From: a virus
IMG/VR virus record: IMGVR_UViG_3300009147_000001
Location: 1-64,000 of that record
DNA: 64,000 nucleotides
Reading direction: 5' to 3' (one strand)
How positions within the stretch are numbered: position 1 is the stretch's first letter; the number at the start of each line of letters is the position of its first letter. Of the stretch, positions 1 to 64,000 are shown piece after piece. The notes beneath the pieces were generated by a model. It was not told where the DNA came from. It made no database searches and was given only the letters and a program-made list of their open reading frames with translations. The position numbers and the translations under genes are program-made.

Positions 1-6097: not shown

Positions 6098-6436
6098 GTG
6101 GAATGGGACAGCTATATCGTACAAATAAATGACGACGATACCTTTACGATAGAGTTAGTCCCGGCTGACCACGAAGGTCCCACGCTATACACTGAAATTT
6201 GGCAAAAAGACATCATTACCGACGAGCAGATGGGTCCTCTCCAAGAGGGGACCTATCTGAAAGTCTATGCAGATCCACCTCGAATAATCCAGAGGTACAT
6301 CCCACCACCAACCGAAGAAGAACTGGCTACCATAGAAGCGTGGGTTAAGGAAAAATCTGCATTCTGGCTAGAAGTAGAGGAAGAACAAACCAAATATATC
6401 CGATCAATAATGGTCGGGTCGACCAAGGAGACACTC
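6098..6436 (+). other. open frame fused in frame to the Ro gene
   Basis: From GTG 6098 an open frame of 113 codons runs without a stop into the Ro start codon. Its product is acidic, with a beta-rich first half and a helical second half, and has no recognised domain. It lacks its own stop, so it is either an N-terminal extension of Ro or a former separate gene that lost its stop. No clear ribosome-binding site precedes 6098. Confidence 0.45.
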
Positions 6437-8071
6437 ATGTCTAAGGCATTACAGGGATTTTTGGATGATGCAAACAAGCCGATCCCACAGAGCAAAGCTG
6501 CCGACGAACGTCAGGTAGCAAACAACGCTGGTGGTTTCACCTTTACCGTGGATGATCGCGCTCGGCTAGAGCGGTTCCTCATTCTCGGTACTGATGGGGG
6601 CACCTATTACGTAGATCAGAAGACGCTGACTGAGGACAATGCGACGTTTGTCATTGATCTGATTCAGCGCGATGCCCCACTGGTTATCAACACACTCGTC
6701 GAGATTTCTCGGGACGGTCGGGCACTTCGCCAATCGCCAATTATCTTTACCTTGGCGCTGGTGTTCAAGTATGGTAATGATGAAGCTAAGAGTGTGGCCC
6801 GGAGCATCTTCAACGATGTTATCCGCATCTCTACTCATCTTTTTGAGTTTAATCAGTATATAGAGTCTCTGGGCGGCTGGGGCCGGGCGAAGCGCTCTGC
6901 CGTGGCCGGGTGGTACACCGGTCGGGACGCGGCTGCACTGGCCTACCAGGCGGTCAAGTACCGCCAGCGTAACGGCTGGACCCACCGCGATGCCCTGCGG
7001 TTGGCCCACCCCATCGGCGTGGACGCAGCAGTGATCAACTTCATTTTGGGCAAGGACGAGCGGACCGCAGCAGCCACCACTGATGGACCAGCGATAATTC
7101 GTGGATTCAAGTTTGCGCAGGAAGCACAGACTGTTTCTGAACTACTTGGTACTGCATTGACGGATTATCCAAATCTGCCATGGGAGGCGCTGCCCACTCA
7201 ATTCCTTACCGAACCAGAAGTGTGGAAGAAGCTGTTCTACAATGGTCAACTCAACGGTCAGGCGCTTGTGCGTAATATTACTCGGCTCAGCCGTATTAAT
7301 GCTTTCAATGATATGGTGTTCGCTCGGGATTACGCTAATCGCTTGGTTGATGGGGAGATGATCCGCCGCACCCGGTTGCACCCGCTCAATTACCTTAATG
7401 CGCTGGTCGTGCATCAAGTGGGCCAGATCGATCGCAAGAATCATACGTACGGCTGGGGAATTAGCCGTATCAAGAACTGGACCACCGTTCCGGTTATTGT
7501 CGATGCCCTCAATAATGGCTTCTATGCTGCCTTTAAGCACCTCGAATCAGCCAACAAGCGCACCATGCTTGCCTTGGATGTTTCTGGGTCGATGTCGGCT
7601 ATGGCGGGTTCGGGACTAGATCTGAGCTGTGACCAGGTAACTGCGGCGATGTCGATGGCAACTGCTCGGACCGAACCATGGTATCAGATTACCGCTTTTG
7701 ATACTGGTATTAAGGACCTGGGAATTACTCCGGGACAAAACCTAGCTGAGGTGCTACAACGAGTACATATTAACAATGGTGGTGGCACCGACTGCTCATT
7801 GCCCATGACGTGGGCGTTGAAGACCAAGACTCAAGTGGACACCTTTGTGGTGTACACGGACAATGAGACCTGGGCCGGTCGAATCCACCCGCACATCGCT
7901 TTGCAGGAATACCGGCAGAAGATGGGCATTGATGCAAAGCTCGCCGTGGTAGGTATTGCTGCGACAAAGTTCACGATTGCTGATCCGAGCGACCGTGGTA
8001 TGATAGACCTCGTCGGGGCTGACTCGAACCTACCCGCGATTATTGCTAATTTCTCGGCTGGTCGAGTCTAA
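6437..8071 (+). CDS. rsr: Ro60-family RNA-binding protein (TROVE + vWA)
   Basis: From ATG 6437, with AAGGAGA 8 bases upstream, the product is 544 residues, the normal length of bacterial Ro. Residues 1-360 form the TROVE ring of helical repeats and 375-544 a von Willebrand A domain whose MIDAS is complete: DVSGS at 381, Thr at 451 in GGGTDCS and Asp at 475 in YTDNE. Ro proteins bind Y RNAs on the outside of the ring and misfolded RNA ends in the hole, and in bacteria work with exoribonucleases. Candidate Y RNAs lie at 1-64, 638-772 and 2394-2522, with another structured RNA directly downstream. An in-frame 113-codon extension precedes it. Confidence 0.93.
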   Translation: MSKALQGFLDDANKPIPQSKAADERQVANNAGGFTFTVDDRARLERFLILGTDGGTYYVDQKTLTEDNATFVIDLIQRDAPLVINTLVEISRDGRALRQSPIIFTLALVFKYGNDEAKSVARSIFNDVIRISTHLFEFNQYIESLGGWGRAKRSAVAGWYTGRDAAALAYQAVKYRQRNGWTHRDALRLAHPIGVDAAVINFILGKDERTAAATTDGPAIIRGFKFAQEAQTVSELLGTALTDYPNLPWEALPTQFLTEPEVWKKLFYNGQLNGQALVRNITRLSRINAFNDMVFARDYANRLVDGEMIRRTRLHPLNYLNALVVHQVGQIDRKNHTYGWGISRIKNWTTVPVIVDALNNGFYAAFKHLESANKRTMLALDVSGSMSAMAGSGLDLSCDQVTAAMSMATARTEPWYQITAFDTGIKDLGITPGQNLAEVLQRVHINNGGGTDCSLPMTWALKTKTQVDTFVVYTDNETWAGRIHPHIALQEYRQKMGIDAKLAVVGIAATKFTIADPSDRGMIDLVGADSNLPAIIANFSAGRV

Positions 8072-8211
8072 TGTCTCGTCAGGTCACCTACGTCTCACTT
8101 GATCCACGGGCCAGAATGCATGCGGCATTTTTCGTCGCAACACTGCTAACCTGCGGACTGGGCGCCATCCCGTGGATCATGTGGGCCATAGCCACAAGGA
8201 AAAAGAATTAA
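8071..8211 (+). CDS. single-span membrane miniprotein
   Basis: This 46-residue protein starts at an ATG sharing its A with the Ro stop (TAATG), so it is coupled to Ro. One hydrophobic helix covers residues 17-42 with a Gly/Pro/Trp-rich centre (GLGAIPWIMW), and the tail is basic (RKKN). Function unknown. Confidence 0.7.
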   Translation: MSRQVTYVSLDPRARMHAAFFVATLLTCGLGAIPWIMWAIATRKKN

Positions 8212-8218
8212 TAGAGTT

Positions 8219-8357
8219 GCTATCGGGATAACATGGGCAGAAGCGGCATGCATCTTCGAACCCAGCAGGAGTAGCTACCCTGTTCAGACAGTGTGGAATC
8301 TACTGGATACGCATGATTAGTCGAATAAACCGATAGCTTCGTAGCTGAAAGGTTATC
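8219..8357 (+). ncRNA. structured RNA downstream of Ro, possible Y RNA
   Basis: GCTATCGG (8219-8226) pairs with CCGATAGC (8330-8337). The adjacent GATAAC (8227-8232) can pair with GTTATC (8352-8357), which would make a pseudoknot. The interior contains TTCGAAC as in a tRNA T loop and a CAGG/CCTG helix. No ORF fills it. Y RNA genes are usually close to Ro genes, so this is a candidate, but the shared flank of the other elements is absent. Confidence 0.4.
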
Positions 8358-8396
8358 ATGGACGTTTAAAGAAAAACCACAAGATAAGGTATAGGT

Positions 8397-8525
8397 ATGG
8401 CAACATGTGGCACGTGTAGTGGTAGTGGCAGTGTCAATAATGGTGGCTTGATATTCACCTGTCCCGCATGTGGCGGCAGCGGTAAAACTCCTGATCCCAA
8501 ACCACCACCGCCGAAAAAGAAGTAA
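8397..8525 (+). CDS. DnaJ-type zinc-knuckle miniprotein
   Basis: The 42-residue product has two CxxCxGxG-type motifs (CGTCSGSG and CPACGGSG), like one zinc site of DnaJ, followed by a Pro/Lys tail. Such isolated knuckles are common in actinophages. It may bind zinc and nucleic acid or protein; no partner is evident. Confidence 0.7.
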   Translation: MATCGTCSGSGSVNNGGLIFTCPACGGSGKTPDPKPPPPKKK

Positions 8526-8539
8526 AAAATCCCTTCCAG

Positions 8540-8680
8540 ATGAAAGGTCTGGCGTTGAAGAGGGCAGTTTTCGCTAAGCGACTAGCCCGAACTCTGGGAG
8601 CAGCGATGGTCGCCACCCGCCTGTTGACTGACGAGGGACCTAATATGGTAGTGTATCGGAGTTGGCCCAAGTACTTCTAA
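8540..8680 (+). CDS. small basic protein
   Basis: This 46-residue basic ORF has an N-terminal amphipathic helix rich in Lys/Arg/Ala. Its 3' end contains one arm of the 12-bp inverted repeat 8644-8726. No family recognised. Confidence 0.45.
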   Translation: MKGLALKRAVFAKRLARTLGAAMVATRLLTDEGPNMVVYRSWPKYF

Positions 8681-8726
8681 TCCTGGTTGAATGATAACGC
8701 CAGTGGTGAACTGGTACACTACCATA
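8644..8726 (+). ncRNA. 12-bp inverted repeat spanning 83 bp
   Basis: TATGGTAGTGTA (8644-8655) is perfectly complementary to TACACTACCATA (8715-8726). The interior holds CTGG, CCAG and CTGG segments that offer alternative hairpins. It overlaps the end of the 46-residue ORF and precedes the next gene by 15 bases. It could be a stem-closed RNA like that at 509, or a regulatory hairpin for the gene at 8742. Confidence 0.45.
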
Positions 8727-8741
8727 TAAGGACAACACGTG

Positions 8742-8915
8742 ATGAGTGAACAAACCCCAGCAGCGCGTGATGCTTTCGCTAAAGCCATGAAATGGAATTG
8801 GGTCGAGGAGGATCGCGTTTACTACTGTTCACATGGTGATTGTGTCTGGTACGGAGTATGTCAAGAGCCAGATATTCAACGAGAATATCACTGTAAACCA
8901 GCAGGTTCGAACTGA
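8742..8915 (+). CDS. small protein with Cys/His-rich C terminus
   Basis: The product has 57 residues; Cys and His residues in YYCSHGDCVWYGVC and HCKP could form a metal site. It ends just before tRNA-Leu. No family recognised. Confidence 0.6.
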   Translation: MSEQTPAARDAFAKAMKWNWVEEDRVYYCSHGDCVWYGVCQEPDIQREYHCKPAGSN

Positions 8916-8916
8916 T

Positions 8917-8989
8917 GTCCATATAGCCCAAAGGCAGAGGCATCCGATTCAAAATCGGATTAGTGTAGGTTCGACTCCTACTATGGACA
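8917..8989 (+). tRNA. tRNA-Leu(CAA) with short variable loop
   Basis: Acceptor GTCCATA/TATGGAC, D arm GCC/GGC, anticodon arm TCCGA-TTCAAAA-TCGGA with CAA, T arm GTAGG-TTCGACT-CCTAC, discriminator A. The variable loop has only five bases (TTAGT), so this is class I, whereas bacterial tRNA-Leu is class II. Confidence 0.85.
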
Positions 8990-8990
8990 C

Positions 8991-9092
8991 ATGAAAAGGG
9001 ATGTGACATTTAATATACACACAGAATTCTGGAAAGTATTCATGTTCTTGGATATCCCAGACGCGGGATATGTCAATATAATTTTGGAGTAA
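8991..9092 (+). CDS. 33-residue hypothetical protein
   Basis: This very short ORF lies between tRNA-Leu and the next gene, which starts seven bases later. It is partly hydrophobic (FWKVFMFLDI). Supported only by position and lack of an alternative. Confidence 0.35.
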   Translation: MKRDVTFNIHTEFWKVFMFLDIPDAGYVNIILE

Positions 9093-9098
9093 CCAATA

Positions 9099-9386
9099 AT
9101 GTGCTTTGATCCGTGGGAAGAATCAATTTATACATTTGCCGCTCTCTACCTCGATGCCGTACGGGAAAGTCAAGACGAAAACCGCACCGACCTTCATCGC
9201 CATCAGTGGGCGGGCAAGGCTGAATTCTTTGAACAAGGTTATAAGGATAAGCTAACCGAACTGGATCTCGACGAGCTAGACGACTTTATCAGCGGACTCA
9301 TTGAGGACGAGTCGGATGAGCGATTGCTGAAACCAGCCGAGGCAGAGCAAAAGCGTCGAGCCGAAGAGGGCGAAATGGCAGCGTGA
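9099..9386 (+). CDS. acidic helical protein
   Basis: This 95-residue protein is highly charged and predicted almost all helical, with an acidic middle (LDLDELDDFI) and a Lys/Glu-rich C-terminal coil. No domain recognised. A GGAG site precedes ATG. Confidence 0.65.
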   Translation: MCFDPWEESIYTFAALYLDAVRESQDENRTDLHRHQWAGKAEFFEQGYKDKLTELDLDELDDFISGLIEDESDERLLKPAEAEQKRRAEEGEMAA

Positions 9387-9406
9387 AAGAACGTATAACT
9401 GAATAT

Positions 9407-9481
9407 CGGGATATAGCTCAGTTAGGTTAGAGTGCTGCGTTTGGGGCGCAGATGCCGTAGGTTCGAATCCTACTATCCCGA
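9407..9481 (+). tRNA. tRNA-Pro(TGG)
   Basis: Acceptor CGGGATA/TATCCCG, anticodon arm CTGCG-TTTGGGG-CGCAG (TGG), T arm GTAGG-TTCGAAT-CCTAC. Confidence 0.93.
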
Positions 9482-9600
9482 CGAGTGAGATCTCGTGTGC
9501 CCAGTCTAAATGCATGTGTACCGAGTAAACATGCTATACTAAAGAGGCGATCAAGGAATCTGCACGCCAGCCACTCGGTAGTGCTGGCTGTGGGATTGTA
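9482..9600 (+). ncRNA. hairpins with complementary loops
   Basis: Hairpin GCATGT/ACATGC (9512-9534) and hairpin GCCAGC/GCTGGC (9566-9588) have loops complementary over 8 bp (TACCGAGT 9519-9526, ACTCGGTA 9573-9580). A small hairpin ACGAG/CTCGT lies at 9481-9496. The loop pairing could be an RNA kissing contact. Because a TGCTATACT promoter-like box lies between them, a paired operator is the alternative. Confidence 0.4.
9532..9540 (+). promoter_or_regulatory. extended -10 promoter candidate
   Basis: TGCTATACT matches an extended -10 box. No good -35 is present at the normal spacing. It could drive the genes from 9601. Confidence 0.35.
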
Positions 9601-9894
9601 GTGGACGATGGGTTGCCACAACTCACTCGCCAAATGATAATGGATTGGCAAGATGATCTGTTTGAACTATGTGCCGCTGCTGAACATGATCGCTGGGCTG
9701 AATGGCAGCGTTATCTGCATAGTCGTTGTATTTCCAACTCAGATGGTTCATTAACTATTCCATCCGACCTCGTAACCCGATGGAAACGCCAGTTCTCTAC
9801 TCCATATCACGAATTAAGTGAGGGAGAAAAGGATAGTGATCGTAAACAAGTTGCTCGATATTGGCCATTCAAAAAGCATAAGAAGACTACATAA
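9601..9894 (+). CDS. hypothetical protein
   Basis: The product has up to 97 residues from GTG 9601; internal ATGs at 9634 and 9640 are alternatives, and no strong ribosome-binding site settles the start. It is Trp- and charged-residue-rich and ends in a basic tail (FKKHKKTT). No domain recognised. Confidence 0.55.
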   Translation: MDDGLPQLTRQMIMDWQDDLFELCAAAEHDRWAEWQRYLHSRCISNSDGSLTIPSDLVTRWKRQFSTPYHELSEGEKDSDRKQVARYWPFKKHKKTT

Positions 9895-9902
9895 GAGGAT
9901 TG

Positions 9903-10169
9903 ATGGCAGGAACACCAAAAGAACGTCGAGCTGAAAGGCCTGGCATTTTCGTACCAAACCAAGGCAAGGTGTACTACTTTAAAGATGATCGTGAAGTACG
10001 ACGAGTAATGAACTTTTGGCAAAATAGCGGAGAAATTAGTGGCGCTAAGGCCATACGCAAAGGTGACAAACTGCCTCTCGGTGCTACCACGGTGATGGGT
10101 AACGTTCATCAAGGCCCAGGTACAAGAATAGCACATTGGCTCATTGATAAATTTTTGAAAGGTAAATAG
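9903..10169 (+). CDS. small basic protein
   Basis: This 88-residue protein has ATG preceded by AAGAGGA. The N-terminus is basic; the centre has a VYYFKDDREV strand-turn. No family recognised. It ends six bases before tRNA-Ala. Confidence 0.6.
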   Translation: MAGTPKERRAERPGIFVPNQGKVYYFKDDREVRRVMNFWQNSGEISGAKAIRKGDKLPLGATTVMGNVHQGPGTRIAHWLIDKFLKGK

Positions 10170-10175
10170 CGATAT

Positions 10176-10248
10176 GGGCCTATAGCTCCAATGGTAGAGC
10201 ATCTGATTTGCAATCAGAGGGATGGCGGTTCGAATCCGTCTAGGTCCA
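10176..10248 (+). tRNA. tRNA-Ala(TGC)
   Basis: Acceptor GGGCCTA/TAGGTCC (one G-U), D arm GCTC/GAGC, anticodon arm TCTGA-TTTGCAA-TCAGA (TGC), T loop TTCGAAT, discriminator A. Confidence 0.94.
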
Positions 10249-10271
10249 CCCATACAGTGGAGACCACAACT

Positions 10272-10460
10272 ATGACAATTGACTGTCCACGAACCAAAAG
10301 CTTGTTGACACCCTGCGTACTACGAGACGGCATACACGCAATCGGCTACTATAGTGAGTGTATAGAATGTAAACAGCTTGTCGGTGATCTATTAAAGGAT
10401 CTTGCAGAAAAGTATGCCTTTCTGAAGGCATCCTACGAGGAGATGGTCGAAAATGGATGA
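10272..10460 (+). CDS. small Cys-containing protein
   Basis: This 62-residue protein from ATG 10272; cysteines at CPRT, PCVL and the pair CIEC suggest a possible metal site, followed by a helical C-terminus. A start inside the tRNA is unlikely. It overlaps the next gene by 8 bases. Confidence 0.6.
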   Translation: MTIDCPRTKSLLTPCVLRDGIHAIGYYSECIECKQLVGDLLKDLAEKYAFLKASYEEMVENG

Positions 10461-10602
10461 GAAGGAGGCAGCCAGGATTCGTGATGAGACAAAAAGAAAA
10501 ATTGACGAGGAGTTGGCAAAGATTACCCAGGAAGAGAAAGCAGCAGCTAGAAAATTAGCTGACGACATTGCAAAAGCCAGAAAGAGTGGAAGAGAAAACT
10601 AG
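10453..10602 (+). CDS. coiled-coil miniprotein
   Basis: The 49 residues are almost entirely Lys/Glu/Asp/Ala and should form one charged helix. It starts within the previous gene (ATGGATGA overlap), a sign of coupled translation. Function unknown. Confidence 0.6.
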   Translation: MDEKEAARIRDETKRKIDEELAKITQEEKAAARKLADDIAKARKSGREN

Positions 10603-10604
10603 TT

Positions 10605-10796
10605 ATGCCGGTAATCTGGATAAAGCGCAAGTATGCCGAGCCTAAAACAGCAGGTCGATATCGTAGTAGTCACGGAGATAGCAACAAAAAGGTCAAGAAG
10701 ACCGGTAACAAGGTTGGTGTCAGCAATCCACCACGAGGAATACGCACCCTCGTCATTGATGGGACGAGCGGGAAACGGCGTTGGGTTTGGAGGTAG
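10605..10796 (+). CDS. small basic protein
   Basis: This 63-residue Lys/Arg/Gly-rich protein (net strongly positive) may bind nucleic acid. It starts two bases after the upstream stop and ends three bases before the next ATG. An overlapping ORF in another frame (10633-10881) is less likely because it would cross the next gene. Confidence 0.5.
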   Translation: MPVIWIKRKYAEPKTAGRYRSSHGDSNKKVKKTGNKVGVSNPPRGIRTLVIDGTSGKRRWVWR

Positions 10797-10799
10797 GCC

Positions 10800-10937
10800 A
10801 TGGTGGCGTACAACTCTACTGGTTCAGATAATACCCATACCCCAAAGGTCATTTCCAAAGGGAAAGCTCAGACTAAGGTAACGCCCGCCAAGGTTGTGAA
10901 GAAAGCCAAAAAGAAGAAGAAGTTACCGGATGAATAA
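10800..10937 (+). CDS. lysine-rich miniprotein
   Basis: 45 residues: a polar N-terminus and a poly-basic tail with KKAKKKKK. Resembles small nucleic-acid-binding tails; no domain. Confidence 0.5.
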   Translation: MVAYNSTGSDNTHTPKVISKGKAQTKVTPAKVVKKAKKKKKLPDE

Positions 10938-10987
10938 GACCATACAGTTGATTAACGAAGGGCAGATCTGTTGTACGGAGCTGACTA

Positions 10988-11058
10988 GGGTGTGCGGATT
11001 GGTGTCCAGCGTTGACTGTAAATCAATAGCCATGGTGGTTCGAATCCATCCATGCCCA
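10988..11058 (+). tRNA. tRNA-Tyr(GTA)
   Basis: Acceptor GGGTGTG/CATGCCC with two wobble pairs, anticodon loop CTGTAAA (GTA), T arm GGTGG-TTCGAAT-CCATC. The variable loop is short, unlike the class II tRNA-Tyr normal in bacteria, and the D arm is small. Confidence 0.82.
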
Positions 11059-11093
11059 CGGTATTGATTATGTCTCCTAGCATAATCCGCGAG

Positions 11094-11130
11094 AGAGGAA
11101 AGCTATCGCCTCTATACCACAAAGGATAGC
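11094..11130 (+). promoter_or_regulatory. H-type pseudoknot candidate
   Basis: AGAGG (11094-11098) pairs with CCTCT (11109-11113), while GCTATC (11102-11107), inside that loop, pairs with GATAGC (11125-11130). The topology is like small pseudoknot riboswitches but the sequence does not match the preQ1-I consensus. It lies four bases before tRNA-Glu. Confidence 0.35.
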
Positions 11131-11134
11131 ATAT

Positions 11135-11208
11135 GGTCCGTTAGAGTAATTGGTGATCTCACTTCCCTCTCACGGAAGAGACTATCGGTTCGAGTCCGAT
11201 ACGGACTG
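11135..11208 (+). tRNA. tRNA-Glu(CTC)
   Basis: Acceptor GGTCCGT/ACGGACT (G-U end pair), D arm GAG/CTC, anticodon arm CTTCC-CTCTCAC-GGAAG (CTC), T arm ATCGG-TTCGAGT-CCGAT, discriminator G. Confidence 0.92.
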
Positions 11209-11209
11209 C

Positions 11210-11419
11210 ATGTATATCAATGTAGAACTGCCAGAACCAATAACCATTGTCGATGATCAGAAACTAGAACTATTTGTTGGTCCAGGAATGGATACGGTTA
11301 TCGTCCATGGTAGTGGAGTAATAGAATTTCGTGGGAATGGTGGCAATGCTCCTCAGTACAGTATAGACTTATGTGACATTGCGCGCAAAATAAAAAATTC
11401 CGTGACAAAACAGACATAA
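11210..11419 (+). CDS. small beta-rich protein
   Basis: This 69-residue protein starts right after tRNA-Glu. Alternating hydrophobic strands (LELFVG, TVIVHGSGVIEF) suggest a small beta sandwich; no family recognised. Confidence 0.6.
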   Translation: MYINVELPEPITIVDDQKLELFVGPGMDTVIVHGSGVIEFRGNGGNAPQYSIDLCDIARKIKNSVTKQT

Positions 11420-11425
11420 CGGTCG

Positions 11426-11454
11426 TTGACAACGGACTGACACGCTGCTATACT
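11426..11454 (+). promoter_or_regulatory. sigma-70-type promoter
   Basis: TTGACA (11426-11431), a 17-bp spacer and TATACT (11449-11454). This is the best promoter seen in the tRNA arm and would start about 15 bases before tRNA-Asp. Confidence 0.75.
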
Positions 11455-11475
11455 AGTACTAGATACGTAAAACTT

Positions 11476-11547
11476 GCGATCATAGTGTAGAGGTCTGCAT
11501 GTTGCCCTGTCAAGGCAAAGGTCGGGGATCGTTCCCCCGTGGTCGCG
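11476..11547 (+). tRNA. tRNA-Asp(GTC)
   Basis: Acceptor GCGATCA/TGGTCGC, anticodon arm TTGCC-CTGTCAA-GGCAA (GTC), T arm CGGGG-ATCGTTC-CCCCG. The T loop starts with A in place of the conserved T54. Confidence 0.9.
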
Positions 11548-11566
11548 CGTATAAAGGACGAAGGAC

Positions 11567-11740
11567 ATGGCCAAGCGTATTATATTGCACGGCATAAGTG
11601 AAGAAGATGCGTATGAAATTCAGTGGGACATAGATCATGGCAATGGCATCTTCTTCCACGCTTTCGCTAGTGAGAACTGGAAGTTTGACGACATCACAAT
11701 AGAGGATGAGCCACCTACAGAGAATGCAAATCCTGTGTAA
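11567..11740 (+). CDS. small acidic protein
   Basis: 57 residues with GAAGGA upstream of ATG. Mixed alpha/beta start (RIILHGISEED), acidic C-terminus. It is followed by a hairpin terminator. No family recognised. Confidence 0.6.
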   Translation: MAKRIILHGISEEDAYEIQWDIDHGNGIFFHAFASENWKFDDITIEDEPPTENANPV

Positions 11741-11755
11741 CACATAGATAGCTAG

Positions 11756-11775
11756 CCAGCATCGTGCTGGTTTCT
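11756..11775 (+). terminator. rho-independent terminator candidate
   Basis: CCAGCA-TCG-TGCTGG hairpin followed by TTTCT, 15 bases after the preceding stop codon. Confidence 0.6.
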
Positions 11776-11803
11776 ATAATCCTCGGAACACGAATTTATA
11801 AAT

Positions 11804-11846
11804 GAGACGGATGCGGTAGTGGTCGTTTAGGACGGTGCTGTGTCTC
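11804..11846 (+). other. stem closed by GAGAC/GTCTC
   Basis: Between the terminator and tRNA-Val there is no ORF; GAGAC (11804-11808) and GTCTC (11842-11846) can close a G-rich loop. Nothing else recognisable is seen from 11776 to 11870. Confidence 0.25.
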
Positions 11847-11870
11847 GTCACGGTTACGGTTTCGAGGTTT

Positions 11871-11942
11871 GGGCCTATAACTCAACGGAAGAGTGTCTTC
11901 CCTACAAGAAGATGGTTGGGAGTTCGAATCTCTCTGGGCCTA
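11871..11942 (+). tRNA. tRNA-Val(TAC), C at position 33
   Basis: Acceptor GGGCCTA/TGGGCCT with two wobble pairs, D arm ACTC/GAGT, anticodon arm TCTTC-CCTACAA-GAAGA, T arm GGGAG-TTCGAAT-CTCTC. The base before the anticodon is C where U33 is nearly universal. Confidence 0.85.
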
Positions 11943-12006
11943 CGGTGGGTATGCGATGTTCGGAAGTCCAGTTCTGACGCCCCGCGTCGCATACCCGTCC
12001 TTTTAA

Positions 12007-12080
12007 TCGGGTGTAGCTCAATCAGGCAGAGCCGATGATTGTTAATCATCTGGTTACAGGTTCGAATCCTGTCACCCGAG
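12007..12080 (+). tRNA. tRNA-Asn(GTT)
   Basis: Acceptor TCGGGTG/CACCCGA, D arm GCTC/GAGC, anticodon arm GATGA-TTGTTAA-TCATC (GTT), T arm ACAGG-TTCGAAT-CCTGT, discriminator G. Confidence 0.94.
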
Positions 12081-12219
12081 CGTTGGTTTCGGTGTAGTGT
12101 AACAAGATACGATCCATAAATTAGCACACTCAACCAGTTACGATATGGGAGTCTAGCCGTAAACTAGACAGAAGAGAAGTGTCGGTGGAGAATCGGGATT
12201 CCGACCATCGAAACCAATG
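12081..12219 (+). ncRNA. structured RNA closed by 14-bp end helix
   Basis: Bases 12081-12094 pair with 12206-12219 over 14 bp including two G-U pairs. Inside are GTCTAG/CTAGAC with a 7-base loop and GTCGG/CCGAC (12181-12205). No ORF. The 5' sequence GTTGGTTTCGG has some likeness to the GTTGGGTCGA flank of the Y-RNA-like elements. The 3' end of the helix touches the ribosome-binding site of the next gene, so it could also be a leader. Confidence 0.45.
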
Positions 12220-12228
12220 GAGGTGTAC

Positions 12229-12456
12229 GTGACGAGCGAGAATGCATCATACGAGTACATCCTTGATAGTGCGGCAGACAAGCTTGAGCGCAACCCTAGT
12301 ATTCTCCAATCGAAGGAAGCAGCTCAACTGTTAGTAGCATGGTTGCGTAAAGCACGTGATTGTGAAAGGGATAATTTCTATCCACCACCAACTGATACAT
12401 CACCTGGAATCATCATGGCCAAATATATAATAGATACAGAATCGTCGGTATGGTGA
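12229..12456 (+). CDS. small helical protein
   Basis: 75 residues from GTG 12229, chosen because GGAGGT lies 4 bases upstream; the ATG at 12217 overlaps that site and lacks one of its own. Helical throughout with an ILQSKEAAQLLVAWL segment. No family recognised. Overlaps the next gene by 7 bases. Confidence 0.6.
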   Translation: MTSENASYEYILDSAADKLERNPSILQSKEAAQLLVAWLRKARDCERDNFYPPPTDTSPGIIMAKYIIDTESSVW

Positions 12457-12782
12457 CAATGATGGTTACCAAATTAGTGAGAAACAAAGTACCTCAAGCT
12501 ATTCGAGATCGTGGAGAACAACCATTAACGTGGATTGCCGTGGACGGCGAATATAAAAAGCTACTACGGGCAAAATTACTCGAAGAGGTCAAAGAACTCC
12601 TTGACTCGAATGAAGTGGAAGAATTAGCTGACATATTAGAAGTTGTTTGGACAATAGCTCACGATATTTTTGATATCAGCAACAATGAACTAGAACAAAT
12701 TCGCGTGAATAAGTCGCTTGAATGGGGCGACTATAGCGATCGACACGTTCTATCATATGAAATCAACGGATCGGTACCATAG
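12450..12782 (+). CDS. MazG-like nucleotide pyrophosphohydrolase
   Basis: The 110-residue protein matches the small all-alpha NTP pyrophosphatase fold: KLVRNKVPQAI at the start, a helix LLEEVKELL and the metal-binding EELADILEV helix. The family hydrolyses (non-canonical) NTPs to NMP and PPi. In phages it may adjust the nucleotide pool or stress signalling. Its 3' end overlaps the first 15 bases of tRNA-Lys. Confidence 0.8.
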   Translation: MVTMMVTKLVRNKVPQAIRDRGEQPLTWIAVDGEYKKLLRAKLLEEVKELLDSNEVEELADILEVVWTIAHDIFDISNNELEQIRVNKSLEWGDYSDRHVLSYEINGSVP

Positions 12783-12839
12783 TGGCAATGGGTCAGACTC
12801 TTAATCTGGAAGTCGTAGGTTCGAATCCTACCCGATCCA
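12768..12839 (+). tRNA. tRNA-Lys(CTT)
   Basis: Acceptor GGATCGG/CCGATCC, anticodon loop CTCTTAA (CTT), T arm GTAGG-TTCGAAT-CCTAC, discriminator A. The 5' end overlaps the MazG-like gene. Confidence 0.93.
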
Positions 12840-12863
12840 CCAGCTCAACCAATGAAGGGTATC

Positions 12864-13118
12864 ATGGACAGCAAGGAAAGAGCGCAACTGAAGAGAATCA
12901 GGTTGCGGCGAGATGTTCCAATGGAAGAACTCGCTGCTGCAATGGGTGTTAAGCCATCACACCTCAAACTTACCGAAAACAAATCTGTAGAAGCAGTTAC
13001 CATAGACACACTTATAAAATACGTCGAAGCATTAGGTGGTGAGGTAAAGCTCATCTTTGAATTTCCCGATCGACGGTTTGCTTATAAGCCAATACACAAA
13101 AGTCATATAAAGGTGTAA
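12864..13118 (+). CDS. XRE-family helix-turn-helix protein
   Basis: About 84 residues from ATG 12864 (GAAGGG upstream). Helices at residues 4-60 give an XRE domain: RIRLRRDVPMEELAAAMGV then a recognition helix and TLIKYVEALGGEVKLIFEF. Typical of antitoxin-like or repressor-like proteins; no toxin partner is apparent next to it. Confidence 0.8.
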   Translation: MDSKERAQLKRIRLRRDVPMEELAAAMGVKPSHLKLTENKSVEAVTIDTLIKYVEALGGEVKLIFEFPDRRFAYKPIHKSHIKV

Positions 13119-13123
13119 TCCAA

Positions 13124-13196
13124 TCTCCGGTCGACTAATTGGGCAGGTCCTTAGATTTTGGTTCTAAGTGTTGAGGTTCGAGTCCTCACCGGAGAG
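13124..13196 (+). tRNA. tRNA-Gln(TTG)
   Basis: Acceptor TCTCCGG/CCGGAGA with the T1-A72 pair and G73 typical of Gln, D arm GAC/GTC, anticodon loop TTTTGGT (TTG), T arm TGAGG-TTCGAGT-CCTCA. Confidence 0.92.
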
Positions 13197-13265
13197 CATG
13201 TATCATATTGCATATGTAAAGGATGACTTCTTATAGGGCACTTTCGCCTTACTAAGGAGTCACTC

Positions 13266-13631
13266 ATGTCACGAACAGATAAAGATAAACCATATTGGCT
13301 GGGCGATCGTTACGATCCTAATCATGACTGGCGCTGTCGTAGCAATCATAGAGATTGTGACCTACCGGAATTAGACCCAAAAACTGCTGATCGTGCCTTC
13401 CACAAATCTACTACACGATGCTACTGGCAAGCTATTCACAACAACCACCGTACTTGGTGGCAAGCACCACCACCCAAGTGGTATACCGATCACGACTGGA
13501 ACAATCCACAGCGCGTCAAAATCCGGGACTACGCCCGGGAAGCGATCAAAGAGTACAACGCTAATGGAGAACTAGACAGTACGTTCCAGAATGAACAGCA
13601 CCGACACCGTTCAACGCGGCACTATTGGTGA
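13266..13631 (+). CDS. Trp/His-rich conserved actinophage protein
   Basis: 121 residues with many Trp, His and Arg, including a WWQAPPPKWYTDHDW segment and a C-terminal EQHRHRS motif. Proteins of this look are widespread in actinobacteriophages (recalled). Function unknown. AAGGAG precedes ATG. Confidence 0.72.
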   Translation: MSRTDKDKPYWLGDRYDPNHDWRCRSNHRDCDLPELDPKTADRAFHKSTTRCYWQAIHNNHRTWWQAPPPKWYTDHDWNNPQRVKIRDYAREAIKEYNANGELDSTFQNEQHRHRSTRHYW

Positions 13632-13635
13632 GGTC

Positions 13636-13797
13636 ATGAAAGTAACATGCGTTGACCGATACGTAGCGGACCTGATAAGCAAATATGGTTTTATCTTTCA
13701 GGCTCCTGCGACGAAAATAACACTATACCTGGACCAAACCGAAGAAAACTGGCGCAAATACGAGATTGGAAAGGAGTACACTCTTACTATCGAGTAA
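13636..13797 (+). CDS. small beta-rich protein
   Basis: 53 residues from ATG 13636, with GGTGAGG upstream. A longer frame from 13591 would overlap the previous gene. Ends in KEYTLTIE, suggesting a small beta barrel. No family recognised. Confidence 0.55.
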   Translation: MKVTCVDRYVADLISKYGFIFQAPATKITLYLDQTEENWRKYEIGKEYTLTIE

Positions 13798-13823
13798 GAG
13801 TTCTATCGCAGGGGAGAGCCCAG

Positions 13824-14246
13824 ATGTTCAAGCGCGCACTCATAATCGTACCATTAGCGATCATTGCGCTGGTACTGAGCCCACAGGCGGCATTTGCCGG
13901 TAGTCCACACTTTATCAACTCGGACACTCAGGTTACGCGCGCTGACAATACACTAACGGTATCTGGCAAAGAAGCTGGTCTTGGTGGTGAACTACAGGTA
14001 CATATTGTTCTGACCGCCACGGCTCTGTGCATTAACCCAGGTGGTAATCACCCCAAGGCAAATAACAAAATGGACGTAACGGCATCTGGTGATTTTCCAG
14101 TACAAAATGGTAAAGCGGATTTCTCCCTAAACGTGACCGCAGTGTTTACTCCAGATTGCAGTCCGCCGATGACAGTTGAGTTTACCAACATAGTTATCAC
14201 GGACACTACTAATGATCTTACCATGAACATACCAGGAACACTCTAA
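13824..14246 (+). CDS. secreted beta protein of an actinobacterial family
   Basis: 140 residues: signal peptide (residues 1-25, AFA cleavage) followed by GSPHFINS and a GKEAGLGG segment, two Cys and repeated beta strands. The order of motifs (SPHFI, LCINPGGNHP, DVTASG, CSPP) matches secreted proteins common in Streptomyces and relatives (recalled). Role unknown; export from the infected cell is inferred. Confidence 0.75.
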   Translation: MFKRALIIVPLAIIALVLSPQAAFAGSPHFINSDTQVTRADNTLTVSGKEAGLGGELQVHIVLTATALCINPGGNHPKANNKMDVTASGDFPVQNGKADFSLNVTAVFTPDCSPPMTVEFTNIVITDTTNDLTMNIPGTL

Positions 14247-14321
14247 CCTGTTGATGGTCGAGCTGGCGGTAATGCCCGTACCTGCTAATAATGCTAGTGT
14301 ATGCTTGCGGGAACCATTTAC

Positions 14322-14395
14322 GTCCATATAGCTCAGTGGAATAGAGCGCTACCCTCCGAAGGTAGAAGTCGTTGGTTCGAGTCCAACTATGGACG
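14322..14395 (+). tRNA. tRNA-Arg(CCG)
   Basis: Acceptor GTCCATA/TATGGAC, D arm GCTC/GAGC, anticodon arm CTACC-CTCCGAA-GGTAG (CCG), T arm GTTGG-TTCGAGT-CCAAC, discriminator G. Confidence 0.94.
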
Positions 14396-14437
14396 CGTCA
14401 ATAACATGCCATTGAATGTATATGGCAGGAGAATTAC

Positions 14438-14638
14438 ATGAGTCGTGAAGCAGTTAAATTCCTCTGGTTGCTCATGGCATTTTTACTTGCCCTTCTGGGC
14501 ATCGATTGGCTCATCACGAATATGGCATATGGTATTGCTCCGTGGTGGCTAGCACCTACGATGATTGCCGTGGCAGTAGGACTCTATAGCACTAGGGAAT
14601 GCCTCTATAGCTCAAAGGATAGAGCAGGGCCTTCCTAA
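14438..14638 (+). CDS. two-span membrane miniprotein
   Basis: 66 residues with hydrophobic helices at about 6-24 and 33-49. The last dozen codons lie inside tRNA-Arg(CCT), so the C-terminus YSSKDRAGPS is encoded by tRNA sequence. GGAG precedes ATG. Confidence 0.6.
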   Translation: MSREAVKFLWLLMAFLLALLGIDWLITNMAYGIAPWWLAPTMIAVAVGLYSTRECLYSSKDRAGPS

Positions 14639-14673
14639 GGTCCAGGTTGTAGGTTCGAGTCCTACTAGGGGCG
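14601..14673 (+). tRNA. tRNA-Arg(CCT)
   Basis: Acceptor GCCTCTA/TAGGGGC, D arm GCTC/GAGC, anticodon loop TTCCTAA (CCT), T arm GTAGG-TTCGAGT-CCTAC. It overlaps the upstream gene by 38 bases. Confidence 0.93.
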
Positions 14674-14708
14674 CCTATACACCAACATTAACATATTAAA
14701 GGAATGTT

Positions 14709-15194
14709 ATGGAATCAAATTTTAGTCTCCGTGACTTGGTTCGCCAAATATTGGACGAGACCAATCTGACTAACCCTACAGATATTGCCAACGCAGTAGC
14801 TGATCGGACTCCCGATGAGGAAGTCATGTCGGCATACAAGATTGCCCTTACACAATACGTGCGTGTTATCAATAATGATGGACGTCGTGAAAATATCATC
14901 ATCAACCCACGCTTGGCACAAAAGTTCAATCCATCAGCCAAGGTAGTTGCCATTCGAACTGCCCATCAACGTGCCCTGCACGATCGGGTATTCATGGGTA
15001 GTGACTCGAAGCTGCTTGGGGACTGCGGGTACGATGATCTGGTCAAGGCGGCTAAGTTTCGCCGTGAACTGGCAGATCGCAACCTCATCATCGCCCAGCG
15101 ATACCAATACCTAGCCCAACTACTGCTTAATTTTGGTGTGGCAACGGTATCACAACTTCCCCCAGAAGCATTCGAATGGAATGGCAATGACTGA
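14709..15194 (+). CDS. helical hypothetical protein
   Basis: 161 residues, mostly helical; N-terminal half resembles a small DNA- or protein-binding bundle, C-terminal half is rich in RELADRNLIIAQRYQYL-type helices. It overlaps the IS110-related gene by 8 bases and is probably cotranslated with it. No domain recognised. Confidence 0.65.
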   Translation: MESNFSLRDLVRQILDETNLTNPTDIANAVADRTPDEEVMSAYKIALTQYVRVINNDGRRENIIINPRLAQKFNPSAKVVAIRTAHQRALHDRVFMGSDSKLLGDCGYDDLVKAAKFRRELADRNLIIAQRYQYLAQLLLNFGVATVSQLPPEAFEWNGND

Positions 15195-16677
15195 CCAGAC
15201 TTCTCCTCTATCCATGCTGTACTCGGAATCCATACTGCTGCCGATAGAGGAGATTAACGTAAACGACAATACTCCTCTTCATCTGACCAGGGCTCATACG
15301 GTCACCAGATCGAATTCGTCAGATGAGAATCACCGTCCTGGTGCGACCAAGCTACACGTGCCAACCATTGATGGATTGTCGCATCAGGACGATCATCCCC
15401 CACTGATCAAAGAAGAACTGTCTACCAAGAATCTCCCATCAGATGGGGTATCTTTTGGTACTGATCCAGCCAGGCCCCGGAGTGTACCCAAGACCGTCCC
15501 GTTGGATCAGTACCAAAGATCAGTGGGGGATGATCGATCACAGCCAACCACATCGCATCAGGGTGACCACGCGTCCCACGATACCCATAGAAGTACCGTC
15601 GCCGATACCACCGGGTCCAGCAGTAGTCACACCACGAGTGCCCCATTAGGCCAAACAGCGCCAACGCTGCTGGATCCAGCTCTGGCACTAGCCGCAGATA
15701 TTATCGATGATATCGAGCGGGTACGCATCGCTAACGAAAATAGACTACGTCAGCTTACCCGGTCCACCGAAGACGCGGATGGTAACATGCGTGGCTTCGG
15801 GTTGGACGAAACTCATCCGGATGTGGCCCGATTGGCGGCGATGGTCGATACGCTGAAAAAGGTTGAACACGATGCCGAACTAGAACTGAACAGAAAAATG
15901 CGCAAACATCCGCTTGGTCCATGGGTGCGCGCCCAAAAAGGCATTGGTGACAAGCAAGCGGCTCGACTATTGGCCACCATTGGTGACCCATACGTTAACT
16001 CTTCAACTCAACAGCCGCGTACCGTCTCGGCACTATGGCGGTATTGTGGTCTGCATGTACTCCAGGTCGACCATGGTTTCTCCGATTCTCACATCGCAGG
16101 TGTCGATCTGGATCAACACCCCGACCACCAACTGTATGACAACACCCAAGGGTCGTTTGTGGTCGGGGATAATACCCCCAGCCAGGTTTCAGTCGATGCT
16201 CAAGACCAAAACGCTGGGGGTAGTGGAGGTGACCCCGACCAACCTTCGTATAATACCCAACCAGTACCGGTCGGGGTTGCCCCCAAACGACGTAAGGGCG
16301 AAAAGTCCACCTGGTCGACTAAAGCCAAGACTAGAGTCTATCTAGTAGCAGAATCATGTATTAAGCAGCTCAGCCCGCCGTGCCGCACTGCCCATACCAA
16401 CACCGACACCCTTCTACAAGGCGGCAGTGCGGTACTGCGTCATAGTACTGATTGCACCTGTTCACCCTACCGGGTCATCTATGACCACGGTCGAGCCAAA
16501 TATGCTGACGCTATTCATGTGGTAGACTGCGTGCGCTGTGGGCCATCCGGTAAGCCTGCCAAGACAGGTACTCCATTATCGGCTGGGCACATGCACGCAC
16601 GAGCCATGCGGTTGGTCATGAAAGAAATTCTCAAGGGTTTGTGGTGCGAGGCACGTAGGTTGCATAATGAGAACTGA
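15187..16677 (+). CDS. IS110/IS116-related (Transposase_20 domain) protein with palindrome-coded inserts
   Basis: About 496 residues. The C-terminal half matches the Transposase_20 part of IS110-family transposases: helix-hairpin-helix segment QKGIGDKQAARLLATIG, RTVSALWRYCG, APKRRKGEKSTW and RAMRLVMKEILK. The N-terminal RuvC-like DEDD nuclease domain is absent, replaced by a disordered Ser/Thr/Asp-rich stretch. Two insertions split the domain: about 65 residues after CGLHV and about 30 after CIKQL. The disordered stretch and both insertions are encoded by perfect inverted repeats. No flanking IS ends are visible, so it is more likely a domesticated DNA/RNA-binding protein than an active transposase. 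Confidence 0.72.
   Translation: MTDQTSPLSMLYSESILLPIEEINVNDNTPLHLTRAHTVTRSNSSDENHRPGATKLHVPTIDGLSHQDDHPPLIKEELSTKNLPSDGVSFGTDPARPRSVPKTVPLDQYQRSVGDDRSQPTTSHQGDHASHDTHRSTVADTTGSSSSHTTSAPLGQTAPTLLDPALALAADIIDDIERVRIANENRLRQLTRSTEDADGNMRGFGLDETHPDVARLAAMVDTLKKVEHDAELELNRKMRKHPLGPWVRAQKGIGDKQAARLLATIGDPYVNSSTQQPRTVSALWRYCGLHVLQVDHGFSDSHIAGVDLDQHPDHQLYDNTQGSFVVGDNTPSQVSVDAQDQNAGGSGGDPDQPSYNTQPVPVGVAPKRRKGEKSTWSTKAKTRVYLVAESCIKQLSPPCRTAHTNTDTLLQGGSAVLRHSTDCTCSPYRVIYDHGRAKYADAIHVVDCVRCGPSGKPAKTGTPLSAGHMHARAMRLVMKEILKGLWCEARRLHNEN
15202..15674 (+). repeat. tandem inverted repeats inside the coding region
   Basis: Arms: 15202-15212 with 15243-15253 (11 bp); 15279-15287 with 15318-15326 (9); 15334-15347 with 15378-15391 (14, one G-U); 15390-15408 with 15518-15536 (19) enclosing 15454-15468 with 15503-15517 (15); 15616-15623 with 15667-15674 (8). 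They follow one another and cover the region coding for the disordered N-terminus. Confidence 0.9.
16119..16435 (+). repeat. second cluster of inverted repeats inside the coding region
   Basis: Arms: 16119-16128 with 16159-16168 (10 bp); 16173-16182 with 16213-16222 (10); 16232-16240 with 16269-16277 (9); 16380-16392 with 16423-16435 (13, one G-U). These positions coincide with the two insertions that interrupt the Transposase_20 domain. Confidence 0.9.
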
Positions 16678-16759
16678 TGTAAGAATTATCATCTGGGCAG
16701 TAGCCTATGCATTATTATTTTGTTTCATTTGTGTCATGGCTAGTGGAATTTTTCTATGA
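16667..16759 (+). CDS. single-span membrane miniprotein
   Basis: 30 residues, one hydrophobic helix (IIIWAVAYALLFCFICVMAS). It overlaps the upstream stop by 11 bases and the downstream ATG in an ATGA junction. Confidence 0.5.
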   Translation: MRTDVRIIIWAVAYALLFCFICVMASGIFL

Positions 16760-17376
16760 AACATTGGTTTACCTCAGACCTTCACCTAGGACATGCCAAA
16801 ATAATTGAGCTCTGTCATCGACCGTTTGTCACGGTAGACGAGATGAACAATGAGATCATCCGTCGCTGGAACGCTGTTGTTGCACCCCAGGATACAGTTT
16901 TCGTGCTCGGTGATGTAGCGATGGGTACGATAGCCAAAACATTACCACTTGTTATGCGTCTATCCGGTCGAAAGCTCCTTGTTCCTGGCAATCATGATCG
17001 ACTCTGGTCTGGTGCCTTTGGCAAACACGCTGATGAGTTACCACTGTATCCTGGATATCAACGATGGCTAGTTGCCTACCGAGACGTGGGATTTAGCATC
17101 CTTGGTGAGGACATGGTATCAAAGTGGGGGTTTCAATTATGTCACTTCCCTTATGAAGGTGACAGTACTGATTCCGATCGATTCACTGCCCACAGACCGG
17201 CAGATCAAGGTCGATGGCTCGTACATGGCCACGTCCATGAAAAATGGCAAGTAAATGGTCGACAGATCAATGTTGGCGTTGATGTGTGGGACTTCACGCC
17301 AGTACCACTGGAGACAATACTGGAGATAATCGATGGAGGGTCGCCTCGATCCGACAAGATTCGAAGTCATAGATGA
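16756..17376 (+). CDS. calcineurin-like metallophosphoesterase
   Basis: 206 residues with all family metal motifs in order: SDLHLGH, VLGDVAMG, PGNHDR, and GHVH near the end. The two-metal site hydrolyses phosphodiesters or phosphomonoesters. Small phage versions may act on nucleic-acid ends or cyclic nucleotides; the substrate is not shown by sequence. Confidence 0.88.
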   Translation: MKHWFTSDLHLGHAKIIELCHRPFVTVDEMNNEIIRRWNAVVAPQDTVFVLGDVAMGTIAKTLPLVMRLSGRKLLVPGNHDRLWSGAFGKHADELPLYPGYQRWLVAYRDVGFSILGEDMVSKWGFQLCHFPYEGDSTDSDRFTAHRPADQGRWLVHGHVHEKWQVNGRQINVGVDVWDFTPVPLETILEIIDGGSPRSDKIRSHR

Positions 17377-17494
17377 AACTGGTCGAATATTGGTACGATA
17401 CGACGTGTCAGTTATGCTGATATACCAAGACGAAGGCCAAACATTGAAGGTATTTTTGACACATCGAGAGAAGGACATGACAGAAGGTGGGTAA
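17333..17494 (+). CDS. small hypothetical protein
   Basis: 53 residues, beta-rich (FEVIDETGRILVRYDVS). It lies in another frame over the end of the phosphoesterase gene and overlaps the next start by 8 bases. No family recognised. Confidence 0.5.
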   Translation: MEGRLDPTRFEVIDETGRILVRYDVSVMLIYQDEGQTLKVFLTHREKDMTEGG

Positions 17495-17759
17495 AGCAAT
17501 AGTAGTTGGTCTTACGCTTATCGCATTGGTTCTTATCCTAGGTACGTTCTACCTTACTCGGGCAGCCATGCGTAAGGACGGTGACCTCAATATCGATCAA
17601 GAAAAGCAATTAAAGTCATTAGTAGATAAGGCCGAGAGGATATTCTACGGACTTGTTAATCCTATGTCACTAGACAATGCTAACCTTCTTACCATAGAAT
17701 ATACAAAAGCCATCAATAAATGGCTAGACGAATACAAAGCACAAGAGAGGAACACGTGA
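17487..17759 (+). CDS. single-span membrane protein
   Basis: 90 residues from GTG with AGAAGG upstream; hydrophobic helix at residues 4-27 and a long helical soluble tail. It overlaps the SPFH lipoprotein start by four bases, so the two probably act at the same membrane. Confidence 0.65.
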   Translation: MGKAIVVGLTLIALVLILGTFYLTRAAMRKDGDLNIDQEKQLKSLVDKAERIFYGLVNPMSLDNANLLTIEYTKAINKWLDEYKAQERNT

Positions 17760-18679
17760 AAAAGCGTAATCTGCTTGTCCTGGCGGTATTAGCGGTTGCC
17801 GGGGTCCTTCTATCTGGCTGTGCCGAATATGCCGATCCGGATAATGTCGGTTTGTATTACATGAAGGGTCCGTCGGATGGATACAAGTTTGGCCACTGCA
17901 TGGATCCAGGTAAGGCAGACGACGCCAAATGGAATAACGAAATAATCTGGCTACCAAACAATATTCGAACCTGGAATATCGCGGCGCAGGGCGGCGATAC
18001 CAATGTGCCAATCACGGTAGCATCCAAGCCAGAAAAGAACCAGCCATCCGGTGTACAGGTCAATGTTTGGTCACAGACCAATCTGATGCTTAATACCACC
18101 TGCGTGGACAAGGACAGCATTCTCGTCCGATTCTGGGAGCGGTTGGGTAAGCGCTATGGTGCCAATACCGAAGAAGGTTGGAAGAAGATGCTGCTCAATA
18201 CCGTCGTACCGGCCTTGGAAAAGGCCGAGCGAACGGTCGTGCGCAACTACATCGCCGACTCATTGGTAGCTGGTATTGACCTACAAGAGGTTCAACAAAA
18301 AGTTTCCGAACAGTTTGCGTTGGAACTCAAGCGGGTCACCGGAGAGGATTATTTCTGCGGTCCGACTTTCCAGCGGGGTAGCGAAACCTGCCCTCCTGTG
18401 GAGGTTTTGATCAAGGATGTCGACTACGCCGATCCTGGCATTCAGGAAGCTCGAAACAATAAGCAGAAGGCTATCGAGAATGCAGCCGCCTTGCTTGCCG
18501 AGGCCCAAGGCAAACTCGATGCAGCAAATAAGCAGTCTCAGCTTTACCAGAATGCCGCATGGGTAGATTTGCAGAAGGCCCAGATGCAACTCGATGCGGT
18601 CAAGGCATGTGCAGCTAACCCGAACTGTACAGTCATCTTGAATCCTAGTGGTTCAGGTACTATTGTGAATAGTAAGTAA
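17756..18679 (+). CDS. SPFH/prohibitin-like lipoprotein
   Basis: 307 residues from GTG 17756 (GAGAGGA upstream). A lipoprotein signal with lipobox LLSGC (Cys about residue 21) is followed by an SPFH/band-7-like domain (about 25-210) and a C-terminal Ala/Gln/Lys coiled coil (about 225-290). SPFH proteins form oligomeric scaffolds at membranes. A lipid-anchored phage version could shield or organise the host membrane. It is followed by a coiled-coil miniprotein and a second lipoprotein. Confidence 0.82.
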   Translation: MKKRNLLVLAVLAVAGVLLSGCAEYADPDNVGLYYMKGPSDGYKFGHCMDPGKADDAKWNNEIIWLPNNIRTWNIAAQGGDTNVPITVASKPEKNQPSGVQVNVWSQTNLMLNTTCVDKDSILVRFWERLGKRYGANTEEGWKKMLLNTVVPALEKAERTVVRNYIADSLVAGIDLQEVQQKVSEQFALELKRVTGEDYFCGPTFQRGSETCPPVEVLIKDVDYADPGIQEARNNKQKAIENAAALLAEAQGKLDAANKQSQLYQNAAWVDLQKAQMQLDAVKACAANPNCTVILNPSGSGTIVNSK

Positions 18680-18688
18680 GGAGCTGGC

Positions 18689-18859
18689 ATGGCTAGTGCT
18701 GCGGACAAGGCCGCTAAAGCTGCTCAGCAACGTGCGGATGCCGAGAAGCTTGCAGCCACGCAGAGAACAGAAGAATTGAAGCGACAAAATGATTTAGCCA
18801 CAGAAAAAACGCAAAAAGCGGCTGCTGATGCTGCTGCCAAGGCTGCTAGAGGAGAATAA
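18689..18859 (+). CDS. Ala/Lys-rich coiled-coil miniprotein
   Basis: 56 residues dominated by Ala, Lys, Glu and Gln in heptad-like order (KAAKAAQQRADAEKLAATQR). It could pair with the coiled coil of the upstream SPFH protein. AAGGAG precedes ATG. Confidence 0.65.
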   Translation: MASAADKAAKAAQQRADAEKLAATQRTEELKRQNDLATEKTQKAAADAAAKAARGE

Positions 18860-19132
18860 ATGGTTAAGAAAGCCAGAGCTGTCTCTATTCTCGCTTTGAT
18901 TGCTTTGATTCTTGGTCTAGGTGGATGTGGTGAAAAAGCCAAGGAGCCATTTAGGGATGCTCCTGGCTCTAGTGTAGTAAATAACTCTCCTGCTGATAAA
19001 ATTACCATGCCGGACGGGTTCTCCAACCTTACCACAAAATGTGATCATGGAAACAGGATTTATGTCGCCTTCCATGGCGATCTAGGGTATGCTGCTATCG
19101 CAGTAGTACCGCAGGATCCGACCTGTAAGTAG
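18860..19132 (+). CDS. small lipoprotein
   Basis: 90 residues with a lipoprotein signal (lipobox LGLGGC, Cys at about 23), two further Cys pairs and a C-terminal beta segment (GYAAIAVVPQDPTC). It follows the coiled-coil gene without a gap. Confidence 0.75.
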   Translation: MVKKARAVSILALIALILGLGGCGEKAKEPFRDAPGSSVVNNSPADKITMPDGFSNLTTKCDHGNRIYVAFHGDLGYAAIAVVPQDPTCK

Positions 19133-19137
19133 GTGAA

Positions 19138-19287
19138 ATGACAAAGGATGACGTTCTAGAAATTCTATTGCGAATCGTGAGTGCCGATGGAGCTTTCACC
19201 AATGTTATCATGAACACAGACGACGATGAAGTCTTGTTCGCGGATAAAGATGATGATCTCTGGGCGATCAAGGTGGAGGAGGTATGA
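19138..19287 (+). CDS. small acidic protein
   Basis: 49 residues, acidic (TDDDEVLFADKDDDLW). Its 3' end overlaps the next ATG by four bases. The next protein has a similar layout (helix, then VIYIMDNDGVEW), suggesting a paralogous pair. Confidence 0.55.
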   Translation: MTKDDVLEILLRIVSADGAFTNVIMNTDDDEVLFADKDDDLWAIKVEEV

Positions 19288-19436
19288 CCAAAGAGGAAAT
19301 GGTACGAGCACTAACTCACCACCTGTTAAGTATGCTCGATGTCGAAACACCTAGGCCATCCAGCGATAGAGATAACGTAATATACATCATGGACAATGAT
19401 GGTGTAGAGTGGAAAATCACAATAACTGAAGAATAG
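19284..19436 (+). CDS. small acidic protein, paralogue of neighbour
   Basis: 50 residues with an N-terminal helix and an acidic beta-hairpin end (IYIMDNDGVEWKITI). Coupled to the upstream gene by an ATGA overlap. No family recognised. Confidence 0.55.
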   Translation: MTKEEMVRALTHHLLSMLDVETPRPSSDRDNVIYIMDNDGVEWKITITEE

Positions 19437-19442
19437 TACAAC

Positions 19443-19458
19443 GGTGGCGTAAGCCACC
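19443..19458 (+). terminator. hairpin GGTGGC-GTAA-GCCACC
   Basis: Perfect 6-bp stem with a GNRA-type loop seven bases after a stop codon and just before tRNA-Ile. No U tract, so it may be a processing or attenuation hairpin instead of a full terminator. Confidence 0.45.
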
Positions 19459-19461
19459 TCT

Positions 19462-19536
19462 GCTCCCGACGCCAATCCAGGTATGGGCACCTATCTTATA
19501 AGTAGGGGATAGTCAGTTCGATTCTGACCGGGAGTA
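19462..19536 (+). tRNA. tRNA-Ile(TAT)
   Basis: Acceptor GCTCCCG/CGGGAGT, D arm GCC/GGC, anticodon arm CCTAT-CTTATAA-GTAGG (TAT, reads AUA), T arm GTCAG-TTCGATT-CTGAC, discriminator A. AUA is rare in GC-rich hosts. Confidence 0.92.
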
Positions 19537-19558
19537 CTTGATTAGAAAGGATAACACG

Positions 19559-19735
19559 ATGTACGATGACATTCGTAATACCATTGAAGAAGAATTAGAA
19601 CGTAGAGAACGAGCCTGGGAACGGACTGAAGATAGACTGATCAATCAAATCAACGATCTTAAACAAGAAAACGAAGAACTGAAATTGGAAATTCTACAAC
19701 TAGAGAATGAACTGGCGCACCTGTCAGGAGAATGA
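19559..19735 (+). CDS. coiled-coil protein
   Basis: 58 residues, one continuous heptad pattern with Leu/Ile and Glu/Lys (INDLKQENEELKLEILQLE). Start ATG 19559 with GAAAGGA upstream. Probably oligomeric; next gene is a helix-turn-helix protein. Confidence 0.7.
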   Translation: MYDDIRNTIEEELERRERAWERTEDRLINQINDLKQENEELKLEILQLENELAHLSGE

Positions 19736-19738
19736 TAG

Positions 19739-19942
19739 ATGGACTATACCGAGTTGGTAGAGACACTGCGTCAACGTCGGTGTGCCAAAAAGTGGAGCAT
19801 TCAGGGTCTTGGCCATCGACTTCACCTCGGCAAGGTAACCGTAGGTATGTACGAACGTGGCCAACGGGTACCCAGCACGGAACGGTTCATCGAATGGGCC
19901 AATGAATTAGACCTCGATGTAGTTCTCTTACCACGAAAATAG
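19739..19942 (+). CDS. XRE-family helix-turn-helix protein
   Basis: 67 residues: LVETLRQRRCAKKWSIQGL, a turn and the recognition region LGKVTVGMYERGQRVPS fit the Cro/XRE fold. A likely repressor or antitoxin-like regulator; target unknown. Confidence 0.85.
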   Translation: MDYTELVETLRQRRCAKKWSIQGLGHRLHLGKVTVGMYERGQRVPSTERFIEWANELDLDVVLLPRK

Positions 19943-19946
19943 AAGA

Positions 19947-20141
19947 ATGGACGAATACACCCAAGAGGCCAAGCGTAGACTCGTGGAATTGCGAGAAAAA
20001 GCTGCGCAGCGACGGCAAACGGCGCCAGACTATCCAGATCCGCCACCAGACGCGGAAGAACTTGCGACAAGACAAGCGCTCATAGACATGCAAATGGAAG
20101 ACATTCAAGACACTAATGCAATTAATACCGAGCCATCTTAG
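19947..20141 (+). CDS. small helical protein
   Basis: 64 residues: basic amphipathic helix, Pro-rich turn (YPDPPPDAEE), acidic helix. Ends 11 bases before tRNA-Thr. No family recognised. Confidence 0.55.
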   Translation: MDEYTQEAKRRLVELREKAAQRRQTAPDYPDPPPDAEELATRQALIDMQMEDIQDTNAINTEPS

Positions 20142-20152
20142 GATGGCCAATT

Positions 20153-20225
20153 GCCACGTTAGCTCACCAGGTAGAGCAGAGATCTTGTAAATCTCAGGTA
20201 GGGCGTTCGAGTCGTCCACGTGGCT
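20153..20225 (+). tRNA. tRNA-Thr(TGT)
   Basis: Acceptor GCCACGT/ACGTGGC, D arm GCTC/GAGC, anticodon arm GAGAT-CTTGTAA-ATCTC (TGT), T arm GGGCG-TTCGAGT-CGTCC. Confidence 0.94.
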
Positions 20226-20243
20226 CAAGATTGGAGCAGCCAA

Positions 20244-20564
20244 ATGGCTACAACGTATAAAATTCCCTACGATGAATCCGGCAACATGCTTCACTACCCC
20301 CACAGCTATGGCCATCATGCTGTGTTCGAATGGCGCGAAAATGAGCCGTTTAGTGCGACGTTGACCATCATGCGCCATCAGCGTGGTCGCTCGGCGGCAT
20401 ACTTTTTGTGGCAAGACATTGAAGGTACCACCTACCCGATGTTTATGGTTGACTTTGTGGACATGCTCTTTGACGCTACTGTAATACATGGTAAGGTCCA
20501 AGGTAGGTTTGTCGCCATTAAACGAGGGTCCAACTACGGATTGACCTGGAACGGTAACATATGA
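20244..20564 (+). CDS. conserved actinophage protein
   Basis: 106 residues from ATG 20244 (GGAGC upstream); a GTG inside the tRNA is rejected. Beta-rich with HAVFEWRENEPFSATLTI and TTYPMFMVDFVDML, a combination I associate with a common actinophage family of unknown role. Confidence 0.7.
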   Translation: MATTYKIPYDESGNMLHYPHSYGHHAVFEWRENEPFSATLTIMRHQRGRSAAYFLWQDIEGTTYPMFMVDFVDMLFDATVIHGKVQGRFVAIKRGSNYGLTWNGNI

Positions 20565-20797
20565 GGGTATATATTGTTATGATTTGCGATCGGCACACCG
20601 ATCCAGAACTCCATCTGTTCCGAACAGCCGAGGCAGCAGTCAATTATGCCCGTGCCCAAGTATACGAGCGTGCTTATTCTCCAGATAATATAGTGGATGA
20701 ATATGAAATTGATGAACTTGATAGCTGGCTGTACTATGCTATCTATTCCGACGAGAATGACAACGTGTGTGTATTAGAGAAAGAGTTGTTAGACTGA
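20561..20797 (+). CDS. small acidic protein
   Basis: 78 residues starting MRVYIVMICDRHTDPELHLF, a compact alpha/beta start, then acidic. ATGA and TGATG junctions couple it to both neighbours. No family recognised. Confidence 0.65.
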   Translation: MRVYIVMICDRHTDPELHLFRTAEAAVNYARAQVYERAYSPDNIVDEYEIDELDSWLYYAIYSDENDNVCVLEKELLD

Positions 20798-21105
20798 TGA
20801 TACATCTCAAACCACGTGGCCGAGAAAAAATTGGCGAACTAACTAGATTTCAGCTCATTGTCTGTAACCTTATTAGTCAACTGGATCGAATTCCTCGCTA
20901 TGGTCGACTCTATGTATTAAGAGACACTGATGGTAATCCTGGTTCTGGCAAGCCAGAGTGGCGATTTATGAAAAATGGTCTTTGGGGATTCTACCTTCTT
21001 GGTGATCTTGGGCTAATTGATGCGTATTTGTATCATACCAATCCTGGTCTGCTAGAATACGAAATGGAACAAGTTAGGAAGTTTGACGAATATGAATCTC
21101 CTTGA
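20797..21105 (+). CDS. hypothetical protein, winged-helix-like
   Basis: 102 residues from the ATG overlapping the previous stop. Three helices and a YLLGDLGLI segment could form a small winged helix, but no motif is decisive. Confidence 0.55.
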   Translation: MIHLKPRGREKIGELTRFQLIVCNLISQLDRIPRYGRLYVLRDTDGNPGSGKPEWRFMKNGLWGFYLLGDLGLIDAYLYHTNPGLLEYEMEQVRKFDEYESP

Positions 21106-21211
21106 TAAGATATGGCTGGCTGGTATCGTTGTTGCCATTCTGTTTGGACTATATGAATATTCTGCCTGGAAACGTCGGCGCAAGCAACGAGAACAGCAGT
21201 GGTGGTGGTAA
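21092..21211 (+). CDS. single-span membrane miniprotein
   Basis: 39 residues: hydrophobic helix (IWLAGIVVAILFGLYEY) then a basic/aromatic tail ending WWW. Overlaps the previous gene by 14 bases. Confidence 0.6.
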   Translation: MNLLDKIWLAGIVVAILFGLYEYSAWKRRRKQREQQWWW

Positions 21212-21227
21212 AAGGAGGGATGATATA

Positions 21228-21671
21228 GTGTTCAGGGTCGAACGACATGGACTTGGCTTTATGAAGTTCGCGCTGGAGTTATTTGGTTATAAAATTCGAT
21301 TGCATATTTGGCATAAGAATATGACACCTTCACGTAATCGCCACGATCATGGCTGGTCGTTCGTTTCTCTCCCAATATGGGGAAAATTTATCGAACAGCG
21401 ATGGATAATCATTCCTGGTACACCAAATAGCAAAAGACACACATGGTCAACGAAAGATAAGGCTGATGCTACACCGCACGTTACTAACCATGACGATCGA
21501 CTAGAACTGGTGTGGAGCCATATTCGTAAACCATTCCGACCATATAAATGTCATGCTGGTCAGATTCATAACTATTATCCAGACAATAATGGGCTGCACA
21601 TATCGTTAGTGTTCGTAGGAAAGGTAAAATCGCATATTTCTCATATTTGGCCCATGAACGAGGGGGTGTAG
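21228..21671 (+). CDS. cupin-like protein
   Basis: 147 residues from GTG 21228, with GGAGG upstream. RHDHGWSFVSLPIWG resembles the first cupin metal motif (H-x-H), and YKCHAGQIHNY could supply another His, so a small metal-binding beta barrel is likely. Substrate unknown. The last three bases enter tRNA-Leu(TAA). Confidence 0.6.
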   Translation: MFRVERHGLGFMKFALELFGYKIRLHIWHKNMTPSRNRHDHGWSFVSLPIWGKFIEQRWIIIPGTPNSKRHTWSTKDKADATPHVTNHDDRLELVWSHIRKPFRPYKCHAGQIHNYYPDNNGLHISLVFVGKVKSHISHIWPMNEGV

Positions 21672-21734
21672 CCCAATGGCAGAGGCCCTGGATTTAAGTC
21701 CCAGTCAGTGTGGGTTCGAGTCCCACCATCCCCA
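21662..21734 (+). tRNA. tRNA-Leu(TAA) with short variable loop
   Basis: Acceptor GGGGGTG/CATCCCC, D arm GCC/GGC, anticodon loop TTTAAGT (TAA) on a stem with one A-C mismatch next to the loop, T arm GTGGG-TTCGAGT-CCCAC, discriminator A. Variable loop of five bases, so class I like the Leu(CAA) tRNA here. Confidence 0.82.
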
Positions 21735-21736
21735 CG

Positions 21737-21799
21737 TCTGACCGGCGCCCTGGGCTGGTAGCAATACTAGTTAACGCTACCTGATCCCCCGTTGTCAGA
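21737..21799 (+). ncRNA. small stem-closed RNA
   Basis: TCTGAC (21737-21742) pairs with GTCAGA (21794-21799) and encloses GGTAGC/GCTACC (21757-21781). No ORF. It directly follows tRNA-Leu(TAA). Confidence 0.4.
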
Positions 21800-21806
21800 A
21801 GATTAT

Positions 21807-21891
21807 GTTCCGGTGGAGTTGACGAGGCAGTATCGAAGATCACGGGCTTGGAGATAGTCTGCGCCATTATGGCAAGTGATTCCACTGGAAC
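21807..21891 (+). ncRNA. structured RNA closed by 12-bp helix
   Basis: 21807-21818 pairs with 21880-21891 over 12 bp with two G-U pairs. The interior folds as GCAG-TATC with GATA-GT-CTGC and a GCCA/TGGC hairpin. It is eight bases behind the stem at 21737 and 21 bases before the next start codon. Confidence 0.5.
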
Positions 21892-21912
21892 TTCTATAAA
21901 CAAGGATATACA

Positions 21913-22179
21913 ATGTTACGATACAGTAGACCAATACAATGCATATTTTTATGGTTGCAAAAACCATTTAATGACGTAGAATGGACTGAAAATCCACTCT
22001 CTTGGCCACACTGCAATGGTCAATCGGGATGTTGGATGCATTATCCACAATATAGCCGCTGGTGTAGGTGTGAGTGTTTTTGGTGTAAAATCGCTCAGAC
22101 TATAAGGGGAAGACATGACACGTCACAAGAAGCCCACGGCAGAGCAGAACGCCGGTCGACTGGCACGGAAAACGGCTGA
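21913..22179 (+). CDS. Cys/Trp-rich small protein
   Basis: 88 residues; Cys-rich centre (HCNGQSGCW, RCECFWCKI) suggests a metal site. The last 21 codons overlap the next gene in another frame. Real start supported by CAAGGA upstream. Confidence 0.55.
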   Translation: MLRYSRPIQCIFLWLQKPFNDVEWTENPLSWPHCNGQSGCWMHYPQYSRWCRCECFWCKIAQTIRGRHDTSQEAHGRAERRSTGTENG

Positions 22180-22441
22180 AGTATTACGAGATCGCAGGTG
22201 GGTTCAAGGAACGGTGGGGCATCCCACGACAGGGATGTGTGCGATAGGGGCAATAGTATTCACTTGTGGCCAGAACCTCACCTATGTAGCTGGTTCATTA
22301 GCAACAGATACTATTTCTCTGCTATCCAAATTTCTTGGTCATCCAATTACCACGTGGAATGACGAAAAGGGCAGAACTAAAGAAGATGTTATTGCCATGC
22401 TAGAGAAGTTCGCTGACGAAATGGATCCTCAGCAGATATGA
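22115..22441 (+). CDS. DUF6197-like protein, copy 1
   Basis: 108 residues with RRWVQGTVG near the N-terminus, a Cys-containing CAIGAI helix and a C-terminal FADEMDPQ motif. The neighbouring gene has the same layout (LWVQCSLG, FANEMDPQ), so the two are tandem paralogues. The family name is my recollection and would need a profile search. Confidence 0.65.
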   Translation: MTRHKKPTAEQNAGRLARKTAEVLRDRRWVQGTVGHPTTGMCAIGAIVFTCGQNLTYVAGSLATDTISLLSKFLGHPITTWNDEKGRTKEDVIAMLEKFADEMDPQQI

Positions 22442-22800
22442 ATAACAAAGAGATAGCCGCAGATCTTATCCGTCGCACGATAGATATACTGGAAAATTCA
22501 CTCTGGGTTCAATGTAGTTTAGGTCAAGATGTGACAAACAGTTTTTGTTTAGTGAGTGCCATGTCCTATGTACAAACTGGAACTCGGCTTGGTTACAATG
22601 ACCACATTGTTTGTAACTCCATGTTTTTCCTCGCCAAGTGGCTCATCAACAATGGATATGTTACTGTTCCTCCCTCTCTCGTAGGATACACATACCACAG
22701 TTTTGTGTCTAAATTTAATGATGATGTCGTAGGATCGAAGGAAGAGTTGATAGCTTATCTCACCAAATTCGCCAACGAAATGGATCCACAGCATCCATGA
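22438..22800 (+). CDS. DUF6197-like protein, copy 2
   Basis: 120 residues, paralogue of the preceding gene with a longer middle. Starts in an ATGA overlap and ends in another (ATGA with the next gene). Confidence 0.65.
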   Translation: MNNKEIAADLIRRTIDILENSLWVQCSLGQDVTNSFCLVSAMSYVQTGTRLGYNDHIVCNSMFFLAKWLINNGYVTVPPSLVGYTYHSFVSKFNDDVVGSKEELIAYLTKFANEMDPQHP

Positions 22801-23087
22801 CCAATACAGTGAACTTCGACGATTTTTGCATGGTTGATGCCGTTGCGTATAACGCTTTGGTCAAAGCAGGATACGACGACACCTCGCATATCCTCGCCAT
22901 TGATGATCCACGGGACATTCTTGATATTCAACACATTGGTCTTATACGAGTGGAAAGACTGTACCGATGGTTACTAGATAATGGCATTGAGCCGGTACAG
23001 TGGATGACTAAGTGGGTTCAACTGAGAGATAATCTCCGACGAACCAAACCATCGACCTTCCTCCGGTACTTTCGAGAGGAAGGCTAG
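22797..23087 (+). CDS. hypothetical protein with helix-hairpin-helix-like segment
   Basis: 96 residues. DILDIQHIGLIRVERLYRWL resembles the IGPKTA-type helix-hairpin-helix of RNA polymerase alpha C-terminal or DNA-ligase modules, so DNA binding is possible. Stop overlaps tRNA-Arg by one base. Confidence 0.55.
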   Translation: MTNTVNFDDFCMVDAVAYNALVKAGYDDTSHILAIDDPRDILDIQHIGLIRVERLYRWLLDNGIEPVQWMTKWVQLRDNLRRTKPSTFLRYFREEG

Positions 23088-23161
23088 CCCCTGTGGACTA
23101 ATGGATAAGTCAGCGGTCTTCTAAGCCGTATATCATGCGAGTTCGACTCTCGCCAGGGGTA
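23087..23161 (+). tRNA. tRNA-Arg(TCT)
   Basis: Acceptor GCCCCTG/CAGGGGT, D arm GAC/GTC, anticodon arm GCGGT-CTTCTAA-GCCGT (TCT), T arm GCGAG-TTCGACT-CTCGC, discriminator A. Confidence 0.92.
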
Positions 23162-23162
23162 C

Positions 23163-23372
23163 ATGAGAACACGAATTATGGATTGGATCTGGGATGGCAA
23201 GCCCTATTGGCTAACCCACCTTGTTTATGATCACCTAAAGTTTATTCCAAAAATATTATGTTTCTGTGCCGGCCATGAAGCGGTACGTGATCACTGCTTG
23301 CTACCACACCATGATTACTGTATGTGGTGCAATAAACCCATGCCAGATCAGGCGGGAATGAGAGTTACATAG
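23163..23372 (+). CDS. Cys/His-rich small protein
   Basis: 69 residues opening one base after tRNA-Arg. CFCAGHEAVRDHC and CMWCNKP give four Cys and several His in zinc-binding spacing. Function unknown. Confidence 0.62.
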   Translation: MRTRIMDWIWDGKPYWLTHLVYDHLKFIPKILCFCAGHEAVRDHCLLPHHDYCMWCNKPMPDQAGMRVT

Positions 23373-23373
23373 A

Positions 23374-23649
23374 ATGAGTAGAAAGGTTATCAAACTACAA
23401 ATATCGCCGTGGTATGCCGCCAATGCGACAAAGACGGTATATTTTTATGCACCGAGTGACTGGGATGACCTGTCCGATCAGGCGAAACGAGATTTTGAAG
23501 CTGAAGAAATAGAAACATTTCTCAACGAACACATCGAAACAACCTTCACTGCATACGATTCGGTAGAAGATGCGGTGGCGGACAACAAAAACAATTGGTC
23601 GATCGAGTCGCACTGCTCACCCGGTGAGATTGAGTCACCTTATGACTAA
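23374..23649 (+). CDS. small acidic protein
   Basis: 91 residues, beta start (VIKLQISPWYAANATKTVYF) and acidic helical end. No family recognised. The next gene starts 15 bases on. Confidence 0.6.
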   Translation: MSRKVIKLQISPWYAANATKTVYFYAPSDWDDLSDQAKRDFEAEEIETFLNEHIETTFTAYDSVEDAVADNKNNWSIESHCSPGEIESPYD

Positions 23650-23664
23650 GCTTAGGATGATAAG

Positions 23665-23865
23665 GTGGACCAGTCTACCAAGCGAGTGATACTCATTCTT
23701 GTCATCGTGTGGTTGTCCTTTCATGTTGCAGCAACACTGTCCTGGATATTCTGGGAACCGGATGATGGTGCGGGAATCATGGCATTTCTCATTGTTGATT
23801 CAATGATTGTCACTGGATGCCTGCTGTGGTGGTTGGCCGATAAGATATTTCCTGATCATGACTGA
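23665..23865 (+). CDS. two-span membrane protein
   Basis: 66 residues from GTG with AAGG upstream. Hydrophobic helices at 8-28 and 36-58. Overlaps the next gene by 8 bases. Confidence 0.65.
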   Translation: MDQSTKRVILILVIVWLSFHVAATLSWIFWEPDDGAGIMAFLIVDSMIVTGCLLWWLADKIFPDHD

Positions 23866-24109
23866 TCCATGGTGCACCTGTGGGACACGATCATCACGCC
23901 AGTCCGGTTGGGTTGCCCCGCCGGAGGGTGCGGCAGGGGCCTGGTTGCACGCCCCCTGCGGGCGGCCAAGCCACGCAAATTGGCTGCGGGTATCTGAGCC
24001 CGACCCGCCAATTAAAGTGCCAGAATGTAATAGATTTGTCAACCTAATAGATGTTAGCTTGGATGACTGGGAGGATGGTAACAAGGAGGAGGAGGAGTGG
24101 GATGAGTGA
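23858..24109 (+). CDS. Cys-containing conserved actinophage-type protein
   Basis: 83 residues from ATG 23858. CTCG near the start and WLHAPCGRPS resemble short zinc-binding proteins frequent in actinophages. Acidic tail (DGNKEEEEWDE). The DNA here (about 23880-23960) is visibly more GC-rich than its surroundings. Confidence 0.6.
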   Translation: MTDPWCTCGTRSSRQSGWVAPPEGAAGAWLHAPCGRPSHANWLRVSEPDPPIKVPECNRFVNLIDVSLDDWEDGNKEEEEWDE

Positions 24110-24398
24110 AGTGATCTTGGTAAATATTGCGACCGAATGGGGCATGAGTAGGGATTTCTTGACAATACATGAACGTAGTGAGTGTAGTGGCATGAGCTGC
24201 TGTATTCACAATCCGTCAGAGCATCCACTAAATAACGAAGATTTCATCTGGAGAGCTGACCGTGGTCTCATGGAACGCCAATGCAGACACGGTATAGGGC
24301 ATCCTGATCTGGATGATTTGTCTTACAAGCGTGCGACCATGCCAGATTATGACGTATATGCCTTTAGCATTCATGGCTGCGATGGCTGCTGTGGATAG
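24102..24398 (+). CDS. conserved actinophage protein (HGxGHPD motif)
   Basis: 98 residues with GGAGGAG upstream. Motifs CIHNPSEHPLNN, WRADRGLMERQCRHGIGHPD and a C-terminal HGCDGCCG recur in actinobacteriophage proteins (recalled). Cys/His content suggests metal binding; function unknown. Confidence 0.75.
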   Translation: MSEVILVNIATEWGMSRDFLTIHERSECSGMSCCIHNPSEHPLNNEDFIWRADRGLMERQCRHGIGHPDLDDLSYKRATMPDYDVYAFSIHGCDGCCG

Positions 24399-24582
24399 GC
24401 GAGGATGGCGGTTTTGGCTGACGGAAAATTGGGAAGTTTTGATTAGAATTCATGTGTTCGGACATCGACGGAGCATTGCCATCACGAGGACGAACATCAA
24501 GCTGTGTGTCCTTATTGTCCTATCTGTCACGATTGTCCTGAGCAGCATATATTCATTCAAATCAATTCCGTCCACGCCTTGA
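24391..24582 (+). CDS. single-span membrane protein
   Basis: 63 residues from GTG 24391, overlapping the previous gene by 8 bases. Basic N-terminus and hydrophobic helix LCVLIVLSVTIVLSSIY. Start uncertain. Confidence 0.45.
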   Translation: MDRRGWRFWLTENWEVLIRIHVFGHRRSIAITRTNIKLCVLIVLSVTIVLSSIYSFKSIPSTP

Positions 24583-24614
24583 CGTTGGCGGAACCGAGGT
24601 GTTAGGGTATTGAC

Positions 24615-24797
24615 ATGACCAAGAACACATGGACAAAGAGTACATACAGCGCGAATACCGGTGCCTACTGTCTGGAAGTTCGACACAATTCGGACAATTC
24701 GGTCAGTGTACGTGACTCTAAAAATCCAGACGGCGGTCAGCTAGAACTATCTGCTGATAGTTGGTCTGAATTTGTTGAGTTCGCCAAGAATAACTAA
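24615..24797 (+). CDS. DUF397 protein
   Basis: 60 residues with the full DUF397 signature: WTKSTYS near the start, CLEVRH, VSVRDSKNPDGGQLELS and a C-terminal W-EFVEFAK. The family is characteristic of actinomycetes, where copies sit beside XRE regulators. Together with 3207-3383 the window holds two divergent copies. Confidence 0.88.
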   Translation: MTKNTWTKSTYSANTGAYCLEVRHNSDNSVSVRDSKNPDGGQLELSADSWSEFVEFAKNN

Positions 24798-24833
24798 ATA
24801 CACGTAGTGGGGAAGACCTCGTGATCAGACGTG

Positions 24834-24883
24834 GACTCAATCGTGGCGGGGTTAAGACGGTATGAGGGTTAGGCCGTCGAGTC
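24834..24883 (+). other. stacked stems GACTC/GAGTC and GACGG/CCGTC
   Basis: GACTC (24834-24838) pairs with GAGTC (24879-24883); GACGG (24856-24860) pairs with CCGTC (24874-24878), so the two helices are adjacent on the 3' side. Intergenic, 8 bases before tRNA-Lys. Possibly a small RNA or leader. Confidence 0.3.
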
Positions 24884-24891
24884 AGCATTCG

Positions 24892-24965
24892 GCTCCCATA
24901 GCTCAACCTGGCAGAGCACCGTCCTTTTAAGTCGTAGGTTGTAGGTTCAAATCCTACTGGGAGCA
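24892..24965 (+). tRNA. tRNA-Lys(TTT) with weak anticodon stem
   Basis: Acceptor GCTCCCA/TGGGAGC, D arm GCTC/GAGC, T arm GTAGG-TTCAAAT-CCTAC and a canonical loop CTTTTAA (TTT). The anticodon stem CCGTC/GTCGT has two mismatches, so function is uncertain. Confidence 0.8.
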
Positions 24966-24966
24966 C

Positions 24967-25137
24967 GTGGTAATACTTACCTGTGAAGAATGCGGTTACC
25001 ATCGAAGTTCCGAGCAAGATGGTAGACAGTTCGTAGAAATATGTGTTCAATGTAATCAACACATTGATGATTGCTTCGGTCATGAAGCAACTAACTTTTT
25101 TCTTGCCTGTGACTCCTGTGCAAAGATGCGGCAATGA
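24967..25137 (+). CDS. zinc-ribbon miniprotein
   Basis: 56 residues from GTG directly after tRNA-Lys. CEECG, CVQC and CDSC form three Cys pairs as in small zinc ribbons. Overlaps the next ATG by four bases. Confidence 0.6.
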   Translation: MVILTCEECGYHRSSEQDGRQFVEICVQCNQHIDDCFGHEATNFFLACDSCAKMRQ

Positions 25138-25331
25138 ATAAGAAAAAACACAAACACTCTCATTGTATTCCCGAGGTTTGTGTACCATACTTGCGCAGTG
25201 TAGGATACACAGACATAAAAGACAACGAGTGTTGCATCTGTTATTTTCAGAGTAAGATCGATTGGTCAACTGCGGTAGCTATACCGCCCTGGCGGCCCGC
25301 TCGTGCCGATAAGCGAGAATCTGATGAGTGA
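25134..25331 (+). CDS. small Cys/His protein
   Basis: 65 residues; basic His-rich start, then CIPEVC and CCIC. Likely metal-binding. Overlaps the next gene by 8 bases. Confidence 0.55.
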   Translation: MNKKKHKHSHCIPEVCVPYLRSVGYTDIKDNECCICYFQSKIDWSTAVAIPPWRPARADKRESDE

Positions 25332-25659
25332 GGAACACATCCACGAGCACGACATTCAATTTAAGAGACTAGATTTTTCCCAATTTCATGCCACTAGCGA
25401 TCACTGGCCCTTTACTAAATGGTGTCGGACCTTCTATCCGTTTGGATGGAAGTCCGGCTTTCATCATATGAGTCTGGCCTGGGAATTCCATCGCCGTGAA
25501 CAAGCACTCACTCCATTATATTGGATCCTATGTCGGATCAACCGACACGCTTGGCAAACCTGTTACATAATAGGAACGGAAGACTATGAGACCAGGTGCA
25601 TCTATTGTCGAGCAGAACGGGAGACAAAACCAGAAGAGAGATTCTATGCTCCCCGTTAA
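25324..25659 (+). CDS. Trp-rich protein with C-terminal CxxC
   Basis: 111 residues from ATG 25324. A Trp/His/Phe-rich middle and a C-terminal RCIYCRAERE knuckle. Overlaps the next gene by 14 bases. No family recognised. Confidence 0.58.
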   Translation: MSEEHIHEHDIQFKRLDFSQFHATSDHWPFTKWCRTFYPFGWKSGFHHMSLAWEFHRREQALTPLYWILCRINRHAWQTCYIIGTEDYETRCIYCRAERETKPEERFYAPR

Positions 25660-26170
25660 CAAACTAGGTTGGATGGCTGGGGTTATCGATACCAAAGCGA
25701 GAATTCAACATATAAACAACAAAACACGCGCTACGAGTCAAATTAGAATATATGTCCGCACGATGAATCATAATGTAGTACAGGAATTGTGTTCACTAAC
25801 TGGTATTCGTCCACGCTATGAAGAACGAAGATCATCAAAAGAGTGGATGCGCCGCGCTTGTAGTCAACATTGCCCAGAAGCACATGTGCACATAAGTGTT
25901 GGCTATGAGGGGTATATGCCGGCAATGGCGGAATGGATGATTAGTGGTGCGGCACTGGCAGTAGTCATCTACAACATAATGCCATTCCTTACCGATGCGA
26001 GCAAGTATCTTCCTTTAATTGAAGAACTATTTGCAAACGCTGTCCTTACTGGTCAAGGTCGAGGAATGACAGTATCATCCATTCGCCGACTTCATAACAT
26101 GGGTTGGGAGATTCCAGTACCTCTTCGCTCAGCTCTAGAGGACATTAATAATGAATCACCAGATGAGTGA
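25646..26170 (+). CDS. degenerate LAGLIDADG-like protein
   Basis: 174 residues. LGWMAGVIDTKARIQ has the shape of a LAGLIDADG helix (compare LGWIIGIIEGEGWIG of the gene at 50994), but the acidic metal ligand and following Gly are replaced by T and K. A second, poorer motif may be MAEWMISGAALAV. It is probably a homing-endonuclease relic or a recruited DNA-binding protein. Confidence 0.6.
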   Translation: MLPVNKLGWMAGVIDTKARIQHINNKTRATSQIRIYVRTMNHNVVQELCSLTGIRPRYEERRSSKEWMRRACSQHCPEAHVHISVGYEGYMPAMAEWMISGAALAVVIYNIMPFLTDASKYLPLIEELFANAVLTGQGRGMTVSSIRRLHNMGWEIPVPLRSALEDINNESPDE

Positions 26171-26549
26171 AGAACTGGCATACATGAAAAAGTATGGCCG
26201 GTTTCCGCCAGGATCAGATATACTTGGATTATGGTTTAGCTCAGCGCTCATCGGTAAAAGAGAATATTACTATATTGACAAAGATGGTAATGAAATCGTT
26301 AATGGTGGAATAAAAGTTCCGGGCAGTTATTCAATTGGCTATCGTGGGGATAATGTCGATAACCCACTGACCGAATGTGTACAAGAAATTAAACTGCATT
26401 GGGATCAATGGGTTGCCTGCTACATTACCTGCGATCACGGTAGATTTAAGGGAGTATCAGACTTTCTTAACTTTACTGAATCAATCGTGCGAGCCGTTAT
26501 TGAATTTAACGAAATAGAACACCCTGGCCCACATGGAGAAAACGGATGA
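26151..26549 (+). CDS. hypothetical protein
   Basis: 132 residues; GAGGA precedes ATG, which lies inside the previous gene. Beta-rich middle (YYYIDKDGNEIVNGGIKVPG), helical C-terminus. No motif recognised. ATGA overlap with the next gene. Confidence 0.6.
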   Translation: MNHQMSEELAYMKKYGRFPPGSDILGLWFSSALIGKREYYYIDKDGNEIVNGGIKVPGSYSIGYRGDNVDNPLTECVQEIKLHWDQWVACYITCDHGRFKGVSDFLNFTESIVRAVIEFNEIEHPGPHGENG

Positions 26550-26764
26550 CTGAACAGGACAACGAAGAGGTTGTGGTGACCAGGACTATCACCTGGTCAT
26601 ACAAGCTTCCAGTGCCGATGTACGGTGATGAGACCACGGCATTGGAGGAAGAAAGACAGTGGGATCTTAGAGATCATATTATAGCTCTCAGTGTACGACC
26701 AGAAGATAAGGTCGTAACTTCCGTTGAGTTTCGACGGGAGAAGAGTGGCATCATCGTAGATTGA
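26546..26764 (+). CDS. small acidic protein
   Basis: 72 residues, acidic start followed by VVTRTITWSYKLPVP and a DRED-like charged turn. No family recognised. Confidence 0.55.
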   Translation: MTEQDNEEVVVTRTITWSYKLPVPMYGDETTALEEERQWDLRDHIIALSVRPEDKVVTSVEFRREKSGIIVD

Positions 26765-26775
26765 TAGGACTATTA

Positions 26776-26994
26776 ATGAGTGGTGGTCGTGAGATAGCCG
26801 TATTGGAGGCTTTGCGAAAGCTAATAGAAGCTGAAGATAGCGTCGTGGAAGCCCGCATGTACGCGGGTAAAATGTTGAATGAACCAGATAGTCCACTCAC
26901 CCCCACTCAACTAGCCGAAATTACTGGAATGACACGCTCGAAAATCTATTGGTTAAAGAAGATAGGCGAACAAAGGGAGAACAATGCATACTGA
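26776..26994 (+). CDS. helix-turn-helix protein
   Basis: 72 residues from ATG 26776. LTPTQLAEITGMTRSKIYWL is a clear helix-turn-helix of the sigma-factor/AsnC kind near the C-terminus. It overlaps the ParB-like gene by 11 bases and may regulate it. Confidence 0.72.
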   Translation: MSGGREIAVLEALRKLIEAEDSVVEARMYAGKMLNEPDSPLTPTQLAEITGMTRSKIYWLKKIGEQRENNAY

Positions 26995-27835
26995 GATTGA
27001 GGTCATTAATGCCGCCCGAGCGAAGGAATATCTTGAGCGCAACCCGTCCTTCACCTACGGGGCAGGCGACACGAATCGACCAATCAGTATCAGTGTAGTT
27101 AACAACTATGCCGCAGCAATGCTCAGAGGTGAATGGCGACTGACCCACCAGGGTCTTGCCTTCACGTCCAGTGGTCGCCTGCTTGATGGTCAGCACCGTC
27201 TTCAGGCGATTATCCAAGCAGCCGAGACAGGTGCCAACGGTCTACCACCCAAGGAAGATCTCGCTATCGAGTTCAGTGTTACTCGTGACGTGGACCAGGA
27301 TGTCTTCGATGTATTGGACATACATCGCATACGCGGAGCAAATCAGATTCTCGCCATGAGTGGCATGACCAATACCACGGTACTGGCAGCTTCAGCTCGA
27401 CTGCTGTATCTGTACGATAATCACCCATTCAAGCAGTGGAATAAGATTAAGGTCAGCAATCATCAAATCAACGAATTAGTTCACCATAACGAACTGGTAC
27501 AGTTCATGGGTACAGCCTCAGCCCTACGCCCCATTGGTCTGATGATGTCTGCGGGATTGGTAGGACTGTTCGTTACCTACCGAGCCTACCCCGAAGGCCC
27601 ACACGAGCAGTTCCAGGAGGCACTGCGCCATGGTGTCGGTCTTGAAGTAAATGACCCCAGACTGGTGCTACGTAACTACCTGATCAGATCGAAGTCGATC
27701 GCGGGGTATCGCCGTGATTCCTTTGCTCATCTTGCCATTTTCATAAAGACATGGAACGATTACGTGCTTGGCCGCAAGCGCAATGCTATTTCGTTCCGTT
27801 CTGGTGAGGAGATGCCGAGGCCAGTAACGAAATGA
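26984..27835 (+). CDS. ParB-like domain protein
   Basis: 283 residues. The early part (residues 1-90) ends in SSGRLLDGQHRLQAII, the ParB/Srx-type G-(D/G)-x-HR motif seen in many actinophage ParB-like proteins. The remainder is helical and unlike chromosomal ParB. Such proteins bind nucleotide (CTP or ATP) and sometimes nick DNA; the phage role is unsettled. It opens the replication/recombination region. Confidence 0.75.
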   Translation: MHTEIEVINAARAKEYLERNPSFTYGAGDTNRPISISVVNNYAAAMLRGEWRLTHQGLAFTSSGRLLDGQHRLQAIIQAAETGANGLPPKEDLAIEFSVTRDVDQDVFDVLDIHRIRGANQILAMSGMTNTTVLAASARLLYLYDNHPFKQWNKIKVSNHQINELVHHNELVQFMGTASALRPIGLMMSAGLVGLFVTYRAYPEGPHEQFQEALRHGVGLEVNDPRLVLRNYLIRSKSIAGYRRDSFAHLAIFIKTWNDYVLGRKRNAISFRSGEEMPRPVTK

Positions 27836-28314
27836 CCGAAGATCAGCGACCGAAAATTAGGTCAGTCATCTACCAATATTCGGTAGACTTATACGATCAA
27901 CTCGTCAATAAAGCAAAATATGTAGAGCCAGCAGAGCTGGCTCGATACGGTTGGTCAGACACTAGCGAGTTGGTGTTGGTCTACTATGGTAATGTCGCCA
28001 CGGTGGCTGATCAACTCGGACTCTCGCGAAATATTAGAACAAAAGCTGCATCGTTACTAGCCGCAATGAAGTGTATTATCAAACTACAGGGCGGTGGCGG
28101 ACACAGTACAAGTGTTTACGCATTGTTACGTCCACCAACCGAAGAAAGGTATCTCACATACCGCGCTTCTCTCTCAACGATAACCGCTAGTTTACATCCC
28201 ACTGAAAGACAACTGATAATTCGTGACTTACGAGAATTACAGCGCCGAGTGGGTAGAATAGAACAACTACTCGCGGAAGATGAGAAGGGCAGGCCGGATG
28301 GACACCACCTTTGA
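27832..28314 (+). CDS. hypothetical protein with winged-helix look
   Basis: 160 residues. A central helix-turn-helix-like region (VATVADQLGLSRNIRTKAASL) precedes a beta hairpin rich in Gly, and the C-terminus is a coiled coil (LRELQRRVGRIEQLLAED). Possibly a DNA-binding dimer. Starts in an ATGA overlap. Confidence 0.6.
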   Translation: MTEDQRPKIRSVIYQYSVDLYDQLVNKAKYVEPAELARYGWSDTSELVLVYYGNVATVADQLGLSRNIRTKAASLLAAMKCIIKLQGGGGHSTSVYALLRPPTEERYLTYRASLSTITASLHPTERQLIIRDLRELQRRVGRIEQLLAEDEKGRPDGHHL

Positions 28315-28603
28315 GCACGCTCGACGGTGTCCGCGTTGTGAATCCCCGGGTGTGGAAGGTGCTTCCCGCCCGGGGCCACATCGTAGCGTAATGCATACAT
28401 TCCACTGTCACAATGAGCGATGTCGTTGGTACACCACATCTTGGGTGGTACAAGTCAATGCAGATGGTAGTATTCCACCACCGGATGCATATCGACCTAA
28501 ACAATTTCCTGTACTACCAGATCAAACTGATGCAGTGAACGCACAAATGCAAAGACTCCTCCAAGACACCGCCAAGAAGGGCAGTGAGATTCGTGGGAGG
28601 TGA
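28298..28603 (+). CDS. zinc-ribbon protein upstream of helicase
   Basis: 101 residues from ATG 28298. CPRCESPGVE and CHNERCRWY give a four-ligand zinc ribbon of the TFIIS/RpoM type. Its stop overlaps the A of the helicase start (TGATG). Confidence 0.62.
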   Translation: MDTTFEHARRCPRCESPGVEGASRPGPHRSVMHTFHCHNERCRWYTTSWVVQVNADGSIPPPDAYRPKQFPVLPDQTDAVNAQMQRLLQDTAKKGSEIRGR

Positions 28604-30033
28604 TGCAAATGTCGTCCCTTAGTCTCTTTCCCTTTCAACGTGAGACTGTCGATAAGTTCCACAATGTACATAATGTTCTTATCGGGGACGACATGTAGCT
28701 GGGTTTAGGTAAAACTGCTCAGGCCATTGCACTTGACCAAACCAGGCGAAGTAATACAGGAGTCTATCATTGTCAAACCTTAGTGGTAACTCCACTGACT
28801 ATGGTAGATACGTGGGCGCGCGAGTATAATCAGTGGGCGCCGGACCTTCGGGTTATGGTAATTAACAACAAAAACCGACAACCATTCCTGGATGCCATTA
28901 CCAATCGCACCCATGATGTGTATATATGTCACTGGCCTGTTCTTCGACTCATGCCAGAACTATCTGAGCAAATGTGGTTCCATTTCATTGCTGACGAATG
29001 TCATGCACTGCAAAATAGAAAAGCAAAACAGACGCTTGCCGCGAAAAAGATTAAGGCTTACTACAAAACTGGACTTTCTGGCACACCAGCTTTTGACAAA
29101 CCTGACGATCTCTGGTCGATCCTCAATTGGCTGTATCCTAAGCATTGGTCCTCATACTGGCGATATTTCGACAGGCATGTATTATGGGTGGACTACAACG
29201 GATACAAACAAATCATTGGTATTGCGAATAAAGAAGAACTTCATAGTCAAATGTCTGGGTTCTATATTCGGCGGCGTAAGGAGCACGTGTTAAAAGAGCT
29301 ACCAGATAAGTACTACACCGACATTGAAGTGGATCTGAGCCCACAGCAGGCACGGGCCTATGAATCTATGCGTCGTGACATGATTGCTTGGGTGGGCGAA
29401 CACGAACATGAAGCAGTGGCCACCTCAGAAGTCATTGCTCAACTCGTCCGATTGCAGCAATTTGCATGCGCCTATGGCGAAATGGTGGAAACGAAGATAC
29501 GTAGTCGAGACACGGGCGAAGAGACGACTGTTCAAAAACTTAAACTCACCGAGCCGTCAACCAAGATCGATGCTGTTATTGAGATTATTCGCAACAATCC
29601 ACCCAACAAGCAATTTGTTATTTTCTCGCAGTTCTCCCAAGTTATCAAAATTCTAGAAAAACGACTGGCCGACGCAGGCATCAGTTACGGTATATACATT
29701 GGTGAAACTCCCGCAGACGAGCGTAGCCGCATCATTGATGACTTTCAAAATGGACTAATACAAATCTTTGCTAGTACAATCTCTGCCGGCGGCGTTGGCA
29801 TTACCCTGACCGCATCAGACACTGCAATATTCATTGATCGATCATGGTCGCCAAGTATTAATCGTCAAGCCGAAGATCGACTTCATAGAATAACCCAAAA
29901 GAACGCTGTTCATGTTATTGACATTCTGGCCAAGCAGACAATTGACGCTAAGCGTATTCAACAGATTTTGCAAAAATGGTCCTGGATTCGTCAGCTCATC
30001 GGTGATGACCGAGATAATTGGGTGGTTGATTAA
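28603..30033 (+). CDS. SNF2-family helicase interrupted by in-frame UAG in Walker A
   Basis: The frame opens at ATG 28603 (28609 also possible) and codes for LFPFQRETVDKF and LIGDDM, then TAG at 28696-28698, then LGLGKTAQAIAL and a full SNF2 helicase to 30033. Removing six bases (TAGCTG, 28696-28701) restores GDDMGLGKT, the exact SNF2 P-loop. Later motifs are intact: FIADECHALQN (DEAH-like box), GLSGTP, and C-terminal ASTISAGGVGITLT and INRQAEDRLHRITQ. So the body is conserved and under the same frame, but the P-loop carries a stop. Readthrough, ribosome bypass, a new loss-of-function mutation or a sequence error are all possible. The first downstream start (28783) would give a protein without Walker A. 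Confidence 0.85.
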
Positions 30034-30321
30034 ATGGGTCAGCAAATTATTCGTCAACCCAACGGAAAGTACGCAGTATTCTCATCCGGTACGGATACCA
30101 TTATCGTTTACGATGCTACTGCTGAAGAGATCATCGACTATTTTGTTAATCGTGCCGTTGAAGACACGCGACTCAGTGTGCAATCTACATTAGATAAGAT
30201 AGCCAACGGGGAACGCCCATACTATCAGTTCACGATGACGTGGGAAACGGCATTGGAGTTAGACCGTGCACACGGCGGCACCGCCTGGAGATCGATAGAG
30301 CAGTCGGTACAATGGGATTAG
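30034..30321 (+). CDS. small hypothetical protein
   Basis: 95 residues starting one base after the helicase stop. Beta start (KYAVFSSGTDTIIVYDATAEE), helical end. No family recognised. Overlaps the next gene by 10 bases. Confidence 0.6.
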   Translation: MGQQIIRQPNGKYAVFSSGTDTIIVYDATAEEIIDYFVNRAVEDTRLSVQSTLDKIANGERPYYQFTMTWETALELDRAHGGTAWRSIEQSVQWD

Positions 30322-30617
30322 ACGAACATCCCGACTATCGAGTATTGCTGAAAACACTGTTCCTACGAGGTAAATACCGCGAAAAAGGCATTGAATTAAA
30401 TTGGACAGAAGCTTCACGAATGGCAGTCGAGGAGTTAGCAAAAGTGAACAACATTCCCACCGAGACGTTATCTGATCTTACTATCATAGAACGCCTTCAG
30501 CAACGGCAAGAGGATCTTATCAGAACCATCAAAAGTGCAGAATCCGGACTATACAAAAGTGAGCTACTGGCTCGACTGGACGAGGTGGAGTCTATTATAG
30601 ATTGGTTAACCGCGTAA
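30312..30617 (+). CDS. helical hypothetical protein
   Basis: 101 residues from ATG 30312, predicted helical with a C-terminal coiled coil. No motif recognised. Confidence 0.58.
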   Translation: MGLDEHPDYRVLLKTLFLRGKYREKGIELNWTEASRMAVEELAKVNNIPTETLSDLTIIERLQQRQEDLIRTIKSAESGLYKSELLARLDEVESIIDWLTA

Positions 30618-30917
30618 ATGAATTGGGAAAGCGGTTGGCCTGCGCTCGTTAAACAAATAGATTATTCTTACATACTTCTCGAATTGGAGTGTGGTGATCG
30701 TGTGACAGAAGCTTTTGATAATCCACTCCAGTTATTTCAGCAACTACTAGAGCTTGAGTGGTATCAATTAGTTACGTGTATTAGCTGTCAAGATCTTACC
30801 GAGACGCCAATCTTCATTGAAATGTTAAAATCTTACTTCGGTAAATCCTTCCTCGAAGTTATCGAGTGGTATCACCAGCGACAGCATCGACTGTGGACTC
30901 AAACCAAAGGAGTGTGA
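30618..30917 (+). CDS. hypothetical protein
   Basis: 99 residues, acidic and aromatic, starting directly after the previous stop. One CISCQD pair. No family recognised. Confidence 0.55.
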   Translation: MNWESGWPALVKQIDYSYILLELECGDRVTEAFDNPLQLFQQLLELEWYQLVTCISCQDLTETPIFIEMLKSYFGKSFLEVIEWYHQRQHRLWTQTKGV

Positions 30918-30925
30918 ACGTTTCA

Positions 30926-31156
30926 ATGATCACTGATGAAGGTTGGCTAGAGTTTATTGGCAACTTCTTCGGCGTGGACATTGAATGGATCAGTCATGTT
31001 ATGGCTAATTGGAATCATCTCAAACAAGAATCTGGATGCGGCTGCTATTTTGTAGAAAATGATCCAAGACTTGCGCATGATAGTGTCGACCCAGATGCCA
31101 ATTATTGTACCGGTTGGCTGCGAATAAAGGTATTCCGTGAACAAGCTACCGCTTAG
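30926..31156 (+). CDS. small acidic protein
   Basis: 76 residues from ATG 30926. GCGCYFVENDPR and FFGVDIEW segments; Cys-rich centre. No family recognised. Overlaps the next gene by 20 bases. Confidence 0.5.
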   Translation: MITDEGWLEFIGNFFGVDIEWISHVMANWNHLKQESGCGCYFVENDPRLAHDSVDPDANYCTGWLRIKVFREQATA

Positions 31157-31343
31157 TATCGCCACCCACTTACTGGCCATTGCCGTGGGAATGGCCATTG
31201 CAGTTGCGACGTACACCATCACGGCGAAAGTGAAACATTACTGTGATGCCGAGAATATGGTCTACCTTTATCAAGGCAACATTGCGGTGGTAGCCTATGA
31301 CCCTCGGTGTGTTGACATCGATGTACCTAGCTGGGATGGATAA
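31137..31343 (+). CDS. single-span membrane protein
   Basis: 68 residues from GTG. Hydrophobic helix at 4-27 (IATHLLAIAVGMAIAVATYT), then a short ectodomain with two Cys. Overlaps the next start by one base. Confidence 0.58.
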   Translation: MNKLPLSIATHLLAIAVGMAIAVATYTITAKVKHYCDAENMVYLYQGNIAVVAYDPRCVDIDVPSWDG

Positions 31344-31531
31344 TGCACCCACATGATGACCTATCGAGATATTCCGAGATTGACATAGCGTCTACCAAAA
31401 GGTTGTACCTGTTCACGACAGGTAAGACTGAAGAGGACTGGTCCACGTTGACGGAGGTAGAGAAGGCCAGATTGGTATATTTTGCCCTGGAAGTTGGTCG
31501 GCAAATTCTAGAACATAACAAGACGGAGTAA
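31343..31531 (+). CDS. small helical protein
   Basis: 62 residues; WSTLTEVEKARLVYFALEVG helix. Directly upstream of the Cas4-like nuclease. No family recognised. Confidence 0.55.
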   Translation: MHPHDDLSRYSEIDIASTKRLYLFTTGKTEEDWSTLTEVEKARLVYFALEVGRQILEHNKTE

Positions 31532-31532
31532 T

Positions 31533-33686
31533 ATGATGGACGTCCAGGACTATATTGACAAGAAATTGACGCATCAGATACATACGTCTGAACGACGGGC
31601 ATTTCGTAGCTGTCGACGTCGATGGGACTGGACGTATCGAGATATGTGGTATCCAAAAGTCACCCCTGAACCATTGGAGTTCGGGGTGGCTTTCCACAAA
31701 GCCATGGAATACATGTACGCGCCAGAGAACTGGCATGACAAGTTCACGGCCAAAAATCTCGCCATTGTGGCTTTTCGTCGCGAGACTGAGCGTCAGCTCA
31801 AGGACTTTATTAGACTAAACGGTGAGCCCGAGGCTGACGTGCTACAAAATCGCCGAGATCGCATCGAACTCGGCATCAACATGATCCGCTATTATGCCGA
31901 AGACGTGGCCTCCATAGAAGATCGGAACTTTACTCCATTAATGGTAGAAGTAGGATTTGAAGTTCCCATAGAAGACCATAACACTGGTGAGCAGCTCTGG
32001 TGTACGTGTAACCAATGTTATGCCAGGTTCGAATCGCAAAAAGTCGTTTCTAACATGTGGCGTGGACTACCAGTAACATATGGTGGTCGCATTGACATGA
32101 TAGCTAAAGACCAGATTGGGAGAGTATGGTGCTATGACTGGAAGACAACTTCCCGAATTCTTGATGAAGATGCGGAATCATCATTCTTACAGCTCGATGA
32201 TCAGATCACTTGTGTTCCAATGAACACTGAGGCATTGACTCCAACTGGATGGAAGAGAAGATCTGAACTAGAAGTAGGAGAACTCGTACTTGCATATGAT
32301 CAAAAATCAAAATCGAATAAATGGACGCCCATTCTTGCGTTCCACGATTTTGATAATGCAGAGCTATTTCAACTAAGTGACAAGACTAAATCATTCTGTG
32401 CAATTACTACTGCCAACCATAGGTGGATGGGGGAGAGACCATCGTCACATGGTAAATATGCAAAAATTATCGACTGGGAACCCGATACACAAAAGATAGA
32501 TGAATATAACAGTAAAGCCGCCATCTATGTTAGTGCCAACAGTGAAGTAGACGGATCACTTCCAATAACACCAGATGAGGCAGCACTAATCGCATGGATT
32601 ATTACCGATGGATCTCTCACCATAAGGGGAAATTCATACCAGGCTGCTATCGCTCAGGCAAATCATAAATATGCCAATGAAATACAAGCACTAATTGATA
32701 GAATAGGAATTAAGCACTCAGTGCGAGAGTATCCTGGATCGAACTTATCAAATAGACCGTACTTCAAGTGGTACCTCTCCCAGCCATACATTTCTGATCT
32801 GTGGGATCGAGCTGGTATCATGGGTAGACATGGCAACTTGGATGAATTCGTTCTAGGATTGTCAGCTAAGTCCAGAACAAGTTTTGTTGAAGCTGGAATG
32901 AAGGCAGAAGGATCACTTAGAAAAAACGGTAGTGGAACATTCTGTCAAAATGATGGTGAAGTAAAGGAAGCCTTTAGACTAGCAATGTTCCTGGAGGGTC
33001 GACGTCTAAGTATAGGAGGTCCCAAATACTTTGGGGTTCGCGTAGGTCGACCAGTCGCGGACGTGCGTACACTTAACACCACTAAAGTGGAGGGCAAACA
33101 TCGTGTATGGTGTATTTCCACCAAATATAACTCCTGGGTTATGCGTCAGGGTAAACAAATTACCATCACGGGCAACTCTTATTGCTGGGCTCTCTGGCAG
33201 CTTGGCTATGACATTGCTGGGTTTGTATATGTGGAAATTAAGAAAACGTACCCAAAGCCACCAGAACGACTCAGTCGACCATACAAAGGACGACTCTTCA
33301 GTACCAACAAACAACATCTGACTGATTACCGAAACTTTGTCGACACAGTGGCAGTTCAGGACGGACAAGGCTTCCAGACTGGACTCTACGACGAGTACAT
33401 TGATTGGCTCAAAACCGAAGGGCCACGCTTTACTCAACGCCATGAGATTGCGCGCAATCATCATGAGCTAGTAAATGCTGGTCGTAACATCGCCCTAGAG
33501 GCCATGGATATGACGCAAAACCCCCGGATCTACCCACAGCCAGGGCGGTTTTCGTGTCCAACCTGCCTGTTCCGACAGCCATGTCTAGGAATGAACATGA
33601 ATGAGGATGTCCAATATCTACTGGATACCTTGTTTGAGAAGCGAACACATCACTACTGGGAGGACAAACCAGTAAGCACTGATTAG
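31533..33686 (+). CDS. Cas4/RecB-like PD-(D/E)XK nuclease containing an intein
   Basis: 717 residues before splicing, about 395 after. Extein: N-terminal Cys in RRAFRSCRRRW, GGRIDMI and CYDWKTTS (nuclease motifs II and III), the QITSY motif, and a C-terminal FSCPTCLFRQPC cluster, giving the four Cys of a Cas4/AddB-type iron-sulfur site. The intein (residues 227-548) sits inside the Q-x-x-x-Y motif, so activity depends on splicing. The enzyme probably trims DNA ends in recombination together with the ATPase at 34489. Confidence 0.88.
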   Translation: MMDVQDYIDKKLTHQIHTSERRAFRSCRRRWDWTYRDMWYPKVTPEPLEFGVAFHKAMEYMYAPENWHDKFTAKNLAIVAFRRETERQLKDFIRLNGEPEADVLQNRRDRIELGINMIRYYAEDVASIEDRNFTPLMVEVGFEVPIEDHNTGEQLWCTCNQCYARFESQKVVSNMWRGLPVTYGGRIDMIAKDQIGRVWCYDWKTTSRILDEDAESSFLQLDDQITCVPMNTEALTPTGWKRRSELEVGELVLAYDQKSKSNKWTPILAFHDFDNAELFQLSDKTKSFCAITTANHRWMGERPSSHGKYAKIIDWEPDTQKIDEYNSKAAIYVSANSEVDGSLPITPDEAALIAWIITDGSLTIRGNSYQAAIAQANHKYANEIQALIDRIGIKHSVREYPGSNLSNRPYFKWYLSQPYISDLWDRAGIMGRHGNLDEFVLGLSAKSRTSFVEAGMKAEGSLRKNGSGTFCQNDGEVKEAFRLAMFLEGRRLSIGGPKYFGVRVGRPVADVRTLNTTKVEGKHRVWCISTKYNSWVMRQGKQITITGNSYCWALWQLGYDIAGFVYVEIKKTYPKPPERLSRPYKGRLFSTNKQHLTDYRNFVDTVAVQDGQGFQTGLYDEYIDWLKTEGPRFTQRHEIARNHHELVNAGRNIALEAMDMTQNPRIYPQPGRFSCPTCLFRQPCLGMNMNEDVQYLLDTLFEKRTHHYWEDKPVSTD
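32211..33176 (+). other. intein 1 (322 residues, LAGLIDADG type)
   Basis: Starts with Cys (CVPMNTEALTPTGW), has block B ITTANHRW, an endonuclease helix LIAWIITDGSL and a second SFVEAGMKAEGS, and ends ITITGN before Ser+1. Terminal residues C1, N(last) and S+1 are the standard splicing set, although the penultimate residue is Gly and not His. Confidence 0.9.
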
Positions 33687-33705
33687 TGGCGGAGACTACT
33701 AAAAA

Positions 33706-33714
33706 TGCTATAAT
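33706..33714 (+). promoter_or_regulatory. extended -10 promoter
   Basis: TGCTATAAT is a perfect extended -10 box, 30 bases before the GTG at 33744. No good -35 box. It would drive the cluster from 33744. Confidence 0.5.
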
Positions 33715-33743
33715 AGTCTTGGTCAGCGGATAAGGAGGTATGA

Positions 33744-34010
33744 GTGTCAAGGACAGGTAATCCATACTATGAAATAGCCCTGGCACTAGAAGGCATAAGG
33801 CAAAAAATCTGCCCATACTCTCTGGACGATGACACTCAGTCTTGTGGCTGTAAATTTGGAATCAACTCATCATCTTCTATGTACAGTGAAGAGAATGGGT
33901 GTCCTGAACTACAGGAAATGATGACCTTCTATCGTCGCTGGGGAGAAGCACTTGAACAACACCAAAATCCAGGTACAAACGTGGCGCATTCCACTACTAC
34001 CAACCGCTAA
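33744..34010 (+). CDS. Cys-containing small protein
   Basis: 88 residues from GTG with AAGGAGG upstream. CPYSLDDDTQSCGCKFG and NGCPEL supply four Cys; helical C-terminus. No family recognised. Confidence 0.62.
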   Translation: MSRTGNPYYEIALALEGIRQKICPYSLDDDTQSCGCKFGINSSSSMYSEENGCPELQEMMTFYRRWGEALEQHQNPGTNVAHSTTTNR

Positions 34011-34146
34011 ATGTATTAACTGTCATACGCTAAACGGATTCTATACCGAAAATGCCCACGATATAGGCCGCATACATGCGACGACAACTGGGCATTTAGT
34101 ACTAGTGGAAGAGGTACGCCAGACGTGGTTCTCGACCAAGGACTAG
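33952..34146 (+). CDS. small zinc-finger-like protein
   Basis: 64 residues from TTG 33952 (GGGAGAAG upstream), overlapping the previous gene. KCINCHTLNGF pair plus two His. Moderate support only. Confidence 0.4.
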   Translation: MNNTKIQVQTWRIPLLPTAKCINCHTLNGFYTENAHDIGRIHATTTGHLVLVEEVRQTWFSTKD

Positions 34147-34259
34147 TCTTTGTCTGCAATCCTTGCACAAAAGGCGATCACTGCAATGCACAACCAGGTC
34201 CGGGCACATGGTGTGACTGTCAACACAGAAGGGACGACATCAAGAATGACACAGCCTGA
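34125..34259 (+). CDS. Cys/His-rich miniprotein
   Basis: 44 residues from GTG 34125. VCNPCTKGDHC and WCDCQHRRDD give a dense zinc-binding pattern of a type common in Streptomyces phages. It overlaps both neighbours and replaces a less convincing frame across the same bases. Confidence 0.5.
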   Translation: MVLDQGLVFVCNPCTKGDHCNAQPGPGTWCDCQHRRDDIKNDTA

Positions 34260-34344
34260 TGAGCAGTGGACTGAAGATGAGCCTGAGGAAGATGATTTTG
34301 ACGAAGAGTATGAAGAGAACGAAGAGGACGACTTAGAAGAATAA
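34246..34344 (+). CDS. highly acidic miniprotein
   Basis: 32 residues of which more than half are Glu/Asp. Starts inside the previous gene at ATG 34246. DNA-mimic-like charge, but too short to judge. Confidence 0.45.
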   Translation: MTQPDEQWTEDEPEEDDFDEEYEENEEDDLEE

Positions 34345-34488
34345 CACTCATAGATACATCTCGATCAATTAGAGCAGTTGCGCTGGGCAGACAGCGATGC
34401 TAGACTGAAGTTCACTTCCCTTTCACAACCAAGTTTGGTTATTATTCGAATAAAAATTCGGACAAATTGGTACAAAGAGGGTGAATCA

Positions 34489-36141
34489 TTGTCGATAACG
34501 AGCATTGCTGGTCTGCCCATTCGCAAAGTAACCGAAGTACCGCCACATTTTAATATGTTGGTGTATGGTGAGAGTGGTGCAGGAAAAACCCGATTAGCAG
34601 GCTCCTGTGACGCCATCCCAGAGATGCGCCGAGTCCTGTTCATAGACATTGAGGGTGGCACACTAACACTTCGGAATACCTTTCCCAATGTCGAGGTTGT
34701 CCGAGTCCGCAATTGGCAAGAAATGCAATCCGTATACAATGAACTCCATGCTGGACAACATGACTATACTACAGTAGTCGTAGACAGTTTAACAGAATGC
34801 CAGAAATTATGCTATTCTTCCGATACTGAGGTACTAACTCCAAGTGGTTGGAAGTTAATACCAGATCTAGCAGAAAATGTCGATCTTATTGCCCAATACG
34901 AAATGGGCACCGAGTTAATATCCTTTGCTCAACCGTCGCTGATAATGAATTATCACCATCATGGTAGTATGGTAAACATCGCATCCAAGTCGTCTGCACT
35001 ACTTGTTACTCCTAATCATAGAGTACTTACTAAGACTCCCGCTGGGTCGATTGAAGTTCGAAAGGCTGAAGACCTTCGATCAAAACTGTTACTGCCAACC
35101 GCTGGTACACTACTTTCTATTGGTGGTCCTACCCCCGAACAGGGTAGACTATTAGTTGCTTGGGCTGCTGATGGACACCGTAATTTTAATGGTATGAAGT
35201 TCCACTTGAAGAAACAAGAAAAAATCGACCGTGTTAAGAAACTTATCATCGACTGTGGATTAACATACGAGGAGCCTGACTGGAAAGACGATGGAACTTA
35301 CATAATTGTGAGAAATGCTCAGTCAGTGACAAAATTCATGCCTGACCGCATGTGGCACATTGAATCCATGATGTGGTCATTGCAGACACGTGACGCTATC
35401 ATGTCGGAAATGCCTCTCTGGGACAGTACACCACAACCATCAGGATCTGGCTCATTCAGTTATAGAACTAAATATAAATCAAATGCAGACGCAATTTCTG
35501 CTCTCGCTGCTCTTACTGGATGGAGTGTCAATATTGCAATTGACACTACAAGAACTACTATTTACCGACTTAACTTAATTCGCACTTCATGGAGAACACA
35601 ATCAGTTATTGAAAACGTAGATTACAATGACAGCGTATGGTGTGTCTCTGTACCTTCAGGATTCATTGTCACTCGCCGTCAAGGTAAAATTACAATCTGT
35701 GGTAACTCTATGGACCGTATAATGCGTAAACTCGTAGAAGAATACGAGGAACGTGATGCAGACGTTCCAGGCATTCGGGAATGGAACATCAATATAGAGC
35801 AAACACGCAAATTCGTTCGAGCCTTTCGTGACTTGCCCGTAAATACGATCTTTACTGCTTTAGTTAAAATGGACAAAAATAATCGGACTGGAGCCATAAA
35901 GCGTAAACCATCGTTAAGCGGCAAAGTAGCCGACGAAGTTGCCGGTTTCCTTGACATTGTTACATATCTATATACCAAGGAGGTTGAAGGAGAATACAGA
36001 CGTATACTGTTATCCGGAGCCACTGAAGACACGGTAGCCAAAGATCGCACCGGATTGCTACCAATGTTGATTGAGTCACCTACCATGGTTGAGATCTGGA
36101 ATGCAGTCAAGGAGATAAAGACGGATGGCCAGTCCGCTTAA
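34489..36141 (+). CDS. RecA/Sak4-like ATPase containing an intein
   Basis: 550 residues from TTG 34489 (AGAGGGTG upstream); about 251 after splicing. Walker A is VYGESGAGKTRLA and Walker B is TVVVDSLTE, as in phage Sak4/RecA-like single-strand annealing or recombination ATPases. The intein is inserted ten residues after the Walker B aspartate region, between ECQKL and SMDRIM. It overlaps the ssDNA-binding protein gene by 17 bases, the usual neighbour of this ATPase. Confidence 0.85.
   Translation: MSITSIAGLPIRKVTEVPPHFNMLVYGESGAGKTRLAGSCDAIPEMRRVLFIDIEGGTLTLRNTFPNVEVVRVRNWQEMQSVYNELHAGQHDYTTVVVDSLTECQKLCYSSDTEVLTPSGWKLIPDLAENVDLIAQYEMGTELISFAQPSLIMNYHHHGSMVNIASKSSALLVTPNHRVLTKTPAGSIEVRKAEDLRSKLLLPTAGTLLSIGGPTPEQGRLLVAWAADGHRNFNGMKFHLKKQEKIDRVKKLIIDCGLTYEEPDWKDDGTYIIVRNAQSVTKFMPDRMWHIESMMWSLQTRDAIMSEMPLWDSTPQPSGSGSFSYRTKYKSNADAISALAALTGWSVNIAIDTTRTTIYRLNLIRTSWRTQSVIENVDYNDSVWCVSVPSGFIVTRRQGKITICGNSMDRIMRKLVEEYEERDADVPGIREWNINIEQTRKFVRAFRDLPVNTIFTALVKMDKNNRTGAIKRKPSLSGKVADEVAGFLDIVTYLYTKEVEGEYRRILLSGATEDTVAKDRTGLLPMLIESPTMVEIWNAVKEIKTDGQSA
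34810..35706 (+). other. intein 2 (299 residues)
   Basis: Starts CYSSDTEVLTPSGWK, has block B LLVTPNHRVL, a degenerate endonuclease helix LLVAWAADGH and ends GKITICGN before Ser+1. Its ends resemble intein 1 (EALTPTGWK, KQITITGN), so the two are related. The endonuclease part looks decayed. Confidence 0.88.
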
Positions 36142-36583
36142 AGTAAATTTTACCGAAGACGAAGCTACCTCAAAGCCCCGCGAAGTTTTGCCTACTGGCG
36201 AGTATCTGTGCAACGTTGTGGAAGCCAGCGACGAGGTAGTACGCCCAGGCAAGAAGAACACGGGTAAGCCTTATTGGAAGGTCCGGTTTGTTGTTCAAAC
36301 CGGAGCTTATGAGGGTCAGAACATCTACGCAACCGTAATGCTATTCGACGGTGCCCTGTACTCACTAGCCCAACTCATGTCGGCCTTGGGCCAGGACATC
36401 AATAGCGGCGAGTTTATTGTACCGGAAACTGACTGGCTGATTGGCAAGCCAGTTATCGTACGTGGACAACGCAAGCCCGCAGAAACTAAGGATAATCAAG
36501 ATCTTCCTGAGCGGTTTGAAGTCAAGGGATATAAGGCAGTAGACGCATCTAAGAAAGCCGTAAGTTCTTCACTCCTTCCATAA
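36125..36583 (+). CDS. ssDNA-binding protein (DUF669-like)
   Basis: 152 residues. An OB-like core follows an N-terminal DUF669 pattern (GEYLCNVVEAS, GKPYWKVRFVVQTGAYEGQNI). Such proteins take the SSB role beside Sak4/RecA ATPases. A strong terminator follows. Confidence 0.75.
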   Translation: MASPLKVNFTEDEATSKPREVLPTGEYLCNVVEASDEVVRPGKKNTGKPYWKVRFVVQTGAYEGQNIYATVMLFDGALYSLAQLMSALGQDINSGEFIVPETDWLIGKPVIVRGQRKPAETKDNQDLPERFEVKGYKAVDASKKAVSSSLLP

Positions 36584-36597
36584 ACTAGCGTATAGTT

Positions 36598-36650
36598 GAA
36601 GCCGACCGAACCAATAATTATCATCGGATAATTGGTTCTGGGTCGGCTTC
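36598..36650 (+). terminator. long hairpin terminator
   Basis: GAAGCCGACC...GGTCGGCTTC outer and AACCAAT-ATTATC/GATAATTGGTT inner arms form a near-perfect 20+ bp stem with an ATCG loop, followed by TTC-rich bases. It separates the recombination and primase operons. Confidence 0.75.
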
Positions 36651-36672
36651 TTCCATCCTTGGAGGAGGCCAA

Positions 36673-38880
36673 TTGACAACAACCTTCCGGGATGCAGTAG
36701 AACATACTGAGGAACGGCGGAGCGATTTCTTTAAACTGATTTTCGGTAATGCTCAGGGTTTTGTCTGCATCGCCTTCAAGCCTCACACCGAACGGACAAT
36801 GGAAGAAGAGTACTTTCACTACCCTAGTGAACTGGCTCAAATGTGTAAGAGGATAGATCAAAAAGCTGGTACACTGACACATTTGTACTTCTGTCCAAAT
36901 CTACTCCACACCAGAAAACGGAATAAATCAAACGTCAGTCTGTGTACTGTCATCTGGTCAGACCTTGATACCTGTAATCCACAACTGATGCAAGTCCCAC
37001 CGTCAATTGTCGTTCAAACCTCTAACAAGCGCTGGCAAGCACTGTGGCGATTGGAAAGCCCTATTGCCCCCATAGAGGCAGAGGCAATCAGCCGGCGAAT
37101 CGCCTATTACCATGCTGATCAGGGTGCAGATAAGAGTGGTTGGGATCTCGGCCAACTCCTCAGAGTTCCGTATACACCTAACTATAAATACGGAGACATT
37201 AACACTGCACCATTAGTGGTCGTTGATGGTGTAACATCTGGTTTGTATCGGCCAAGTGACTTCAACATATACCCAGAAGTAGAAGCATTAAGGTTCGCCG
37301 CTGACCCCATCCCCGTAGACCTACCCAAAGAAGATCCAGTAGATATTCTGCAACGCTATCGGCAAACACTAAATCCACAAGCCTTTGATCTTTATACCTC
37401 CACTCCTACGCAAAACCAGGACTGGAGTGCTAGAATGTGGAAGCTACAAAAACTCTGCGTTGAAGCTGGAATGTCACCGGACGAAATCTTTGTTATCTGT
37501 AAAGCTGCTAAATGCAATAAGTACATTCGAGATGGTCGACCGAACGAGCAACTCTGGACAGAAGTTCTGCGGGCCTGTATTAAAAACGTTGAAGTACACA
37601 ATCTAGCACCAACAGCGACCTCCAGCATTCCAGAATTCCTAACCAGAGATGAAATGAGTCTAGTACAGGAGCAAGAGACCTTTGTTGAACGATATATAAG
37701 GTGGGCGTCGGAACTCACCGATGCCCCGAAACAGTACCACCAAGCTGGTGCCTTTATTATCCTCAGTTCCCTACTATGTGGCAATTGTCATCTGCCAACG
37801 TCGTTCGGCACTATCAATCCCAACCTGTGGTTTATGCTATTAGCCGATACTACTATTACTCGCAAGACCACAGCAATGAACATTGCCATGAAACTACTCT
37901 ACTCCGTCGATGAGGAAGCCATGATAGCCACCGACGGCTCTGTCGAAGGCATTCTGGCCGGACTTATTGATCGAACGAGAAGGCCATCAGTATTACTACG
38001 AGATGAGTTTTCCGGACTGCTTGAAGCAATGGCTCGCAAAGACTACCTAGCCGGCATGATGGAATCTTTGACTAAACTCTATGATGGTGAAGACGTCAAG
38101 CGGCTACTCCGCAAAGAAACTATTCACATTAAGAGTCCTCGGTTTATTCTATTTGCCGGTGGACCGAAAACCAAAACCCAAAGCATTCTCACCGAAGAAC
38201 ACATTTCTAGCGGGTTCATTCCGAGATTTATCGTCATTACTGCCGATGCAGATCCGAGTCTTATTAAAGACGTTGGGCCACCTCGACCAGTAGACTATGA
38301 GTCTCGCGAACTCATTATGAATGAGCTCCATGACTTGTGTGGGCACTACACCCGACCCCGACCGGCTATCATGGCCAACGGTGAGGCATTAGGTACGATT
38401 CGTCCTGAATTTGAAGCTAACTTGACACCAGAAGCCTGGCGCAGGTATAATCATTTCGAGCGTTCACTAACTAAAACTGCACTTGATAGTGAACTATTTC
38501 ACCTGACTCCGGTTTATGACCGACTGGCCAAGTCCACTCTTAAAGCTGCTATTCTTATTGCTGCTTCGCGTCAACGCGGTGAAGGAATTACAGTCGAACT
38601 ATCTGACCTCCTGCATGCCATGTACTACTGTCGATTCTGGTATATCTACGTTAGTGAAATAGTAAATGGTATTGGCAAGACCACAGATGAAAAACTTATT
38701 GATCAGATAATGAATGTTATTCACCGATCAAAGGAGGCAGGCGTTTCCCGAGCTGAATTAATGCGACTGTTCCGACTAGATGCCAGGCGGGCTGATTTGA
38801 TATTTACTACCATGATACAACGACGATTGGTATATCCAATTATGTATCAGGGTCGCGCACGTTATGTTGAGGTGACGTAA
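36673..38880 (+). CDS. primase-helicase (RepB-primase-like + DUF3987)
   Basis: 735 residues from TTG with GGAGGAGG upstream. N-terminal part (1-200) has the RepB/archaeo-eukaryotic primase pattern (VIWSDLDTCNP, PPSIVVQTSNKRWQALW, DLGQLLRVPYTPNYK). Residues 340-600 match DUF3987 helicase/ATPases with an unusual P-loop LLADTTITRKTTAMN and an LLRDEFSGLLEAM Walker B region. C-terminal winged-helix (VSRAELMRLFRL). Likely primes and unwinds at the phage fork. Confidence 0.8.
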   Translation: MTTTFRDAVEHTEERRSDFFKLIFGNAQGFVCIAFKPHTERTMEEEYFHYPSELAQMCKRIDQKAGTLTHLYFCPNLLHTRKRNKSNVSLCTVIWSDLDTCNPQLMQVPPSIVVQTSNKRWQALWRLESPIAPIEAEAISRRIAYYHADQGADKSGWDLGQLLRVPYTPNYKYGDINTAPLVVVDGVTSGLYRPSDFNIYPEVEALRFAADPIPVDLPKEDPVDILQRYRQTLNPQAFDLYTSTPTQNQDWSARMWKLQKLCVEAGMSPDEIFVICKAAKCNKYIRDGRPNEQLWTEVLRACIKNVEVHNLAPTATSSIPEFLTRDEMSLVQEQETFVERYIRWASELTDAPKQYHQAGAFIILSSLLCGNCHLPTSFGTINPNLWFMLLADTTITRKTTAMNIAMKLLYSVDEEAMIATDGSVEGILAGLIDRTRRPSVLLRDEFSGLLEAMARKDYLAGMMESLTKLYDGEDVKRLLRKETIHIKSPRFILFAGGPKTKTQSILTEEHISSGFIPRFIVITADADPSLIKDVGPPRPVDYESRELIMNELHDLCGHYTRPRPAIMANGEALGTIRPEFEANLTPEAWRRYNHFERSLTKTALDSELFHLTPVYDRLAKSTLKAAILIAASRQRGEGITVELSDLLHAMYYCRFWYIYVSEIVNGIGKTTDEKLIDQIMNVIHRSKEAGVSRAELMRLFRLDARRADLIFTTMIQRRLVYPIMYQGRARYVEVT

Positions 38881-39176
38881 TGCCCTATCTCGGGGTTAGA
38901 ATAATGCGAGACACTAGACTTATCGAAGCCAAACTACATGGATTAGATATTCCAGAAAATATAAATGTAGATGAATTTAAACAACATGTAGACAAAACAG
39001 TATCACGGGGCAATGTCATTGGATTAACCAATGCCGAACTCTGCCAGACTATTGCCGATAGCTTAGTCGTACTATATAGTGATAAAAAAGAGATTCGATG
39101 GGCTGAATGCCACATCATCAATGCTGACGGAATAATGTATGGTTTTGCGGCTATAGATGAGGATAACGATGAGTAA
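38880..39176 (+). CDS. hypothetical protein
   Basis: 98 residues coupled to the primase by a TAATG overlap. Helical with a short beta end. No family recognised. Confidence 0.6.
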   Translation: MPYLGVRIMRDTRLIEAKLHGLDIPENINVDEFKQHVDKTVSRGNVIGLTNAELCQTIADSLVVLYSDKKEIRWAECHIINADGIMYGFAAIDEDNDE

Positions 39177-39339
39177 TCATAGTTATGCCAATGCATTGGG
39201 AAATTCGTTCCTGATGGAAAGCCGTTGGCTACAGCGAATGCTATACCGAGGTCGACACGTAAGGAACCAAATATCAGAAGAGATCGTCGCAGATATTAAG
39301 CAATCACTTCGTCATTTATGTCACAAGATTATAGGGTAA
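39169..39339 (+). CDS. small basic helical protein
   Basis: 56 residues from ATG 39169; Arg/His-rich helix (MLYRGRHVRNQ). No family recognised. Confidence 0.5.
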   Translation: MSNHSYANALGNSFLMESRWLQRMLYRGRHVRNQISEEIVADIKQSLRHLCHKIIG

Positions 39340-39379
39340 ATCTAAGAATTGCTACACCCAGAACCACGCCATGTAAAGG

Positions 39380-41689
39380 GTGGACGCAGTGACAGAGCAG
39401 ACGGCTAAGGCGCCAGGGGCACGATGCTGGGAATGTCCATTCAAGGACGAACCATTTGTTCCATCGCAGAACCTATTCCCCATCTCTCGAATAGCTGTCA
39501 TTGGCGAGGCACCTGGTGCACACGAAGCAACTCGGGGCATTCCATTCACTGGACCATCTGGGAAATTACTTGATCAAGTGCTTAGTCATCACGGTATACA
39601 GCGCGACGAGGTTCTTGTTAGTAACATCTGCTTGTGTCGACCAGAAAATAATGATGATCCACCAAAATCAGCCATCGCTGCCTGCAAACCACGACTTGAT
39701 CGCGAGATCGCCCAATCTGGCGTTAAAAAGATCCTAGCTGTCGGTGGCACCGCTGCTAAAGCACTGCTAGATAGCAGCAAAACCATTACCAACTTAAGAG
39801 TTGGTGCACCGAAACCCTATGTAGAAGATCCAGATATTGAAATAATTGCCTCCTGGCACCCTGCCTACTGTTTGCGGTCTCCCGACTCATTCCCATCATT
39901 CGTTAAAGATGTCGCTAAACTCAACGGCTATGATCCGCCACCCTGGCAGGAGCCGGTATACAAGGAATATCGCCAACCACAAGTAATACTAGCTGTCATT
40001 AAGAAACTTGCTACACTGCCCGGACCATTTGTTATCGACATCGAATGTGGTGTGGATAAGGATGTTTCCTACGTCCACCCCGACCACTATGAGATGTTAT
40101 GCATAGGCATTTGTTGGGAACCGGGCCGGGCAGTGGTGCTTGGCCGAGGTATTAATGAACCAGCCGTAAAATTAGCTCTTGGTGATTTACTCCGTAAAAA
40201 GAAACTCATTGGCCACAATGGTAAGTTTGATTTAAACGGGTTGTATCCAATTGTCGGGCCGCTTGAGCTGTGGGCAGACACTATGCTCATGTCCTATGTG
40301 TTAGACGAGCGACCTGGCCAACATGGACTTAAGAAACTGTCCATCGAACTATTAGGAGCCCCGGATTATGAAGCGGAGATCCGAAAGTTTGTACCTCGCG
40401 GCGGCAATTACGCTGACATCCCAGTTGATGTCCTCCATAAGTACAATGCCTATGATGTTGTTTGCACCTGGGCGCTCTATGAACGATTCTTTGCCGAGAT
40501 GGGTGACCGGGAACACCGAGTCCACGACTTCCTCATTAAAGCCTCCAATGCGGTCATGCACCTAGAACGTGCCGGTATCACCATAGATCTTGATTATAAC
40601 GATGAACTAGCCTCACAATTCATTGCAGAACTTGATCTGCTCGAAACGGAAATCTGTGAAACGGTTGGACAAAAACTTAACCCCCGCTCCCCACAGCAGA
40701 TCACTCGCTACATGGCTGATCAAGGCTATATGTTTGAAACGACTGAGGCTGATTTTCTCGTAGAAGTACTGCCTAAACTAGATGGCAACGTTGCTACGTT
40801 TATCGAGTTACTTCTCAAGCATCGCCGATTGGCCAAACTTTATGGCACTTATGTTAAAGGATTTAGAAAGCGCGAATATCAAGGAAAGATCTACACGACC
40901 TATTCGTTACACGGAACGACCTCCGGACGCCTAGCATCGAAGAATCCCAATCTACAAAACGTGAAACGGGACAAACGAATCAAACGTCAATTCACTGTAG
41001 AGAAAGAAGATCATGTTCTCGTTCACTGCGATTATAAACAGGCTGAAGGCCGAGTTATTACTACTTTGGCTCAGGACGATTACCTCGCTAGCATCTTTCG
41101 TGACCCAACTCGCGACATCTTCGACGAATTATGCAACGACACGTATGGAAAAGGAAATTGGACTCAAGAAGACCGAGTAAAAATGAAGTCGGTCTTCTAT
41201 GGTAATGCCTACGGCAGAGGCATTAACGCTATAGCCGTTGAATTGAATATCAGCACCGAAGAAGCAAGGACTATCATTGGCAACTTTAAGAGTTTGGCCC
41301 ACGCGACCGTATCATGGCAGGCATCGGTCACCCATCAGGTCCTATCCGGTCAAGACCTCATCACCAAGTTCGGCCGCAAACGCTCCTTCTGGCTTATCAC
41401 CGAACAGAATAAATCCGACGTTGTCAATGAGGCCCTATCCTACCTACCTCAAAGTACCGCCTCAGATATCTGCGTCTCCGCTCTTATTGAACTGCAACCG
41501 CGACTACGGGACCTGGCCACCCCAAGACTCACCATCCACGACGCTCTTATTGCCGAATGCAAGGAACAAGATCAAGATGAAGTCGCTGGTCTCATGGTCG
41601 ATACTATGGTGGCGGCAGGCTTAAGATTCACTGACTACGTGCCGTTCGCTGTCGATACTAAATTTGGAAAAGCCTGGAGCGAACTATAA
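39380..41689 (+). CDS. uracil-DNA glycosylase / 3'-5' exonuclease / family A DNA polymerase fusion
   Basis: 769 residues from GTG. Residues 15-190: family 4/5 uracil-DNA glycosylase with CWECP, VIGEAPG, PFTGPSGKLL and SWHPAYCLR. Residues 218-380: DEDD exonuclease with VIDIEC, GHNGKFDLNGL and NAYDVVC. Residues 400-769: PolA palm with HCDYKQAEGRVI (motif A), KMKSVFYGNAYGRG (O helix) and TIHDALIAE (motif C, where VHDE is usual). The fusion couples uracil detection to replication. Such fusions are known in actinophages. Confidence 0.93.
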   Translation: MDAVTEQTAKAPGARCWECPFKDEPFVPSQNLFPISRIAVIGEAPGAHEATRGIPFTGPSGKLLDQVLSHHGIQRDEVLVSNICLCRPENNDDPPKSAIAACKPRLDREIAQSGVKKILAVGGTAAKALLDSSKTITNLRVGAPKPYVEDPDIEIIASWHPAYCLRSPDSFPSFVKDVAKLNGYDPPPWQEPVYKEYRQPQVILAVIKKLATLPGPFVIDIECGVDKDVSYVHPDHYEMLCIGICWEPGRAVVLGRGINEPAVKLALGDLLRKKKLIGHNGKFDLNGLYPIVGPLELWADTMLMSYVLDERPGQHGLKKLSIELLGAPDYEAEIRKFVPRGGNYADIPVDVLHKYNAYDVVCTWALYERFFAEMGDREHRVHDFLIKASNAVMHLERAGITIDLDYNDELASQFIAELDLLETEICETVGQKLNPRSPQQITRYMADQGYMFETTEADFLVEVLPKLDGNVATFIELLLKHRRLAKLYGTYVKGFRKREYQGKIYTTYSLHGTTSGRLASKNPNLQNVKRDKRIKRQFTVEKEDHVLVHCDYKQAEGRVITTLAQDDYLASIFRDPTRDIFDELCNDTYGKGNWTQEDRVKMKSVFYGNAYGRGINAIAVELNISTEEARTIIGNFKSLAHATVSWQASVTHQVLSGQDLITKFGRKRSFWLITEQNKSDVVNEALSYLPQSTASDICVSALIELQPRLRDLATPRLTIHDALIAECKEQDQDEVAGLMVDTMVAAGLRFTDYVPFAVDTKFGKAWSEL

Positions 41690-41872
41690 GTGCATACTAA
41701 GGTTAACTATACCGTTGATGATAGACATGTCACGTGGGAAGGCGAATTGCCATTGGTCCAACCAGGTATGATGTTATATGCGCTTCCTCAGCGGGCGTCG
41801 GTAATAGTTGAGCGGGTAGGGATTATAGTTGGTGACAACAACCAACACGTACAAATGGTCGTAGGAAAATAA
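41690..41872 (+). CDS. small beta protein
   Basis: 60 residues from GTG starting at the base after the polymerase stop. Beta strands throughout (ASVIVERVGIIVGDN). No family recognised. Confidence 0.55.
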   Translation: MHTKVNYTVDDRHVTWEGELPLVQPGMMLYALPQRASVIVERVGIIVGDNNQHVQMVVGK

Positions 41873-41889
41873 TTGGGGCGAGATCGCAA

Positions 41890-42147
41890 ATGACGAAATT
41901 CCGGAGCTACGCTCGGTATTTAAATCGGAATGATCCGGTTCCACAATACGCTCTCCATCCAGGCTGGATCGTCTCCAAGACTGACGGTCAACGACACTTC
42001 ATTAGTTCCACTAAGCTGGCACGACTGTACGAACTACGACACAATGAATATATAGTCTGGGACGAACAGGCTACAAAAGGTAGGAACTATGACGATTATA
42101 TTCACTTGTTTCCTAACTACCATGGACTATACGGACGACCAAAATGA
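41890..42147 (+). CDS. conserved actinophage-type small protein
   Basis: 85 residues; LHPGWIVSKTDGQRHFIS and YDDYIHLFP segments resemble a short protein common near actinophage polymerases. Function unknown. Confidence 0.62.
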   Translation: MTKFRSYARYLNRNDPVPQYALHPGWIVSKTDGQRHFISSTKLARLYELRHNEYIVWDEQATKGRNYDDYIHLFPNYHGLYGRPK

Positions 42148-42368
42148 AAATTAGTCCACCCTGGACCATGGAACAAGTGGAAAGCCTGATGGCTTATCAA
42201 GAGTATGGCGCCCTTAGAGGACTACACCCATATACCTGCGGAAACTACAGCGGACATCCTAAGCTTATTGCTACTATGGGCGGATGGGTCTGTCAACGCT
42301 GTGAATACCGCCAAGATTGGGCACACGATTGGACTGCCAACTTCAATTGGATTATGGATAAGAAATGA
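42144..42368 (+). CDS. zinc-ribbon small protein
   Basis: 74 residues; YTCGNYSGHP and WVCQRCEYRQDWAHDW form a zinc ribbon. Coupled to both neighbours by ATGA overlaps. Confidence 0.68.
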   Translation: MKISPPWTMEQVESLMAYQEYGALRGLHPYTCGNYSGHPKLIATMGGWVCQRCEYRQDWAHDWTANFNWIMDKK

Positions 42369-42604
42369 CAGACTTAGAGTTTACCGATCGATATGATGCA
42401 CTAAGTCTATCACTACCAGATCCAAGGACAGTATGCCCTGGTCCGTGCGAAGGCACCGGCGTAGTACCAGTAAAAGCCGTCGATGAAACTGACTTATATT
42501 ATATCAATCAGTGGAATCAAGCAGAAGCACGCCATCCAAGCGACGACGGCTGGCACTTTGTTATCTGTAAAGATTGTCAGGGGACAGGATTAAGGAATGG
42601 CTAA
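42365..42604 (+). CDS. zinc-knuckle protein
   Basis: 79 residues; two CxxCxGTG motifs (CPGPCEGTG and CKDCQGTG) at the two ends as in DnaJ knuckles, separated by an acidic spacer. Confidence 0.7.
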   Translation: MTDLEFTDRYDALSLSLPDPRTVCPGPCEGTGVVPVKAVDETDLYYINQWNQAEARHPSDDGWHFVICKDCQGTGLRNG

Positions 42605-42821
42605 GGTCACTGTCATTATGGAGGCTCGGGGCACTACCATCACCATCGAAGAAGAGGACACTCAACCAACGAGCACTGCCGGTGATGTGCGAAAACTACC
42701 AGTGCTGTTAGCCCAAGCGGCCGGTCGAGGCGCAGGACTGCTAGAAAATGAAATTAAACAGACCATTGCAGCGGGAGTGGCGCAACTTGCCACAATGGTC
42801 GACATATTGAAGAAGGAATAA
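42597..42821 (+). CDS. small helical protein
   Basis: 74 residues; beta start (KVTVIMEARGTTITIEEED) and a C-terminal helix. No family recognised. Confidence 0.58.
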   Translation: MAKVTVIMEARGTTITIEEEDTQPTSTAGDVRKLPVLLAQAAGRGAGLLENEIKQTIAAGVAQLATMVDILKKE

Positions 42822-43483
42822 TGCACATTATACTGTCTGGCGTGGTAGGTTCGCGTGCATATGGTCTAGATAACGAACAATCTGATACTGACCGTCTTGC
42901 CATCTTTGCTGTCAACACCAACGATCTGTTTGGACTAAAACCAATAAAAGAAACTATGGTGTCTACTGCCCCAGATATCACCTCACATGAGATCCGTAAG
43001 TATTGTCGACTAGCGATCAATGGCAACCCTAGTGTACTCGAATTAATGTACCTACCTCAATATGAAGTGAAAACAAGTTTTGGTCAAGAACTCATTGCCA
43101 TTCGCAGCAGCTTTTTGTCCCAGAAGGCTGTCAAAAACGCTTATCTTGGCTATGCCGCACAACAATTTCGAAGAATAGAAACTCGTGGCGATTATTCCTT
43201 TAGTTCAGACCTGCGCGGACGTACAGCTAAACATGCGCGACATCTGGCTCGGCTCGTCACCCAAGGGCTAGAACTGTATACTACTGGTACAATGACATTA
43301 TATCTGGAGAATCCACAATGGTATTTTGCTTTTGGCGAACGTGTCGCTAATGGAGACTTGGAGCATGCCCGGACCTTCCTCACCGACATGGACCATAAAT
43401 TCACCAACTCATCACTACCGCTGACTCCAGACCTTCCGACCATAGAACACTGGATGGAACGAGTGAGACGTGCGTACCTATAG
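42821..43483 (+). CDS. predicted nucleotidyltransferase
   Basis: 220 residues. GSRAYGL with SDTDR gives the GS...D-x-D signature of minimal nucleotidyltransferases (pol-beta superfamily, YcgL-like group), followed by an all-helical C-terminal half. Substrate unknown; related phage proteins may modify RNA or protein. Confidence 0.8.
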   Translation: MHIILSGVVGSRAYGLDNEQSDTDRLAIFAVNTNDLFGLKPIKETMVSTAPDITSHEIRKYCRLAINGNPSVLELMYLPQYEVKTSFGQELIAIRSSFLSQKAVKNAYLGYAAQQFRRIETRGDYSFSSDLRGRTAKHARHLARLVTQGLELYTTGTMTLYLENPQWYFAFGERVANGDLEHARTFLTDMDHKFTNSSLPLTPDLPTIEHWMERVRRAYL

Positions 43484-43491
43484 GAGTTAGC

Positions 43492-43743
43492 ATGTTTACC
43501 AGAAAATTTTGGATACGCACTATAGAACGCATGATTCGCGCCTTCTTCGTTGTCCTATCTCCTACCTTGGGTTTACCTCAATTAGGAGAAGCGATAGGAT
43601 TGGATGTCCGCCATGTTGGCTGGCTAGATGCGTTATCCATGGCTGCCGGGGGGATGGTCGCGTCACTGGTATTATCGATCATCGGCTCTGGCATTGGTAA
43701 CCCTGATTCGCCATCAATATTACCAAAAAGTACAGACACATGA
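43492..43743 (+). CDS. holin (r1t type)
   Basis: 83 residues with FWIRTIERMIRAFF near the start, GWLDALSMAAGGMVASLVLSII as the second membrane span and a polar end. This is the r1t-like holin layout, which in actinophages releases endolysins. No lysin lies directly beside it; candidates are at 5401 and 54613. Confidence 0.82.
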   Translation: MFTRKFWIRTIERMIRAFFVVLSPTLGLPQLGEAIGLDVRHVGWLDALSMAAGGMVASLVLSIIGSGIGNPDSPSILPKSTDT

Positions 43744-43883
43744 CCGAATCAGAAACCGTACTCACTCGGCTCATCGTAAAAATAGATGAGCGAATTGCCA
43801 AGTTAGAAGCCCTAAGGGAAAGGATACAGCGAAAAATCAATGAGGAATCAAGAGATAAACCGGGCGATAGACGAGTTGAGTGA
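43740..43883 (+). CDS. charged helical miniprotein
   Basis: 47 residues, coupled to the holin by an ATGA overlap; one amphipathic helix (RLIVKIDERIAKLEALRER). It could modulate the holin. The next gene overlaps its end by 44 bases. Confidence 0.5.
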   Translation: MTESETVLTRLIVKIDERIAKLEALRERIQRKINEESRDKPGDRRVE

Positions 43884-44118
43884 TGGCGAATGGGATATTC
43901 TTGGTCGTGCCAATGATAAACTCTGGGATGATCAGCCAGATGCGTACCGTAATTACTGGCGTACGAACTACGGTCGACTAGTAGCAATTGGCTACGTTAT
44001 CGGTCGACGCCTATCCCTGGAGGAATTAATAATTGAATATTCAGCAAGATTGGATAAACTAGCAGAAAAGGAGGGTACAATTGAACAGTTCTCACCAACT
44101 GATAGTACTATGTCCTAA
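43840..44118 (+). CDS. small helical protein
   Basis: 92 residues with AAGGGAAAGGA upstream; WDILGRANDKLWDDQPDAY and a C-terminal helix. No family recognised. Confidence 0.55.
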   Translation: MRNQEINRAIDELSDGEWDILGRANDKLWDDQPDAYRNYWRTNYGRLVAIGYVIGRRLSLEELIIEYSARLDKLAEKEGTIEQFSPTDSTMS

Positions 44119-44263
44119 CTGCATATGTTGCGTCTACATCGAGGACGAAGTACACCACTGCTATCATTGTCACACTGAGCAACCACTAGAAGACTTATGC
44201 CAGTGTGTGGACAAGACCTGTGTTAAAAAACGAGATCTCGCCATGTCAGCCGGAGAGCAATAG
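44081..44263 (+). CDS. zinc-finger small protein
   Basis: 60 residues from TTG with GGAGG upstream. CPNCICC, CYHCH and CQCVDKTC form a dense zinc-binding pattern. Directly upstream of the RuvC-like gene. Confidence 0.6.
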   Translation: MNSSHQLIVLCPNCICCVYIEDEVHHCYHCHTEQPLEDLCQCVDKTCVKKRDLAMSAGEQ

Positions 44264-44718
44264 TGATAATAGCTTTTGACCCAGGTGCCATAACCGGTAT
44301 CGCTAGTCATGGTGGCGCACACTATCTATGGCTACTGAATCAGTTCGATTCTAGTAGGTACGTCAAGCCAAAGTCCACCTTCTATACAATGTTGTGCAAT
44401 CTAGATAAACCAGATGTTATTATAGTCGAAAAGTTTTTGCATCGAAATCAAACCAATGCCAACTATGAAGGGCTTACCTACCAAGGAATCATTGAATTGT
44501 GGGCAGAAGATAATGGAATACCGATTGAATGGCAGAAGCTTTCCGACTGTAATAAATTCTGGGATGACAAGAAGATAAAGGCACTCCTTCTGTGGAAGCC
44601 TAGTAATGAGCATGCCATGGACGCACTTCGACATCTACTTCATTACCGTATGAAATACGATAAAGACTTTGAGCATTCTACATTACAAGAGCTTAAGGAA
44701 GCTGGTATCGGACAGTGA
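44263..44718 (+). CDS. RuvC-like Holliday-junction resolvase
   Basis: 151 residues from GTG. FDPGAITGI carries the first catalytic Asp, VIIVEKFL the Glu, and HAMDALRHLL the last Asp of the RuvC/RNase H-like fold. It probably resolves branched DNA before packaging. Overlaps the next gene by four bases. Confidence 0.82.
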   Translation: MIIAFDPGAITGIASHGGAHYLWLLNQFDSSRYVKPKSTFYTMLCNLDKPDVIIVEKFLHRNQTNANYEGLTYQGIIELWAEDNGIPIEWQKLSDCNKFWDDKKIKALLLWKPSNEHAMDALRHLLHYRMKYDKDFEHSTLQELKEAGIGQ

Positions 44719-45272
44719 AGATTTTCTATGATACTGAATTTCTCGAACGTGGTTCACAGTATCCTATTGATTTGATCTCTATTGGCATGATAAACGAACG
44801 TGGTGAAGAACTATACCTAATTAACAAGGATGCACCATTAGATGACATAATGGCGCATCCTTGGCTATTCAAAAACGTTGTGCCATACTTACCTATATTT
44901 CATGTAGAACACGAAAGTGGAGAACTTGGTCTATACTATTGGGATGGAGACATGCCCGACGGACACCTGCTGGTATCTCGGACTGAACTACGAGATTACG
45001 TATATAAGTATATATTAGACCAAAAAGAAGAAATAGAATTATGGGCCTGGTATGGTGCTTATGACCATGTGGTATTAGCCCAACTGTGGAACACCATGGC
45101 CGAACTACCAGCAGAAGTACCCATGTGGACTAACGACATTCGACAAGAAATGCAATACGTTCCCGTCGAACTTAGACAAGGTAGCCCAAAGAAAGAAAAC
45201 GAACATCGTGCCATTGATGATGCTCGCTGGAACAAAAAACTATACGATTATATTAATCAACGACAACTTTAA
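44715..45272 (+). CDS. DEDD-type 3'-5' exonuclease (ExoRNase AS-like)
   Basis: 185 residues from GTG. FYDTEFLERG (motif I), AWYGAYDHVVLAQ (motif II) and HRAIDDARWNKKLY (motif III) match the DEDDh-like exoribonuclease AS group. Last gene of the rightward block; its end overlaps the convergent fibre gene by 20 bases. Confidence 0.85.
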   Translation: MKIFYDTEFLERGSQYPIDLISIGMINERGEELYLINKDAPLDDIMAHPWLFKNVVPYLPIFHVEHESGELGLYYWDGDMPDGHLLVSRTELRDYVYKYILDQKEEIELWAWYGAYDHVVLAQLWNTMAELPAEVPMWTNDIRQEMQYVPVELRQGSPKKENEHRAIDDARWNKKLYDYINQRQL

Positions 45273-47472
45273 TCAACCTACTACCAACCGTGGCATCAGT
45301 CGTGCCTGGTGCAATCCACCGAACAATCCGCGTACCGACCGTAATCGTGACATCTATGGTTACGGTCGGTCCTATATGTGGTGACCCAAATACTTCAAGA
45401 CTCGGTATACCGTACATGACAACAGTGCCAGCCGGCGGGCCGACGAGTAGATTAACAAGGCCCACAGCCGCAGCGGACGCGATGCCATGTGCGGATATAG
45501 TGACTTGACCGGCTGTGATGGTAACTGCGCCGAAACGCTCAGCACTAGGAATTGATCCGGGTGAAACTGATACGACCGTCCCGACATTGACAGCGCCGAA
45601 TCTCTCTCCAGGGGGGACTGAGCCGGTGGAGAGGAACAGCGACGTGGTGATGGCGCCAACGCCCTGCCCTGAGGGCACTCCACCAGCCGTAATCGTCGCC
45701 GAGCTGGTGAGGGTAGGCCCACCAATAAATTCTGCACTAGGTATGCCATTGGGACTAATTACACTGATCGTTGCGGCGTTGGTATTACCTAGTAGCTCGC
45801 TACTAGGTATACCGCTGGCAGCGATCGTTGCCGTAGCAGATACCGTAGCGGCGCCGAGTTTCTCCTGGCTGGGAATACCAAACAGTGCAACAGTAGTGGC
45901 TGTCTGAACGTTAGCGTTACCACTTGTTTCACTTGATGGGATGCCACCGGCATTAATTGTGGCAGTGGTGGTTACACTGAGTGCACCCAACTTTTCTTGA
46001 CTTGGAATGCTATTTGCGTTTATAGCAGTAATAACTGTGGTAGTGACCCCACCGAACTGCTCACCGGTGGAAACACCCAGCGCTTGTATGGTGTAACTGT
46101 TAGTGAGTTGATTATCACCAACTCGCTCGCCACTTGGAATACCACTGGCTGAAATGCTAGTGGTCGCCGAAATAGTAGATGAGCCGAATTTTTCTTGGGT
46201 TTGAATACCAGCAGCGGTAATTGTGCTAGCCGTAGCTATATTTGGACTACCTGTAGTTTCACTACTAGGAATTCCACCAACGGTTATAGTATATGTCGTG
46301 GTTAAACTAGAAGCGCCAAACTTTTCTTGTCCAGGAATTCCACCAGGGTTAATCGCGGTAACGACCGTGATGCTTGGGCTACCAACAGTTTCACCAGAGA
46401 CAATACCATGTGCGGTGAGATTGAGCGTAGTGGAAGTGGATCCGACCGTCTCCTGGCTTGGTATGCTACCAGCACTAATTGTGTATGTAGCGGAGACAGT
46501 AGACGAACCTAGCTTTTCACTTGATGCAATGCCGCTAGCTACAATGTTTTGAGCCAGTACTGCCGCACCAAGTTCTTCACCACTCGGTATTCCGCCAGTG
46601 GTTACGGTGTACGTTGTAGTAACTGCACTAGCACCAGCGGTCTCACTGCTTGGAATACCATTAACAGTAACGGTCTGATCGCCCGCACCAGTGGCAGATT
46701 TTATCTCTACCGCAACCGCAGCCCAGTTGAATAGTGCTCCACCACCAGCACGCAAATCTACCCAATCGACGCTTGTGGACGCCGATCCGGTTCGTATTTC
46801 AGACTCTAATCCACCCCAAGTAGTATTAGTGGTGTCACACAGTTCGGTCCAGCCAGAACCGGGAGTCGATGAAGCGGTATCCTTATCTATACCAACAACA
46901 GCAAACACTTCTGATGACGTAGCTGGCGCCGCGCTAAGTGTCAGTGAGGCGGGATTCGGTGGACCACCGCTGATGGTGGTCTCCGAGGCTGCCCCGGTCG
47001 CACCAATGGGCGTTCCGGTATCATATCCGGTATAGGCAACGACCGACACTGAATATTCACCGATACTGCGGGTGCCACAGTCCAACGTCAGCGTCATAGA
47101 TGCACCAGTAGTTACTGGAGCAGTATAAATACGAGTGCCAGTAAAGAAACTGCCACCCTCATCGATGGATGAATCTATTCGACCAGTATAAGTCCAGCCG
47201 CCACCTGATATAGTTAAGTCAGTCAGTGGCGTATTCGCGCCACCATTTTCGATGAGACTGACACCAACGACGAGAAGGCTACTACTTGGTGGGGTAAAAC
47301 TTGATGTAGTAAATGCACCAGTACCAAAGGTACCCGACGCACCACTAATGGCACATAGTAAGTCCGTACGGGTAAGATTGCCCGCCACCGACGCGGGTGC
47401 GCGTAATATCCGCGAACCCAGTCGACCTCGGGGTAGGCGAGGTCGAGTTGGCGCTCGGCGTACTGCTGGCAC
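45253..47472 (-). CDS. repeat-rich tail fibre/adhesin
   Basis: 739 residues from GTG (GAGGGTAGG upstream). Residues 1-255 form a beta-sandwich, lectin-like head. From about 265 to 715 a unit of roughly 22 residues repeats about 18 times around GIPSxExxGxxxVTxTxTI. The repeats should build a long beta stalk. No enzymatic motif. Last gene of the tail module. Confidence 0.8.
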   Translation of the reverse strand: MPAVRRAPTRPRLPRGRLGSRILRAPASVAGNLTRTDLLCAISGASGTFGTGAFTTSSFTPPSSSLLVVGVSLIENGGANTPLTDLTISGGGWTYTGRIDSSIDEGGSFFTGTRIYTAPVTTGASMTLTLDCGTRSIGEYSVSVVAYTGYDTGTPIGATGAASETTISGGPPNPASLTLSAAPATSSEVFAVVGIDKDTASSTPGSGWTELCDTTNTTWGGLESEIRTGSASTSVDWVDLRAGGGALFNWAAVAVEIKSATGAGDQTVTVNGIPSSETAGASAVTTTYTVTTGGIPSGEELGAAVLAQNIVASGIASSEKLGSSTVSATYTISAGSIPSQETVGSTSTTLNLTAHGIVSGETVGSPSITVVTAINPGGIPGQEKFGASSLTTTYTITVGGIPSSETTGSPNIATASTITAAGIQTQEKFGSSTISATTSISASGIPSGERVGDNQLTNSYTIQALGVSTGEQFGGVTTTVITAINANSIPSQEKLGALSVTTTATINAGGIPSSETSGNANVQTATTVALFGIPSQEKLGAATVSATATIAASGIPSSELLGNTNAATISVISPNGIPSAEFIGGPTLTSSATITAGGVPSGQGVGAITTSLFLSTGSVPPGERFGAVNVGTVVSVSPGSIPSAERFGAVTITAGQVTISAHGIASAAAVGLVNLLVGPPAGTVVMYGIPSLEVFGSPHIGPTVTIDVTITVGTRIVRWIAPGTTDATVGSRLIKVVVD

Positions 47473-47505
47473 GACTCACCTACCCTCATCGTTTGATTTT
47501 AAATA

Positions 47506-47946
47506 TTAGGCGTCCCAGCTCCAGTACACATCACAAATTTGGCCCGTTCCGGTGAGTGCAATCAGCCCCACGCCGTTGGCGGTGCCGGACGGGATAAACA
47601 GACCACGACCGCCAAAAGTCCAGATGATGCCGGAACCAATCGAGGCGCCAATGGATGCCCGACGAATTTCTGTACCCAAAGTGGGAGCCGTACTGCTGTG
47701 AGAGTTGCGCGCGGTGCCTTTGGACGTGAAGTTAACGTCAGACTCCTCGTAGGTACCGGTTACCGCTGATGATGTGCCAGCGGTGGAAAATCGAGCTAAC
47801 GAGAGTTCGAATGCGGTAACGGTAGTGTTGGTGGCACCGACCTCGACCAGCCACAATCCACCCGTTGCTTCAGAGTAGAGACTAGCCATGGGCAGGGTCG
47901 TCGATCCTGCGTTGGTGGTGCGATATGCAGCAGCCTGACGTGCCAT
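47506..47946 (-). CDS. tail-associated protein
   Basis: 146 residues from ATG 47946, chosen because GGAGGT lies 6 bases upstream. Small beta-sandwich of Ser/Thr/Gly-rich strands, related in style to its neighbours. No motif recognised. Confidence 0.65.
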   Translation of the reverse strand: MARQAAAYRTTNAGSTTLPMASLYSEATGGLWLVEVGATNTTVTAFELSLARFSTAGTSSAVTGTYEESDVNFTSKGTARNSHSSTAPTLGTEIRRASIGASIGSGIIWTFGGRGLFIPSGTANGVGLIALTGTGQICDVYWSWDA

Positions 47947-47950
47947 TGGC

Positions 47951-48721
47951 TTAACCTCCAATAATTGCAGATTGACCTAACGACCCATACGGACCATATG
48001 GTGAGGTAATTTCACTGGGACGTGCACTCCGAATAAGTACGTGCTTGGGTTCCGGATCGGCTGGTACTCCTCGCAAGGCAATACACATGAGTGCCTTGAA
48101 GTTGGCCGTCAGAGCGAGAGTGGCCGTCATGGCTCCGGTCGCACCAGCCGTGGCCTTCTCACCTGTGGCCATGGCAAAACCGCCACCAAGGCCAGAGGTG
48201 GTCCAATCATCCATTCGTTCGGTCACATTGACCAATGATGCATTAGCCCATCCAGTGGCTCCTGCGGTCGATGCGATATCCTGACCGGTGGAAAATGCAT
48301 ACAAAAGGAGACGATCAGCATCAGAAGTGGTAACTCCCGGAATTGACACTGATGTGTCGGAAACCAACTCTGTCGACGTGGCGAAAGTATCCCACGGATT
48401 GCCGTTGGTGGCACATCCGTTCACCACGATCATCCTGGCTACTATGTGATTACCAGCGTCGGCAATGGATGGTGCAGTATCACCAGCTTGCACCCGACGC
48501 CAAATCGCCCACAGCCGAGTCACCGTACCCGACGATACGGTGACATTGGTGATGGCAGCCCATCCAGTCGGTGCAACAACGGTGTCGGTAGCTTCTGTTT
48601 CAATAAGTGTGATGGCAATGTCATCATTCGTGGCAGTGTAGCCATTCGGAAACGCCGGTGTCACTGCCGCGACCCCATTGGCGTTGGCCGCCGATACCCC
48701 AACGACGGTTGGCATTGCCAT
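47951..48721 (-). CDS. tail adhesin, lectin-like beta-sandwich
   Basis: 256 residues. The layout VVAPTGW, LWAIWRRVQAGDT, ADRLLLYAFS resembles the head of the fibre at 45253 (tail-tip carbohydrate-binding sandwich repeated in this cluster). Short basic C-terminus. Confidence 0.68.
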   Translation of the reverse strand: MAMPTVVGVSAANANGVAAVTPAFPNGYTATNDDIAITLIETEATDTVVAPTGWAAITNVTVSSGTVTRLWAIWRRVQAGDTAPSIADAGNHIVARMIVVNGCATNGNPWDTFATSTELVSDTSVSIPGVTTSDADRLLLYAFSTGQDIASTAGATGWANASLVNVTERMDDWTTSGLGGGFAMATGEKATAGATGAMTATLALTANFKALMCIALRGVPADPEPKHVLIRSARPSEITSPYGPYGSLGQSAIIGG

Positions 48722-48732
48722 CGCACATTCCC

Positions 48733-50937
48733 CTATACCGTTGGATCCGGAGTCATGCCGACTGCGGTCACCTCAGCGATACTACTGGCATCAATGACCT
48801 TCTCGTATGTGGTGTTCGGACCGACGTACTGCGACCAGTCGACACCACTAACGGTACCGTACATGGTCATACCTCTCGTTCCACTTGGTGTTGTACCCAG
48901 ATACGATGCTACTGACGATGACAATGGGTCTTGACGAGCATAGACCTTAAAGGCACTATCCTCACCATCAAGAATACCAACGACATCTGCTGGACTATAA
49001 GCAACTTCAACCAATACAGCATGCACACCGATGTCAGGCGAAGCGTCAGTGGAGAAGCCAACCAAACACTCAAGTGCATCCAGTCTCGCTTTAGTAACTT
49101 GCCAGTAGCGGACGGGCGTACCACGTGATGGACGAACCACACCACATATCCAAATGAGATTAGTATCGTCTTGACCATGATCAGCAGCAGTCACCAGAAA
49201 AATCGTCTGTCCTGATGCAATCACCTGTATGCCAAGAGTGGCGGTGGTGGCAGATGCTGCCCATGGTGCAAATGACCATTTGACTGCCCTCGGCACCTTG
49301 TCGGTGAGCGTCAACGTTTCCATGGGAATCTTCACACTTTCACCACTGGCAGTGGTTACCTGCATAACACCATTCGATGAGGCCCCAATAGTTGGTGGTA
49401 TATCACGCAGATTGTTTTGACAGGTGGTACCATTGAATGCAGTACCCGTGCCATTACTAGAAAATGTCTGGAAATTGGATGTGGTGCCCTGCACGGACGC
49501 TGGGTCTGTGGCATCAGGTAGTAGTGGAACAATCTTATCTTTGCCAATAGGATAGTTGCCCCGTAGTTTGGAGACGATGGGATCATCATAATACACAGTG
49601 GCGGTTTGACTACTCTTCCAGCCAATGACCAATGCCGTAACCCGGGCGGAGGTCATGCTCGACGTGGTAGCTGTCGTTTGAGCTACCATTGATGTCACAG
49701 CAAGACTGTCATAGTCCATTGACCACTCGAACGTATGCGTCGTACTGGTGGACCAGTACCGACCAGTAACACCAATCCACTTGTTCGCCGCAACGGTGGC
49801 ATCGGATACCTGCTCCGTTCCAGAACCGATCTTTACCCCAATTTTTTGCGACGCATTAATGTACCGGACCACAACCCCATTCGCTGCCGAGCCTACCTCC
49901 ACCGACCATAATACTGTATCGGCAGATGGAAGTGACGTATCAAAGTAGAAGTTGACTCGTGGAATGAAAAAGTAGTCACTGCCAACTGACACGTTCGGCT
50001 GGAAATAACTCAGGACACCAGGGTCGGTCCACGCCACCCATTCAGCAGCCGCCGTCGACGATAGCTTTAAAGCGTAATTGCCAGAGCGCTTGATAGTGGA
50101 TACGATTTCCGGAGAGCCGGCTGAGGAATCGAACTGTTTTACCCCAGCATCGGCGGCAATACTCCCGCTGGTCAATCCAGTTGCCGTGCCGAATTCAAAG
50201 CCGGTAAACGCATCGTATAAAGGTGCCCACTTGCTATCCTGAGTATAGTGAATAATCAAGTCACCAATAAATGGACAAGACGGAGACACATCGGCCGTGA
50301 TACTAAAGCGACCAACGTCCCAGAACGCATTGACCGCCACTGCGAGAGTCAGCGAGAATCCACTTCCAGTGACCGGGACCTGAGCTATCTCTTGGAGGCT
50401 CGATGTATATCCAGAAATGACTGGCTGAGTAGTAGACGCGTTATAAGCGCCGAAATAGGCCAACGCCATCGAGCTGTACGCCAAGGTGGTATCGTTAGAA
50501 TTCTCGGGTACACTCGTCGTGGTCGTCGATGACACCGAACCAGGCGCCGAAGCACCAGAGGCTGCCGTAATGTACTGTGGTGTACTTGCCTGGGCAACCT
50601 CCAACCCTTCGACTTCCAGCGCTGCCCAACATCCAACAGAAGCCACACTGGTCACGATGGGAAACGTGTACGTAGTCTCCCCACCGGCCACGTTCTCCTT
50701 AAACCACGACATAAGGCTGCTGTTTGTATCAAGACTAACGTTACGAGTATCGTATTGATTAAACGTTCCCGCCCCACCGGTTGGTGCCCAGAATCGCGCA
50801 TCCCCGGATCCACTAGATGCCCGAGACAGACCAAGTATGACGACAGTCGTCCCAGCAGTGGTAGCAGTATCAAATGTTACGGTAGCGCTCGTCGCACCAT
50901 TAATCGTGCCCGTTTTGACCTGGAGAATGTTAAACAT
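48733..50937 (-). CDS. large tail adhesin with concanavalin-like domain
   Basis: 734 residues with GGAGG upstream. N-terminal beta sandwich like its neighbours (1-210), a concanavalin/LamG-like carbohydrate-binding domain about 225-455, and two smaller beta domains. Likely a receptor-binding component. Confidence 0.72.
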   Translation of the reverse strand: MFNILQVKTGTINGATSATVTFDTATTAGTTVVILGLSRASSGSGDARFWAPTGGAGTFNQYDTRNVSLDTNSSLMSWFKENVAGGETTYTFPIVTSVASVGCWAALEVEGLEVAQASTPQYITAASGASAPGSVSSTTTTSVPENSNDTTLAYSSMALAYFGAYNASTTQPVISGYTSSLQEIAQVPVTGSGFSLTLAVAVNAFWDVGRFSITADVSPSCPFIGDLIIHYTQDSKWAPLYDAFTGFEFGTATGLTSGSIAADAGVKQFDSSAGSPEIVSTIKRSGNYALKLSSTAAAEWVAWTDPGVLSYFQPNVSVGSDYFFIPRVNFYFDTSLPSADTVLWSVEVGSAANGVVVRYINASQKIGVKIGSGTEQVSDATVAANKWIGVTGRYWSTSTTHTFEWSMDYDSLAVTSMVAQTTATTSSMTSARVTALVIGWKSSQTATVYYDDPIVSKLRGNYPIGKDKIVPLLPDATDPASVQGTTSNFQTFSSNGTGTAFNGTTCQNNLRDIPPTIGASSNGVMQVTTASGESVKIPMETLTLTDKVPRAVKWSFAPWAASATTATLGIQVIASGQTIFLVTAADHGQDDTNLIWICGVVRPSRGTPVRYWQVTKARLDALECLVGFSTDASPDIGVHAVLVEVAYSPADVVGILDGEDSAFKVYARQDPLSSSVASYLGTTPSGTRGMTMYGTVSGVDWSQYVGPNTTYEKVIDASSIAEVTAVGMTPDPTV

Positions 50938-50955
50938 TTCTTTTAGCCTCCATCC

Positions 50956-50999
50956 TCAGAGCTTAAAGATGCGATTTACACCATTATCCCAGGTCACCA
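50956..50999 (-). other. displaced C-terminal codons of the adhesin gene
   Basis: In a frame just past the homing-endonuclease stop the sequence codes IMVTWDNGVNRIFKL and a stop. This copies the C-terminus of the gene at 51464-52327 (IVVTFDNGPNKIFKL). It is the likely original 3' end, cut off by the inserted gene. Confidence 0.7.
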
Positions 51000-51467
51000 T
51001 GATACGTCGGCTGCCGTTTTGCCAACTCGATATGCTCTGGCCCGTGCATTTATACATTCCTTGCATCGCCTCCTTTCCTCCCTGATTACTAGATTGTTTC
51101 CAACTAATAGGTGACCGTGCTGACATGTTGGTGAGGTTCCGCGCTTCGGTGCCAATGCCTTCCATTTATCCAACACTTCTTCGGCCTTTAGTTTTCTGCG
51201 CTCACATAGATGTGGCAATATTAGTTCTATAAATTTTCCCGCATCTTCTCTGGCATAGATGGCCCAACGCCATACCCGCTTACCAGTAATAGTGCGCTCA
51301 TTTGCCTCAGATACAACACCAACACCGGACCATTCTAGCATTCTATATATGACATCCATGTCAGTAGATGCAACCTGAATTTTTGGTCTTCCTCCTTTGT
51401 CACTACCAATCCAGCCTTCACCCTCAATTATTCCAATAATCCAACCAAGTTTCAACTCTTCAATCAT
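50994..51467 (-). CDS. LAGLIDADG homing endonuclease
   Basis: 157 residues. LGWIIGIIEGEGWIG is a clean LAGLIDADG helix with its acidic residue, followed by the usual beta-strand pair and a second helix; the C-terminal HGHLLVGNNLVIREERRRC and CKEC look like an added zinc-binding DNA-recognition module. Its ATG overlaps the stop of the adhesin gene by four bases. One LAGLIDADG motif implies a dimer. Confidence 0.85.
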   Translation of the reverse strand: MIEELKLGWIIGIIEGEGWIGSDKGGRPKIQVASTDMDVIYRMLEWSGVGVVSEANERTITGKRVWRWAIYAREDAGKFIELILPHLCERRKLKAEEVLDKWKALAPKRGTSPTCQHGHLLVGNNLVIREERRRCKECINARARAYRVGKTAADVSW

Positions 51468-52327
51468 AGCTTGAATATCTTATTTGGACCGTTATCAAAC
51501 GTCACCACGATGTTTCCGCCATTCGGTGTTACCGGCAATCCAGACCCCGTAGCCGGTGCCAGTGCTCGGGAGTTGGCCGTAATAATTGCGGCAGTCGACG
51601 TGACTGCAATGGACCGATCTCCAGCATTAGCCAGCGCAGATAACGTCGCGGAGGCACCATTGCTAAAGGCGAGTACCGTGCTATTGGGAATGGCGTAGGT
51701 TAGCGGGTCGACCACAATCGACGTCGATGAGGCAGCCGCCTGCACTGCGCACGTAACAATATGCTTACCGGTAATAAGAGCGATCATCTGGGACGTCGAT
51801 GCGGTGCCGGTGTCCTCGAAGATAGCCACCGCTTCTACTGAGTTACCGGTCACCGAGGTAAACGTCACGTCGTTGGCATCGGCGACCCCAGCCGTCACCG
51901 TCTTACCGGCGAGGTTGACCGGGGTGCCCACCACCGCACCATTAAAATCGTCCCAGTTATCTCCGGCCGCCGATGGTCCGTAGTTAACGGCATACCCGGT
52001 AGCACCGCCCACTCCATTGCCAACTGCATTAGCCGCCGTAATCGGATTGGTCAACTCAAAGGTGTTAGCTGCCTGGTTAGCGATTTTCCAAAAACCATTA
52101 GCTGCTGTATTGGTGGCGTGACCATCAATAAACACCAAGTCGCCGTTGGCAAACCCATGCGACGTAGACGTTACTACAATGGGCGTGGCGTTAGTGGATG
52201 AGGTAATCGCTTTAATCCCAACATCTGTGGTGCCAAGGTCTAATAGGGCCGCACTGATTGTGGCAGTATCCCAGTCAATCGAGTTCTCCAGGAAGCCCTG
52301 CCGGCCCAGCTCAAACAACCCGTTCAC
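51464..52327 (-). CDS. tail adhesin/minor tail protein
   Basis: 287 residues, beta-rich, with an N-terminal GRQGFLENSIDWDTATI segment typical of short phage tail appendage proteins and a C-terminal IVVTFDNGPNKIFKL. That C-terminus is duplicated beyond the homing endonuclease gene. Confidence 0.68.
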   Translation of the reverse strand: MNGLFELGRQGFLENSIDWDTATISAALLDLGTTDVGIKAITSSTNATPIVVTSTSHGFANGDLVFIDGHATNTAANGFWKIANQAANTFELTNPITAANAVGNGVGGATGYAVNYGPSAAGDNWDDFNGAVVGTPVNLAGKTVTAGVADANDVTFTSVTGNSVEAVAIFEDTGTASTSQMIALITGKHIVTCAVQAAASSTSIVVDPLTYAIPNSTVLAFSNGASATLSALANAGDRSIAVTSTAAIITANSRALAPATGSGLPVTPNGGNIVVTFDNGPNKIFKL

Positions 52328-52680
52328 GGTCGGGTAACCTCCAAACTTAATGTGGCAAAGCCTTCGGCAAGTCTAACTACCTCGGCAGGGTTTGACGTGA
52401 AAACCTCTAGATCGTATACCCCCGTCTTCCACGTATACGCAGCGGTGATATCCGCGCCAACAGTCACCGTTACTATCCCGCCCGGAGCATTGATAGAAAC
52501 TCTGCCATTGCTGGTGGAAGCATCCACTAAGATATTCGTGTCGTCTATATTGCTCCGCACCTGCATGCGGCCAGAGTATCCAGTTAAGTCAAATACCGTC
52601 TTATCTTGATGTAATGCTTGTACAGCAAATACAAACTTAGCACCTTGTTCAATGACGATGTCTCGGTGTACTGCGGGCAT
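52324..52680 (-). CDS. small tail/baseplate protein
   Basis: 118 residues, beta-sandwich with FDLTGYSGRMQVRS and VYDLEVFTSNP, as in BppU-like N-terminal baseplate domains. A very strong GGAGGTGAT site precedes ATG. Confidence 0.65.
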   Translation of the reverse strand: MPAVHRDIVIEQGAKFVFAVQALHQDKTVFDLTGYSGRMQVRSNIDDTNILVDASTSNGRVSINAPGGIVTVTVGADITAAYTWKTGVYDLEVFTSNPAEVVRLAEGFATLSLEVTRP

Positions 52681-52734
52681 ATGATATCACCTCCTCGCCA
52701 CAATAATGAGTATACGAATGCGATCCTACTTATT

Positions 52735-53532
52735 CTACAAAAGATCCAATCCGGTCATTCCAACGACCATAGCTCGGGCTGATCCAGCCCCACTTGCACG
52801 CCGATGCTGAATGGCTAACCACACGGACTTACCATTTTGTCCATCCCCATCGGTACACAACATACGATCAACAAAAATATCGTTGAATTGCTGGGTATTT
52901 GCCGGGGTTGTTATAGGATTGACAATAACATTGTTGTTGTTTAATAAATCTAATACTCGTAACTCACCAGTCGTGGTAGCGTCGTTATTGGACAACACGG
53001 TAACCCTTAAGGCTGGGTGATACATATACCAGTATGTTTGCGCTAAGTCAGTAAAACTAGAACTCGTAGTTGTTATTATTTCTGCAACATTCCACCAGGT
53101 GTAAGAGAGTTTGGGGTCACCGAAGCCATGCCGCTGATTAAAACAATCTGAAATGAGCGTATTTCCCGCTTTGTCATAGATGGCAAATGATGGGAAGGTA
53201 CCAGTTTGCAATCCACCTACCCCATCGTCAATACCTCGAACAGTAATGGTATATGGATTGAATGACCCAACACCAACCGTTGGATCCTTCTTTATATATA
53301 GTCCAACTCCTTGACCAAATACCGTATTAACGTTACCATCTAGGAGTATCTCACCACCATCGACGGTGGCATCTGGACCATTACGAATAACAATACTACC
53401 GCCTTCCACGACAAATCCATCGCTGTCAATCGAGGTCGACGGTAACTGCGGAGTACGCTCTAATCGAGATAATCTATTTTCCAAATCCCTAATTACAGTT
53501 AATAAATCATCGTCTTGTCTATACTTAGACAT
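52735..53532 (-). CDS. baseplate/tail-tip protein
   Basis: 265 residues: N-terminal coiled coil (DLLTVIRDLENRLSRLE) and a beta-rich body. Overlaps the upstream gene by 8 bases. Resembles minor tail proteins with an N-terminal trimeriser. Confidence 0.65.
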   Translation of the reverse strand: MSKYRQDDDLLTVIRDLENRLSRLERTPQLPSTSIDSDGFVVEGGSIVIRNGPDATVDGGEILLDGNVNTVFGQGVGLYIKKDPTVGVGSFNPYTITVRGIDDGVGGLQTGTFPSFAIYDKAGNTLISDCFNQRHGFGDPKLSYTWWNVAEIITTTSSSFTDLAQTYWYMYHPALRVTVLSNNDATTTGELRVLDLLNNNNVIVNPITTPANTQQFNDIFVDRMLCTDGDGQNGKSVWLAIQHRRASGAGSARAMVVGMTGLDLL

Positions 53533-54613
53533 TCTCGTCTCCTTCTAGTATAATCTCATATTCATCCGTATTGGATGATTCGCCTGGACGCAGAGTCCAT
53601 GCTACTATTCGCGCTGACTGTTGTAAAGTATGTGGAAAACGGGGATCGCGAATAATCAATTTACAATAATCACCGAGACCAAAACTACCAAATTCTGGTT
53701 GTGCATAAGCAATCAGCGACGGTTTAAGCGTTAACATGGGGGGCCGACGCTTCAGTCCTTCTTGAACACCAATGGTGTTCAATAGTGCTTGACTTGTTAT
53801 ATCTTTACGAGACACGTCAATATCCCAACGAGGCCACCCACTAGCTAACATGTCGTCATTAGCTTGCTCATACTCGATCATTGCGGCACCCTCACCAGCG
53901 CCTAACACAAAGGTATTGGTGGCTGCCCCAACCATACTTTCTGTGGCATAGTAATTGACGATACTACCAGGATATTCGAAGTTTATCGAAGTGTTACTCG
54001 TTGGTGCTCCCAGCGTGGGATAGCCAATAGCCAAATTTTTCATATAGTTTCCACCACTTTTGGTAACACCAATATACCAGTCGAATCCATCGGATGAGTC
54101 TGCTAAACTTGACATTACTTCGCCATAGTATTTTCTATCTTCTCGATTAATCACAACAGTTTTGGTAAATGCCACCGGGAAAACTGGCGGCACATTAATA
54201 TTGATGTTTCGTCCGTTCACACTCTGCATTGCCATCCAAAGGTCACGAAAGATGTTTCTTTGATCACCAGTTGTGTTAAGACTACTCAAAACTAATTGTC
54301 GATTAGGATAATTTTCAAAACTTTGTGCATATATTTGTACTACCTTCGCTTGACTTTGATACGTCCGCGACCACACATAACCAATCCAAATAGCAGTATT
54401 GTTGCGCTCAACCGCAACAAAGGTTCGACCAGGAACCGTAGCAGCAATAAGATCTTCGTTGCGTTTACCTGTCATGTCCAATTGAAAAGTACCATTAAAT
54501 TGCCCTCCAGTATTTAGTGCTAAGTCCATATAGACGCCATACATCGGAACCTCTTCAATAACTCGTTCGTCACGAAGAGACCCAAAAACGTAGCGATATT
54601 GCGATGACGCCAT
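53525..54613 (-). CDS. minor tail protein (tail hub type)
   Basis: 362 residues; YRYVFGSLRDERVIEEVPMYG, TVPGRTFVAVERNNTAIWIG and TYQSQAKVVQIYAQSFENY resemble actinophage tail hub/Gp37-like proteins that hold the cell-wall-facing tip. C-terminal RPGESSNTDEYEI strand. Confidence 0.7.
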   Translation of the reverse strand: MASSQYRYVFGSLRDERVIEEVPMYGVYMDLALNTGGQFNGTFQLDMTGKRNEDLIAATVPGRTFVAVERNNTAIWIGYVWSRTYQSQAKVVQIYAQSFENYPNRQLVLSSLNTTGDQRNIFRDLWMAMQSVNGRNININVPPVFPVAFTKTVVINREDRKYYGEVMSSLADSSDGFDWYIGVTKSGGNYMKNLAIGYPTLGAPTSNTSINFEYPGSIVNYYATESMVGAATNTFVLGAGEGAAMIEYEQANDDMLASGWPRWDIDVSRKDITSQALLNTIGVQEGLKRRPPMLTLKPSLIAYAQPEFGSFGLGDYCKLIIRDPRFPHTLQQSARIVAWTLRPGESSNTDEYEIILEGDENV

Positions 54614-55452
54614 TAATCTGCTATCTGATCAAGTTCTGCGTCCACTGCATCTTTTACTTGCTGAACACCTTCATCAGAAAGCTTCACTTCAGTAGCCACA
54701 CTAACACCACTAGTAAGCACATCTCGTAGTTCAGCTATCGACTTTTGCATATCTTTGACTGCTTGAGCTAGTAGGTTTGGCTCTTTACGATCAACTGATT
54801 CACCAGGAACCCGAAAGACAATTGGGTCTTCCATGTTCTCTAGTCCTTGCACCCGCTCAATGAGTGCTTTGCCATCTGGATCGTCCTTTAACGCCACGTC
54901 GTCCTCCTGAAATAGTTTAAGAACGTAATCGAAGGGGAAATTCGGACCAGGATCGGTATGAGTAGTCCCACCAAAACAGATCCGCAATTGATTGTGAGTA
55001 GTCATACCTGGAGTAAAAGACTTAACTTGAGCATCAGTCAACCAGCGAAGCGGAATATTGTAAGATTTCATATCTCGTAAACAAATTCGCTTCATCTGAT
55101 TGAACATATTGATGCCAAAGGTATCTAACCACTGGCTGCGAACTTGACCAGCAAATCCCGACAGTTCCCAGTTTATTCCACGATAGTTTCCTGGCCGGTT
55201 ACCCACTGTCCATGCTGAATCTTTAAGTCGAACGCATTGTACCACACTATTATCGTCCACACAATAGTGACTACTCACCCGCCGACCGTCCCCCGGATTA
55301 GCAAAGTAGGCAGCAGTTGCCTCCGCTCGACTGGAAGTCTCAGACGCTTCCATGTCGTGAAACACAATCCAAATAGGTGGACCGTCTGGTCGACCAGACG
55401 TATAGCCGGCGGCTTGAATAAACTGTACGTCAGGATGATCACCCATAGCCAT
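54613..55452 (-). CDS. N-acetylmuramoyl-L-alanine amidase (endolysin candidate)
   Basis: 279 residues. Amidase_2 fold with zinc ligands in IWIVFHDME, THNQ and HTDPGPNFP; the latter is a hallmark of actinophage amidases. Residues 195-279 form a helical tail. Located among tail genes, so it may be a tail-borne wall hydrolase or the lysin used at the end of infection. Confidence 0.85.
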   Translation of the reverse strand: MAMGDHPDVQFIQAAGYTSGRPDGPPIWIVFHDMEASETSSRAEATAAYFANPGDGRRVSSHYCVDDNSVVQCVRLKDSAWTVGNRPGNYRGINWELSGFAGQVRSQWLDTFGINMFNQMKRICLRDMKSYNIPLRWLTDAQVKSFTPGMTTHNQLRICFGGTTHTDPGPNFPFDYVLKLFQEDDVALKDDPDGKALIERVQGLENMEDPIVFRVPGESVDRKEPNLLAQAVKDMQKSIAELRDVLTSGVSVATEVKLSDEGVQQVKDAVDAELDQIAD

Positions 55453-55455
55453 TTG

Positions 55456-56568
55456 TTATCTCCCAATCCATGTCAACATCAATTTTGGATTCTGCGCATC
55501 GCTACCCGCATCAATATTCAAGTTACCCCCAGATCCCTGGAAGACCGTAATCTGGACGGTATCAGTGGCAGCCAACAATACCATTGCCGTAGCATGCAAG
55601 TCAGTGGGCTGGGTACCGGCTGCGGTGGTGGGATCACGTCGATCTTCTGTTACCACGGCACCGTTGACCAAAATTGACATTACTCGAACACCAGTGGTGT
55701 TATTGGCAAATTTAACAAATGAATCGATGTGCCATACACCATCATAATTAGTGGGACAGGTAAAGGTATCAGATGTAGCGGAGAACAAACCAGAACGGTC
55801 AGAGACTTCCGATGTCCAACTGACGGCTGTTGTAGTACCTGTGGTAATACTTTGGGTTGTCGTACGACGAACATAGACATATGGCTGAGTACCCCAAGCC
55901 AAAGCACGCCAGTTAGTACCGTCATAGCCGACTAGTCGGCCACCACCGACATCCGTTTCCCAAATCGCTGTCCCACTCAATACAATGGACGGTCTGGTAG
56001 TGGAGGTACAAATCTCTACCCCACCTAATGCTGTTAACCACACCCGCTTGTCGGTAATATTAGCATTGACAATAGACGTAACTGCCGCTGCTACGGCAAT
56101 GTGCGCCAACGTAATAGAGTTAGCCGGTGCGGTCGGTGGAGAAGGCGAACCTGCTGGCGTCCCGGCAACTACCTCAAGCAGACTATCATTATTAGCCCCA
56201 GAATAGGCAGTGTCACGAACTCGAAAAACGACAATATCAATTCTGGCTAATGTCGCATGAGCCGCAGTAACGGTCAGCGTGACATCCGCATCGTTGCCGA
56301 CGAAGTACGTACCCTGCTTGGTACCCTCTGTTCCTGGTATGGCAGCATAGCCAGCTCGAACAATAACCGCCATTGATGGTGAGCCAGTTTGGGTAACCTG
56401 AAGTTTATTACTAAGATAGGGATTTACTCCACCACGAGCAATATGAGCACTCGCCGACTGACCATTGAGCATAAGGTTCAACCAGTCACGCGTCTGCTCG
56501 GCTGTATGGGTAGCCCCCGCATTCTGAAGGAATCCCGGAGGATTGAGAACGGTCACTACTACCTCCAC
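55456..56568 (-). CDS. minor tail protein
   Basis: 370 residues. N-terminal part has TAEQTRDWLNLMLNG and a YVGN-type central sandwich typical of baseplate upper proteins; C-terminal 120 residues are a C1q/TNF-like beta jelly roll (VWHIDSFVKFANNTTG). Likely a receptor-binding tail-tip protein. Confidence 0.7.
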   Translation of the reverse strand: MEVVVTVLNPPGFLQNAGATHTAEQTRDWLNLMLNGQSASAHIARGGVNPYLSNKLQVTQTGSPSMAVIVRAGYAAIPGTEGTKQGTYFVGNDADVTLTVTAAHATLARIDIVVFRVRDTAYSGANNDSLLEVVAGTPAGSPSPPTAPANSITLAHIAVAAAVTSIVNANITDKRVWLTALGGVEICTSTTRPSIVLSGTAIWETDVGGGRLVGYDGTNWRALAWGTQPYVYVRRTTTQSITTGTTTAVSWTSEVSDRSGLFSATSDTFTCPTNYDGVWHIDSFVKFANNTTGVRVMSILVNGAVVTEDRRDPTTAAGTQPTDLHATAMVLLAATDTVQITVFQGSGGNLNIDAGSDAQNPKLMLTWIGR

Positions 56569-57419
56569 GCATCCCGGAATGCATAGTCCAAGGTACTACT
56601 AGTTCCAGTAGCTGCACCGAAACCAATAAAATTATTCCCAGGTACTAAAAAGAACCAATCTGGATCGATTAAACTAGAGCGAACGTTACTAACACCATCA
56701 AGAAGTACCGTACGATTCCCCGTGTCCACCACCAACTCTTGACCAGTAGTCAGAGTAATATTCTTAAATGACAAGATGGAATCAGTAGTTTCGTTGGTAA
56801 TAACAGGATCAGTAATTGGGCCATTGATGGTAAATACTACTGGAGTAGGCCGGTTACCCCCCACAGACAGGGTGGCCGAGGCTGGTACCTGGCCACCACC
56901 AAAATCCAAGTTAAATCCTAGATTAAAGCCAATACCATTAATAGTAATACTACCAAATGGGAGCGTACCAGTAACCAAGTCGGAAGAATATATTCGTGGG
57001 TCCTCGGCAAACATTAAGAATTGAATGGCGGTCATCCCCGTGCGACGCAGTCGTTCCCAGTCATACCGAACCCCTCGTGGTTTGACGAACAGAATGCGCT
57101 CCGCTACCCCAGGACCTTTAAAGTAGAAGGCTTGTGCACTAGTAGCCGGAGCAAAGTTATACTTCAGGGTGTCCATAAAACTTTCTACTGTGGTCGTATC
57201 ACAGTAGGCAATACCCTCTAGAATAATCTCACGACCCTTTTCAAACTCTGCATCAAAAAATCCGCCATCGGCACCCTCGTGATCGCGAATAGTTTCCCGA
57301 AACGGCGCAGAGTCGAGCCCAGAGACGCGATCTATATCAATGAACGGGACAGAGATAGTATCGGCATTCAGGACGACCCCGGTACTGGTTAACTGGAAAG
57401 TATAATTCGCTAGTGTCAT
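56559..57419 (-). CDS. distal tail protein
   Basis: 286 residues directly after the tape measure gene, as distal tail (Dit) proteins are. RETIRDHEGADGG and IILEGIAYCDT fit the Dit N-terminal domain; C-terminal half is a beta sandwich. Confidence 0.75.
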   Translation of the reverse strand: MTLANYTFQLTSTGVVLNADTISVPFIDIDRVSGLDSAPFRETIRDHEGADGGFFDAEFEKGREIILEGIAYCDTTTVESFMDTLKYNFAPATSAQAFYFKGPGVAERILFVKPRGVRYDWERLRRTGMTAIQFLMFAEDPRIYSSDLVTGTLPFGSITINGIGFNLGFNLDFGGGQVPASATLSVGGNRPTPVVFTINGPITDPVITNETTDSILSFKNITLTTGQELVVDTGNRTVLLDGVSNVRSSLIDPDWFFLVPGNNFIGFGAATGTSSTLDYAFRDAWR

Positions 57420-60400
57420 TATGGCCTCGCTCCTAACAAGAAGCCAAGCTCAGCTGCATGACGCCGTGGATTTATTTCTTGAGTATAAATAGTAAAATTC
57501 TGGTTAGTCCCACCAGCTTGGCTTCCACCCATGAGCCCAGGCAGGGCAGTAGCCGGACCGGTCCCCATCATCGAAGCCACTCGACTGGAAGCCTTAATCA
57601 AAGTACCTAATTGACTCGTCATACCTTGCGCAATCAACTTAACAATTGACTGACCTGAGTAGTACGGATTGCCTCGACCAGACAACGGTCCAGTTTTAGC
57701 TGGTGAGAACGGCAAGTGGTCGCGAATCTTTTTTGTGATACTATCAATTTTGTTAGTAACTTTATCCACCATCGATGTCATACCGTCAATAAGTCCCCTA
57801 ATGATCCGTGCACCGGCATCAAAGAGCCACGTACCTGCATTAGCAAAGAAACCGACAATTTTTTCAAAGATTCCAGCGATTTTATCATAAATTCGTTGTA
57901 TCCAAGTGCTAATAGTGGTATAGACGGTACTCCACACTGAACTGACTGCCGAACTCACAGATCTCCAGATACCAGCAAGAAAGTCTCGAATACCTGAGCT
58001 AGTCCCCTTAACCCGTCCACCAATTTTGCCCCAAATGAAGTCCATAAAGGCCGAGATGCCGGTCCAGATGGCTTTGAATGATCCCGAGATAGCCGACCAG
58101 ATAGTCTTAAAGAAGCTAGCAATGGCAGTCCATACCGCAACAGCGACTAGCTTTACCGCTTGCCACGTTGCACTCCAGGCATCATAGAGAATCTTCAAGC
58201 TAACGAGGACGAGTGCCAAAATGATAGTAAAGGCAAGCCGAATGATGGCTACAATGAGACCCCAAACAGACTTAATCAAACCACCAAAGACACTCCAGAA
58301 CGTCTCCCATATGCCCCGGAGGAAACCTAAAGCACCTAAAATGATACCAGTTATAATAGCCCAAGCCTGACTGAGAAAGTCAATAATATTCTGCCATACC
58401 CCAATAAAGAATTCGGCAACAGAGTTCCAGATACTAACGAAGAAATCAGCCACTGCGTGCAATGCTTTTGGTATTTCCGTCTTAAACCAATTTATTAGCT
58501 TTCGAATCCACCCAATAACGGTATTAATAACTATTATCATTGCGGTAAAGGCTGCACCAACAGCAAGAATGGCTAATACTAGTGGTCCAACCATGACCAC
58601 CACGAGGACACCAGTAATAACCGCCGCAATAATAGCAAACCACTTAGCTAACTGGATAATAATTGGCATAAACGCCCTAATGTTATCCTGATTACTTTTT
58701 ATCCAATTATTGAATAGTCGCCAGGCAGGAATAATAACATTATTCAACACACTACCAATAAGAGCGAATCCCTTGCCGATCAAATCAGCAATAATTCGCG
58801 CAGTTTCCTTTACTTTAGGCAAAACCTGGGTGAACATAAATTTCACCCAATCAGCAAAGGCTGGAATCACTTCATCCTTAATAAGCTTCCATAGCTTACT
58901 GAGGGATGGAACTAAATTCTTCTCAAACTCACTGACTATATCCTGAACGAATGGGACAATAACATCTTTCCATAGCGTAACTATCGCGTCTTTAACTGAA
59001 ATGAGCATGTCACGGAATTTGGCACTGCGTTGCCACGCGATGATTATGCCCGCACCCAGCCCAGCAAAGGCAGCAATAACCCCAGCGAGCACGCCACCAA
59101 CAATGAGTAACGACGTTCCAGCCGTCGCCACCACTGCAATAAATGCCGCTAGTCCACCCACCAGCAGTAGCACCACTCCGAGCAATGCGGTAAAACCGGC
59201 CGCGATCGCTGCCCCCACAGCCAAGAGCTTTTGCTGCTGTGGTGATAGTTTATTGAACCACTCTAGAACCTGGCCGACGGCGTTTACTACCTTTATGAAG
59301 GTTGGAATGAGTGCCTCACCGGCCATTTCCTTAACTGCTTTCCACCGATTGGACAGCAGTTGACTGGAAGATGCAGCGGTATTGGCCATCTTTTTATAAG
59401 CTGCTTCGAACTGACCACTAGCCCCGGCCATGTCGGTAAGGAATCCCTTGAACTCCTCCAACTCACCTGGTTTCAGCAGAACCTGTTCAATGAACCGTCT
59501 AGCTTGAATAGTTCCACCGGCACCCTTTAGTATTTCTACTAATGTCTTAACCCGATCGGCTGGTGGCATCTGGTTGAGCTTAACACGCAACTCACTTAAA
59601 ACATCAACAAGCGGTCGGAAGTTTCCCTTGATATCTCTAACCTGAACACCAAGCTCCCCCAACCGTTCTACAGTCTTGGGATTGGACATCGCATCCAAGG
59701 CCCGCGCCCCTGATGCTGCCGCCATCGCCGCAGTCAAACCATTACGGGTAAGGAAAGCCAACATGCCCGCAACAGTTTCAAAGCTTTGGCCGGCTCGGTT
59801 GGCCGATGGAGTAATTCGACCAAAGACTCGGGCGAACTCCTCATAGGTACCGACACCCTTACGAACCAACTGGAATTGTATATCTAATACTTTATTAACA
59901 TCCTTTAATGGTATATTAAGCGCGTTCATAATGGCAATGGTGCCGCGCCCAGCCGCTTCAATAGTAGTTTGGCCAGCTACCGCAGCCTTGGCAAATCCAA
60001 TAAGAAGTAACTCAGATTCCGCAAGGTTCGCCTTAGTGGACGAAAAAATATCAAATAGCGCTGGTTGAATTTGCTCGAATGGCACGGCGATGTTACGTGC
60101 CACTTTTAGTCCAATTTGACTCAGCTCCTCCAGAGTTGCCTTAAAACCATCCACCTGGGTACTCGTGAGGGCAACTTGACGTTGATATTCTACTGCTGTC
60201 TTCACCATATTATTCATGGCAGCGACAGTAATAACACCAACGCCCGTGAAGACAAAGCCCATAGATGTGGCAACTTGGCTGACCGTAGTCATCGAGTGGG
60301 ATAAATATTGTAATCGTCGAGCGTGCAGATCGGCCGCATTGGCATTGAGTTGCAACTGCTGAGCCGCACGTTCCAGCGCTACCTGTTGACCTCGTAGACT

Positions 60401-60685
60401 ATTAATATGGTCTCGGTTAGCCAGCATTTCTAGCCGCATGGCGCGAATGGAATCTTCCGAGGCGCCGAGCAGTCGGGCGCGCTGAATAGAAGTACCCATC
60501 ATGGACTGATTGAGTCGTGCCTCAGCCAATGCCGAAGCAACGCTTGCCCGCGCCGCCTGATTATGCGCCATCGCCACTGCGTCACCTGCACCCCGAACAT
60601 TGCGTGTGAATGATCGAAGCGCGCGATTAGCTTCATCACGCGCTTTTAAGACCAGCCACATGTCTCGGGTGGCACTGAATGGCAC
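57419..60685 (-). CDS. tail tape measure protein
   Basis: 1088 residues, longest gene in the window. N-terminal coiled coil (1-150), TP901-type region around FSSTKANLAESELLLIGFA and FGRITPSANRAGQSFET (200-300), several hydrophobic segments between 470 and 880 and a Gly/Ser-rich end. Length sets tail length; at about 0.15 nm per residue this predicts a tail near 160 nm. Confidence 0.92.
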   Translation of the reverse strand: MPFSATRDMWLVLKARDEANRALRSFTRNVRGAGDAVAMAHNQAARASVASALAEARLNQSMMGTSIQRARLLGASEDSIRAMRLEMLANRDHINSLRGQQVALERAAQQLQLNANAADLHARRLQYLSHSMTTVSQVATSMGFVFTGVGVITVAAMNNMVKTAVEYQRQVALTSTQVDGFKATLEELSQIGLKVARNIAVPFEQIQPALFDIFSSTKANLAESELLLIGFAKAAVAGQTTIEAAGRGTIAIMNALNIPLKDVNKVLDIQFQLVRKGVGTYEEFARVFGRITPSANRAGQSFETVAGMLAFLTRNGLTAAMAAASGARALDAMSNPKTVERLGELGVQVRDIKGNFRPLVDVLSELRVKLNQMPPADRVKTLVEILKGAGGTIQARRFIEQVLLKPGELEEFKGFLTDMAGASGQFEAAYKKMANTAASSSQLLSNRWKAVKEMAGEALIPTFIKVVNAVGQVLEWFNKLSPQQQKLLAVGAAIAAGFTALLGVVLLLVGGLAAFIAVVATAGTSLLIVGGVLAGVIAAFAGLGAGIIIAWQRSAKFRDMLISVKDAIVTLWKDVIVPFVQDIVSEFEKNLVPSLSKLWKLIKDEVIPAFADWVKFMFTQVLPKVKETARIIADLIGKGFALIGSVLNNVIIPAWRLFNNWIKSNQDNIRAFMPIIIQLAKWFAIIAAVITGVLVVVMVGPLVLAILAVGAAFTAMIIVINTVIGWIRKLINWFKTEIPKALHAVADFFVSIWNSVAEFFIGVWQNIIDFLSQAWAIITGIILGALGFLRGIWETFWSVFGGLIKSVWGLIVAIIRLAFTIILALVLVSLKILYDAWSATWQAVKLVAVAVWTAIASFFKTIWSAISGSFKAIWTGISAFMDFIWGKIGGRVKGTSSGIRDFLAGIWRSVSSAVSSVWSTVYTTISTWIQRIYDKIAGIFEKIVGFFANAGTWLFDAGARIIRGLIDGMTSMVDKVTNKIDSITKKIRDHLPFSPAKTGPLSGRGNPYYSGQSIVKLIAQGMTSQLGTLIKASSRVASMMGTGPATALPGLMGGSQAGGTNQNFTIYTQEINPRRHAAELGFLLGARP

Positions 60686-60694
60686 AATTGCTCC

Positions 60695-61380
60695 TCAGTG
60701 AGTTTTCTTACTATCCAACTCCGCTCGTTGCGTCCGCCATACCAGAATGTAGTTTAGAAAGTAGACAAATAAAGAATCTTGGTCCAATAATCCGCCAGCA
60801 CGTGGTAAAGTATGCAACTCCAAACATATACCGACGATTTCAAAAATTAACTCAGCTTCTCGGGATACTCTTACTCGATTAGGTACGAATATTGCCTTCC
60901 GTACCTCTTCTAAGAGTTTTTTATTTCTGGTTTCTCCTCAAAGTTGTTTACCTCATCGATATAGCGACCAATCTCTTCACCCACTCTGATATCCAGTCGC
61001 CGAACATCAACTTGATTCTTAAAATTGAGTAGTTTACCATTTTCATCAGTCAAATTGTGTTCAACAACACAATTGGCGAAGTCCCAGAGTGTAACCTCTT
61101 CCTGGTTCATTTCTACTTCACCGGAGAAGTCTCGATTGGTAGGATTACCACCAACCAAGAATTTAGTCATCATACCCGTACGCTTTAACGATTCGCCGTA
61201 GGTCATCCGTCGGACCACAACATACGCTTCAGGTAGCGTCTTTAGGTCAAATCGCTCAGTATCACTCGTAATAGTCGCAACAGGCACCAGTGCCCTCCAA
61301 TATATTCTGAAGATAATATAGCCAATAAAACTTTTTAAACTCAGTATTATGGAGTATAGTCCATATACTAGGTAGTTCAC
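60695..61380 (-). CDS. tail assembly chaperone, -1 frameshift product
   Basis: Reading the 156-codon frame up to A AAA AAC and shifting by -1 continues KLLEEVRKAIFVPNRVRV and onward for 75 more codons to a TGA (60695-60697), just before the tape measure start. This is the G/GT arrangement of lambda-like tails, where the extended form recruits the tape measure protein. Confidence 0.8.
60910..61380 (-). CDS. tail assembly chaperone, zero-frame product
   Basis: 156 residues ending at TAG 60910-60912. The first 30 residues are hydrophobic (LYSIILSLKSFIGYIIF), which suggests the real start is further in (e.g. around VATITSDTERF). The rest is the acidic, helical chaperone body. Confidence 0.78.
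   Translation of the reverse strand: MNYLVYGLYSIILSLKSFIGYIIFRIYWRALVPVATITSDTERFDLKTLPEAYVVVRRMTYGESLKRTGMMTKFLVGGNPTNRDFSGEVEMNQEEVTLWDFANCVVEHNLTDENGKLLNFKNQVDVRRLDIRVGEEIGRYIDEVNNFEEKPEIKNS
60916..60922 (-). other. -1 ribosomal slippery site A AAA AAC
   Basis: In the coding strand the zero frame reads ATA AAA AAC TCT TAG; the heptamer is in the correct X XXY YYZ register and lies two codons before the stop. Confidence 0.85.
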
Positions 61381-61403
61381 ATATCATCCTCCAGCGACTA
61401 TTT

Positions 61404-62669
61404 CTATAGTATGTCTTCCTGTGTCTTCAATGTAATTTGCCATGACTTACCAGTGCTGTCAATAACGTTCTGATAGGCAATACTAGCCCGAACAATATCG
61501 CCCTGACCAGACAAACCAACCTCAAAGGTATCTTTGATCGCCACTGGAGCAAGAATAACAATATTATTGTTTACACCCTTAGTAGCCGTCAAAGTAACAC
61601 TCTGCGAGGTAACCGACTTAAACAAATCATAATCAGTCCGAGCCTCGAAATCACGTTCCATATTCATTGTCGAATTACGCTCACCAAACTTCATAAACTG
61701 CGCGCCACGACCAGTATCCTTGAGGCGGAACTGTGCCTCTGCGTTGTCTTCTACGGCAAACTCGAAGGTATCAGTATCAAAAACCTGTGTGCCGGTGGGG
61801 ATTTCAATTTTGAACATGCCAGCGCCGAATGGAGTAGTGGTTGGCCACGTTGGCGTGGGTAGCGACTGCACTGCCTCGTCTCGGCCCATCATACTGGTGT
61901 TAAATGTTAAAATTCCATCCGCGATACCAAAAGTGAAGCTTGACGTCACACAGCCAGTATAGCCAAATACCAAACCGTTACGCACAAAAGTCAACGACAG
62001 GGTTCGTACTGGCACGGCTGCCGAGGTAGGAGTAAACGTGTAGGTAAAGTTTGGTGATGTACCGGTTTTAGCAATAGATGTGCGGGAGGCGTAGAGGAAG
62101 TAGGCAATAACGTCTTCCAGTGACTCCATATCTAAGTCGCCTTCGACATGGTAGTTGCCCGCTACTGCCCCGATAACATCGGCATTCTGTCGAATTGGTC
62201 GACGCCAAATGGTGTCTTGCTGAACCACCAATGACTCAGAGTTAAAGGGAAAGAATTTGGTTGGTGCATAATAGGTACCTGAGTTAGCAGCGGTGTTCTG
62301 CGCAGGAAAAGCGCCTGCCGGTGAGCCAGGTGAGGTATCAATATCAGACGTGACTGCACCCACTGTCTTATACAGTAGTTCGGTGCCAGTTGCGCCACCT
62401 GCGGCAGTCTTATACAGTTTATATCCAGTTGCACCAACAACGGCAGCCCAGGTAACAGTCACCGTAGACGTGGAACCGGTAGTAACAATCGTCTGTTCGT
62501 TGCTCGCGGTGGTTTCACCATTAGTATTAATTGCTGTCACCACATACTTGTAAGTGCCTGCGGTAATGGTGCCACCAGTGGCTGCGGTGGCTAATGCTGA
62601 TTGTACTGGCGGAGATAACTGCTCAAAGGCAAGACCACCTATACCACCCGCGCCAATTCCAATAGCCAT
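61404..62669 (-). CDS. major tail protein with fibronectin-III-like insert
   Basis: 421 residues. Residues 25-120 form a fibronectin-III/Ig-like domain (TAGTYKYVVTAINTNGETTAS, GATGYKLYKT). The remainder is a tail-tube protein (FNSESLVVQQDTIWRRPIRQN, MNMERDFEARTDY). The surface domain probably decorates the tail. Confidence 0.82.
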   Translation of the reverse strand: MAIGIGAGGIGGLAFEQLSPPVQSALATAATGGTITAGTYKYVVTAINTNGETTASNEQTIVTTGSTSTVTVTWAAVVGATGYKLYKTAAGGATGTELLYKTVGAVTSDIDTSPGSPAGAFPAQNTAANSGTYYAPTKFFPFNSESLVVQQDTIWRRPIRQNADVIGAVAGNYHVEGDLDMESLEDVIAYFLYASRTSIAKTGTSPNFTYTFTPTSAAVPVRTLSLTFVRNGLVFGYTGCVTSSFTFGIADGILTFNTSMMGRDEAVQSLPTPTWPTTTPFGAGMFKIEIPTGTQVFDTDTFEFAVEDNAEAQFRLKDTGRGAQFMKFGERNSTMNMERDFEARTDYDLFKSVTSQSVTLTATKGVNNNIVILAPVAIKDTFEVGLSGQGDIVRASIAYQNVIDSTGKSWQITLKTQEDIL

Positions 62670-62672
62670 AGT

Positions 62673-62867
62673 TTACTTTTCACCTCCCTCATCCAACACG
62701 GCAACGATACTTACAAAACGTGGGAATTTTGCCTCAGTGATGGAAACATTGTTCATAGCCTGAAACAACTTCAGATCGTCATCGTCCAGTACGACCGGAG
62801 CGTTCACAGGTAGTAGCCCAATCCCATCAATCAGGCATTCACGATCGGAAACTATTTCGAAATGCAT
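62673..62867 (-). CDS. small tail-module protein
   Basis: 64 residues between tail terminator and major tail protein; VSDRECLIDGIGLLPVNAPVVL resembles short connector-type proteins. No family recognised. Confidence 0.6.
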   Translation of the reverse strand: MHFEIVSDRECLIDGIGLLPVNAPVVLDDDDLKLFQAMNNVSITEAKFPRFVSIVAVLDEGGEK

Positions 62868-62875
62868 GAACGCTC

Positions 62876-63340
62876 CTAAACTGGTGCTGCTGGTGGCGAG
62901 AGATAAGTATGGGTTTTTCCCTCATACGTCATAATAACAGTGCGAAACATACCACCAGTGCTTACCGTTGTTTCCCCTCGCTCTACACTAGAAATAAATC
63001 CATGAATTATTATACCATTCAGCGTTGTATCCTTATGAATCAACTTTTCTAATTCGTAAGCTCGGTCATCCACCCTTTTCCGCTCTGTTGCTTCATCTCC
63101 CACTCTACTCCAGTGTAGTTGAATAGAAACCATGAGCCTATTTTCCGTACGTCCACCCGGTTGAGACACTCCAACAAGTGCCCGAACTTTCCCCTGTGGC
63201 GACACTACTGCCACGGCATTTGCAGGAATTAAGGTATGATTCCCATATAATACCATTTCCAATTCCAGATCGACCAGATTATTACTAATAATATCATAGA
63301 TAGCCTGAGCAATCGCTTCATCACGATCAGTATGAGTCAT
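62876..63340 (-). CDS. tail terminator-like protein
   Basis: 154 residues, alpha/beta with an N-terminal helix pair and beta strands (ISIQLHW-type VSIQLHWSRV). Position and size fit the tail terminator. Overlaps its upstream neighbour by four bases. Confidence 0.65.
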   Translation of the reverse strand: MTHTDRDEAIAQAIYDIISNNLVDLELEMVLYGNHTLIPANAVAVVSPQGKVRALVGVSQPGGRTENRLMVSIQLHWSRVGDEATERKRVDDRAYELEKLIHKDTTLNGIIIHGFISSVERGETTVSTGGMFRTVIMTYEGKTHTYLSPPAAPV

Positions 63341-63990
63341 ATATTATCACGACCCCAATGTTTATCCACTCGTTCTGACAACCAGGTAAAGAATATACTA
63401 TAGATTTCTACTTCTTCTTCCAATGTTAATTGAATAAATGGTCGAGGAGGAAGCTTACCAAAACCACGACCAGATTGAACACTACTAACATCAATTACCG
63501 GACCAGCGCGAACACCAGGAGGTAATTCACCAATACCAAACGGACCAGGTGTCGGCCTGTCAAATCTTCTAATATGGGTTTCCAGCCGTTGAGCCATACG
63601 AGTACCTGGCTCACGAGCACCAAATTGATGAAATCGTGCATATGGTATCTTTTGCGTGAAATAACTAACACGTAACTTCAACTCGCTGTTGCGGACATCC
63701 CAAATATTTTTTCTCGTAGCACCACGTTTTAATCGACCACTCTTATCCAAAATTGGTCCACGGGGATATCCTTCTATCAACCTATTATAGATAGTTTTCT
63801 TACTGAGCTTTTTCCATGGTGGACGACCTTGTGCGGCAAAATTTTTAATAATCGACGGAACTACAACAAAATTTAATGACCTAACTAATGGTTCCCTGAA
63901 TGTAAGGAACTCCATGCTAAGCTTATCAATCGACCGTGCAGTTACCGCAACTCCATGCTCAAAAGCATAGTTCGGATTTATTTCGATCAT
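63337..63990 (-). CDS. phage virion morphogenesis / tail completion protein
   Basis: 217 residues from ATG 63990 (TTG 63996 also possible). WKKLSKKTIYNR, LDKSGRLKRG, YARFHQFG and LPPRPFIQLT match the gpS/gpG-type tail completion family. The left part of the head module would lie beyond the window. Confidence 0.8.
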   Translation of the reverse strand: MIEINPNYAFEHGVAVTARSIDKLSMEFLTFREPLVRSLNFVVVPSIIKNFAAQGRPPWKKLSKKTIYNRLIEGYPRGPILDKSGRLKRGATRKNIWDVRNSELKLRVSYFTQKIPYARFHQFGAREPGTRMAQRLETHIRRFDRPTPGPFGIGELPPGVRAGPVIDVSSVQSGRGFGKLPPRPFIQLTLEEEVEIYSIFFTWLSERVDKHWGRDNI

Positions 63991-64000
63991 TGGCAACTCT

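Follow-up and report, generated by a model that had tools for sequence, protein, structure and literature searches.

Candidate programmed stop-hopping at the Walker A motif of SNF2-type helicases in phages and prophages

Gene 60 of phage T4 is so far essentially the sole proven case of efficient bypassing in phages and bacteria. It carries a stop codon next to the take-off codon and matched take-off and landing codons, and the motor that draws the mRNA along is believed to be a 5' stem-loop whose folding is completed once codon and anticodon have parted (PMC5009743, PMC11194080). In the synthetic stop-hops of Weiss et al. (1987), as cited in PMC5009743, a codon, a stop codon and a matched codon, nine bases in all, yield one amino acid. 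The review by Atkins et al. (2016) describes stop-hops in synthetic constructs, with natural in-frame occurrences presumed but unknown, and UUA has been implicated in the proposed bypass of the terminase of Streptomyces phage Hau3 (PMC5009743). A literature search covering openly licensed papers found no natural helicase bypass, so priority stays unproven.

We analysed a window of 64,000 nucleotides that covers bases 1-64000 of a virus record 110,163 bases long. An SNF2 helicase frame at 28603-30033 (+) reads ...VLIGDDM*LGLGKT..., with TAG at 28696-28698 within the Walker A motif. The initial annotation had described an in-frame UAG at this place, and the frame reading and the Pfam matches (SNF2-rel_dom PF00176, 3.7e-40; Helicase_C PF00271, 2.9e-16) agree with it. 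Removal of TAGCTG gives the consensus GDDMGLGKT, as had been pointed out, and the two-codon insert is absent at Walker A in five phage homologues (30-36% identity). The frame is otherwise open over 443 codons, and the 110,163-base record holds a single copy of the helicase. Together with dN/dS values of 0.04-0.22 among interrupted genes, the open frame bears out the earlier claim that the rest of the helicase is intact and not generally decaying. The start of the frame at 28603 had to be revised, since relatives place the start codon at 28609, where ATGTCGTCC follows the Shine-Dalgarno sequence GGGAGGTGAT (28595-28604, +); GGAGGTGATG is kept before ATGTCGTC in the related loci L016 and L021. 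ORF1 (28609-28698, +) comprises 29 codons, MSSLSLFPFQRETVDKFHNVHNVLIGDDM, up to the UAG, and its start is common to L016, L021 and L042. ORF2 (28702-30033, +), recognized by Pfam and by comparison with homologues, begins with GLGKT and encodes the remaining SNF2 helicase. We conclude that the in-frame UAG is genuine and results from neither error nor decay. No near-identical relatives of the window phage were visible via the helicase or the polymerase. A coding-signal scan of the record for further in-frame stops gave four matches, all of them ordinary gene boundaries, and missed even the helicase site.

We propose that the window helicase is made by programmed short-range ribosome bypassing, a "stop-hop" from AUG over UAG to CUG, and we put the probability of this reading at roughly 0.8. 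The ribosome would start at 28609, read 29 codons and stall with peptidyl-tRNA(Met) on the AUG at 28693-28695 and UAG in the A site. Upon release of the anticodon, a helix between 28609-28619 and 28684-28694 would zip behind the ribosome and draw the mRNA back, the tRNA would re-pair on the CUG at 28699-28701, and decoding would resume at the GGU at 28702-28704, giving exactly GDDMGLGKT. The putative take-off AUG, the last codon of ORF1 and the Met of DDM, has the same position in L016, L021, L042 and L072. The UAG, which is the entire coding gap between the take-off and landing codons (3 nt, without a stem, for a skip of 6 nt), is kept in L016, and the putative landing CUG, which would stay undecoded, is kept in L016 and L021. 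AUG and CUG match imperfectly, at two of three bases, and CUG would be near-cognate for the P-site tRNA-Met; tRNA-Met tolerates CUG as a P-site partner in initiation. T4 gene 60 also has a nascent-peptide signal (KKYK) in the exit tunnel; in the window, with take-off at codon 29, the whole nascent peptide would lie within the tunnel. A hop of six nucleotides from AUG to CUG had been suggested in the initial annotation, and sequence comparison favors it over the alternatives: from the conserved interruption and its site, selection on the downstream frame, and a helix with covariation in the related set, we infer the hop, a probable motor role for the helix and a probable landing on CUG.

A degenerate scan of IMG/VR with D-[DE]-M-stop-x-G-x-G-K gave one other contig, L016, which has TAGCTG between DDM and GLGKT as in the window. 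L016 is a different phage, with 50% amino acid identity and 52% overall nucleotide identity in the helicase gene, and with the same gene order (SNF2 helicase, Cas4-like exonuclease, RecA-like protein). In both phages TAGCTG sits within an 18-base identity, GGACGACATGTAGCTGGG. Fourfold-degenerate sites are identical at 11 of 65 positions (17%) and are thus randomised; at this rate, identity at all six insert bases would arise by chance with p ~2e-5, indicating that the insert is conserved beyond chance. Searching with an alignment of the window and L016 helicases produced 17 loci, and Walker A was readable in 15 of them (39-63% identity). Twelve of these 15 lack any insert, motif variants aside, one is L016 again (as L026), and L021 (60% identical) contains a 7-nt insert, AGACCTG, at exactly the same place. 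The comparison with relatives that had been proposed earlier found the same TAGCTG in L016 and similar inserts elsewhere.

Unbiased scans of viral contigs, in which D[DE]M and G[LF]GKT could be separated by 1-20 (or 1-30) bases, recovered only inserts of 5-9 nt in SNF2 genes, though up to 20-30 nt were permitted. The inserts were TTACCTCG in L041 and L042 (one phage in two samples, identical), TTATC in L072, GGCTAA in L040, GGCTAAATA in L061 and L078, GGTTGACCA in L066 and GGCTGACC in L084. Every in-frame insert holds an in-frame stop, and the 5-, 7- and 8-nt inserts shift the frame. L040, L061, L078, L066 and L084 share the arrangement ATG-GGY-stop-n-GGY, that is, a Gly codon, a stop, 0-3 bases and a second Gly codon. 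A scan for this class B (MG^LGKT) with ATGGGN-TRR-N{0,15}-G[LF]GKT, filtered by SNF2 homology, raised the count to 32 distinct sites, including prophages of isolate genomes. A third class, C (MGLG^KT), in which the break follows the second Gly, was reached through tblastn against INPHARED phages and occurs in the isolates phiPaco, Pd_22F, phi1605, NatCom_38182 and Javan422. Four more class C sites, for a total of nine, were found in 399 bacterial genomes of one phylum, where a reversed control pattern had no matches and class B sites were absent. The TAGCTG site was not found in bacterial genomes, and a broad bacterial scan gave, among the matches listed, just chance overlaps with the pattern, for example ATGGGG within SNF2 genes. 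False matches with an upstream ATG out of frame (L079, L105, L131, L269, L270, L272, L291, L314 and others) were removed.

In total, 46 distinct phage or prophage SNF2-type helicases contain a short insert at Walker A, five of them window-like and 41 of class B or C. At the 41 class B/C sites the take-off codon is GGU (31) or GGC (10) with the stop directly after it, and the stops are UGA (16), UAA (13) and UAG (12); these frequencies are partly imposed by the class B pattern, which demanded T-purine-purine after ATGGGN, and the unbiased scans (four independent class B sites) and the isolates are free of this bias. The skip needed at these sites is 4, 5, 6, 7, 8 or 9 nt. A GGN landing codon is present at 38 of the 41, the exceptions being the class C sites L364, L373 and L372, where the take-off codon is mismatched with the landing codons AGA, AGC and GAC. 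Among the window-type sites, the codon next to AUG is not a stop in L021, L042 and L072; UUA follows AUG in L042 and L072, and the landing codons are CUG in L021, AUC in L072 and UCG, a poor match, in L042. The GenBank entries of phiPaco, Pd_22F, phi1605 and NatCom_38182 (L364-L367) annotate either a short ORF together with a helicase truncated at its N-terminus or the truncated helicase alone, which is likely a systematic misannotation. In L061 (9605-11983, -), ~230 residues follow motif Ia that are absent in the close relative L078, with no Pfam domain there.

Selection on the interrupted genes was examined by dN/dS downstream of the stop. The closest pairs of the MIFKPH type gave 0.06 (L320/L324), 0.04 (L281/L343) and 0.04 (L275/L281), and L061/L078 gave 0.22, or 0.13 over the last 469 codons. 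Between L281 and L343, the stop has been swapped (UAA versus UGA) at a dS of 0.52, yet a stop is kept in both. Because the landing codons of L364, L373 and L372 do not encode Gly, the invariant Gly of GKT must come from the take-off codon, with decoding resumed exactly at Lys; the take-off Gly is kept, and a codon for Ser, Arg or Asp may come to stand at the landing position, which would not be decoded. These genes would each encode one protein in two ORFs that are split by undecoded nucleotides and kept by selection, which is the general mark of bypassing.

In the predicted fold of 28606-28725, AUGUCGUCCCU (28609-28619, +), from the start codon into codons 2-4, pairs with GGGGACGACAU (28684-28694, +), whose end lies within the take-off AUG. 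The predicted 11-bp helix has an MFE of -37.1 kcal/mol (z -4.2), and the equivalent fold of L016 has a z of -5.1. The 5' arm encodes an extra N-terminal "MSS"; intact relatives begin with MQLYPFQ... or similar, without it, and have no such helix. In L021, UCACC/GGUGA takes the place of the UCCC/GGGGA of the window. The best helix score reaching the take-off codon was 10.5, 9, 11, 10.5 and 7 in the five interrupted window-type genes and 3-5.5 in 11 intact relatives. The same architecture was seen in class B, with 12 bp in L264 and 10-12 bp in L040 and L084, and in the MIFKPH group codons 2-4 pair with the L-D-M codons. The expected number of paired nucleotides among the last 12 through the take-off codon was 8.65 (A, the window-type genes), 8.98 (B) and 6.4 (C), whereas intact genes gave 3.28 and 3.78; in the Mann-Whitney test the three classes reached p = 0.0023, 9e-5 and 0.023, respectively, and the helix is weak in class C. 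In 19 equal-length class B genes the hairpin was paired in 80.7% of cells, versus 27-50% for slid controls, and 19 double-changed cells were counted against 8.6 in shuffles (0 of 500 shuffles as high), a covariation test that leans in favor of the hairpin, whose structure was read from the same 19 sequences. Recoding with synonymous codons supported the helix significantly in the window (p=0.027) and L016 (p=0.043) and not significantly in L021, L042 and L072, for which the test kept part of the 5' arm fixed. RNAalifold reported no consensus structure. These results suggest that a covarying helix, absent in intact relatives, would form upstream of the take-off codon in the manner of the gene 60 5' stem-loop. 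The intact helicase of Bacteroides phage BK687P1 (L369) has an 11-bp helix, CAUAUCAAGGA/UCCUUGAUAUG, that ends at the DM codons and is perhaps a trace of recent insert loss.

We next consider the origin of the interruption. On the tree of the window subfamily, interrupted and intact genes are interleaved, with five changes, at least three of them forced by well-supported branches, indicating that the element was repeatedly gained or lost. Homing endonucleases, which commonly target the P-loop, are a plausible source, given that inteins occur in the next two genes of the window and that the L072 helicase carries a Hint domain; alteration of the target site, guarding against homing endonucleases, would be the likely origin of the insert. 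In the mobA/gene 60 model of such a resistance cassette, the insert abolishes the cut site of an endonuclease whose gene lies close by. The first of the two neighboring genes, a PDDEXK exonuclease gene (31533-33686, +), has an in-frame intein-like insertion with a LAGLIDADG_3 match, and the second, a RecA/AAA_24-like gene (34378-36141, +), has one with a weak intein N-terminal match; the L016 counterparts of both are shorter and lack the insertions. A free-standing LAGLIDADG_3 endonuclease gene lies amid structural genes at 50994-51467 (-). In the SNF2 helicase of L027, at ~6001, motif II carries what looks like the C-terminus of an intein (GILVHN^CHGLQNRK), which marks another insertion hot spot of this gene family. 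A remnant of an intein or a group I intron at the Walker A site was rejected by reasoning, as the boundaries do not fit (no Cys, Ser or Thr after the site; no U...G ends).

The same surroundings could be read as those of a scar, for example of an imprecisely joined homing-endonuclease cut in the P-loop, in a helicase that is broken and dispensable. The P-loop as a typical homing target, the inteins in the next two genes and in other helicase copies (L072, L027), the varied insert sequences and the interleaving on the tree all agree with a scar. It would leave unexplained the low downstream dN/dS, the conservation of all six insert bases between the window and L016, the retention of a stop whose identity changes, the matched Gly codons and a helix that is specific to interrupted genes, and we regard it as unlikely.

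A quite improbable alternative is readthrough, in which a suppressor or near-cognate tRNA would decode UAG and the P-loop would gain two residues. The window insert of 6 nt keeps the frame, and the phage has tRNA-Gln(CUG), tRNA-Gln(UUG) and tRNA-Tyr. However, two extra residues would fall inside Walker A, and the insert length is not a multiple of three at 23 of the 46 sites; over the whole set all frames occur and all three stops are used, which favors a hop over readthrough. Readthrough is out of frame at these 23 sites, and shifts of +1, -1 or +2 would add 1-3 residues to the P-loop, so that a skip alone would restore the consensus everywhere. UAG is also a normal stop in the window phage, terminating 24 of its 105 ORFs of at least 100 amino acids, and none of the 29 tRNAs encoded in the 110-kb record has a CTA anticodon, making a changed code or a suppressor tRNA unlikely; both were rejected as the cause, none having been detected in the record. 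Also among these 29 tRNA genes is a tRNA-Met(CAT) (L009 1019-1093; record 102019-102093, outside the window) with a GGG/CCC anticodon stem and an apparently unpaired first base, which seems to be the phage's own initiator tRNA. The window further contains, at 42821-43483 (+), a gene for an RlaP-like RNA-repair nucleotidyltransferase (Pfam 1.5e-22).

If translation ended at UAG and began anew at the neighboring CUG, a second protein starting fMet-GLGKT would result. CUG is a weak start codon, here directly after the stop, and CTG stands there in L016 and L021 too, but class B/C genes have no start-like codon at that place and the product would miss the first strand of the ATPase fold, so that reinitiation is highly improbable. 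A sequencing or assembly error, conceivable for a window from a single metagenomic contig, or a six-base excision from the RNA has a negligible chance, given the same or similar inserts in independent contigs and sequenced isolates, the identity of L041 and L042 across two samples, and the lack of any known RNA process that takes out 4-9 nt in this way.

The stop-hop reading has wider implications. It is likely, on the comparisons above, that short-range stop-hopping is natural and widespread among the SNF2-type helicases that phages and prophages of several bacterial groups encode, that it is driven by a hairpin from start codon to take-off codon, and that it has been repeatedly gained and lost at Walker A, probably hiding a homing-endonuclease target. 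Given dozens of sites that are short and simple and have a helix upstream, the hop would become testable by comparison and with small reporters. These sites would also correct a recurrent misannotation, in which a 29-31-aa ORF precedes an N-truncated, seemingly dead helicase; an in-frame stop does not by itself prove that a phage gene is decaying.

Several known systems share features with the helicase sites. In the +1 frameshift of prfB (CUU UGA), likewise, the P-site tRNA slips while a stop codon occupies the A site, but the shift is +1 only, and a shift of +1, +2 or -1 in the helicase would put residues into Walker A. The proposed Hau3 terminase bypass and the Magnusiomyces mitochondrial byp elements resemble the helicase sites in the short bypass, in UUA in the A site (L042 and L072), in allowing an imperfect codon match and in the many sites. 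They differ in that other genes are concerned and the mitochondrial cases have longer gaps and lack mRNA context, whereas the helicase sites have a stop and a 5' helix. Relative to the synthetic stop-hops as cited, L040 (GGC UAA GGC), L304 (GGC UGA GGC) and L303 (GGU UAA GGU) would be exact natural instances, and the window, with AUG UAG CUG giving M, a near match; unlike those constructs, the helicase sites are natural and conserved and have an upstream helix.

T4 gene 60 had been named as the precedent in the initial annotation, and the window has both a stop adjoining the take-off codon and a predicted 5' stem-loop. As in gene 60, the gap lies inside a conserved catalytic protein, take-off is ~30-45 codons from the start, and an upstream stem-loop could pull the mRNA. 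The stop is directly 3' of the take-off codon in the window and in all class B/C sites (partly imposed by the search pattern), and not in L021, L042 and L072. Class B/C sites would also share take-off and landing by tRNA-Gly (GGY to GGN in 38 of 41), and the origin of gene 60 bypassing, too, is linked to homing endonucleases, a link that for the helicase sites is a proposal. In contrast, gene 60 has a 50-nt gap with a take-off stem-loop in the gap, whereas the helicase sites would skip 4-9 nt with no stem in the gap, and the window would use AUG to CUG. Unlike the gene 60 stem-loop, the helicase helix extends from the start codon right into the take-off codon, and, unlike gene 60, the helicase sites are widespread in unrelated phages.
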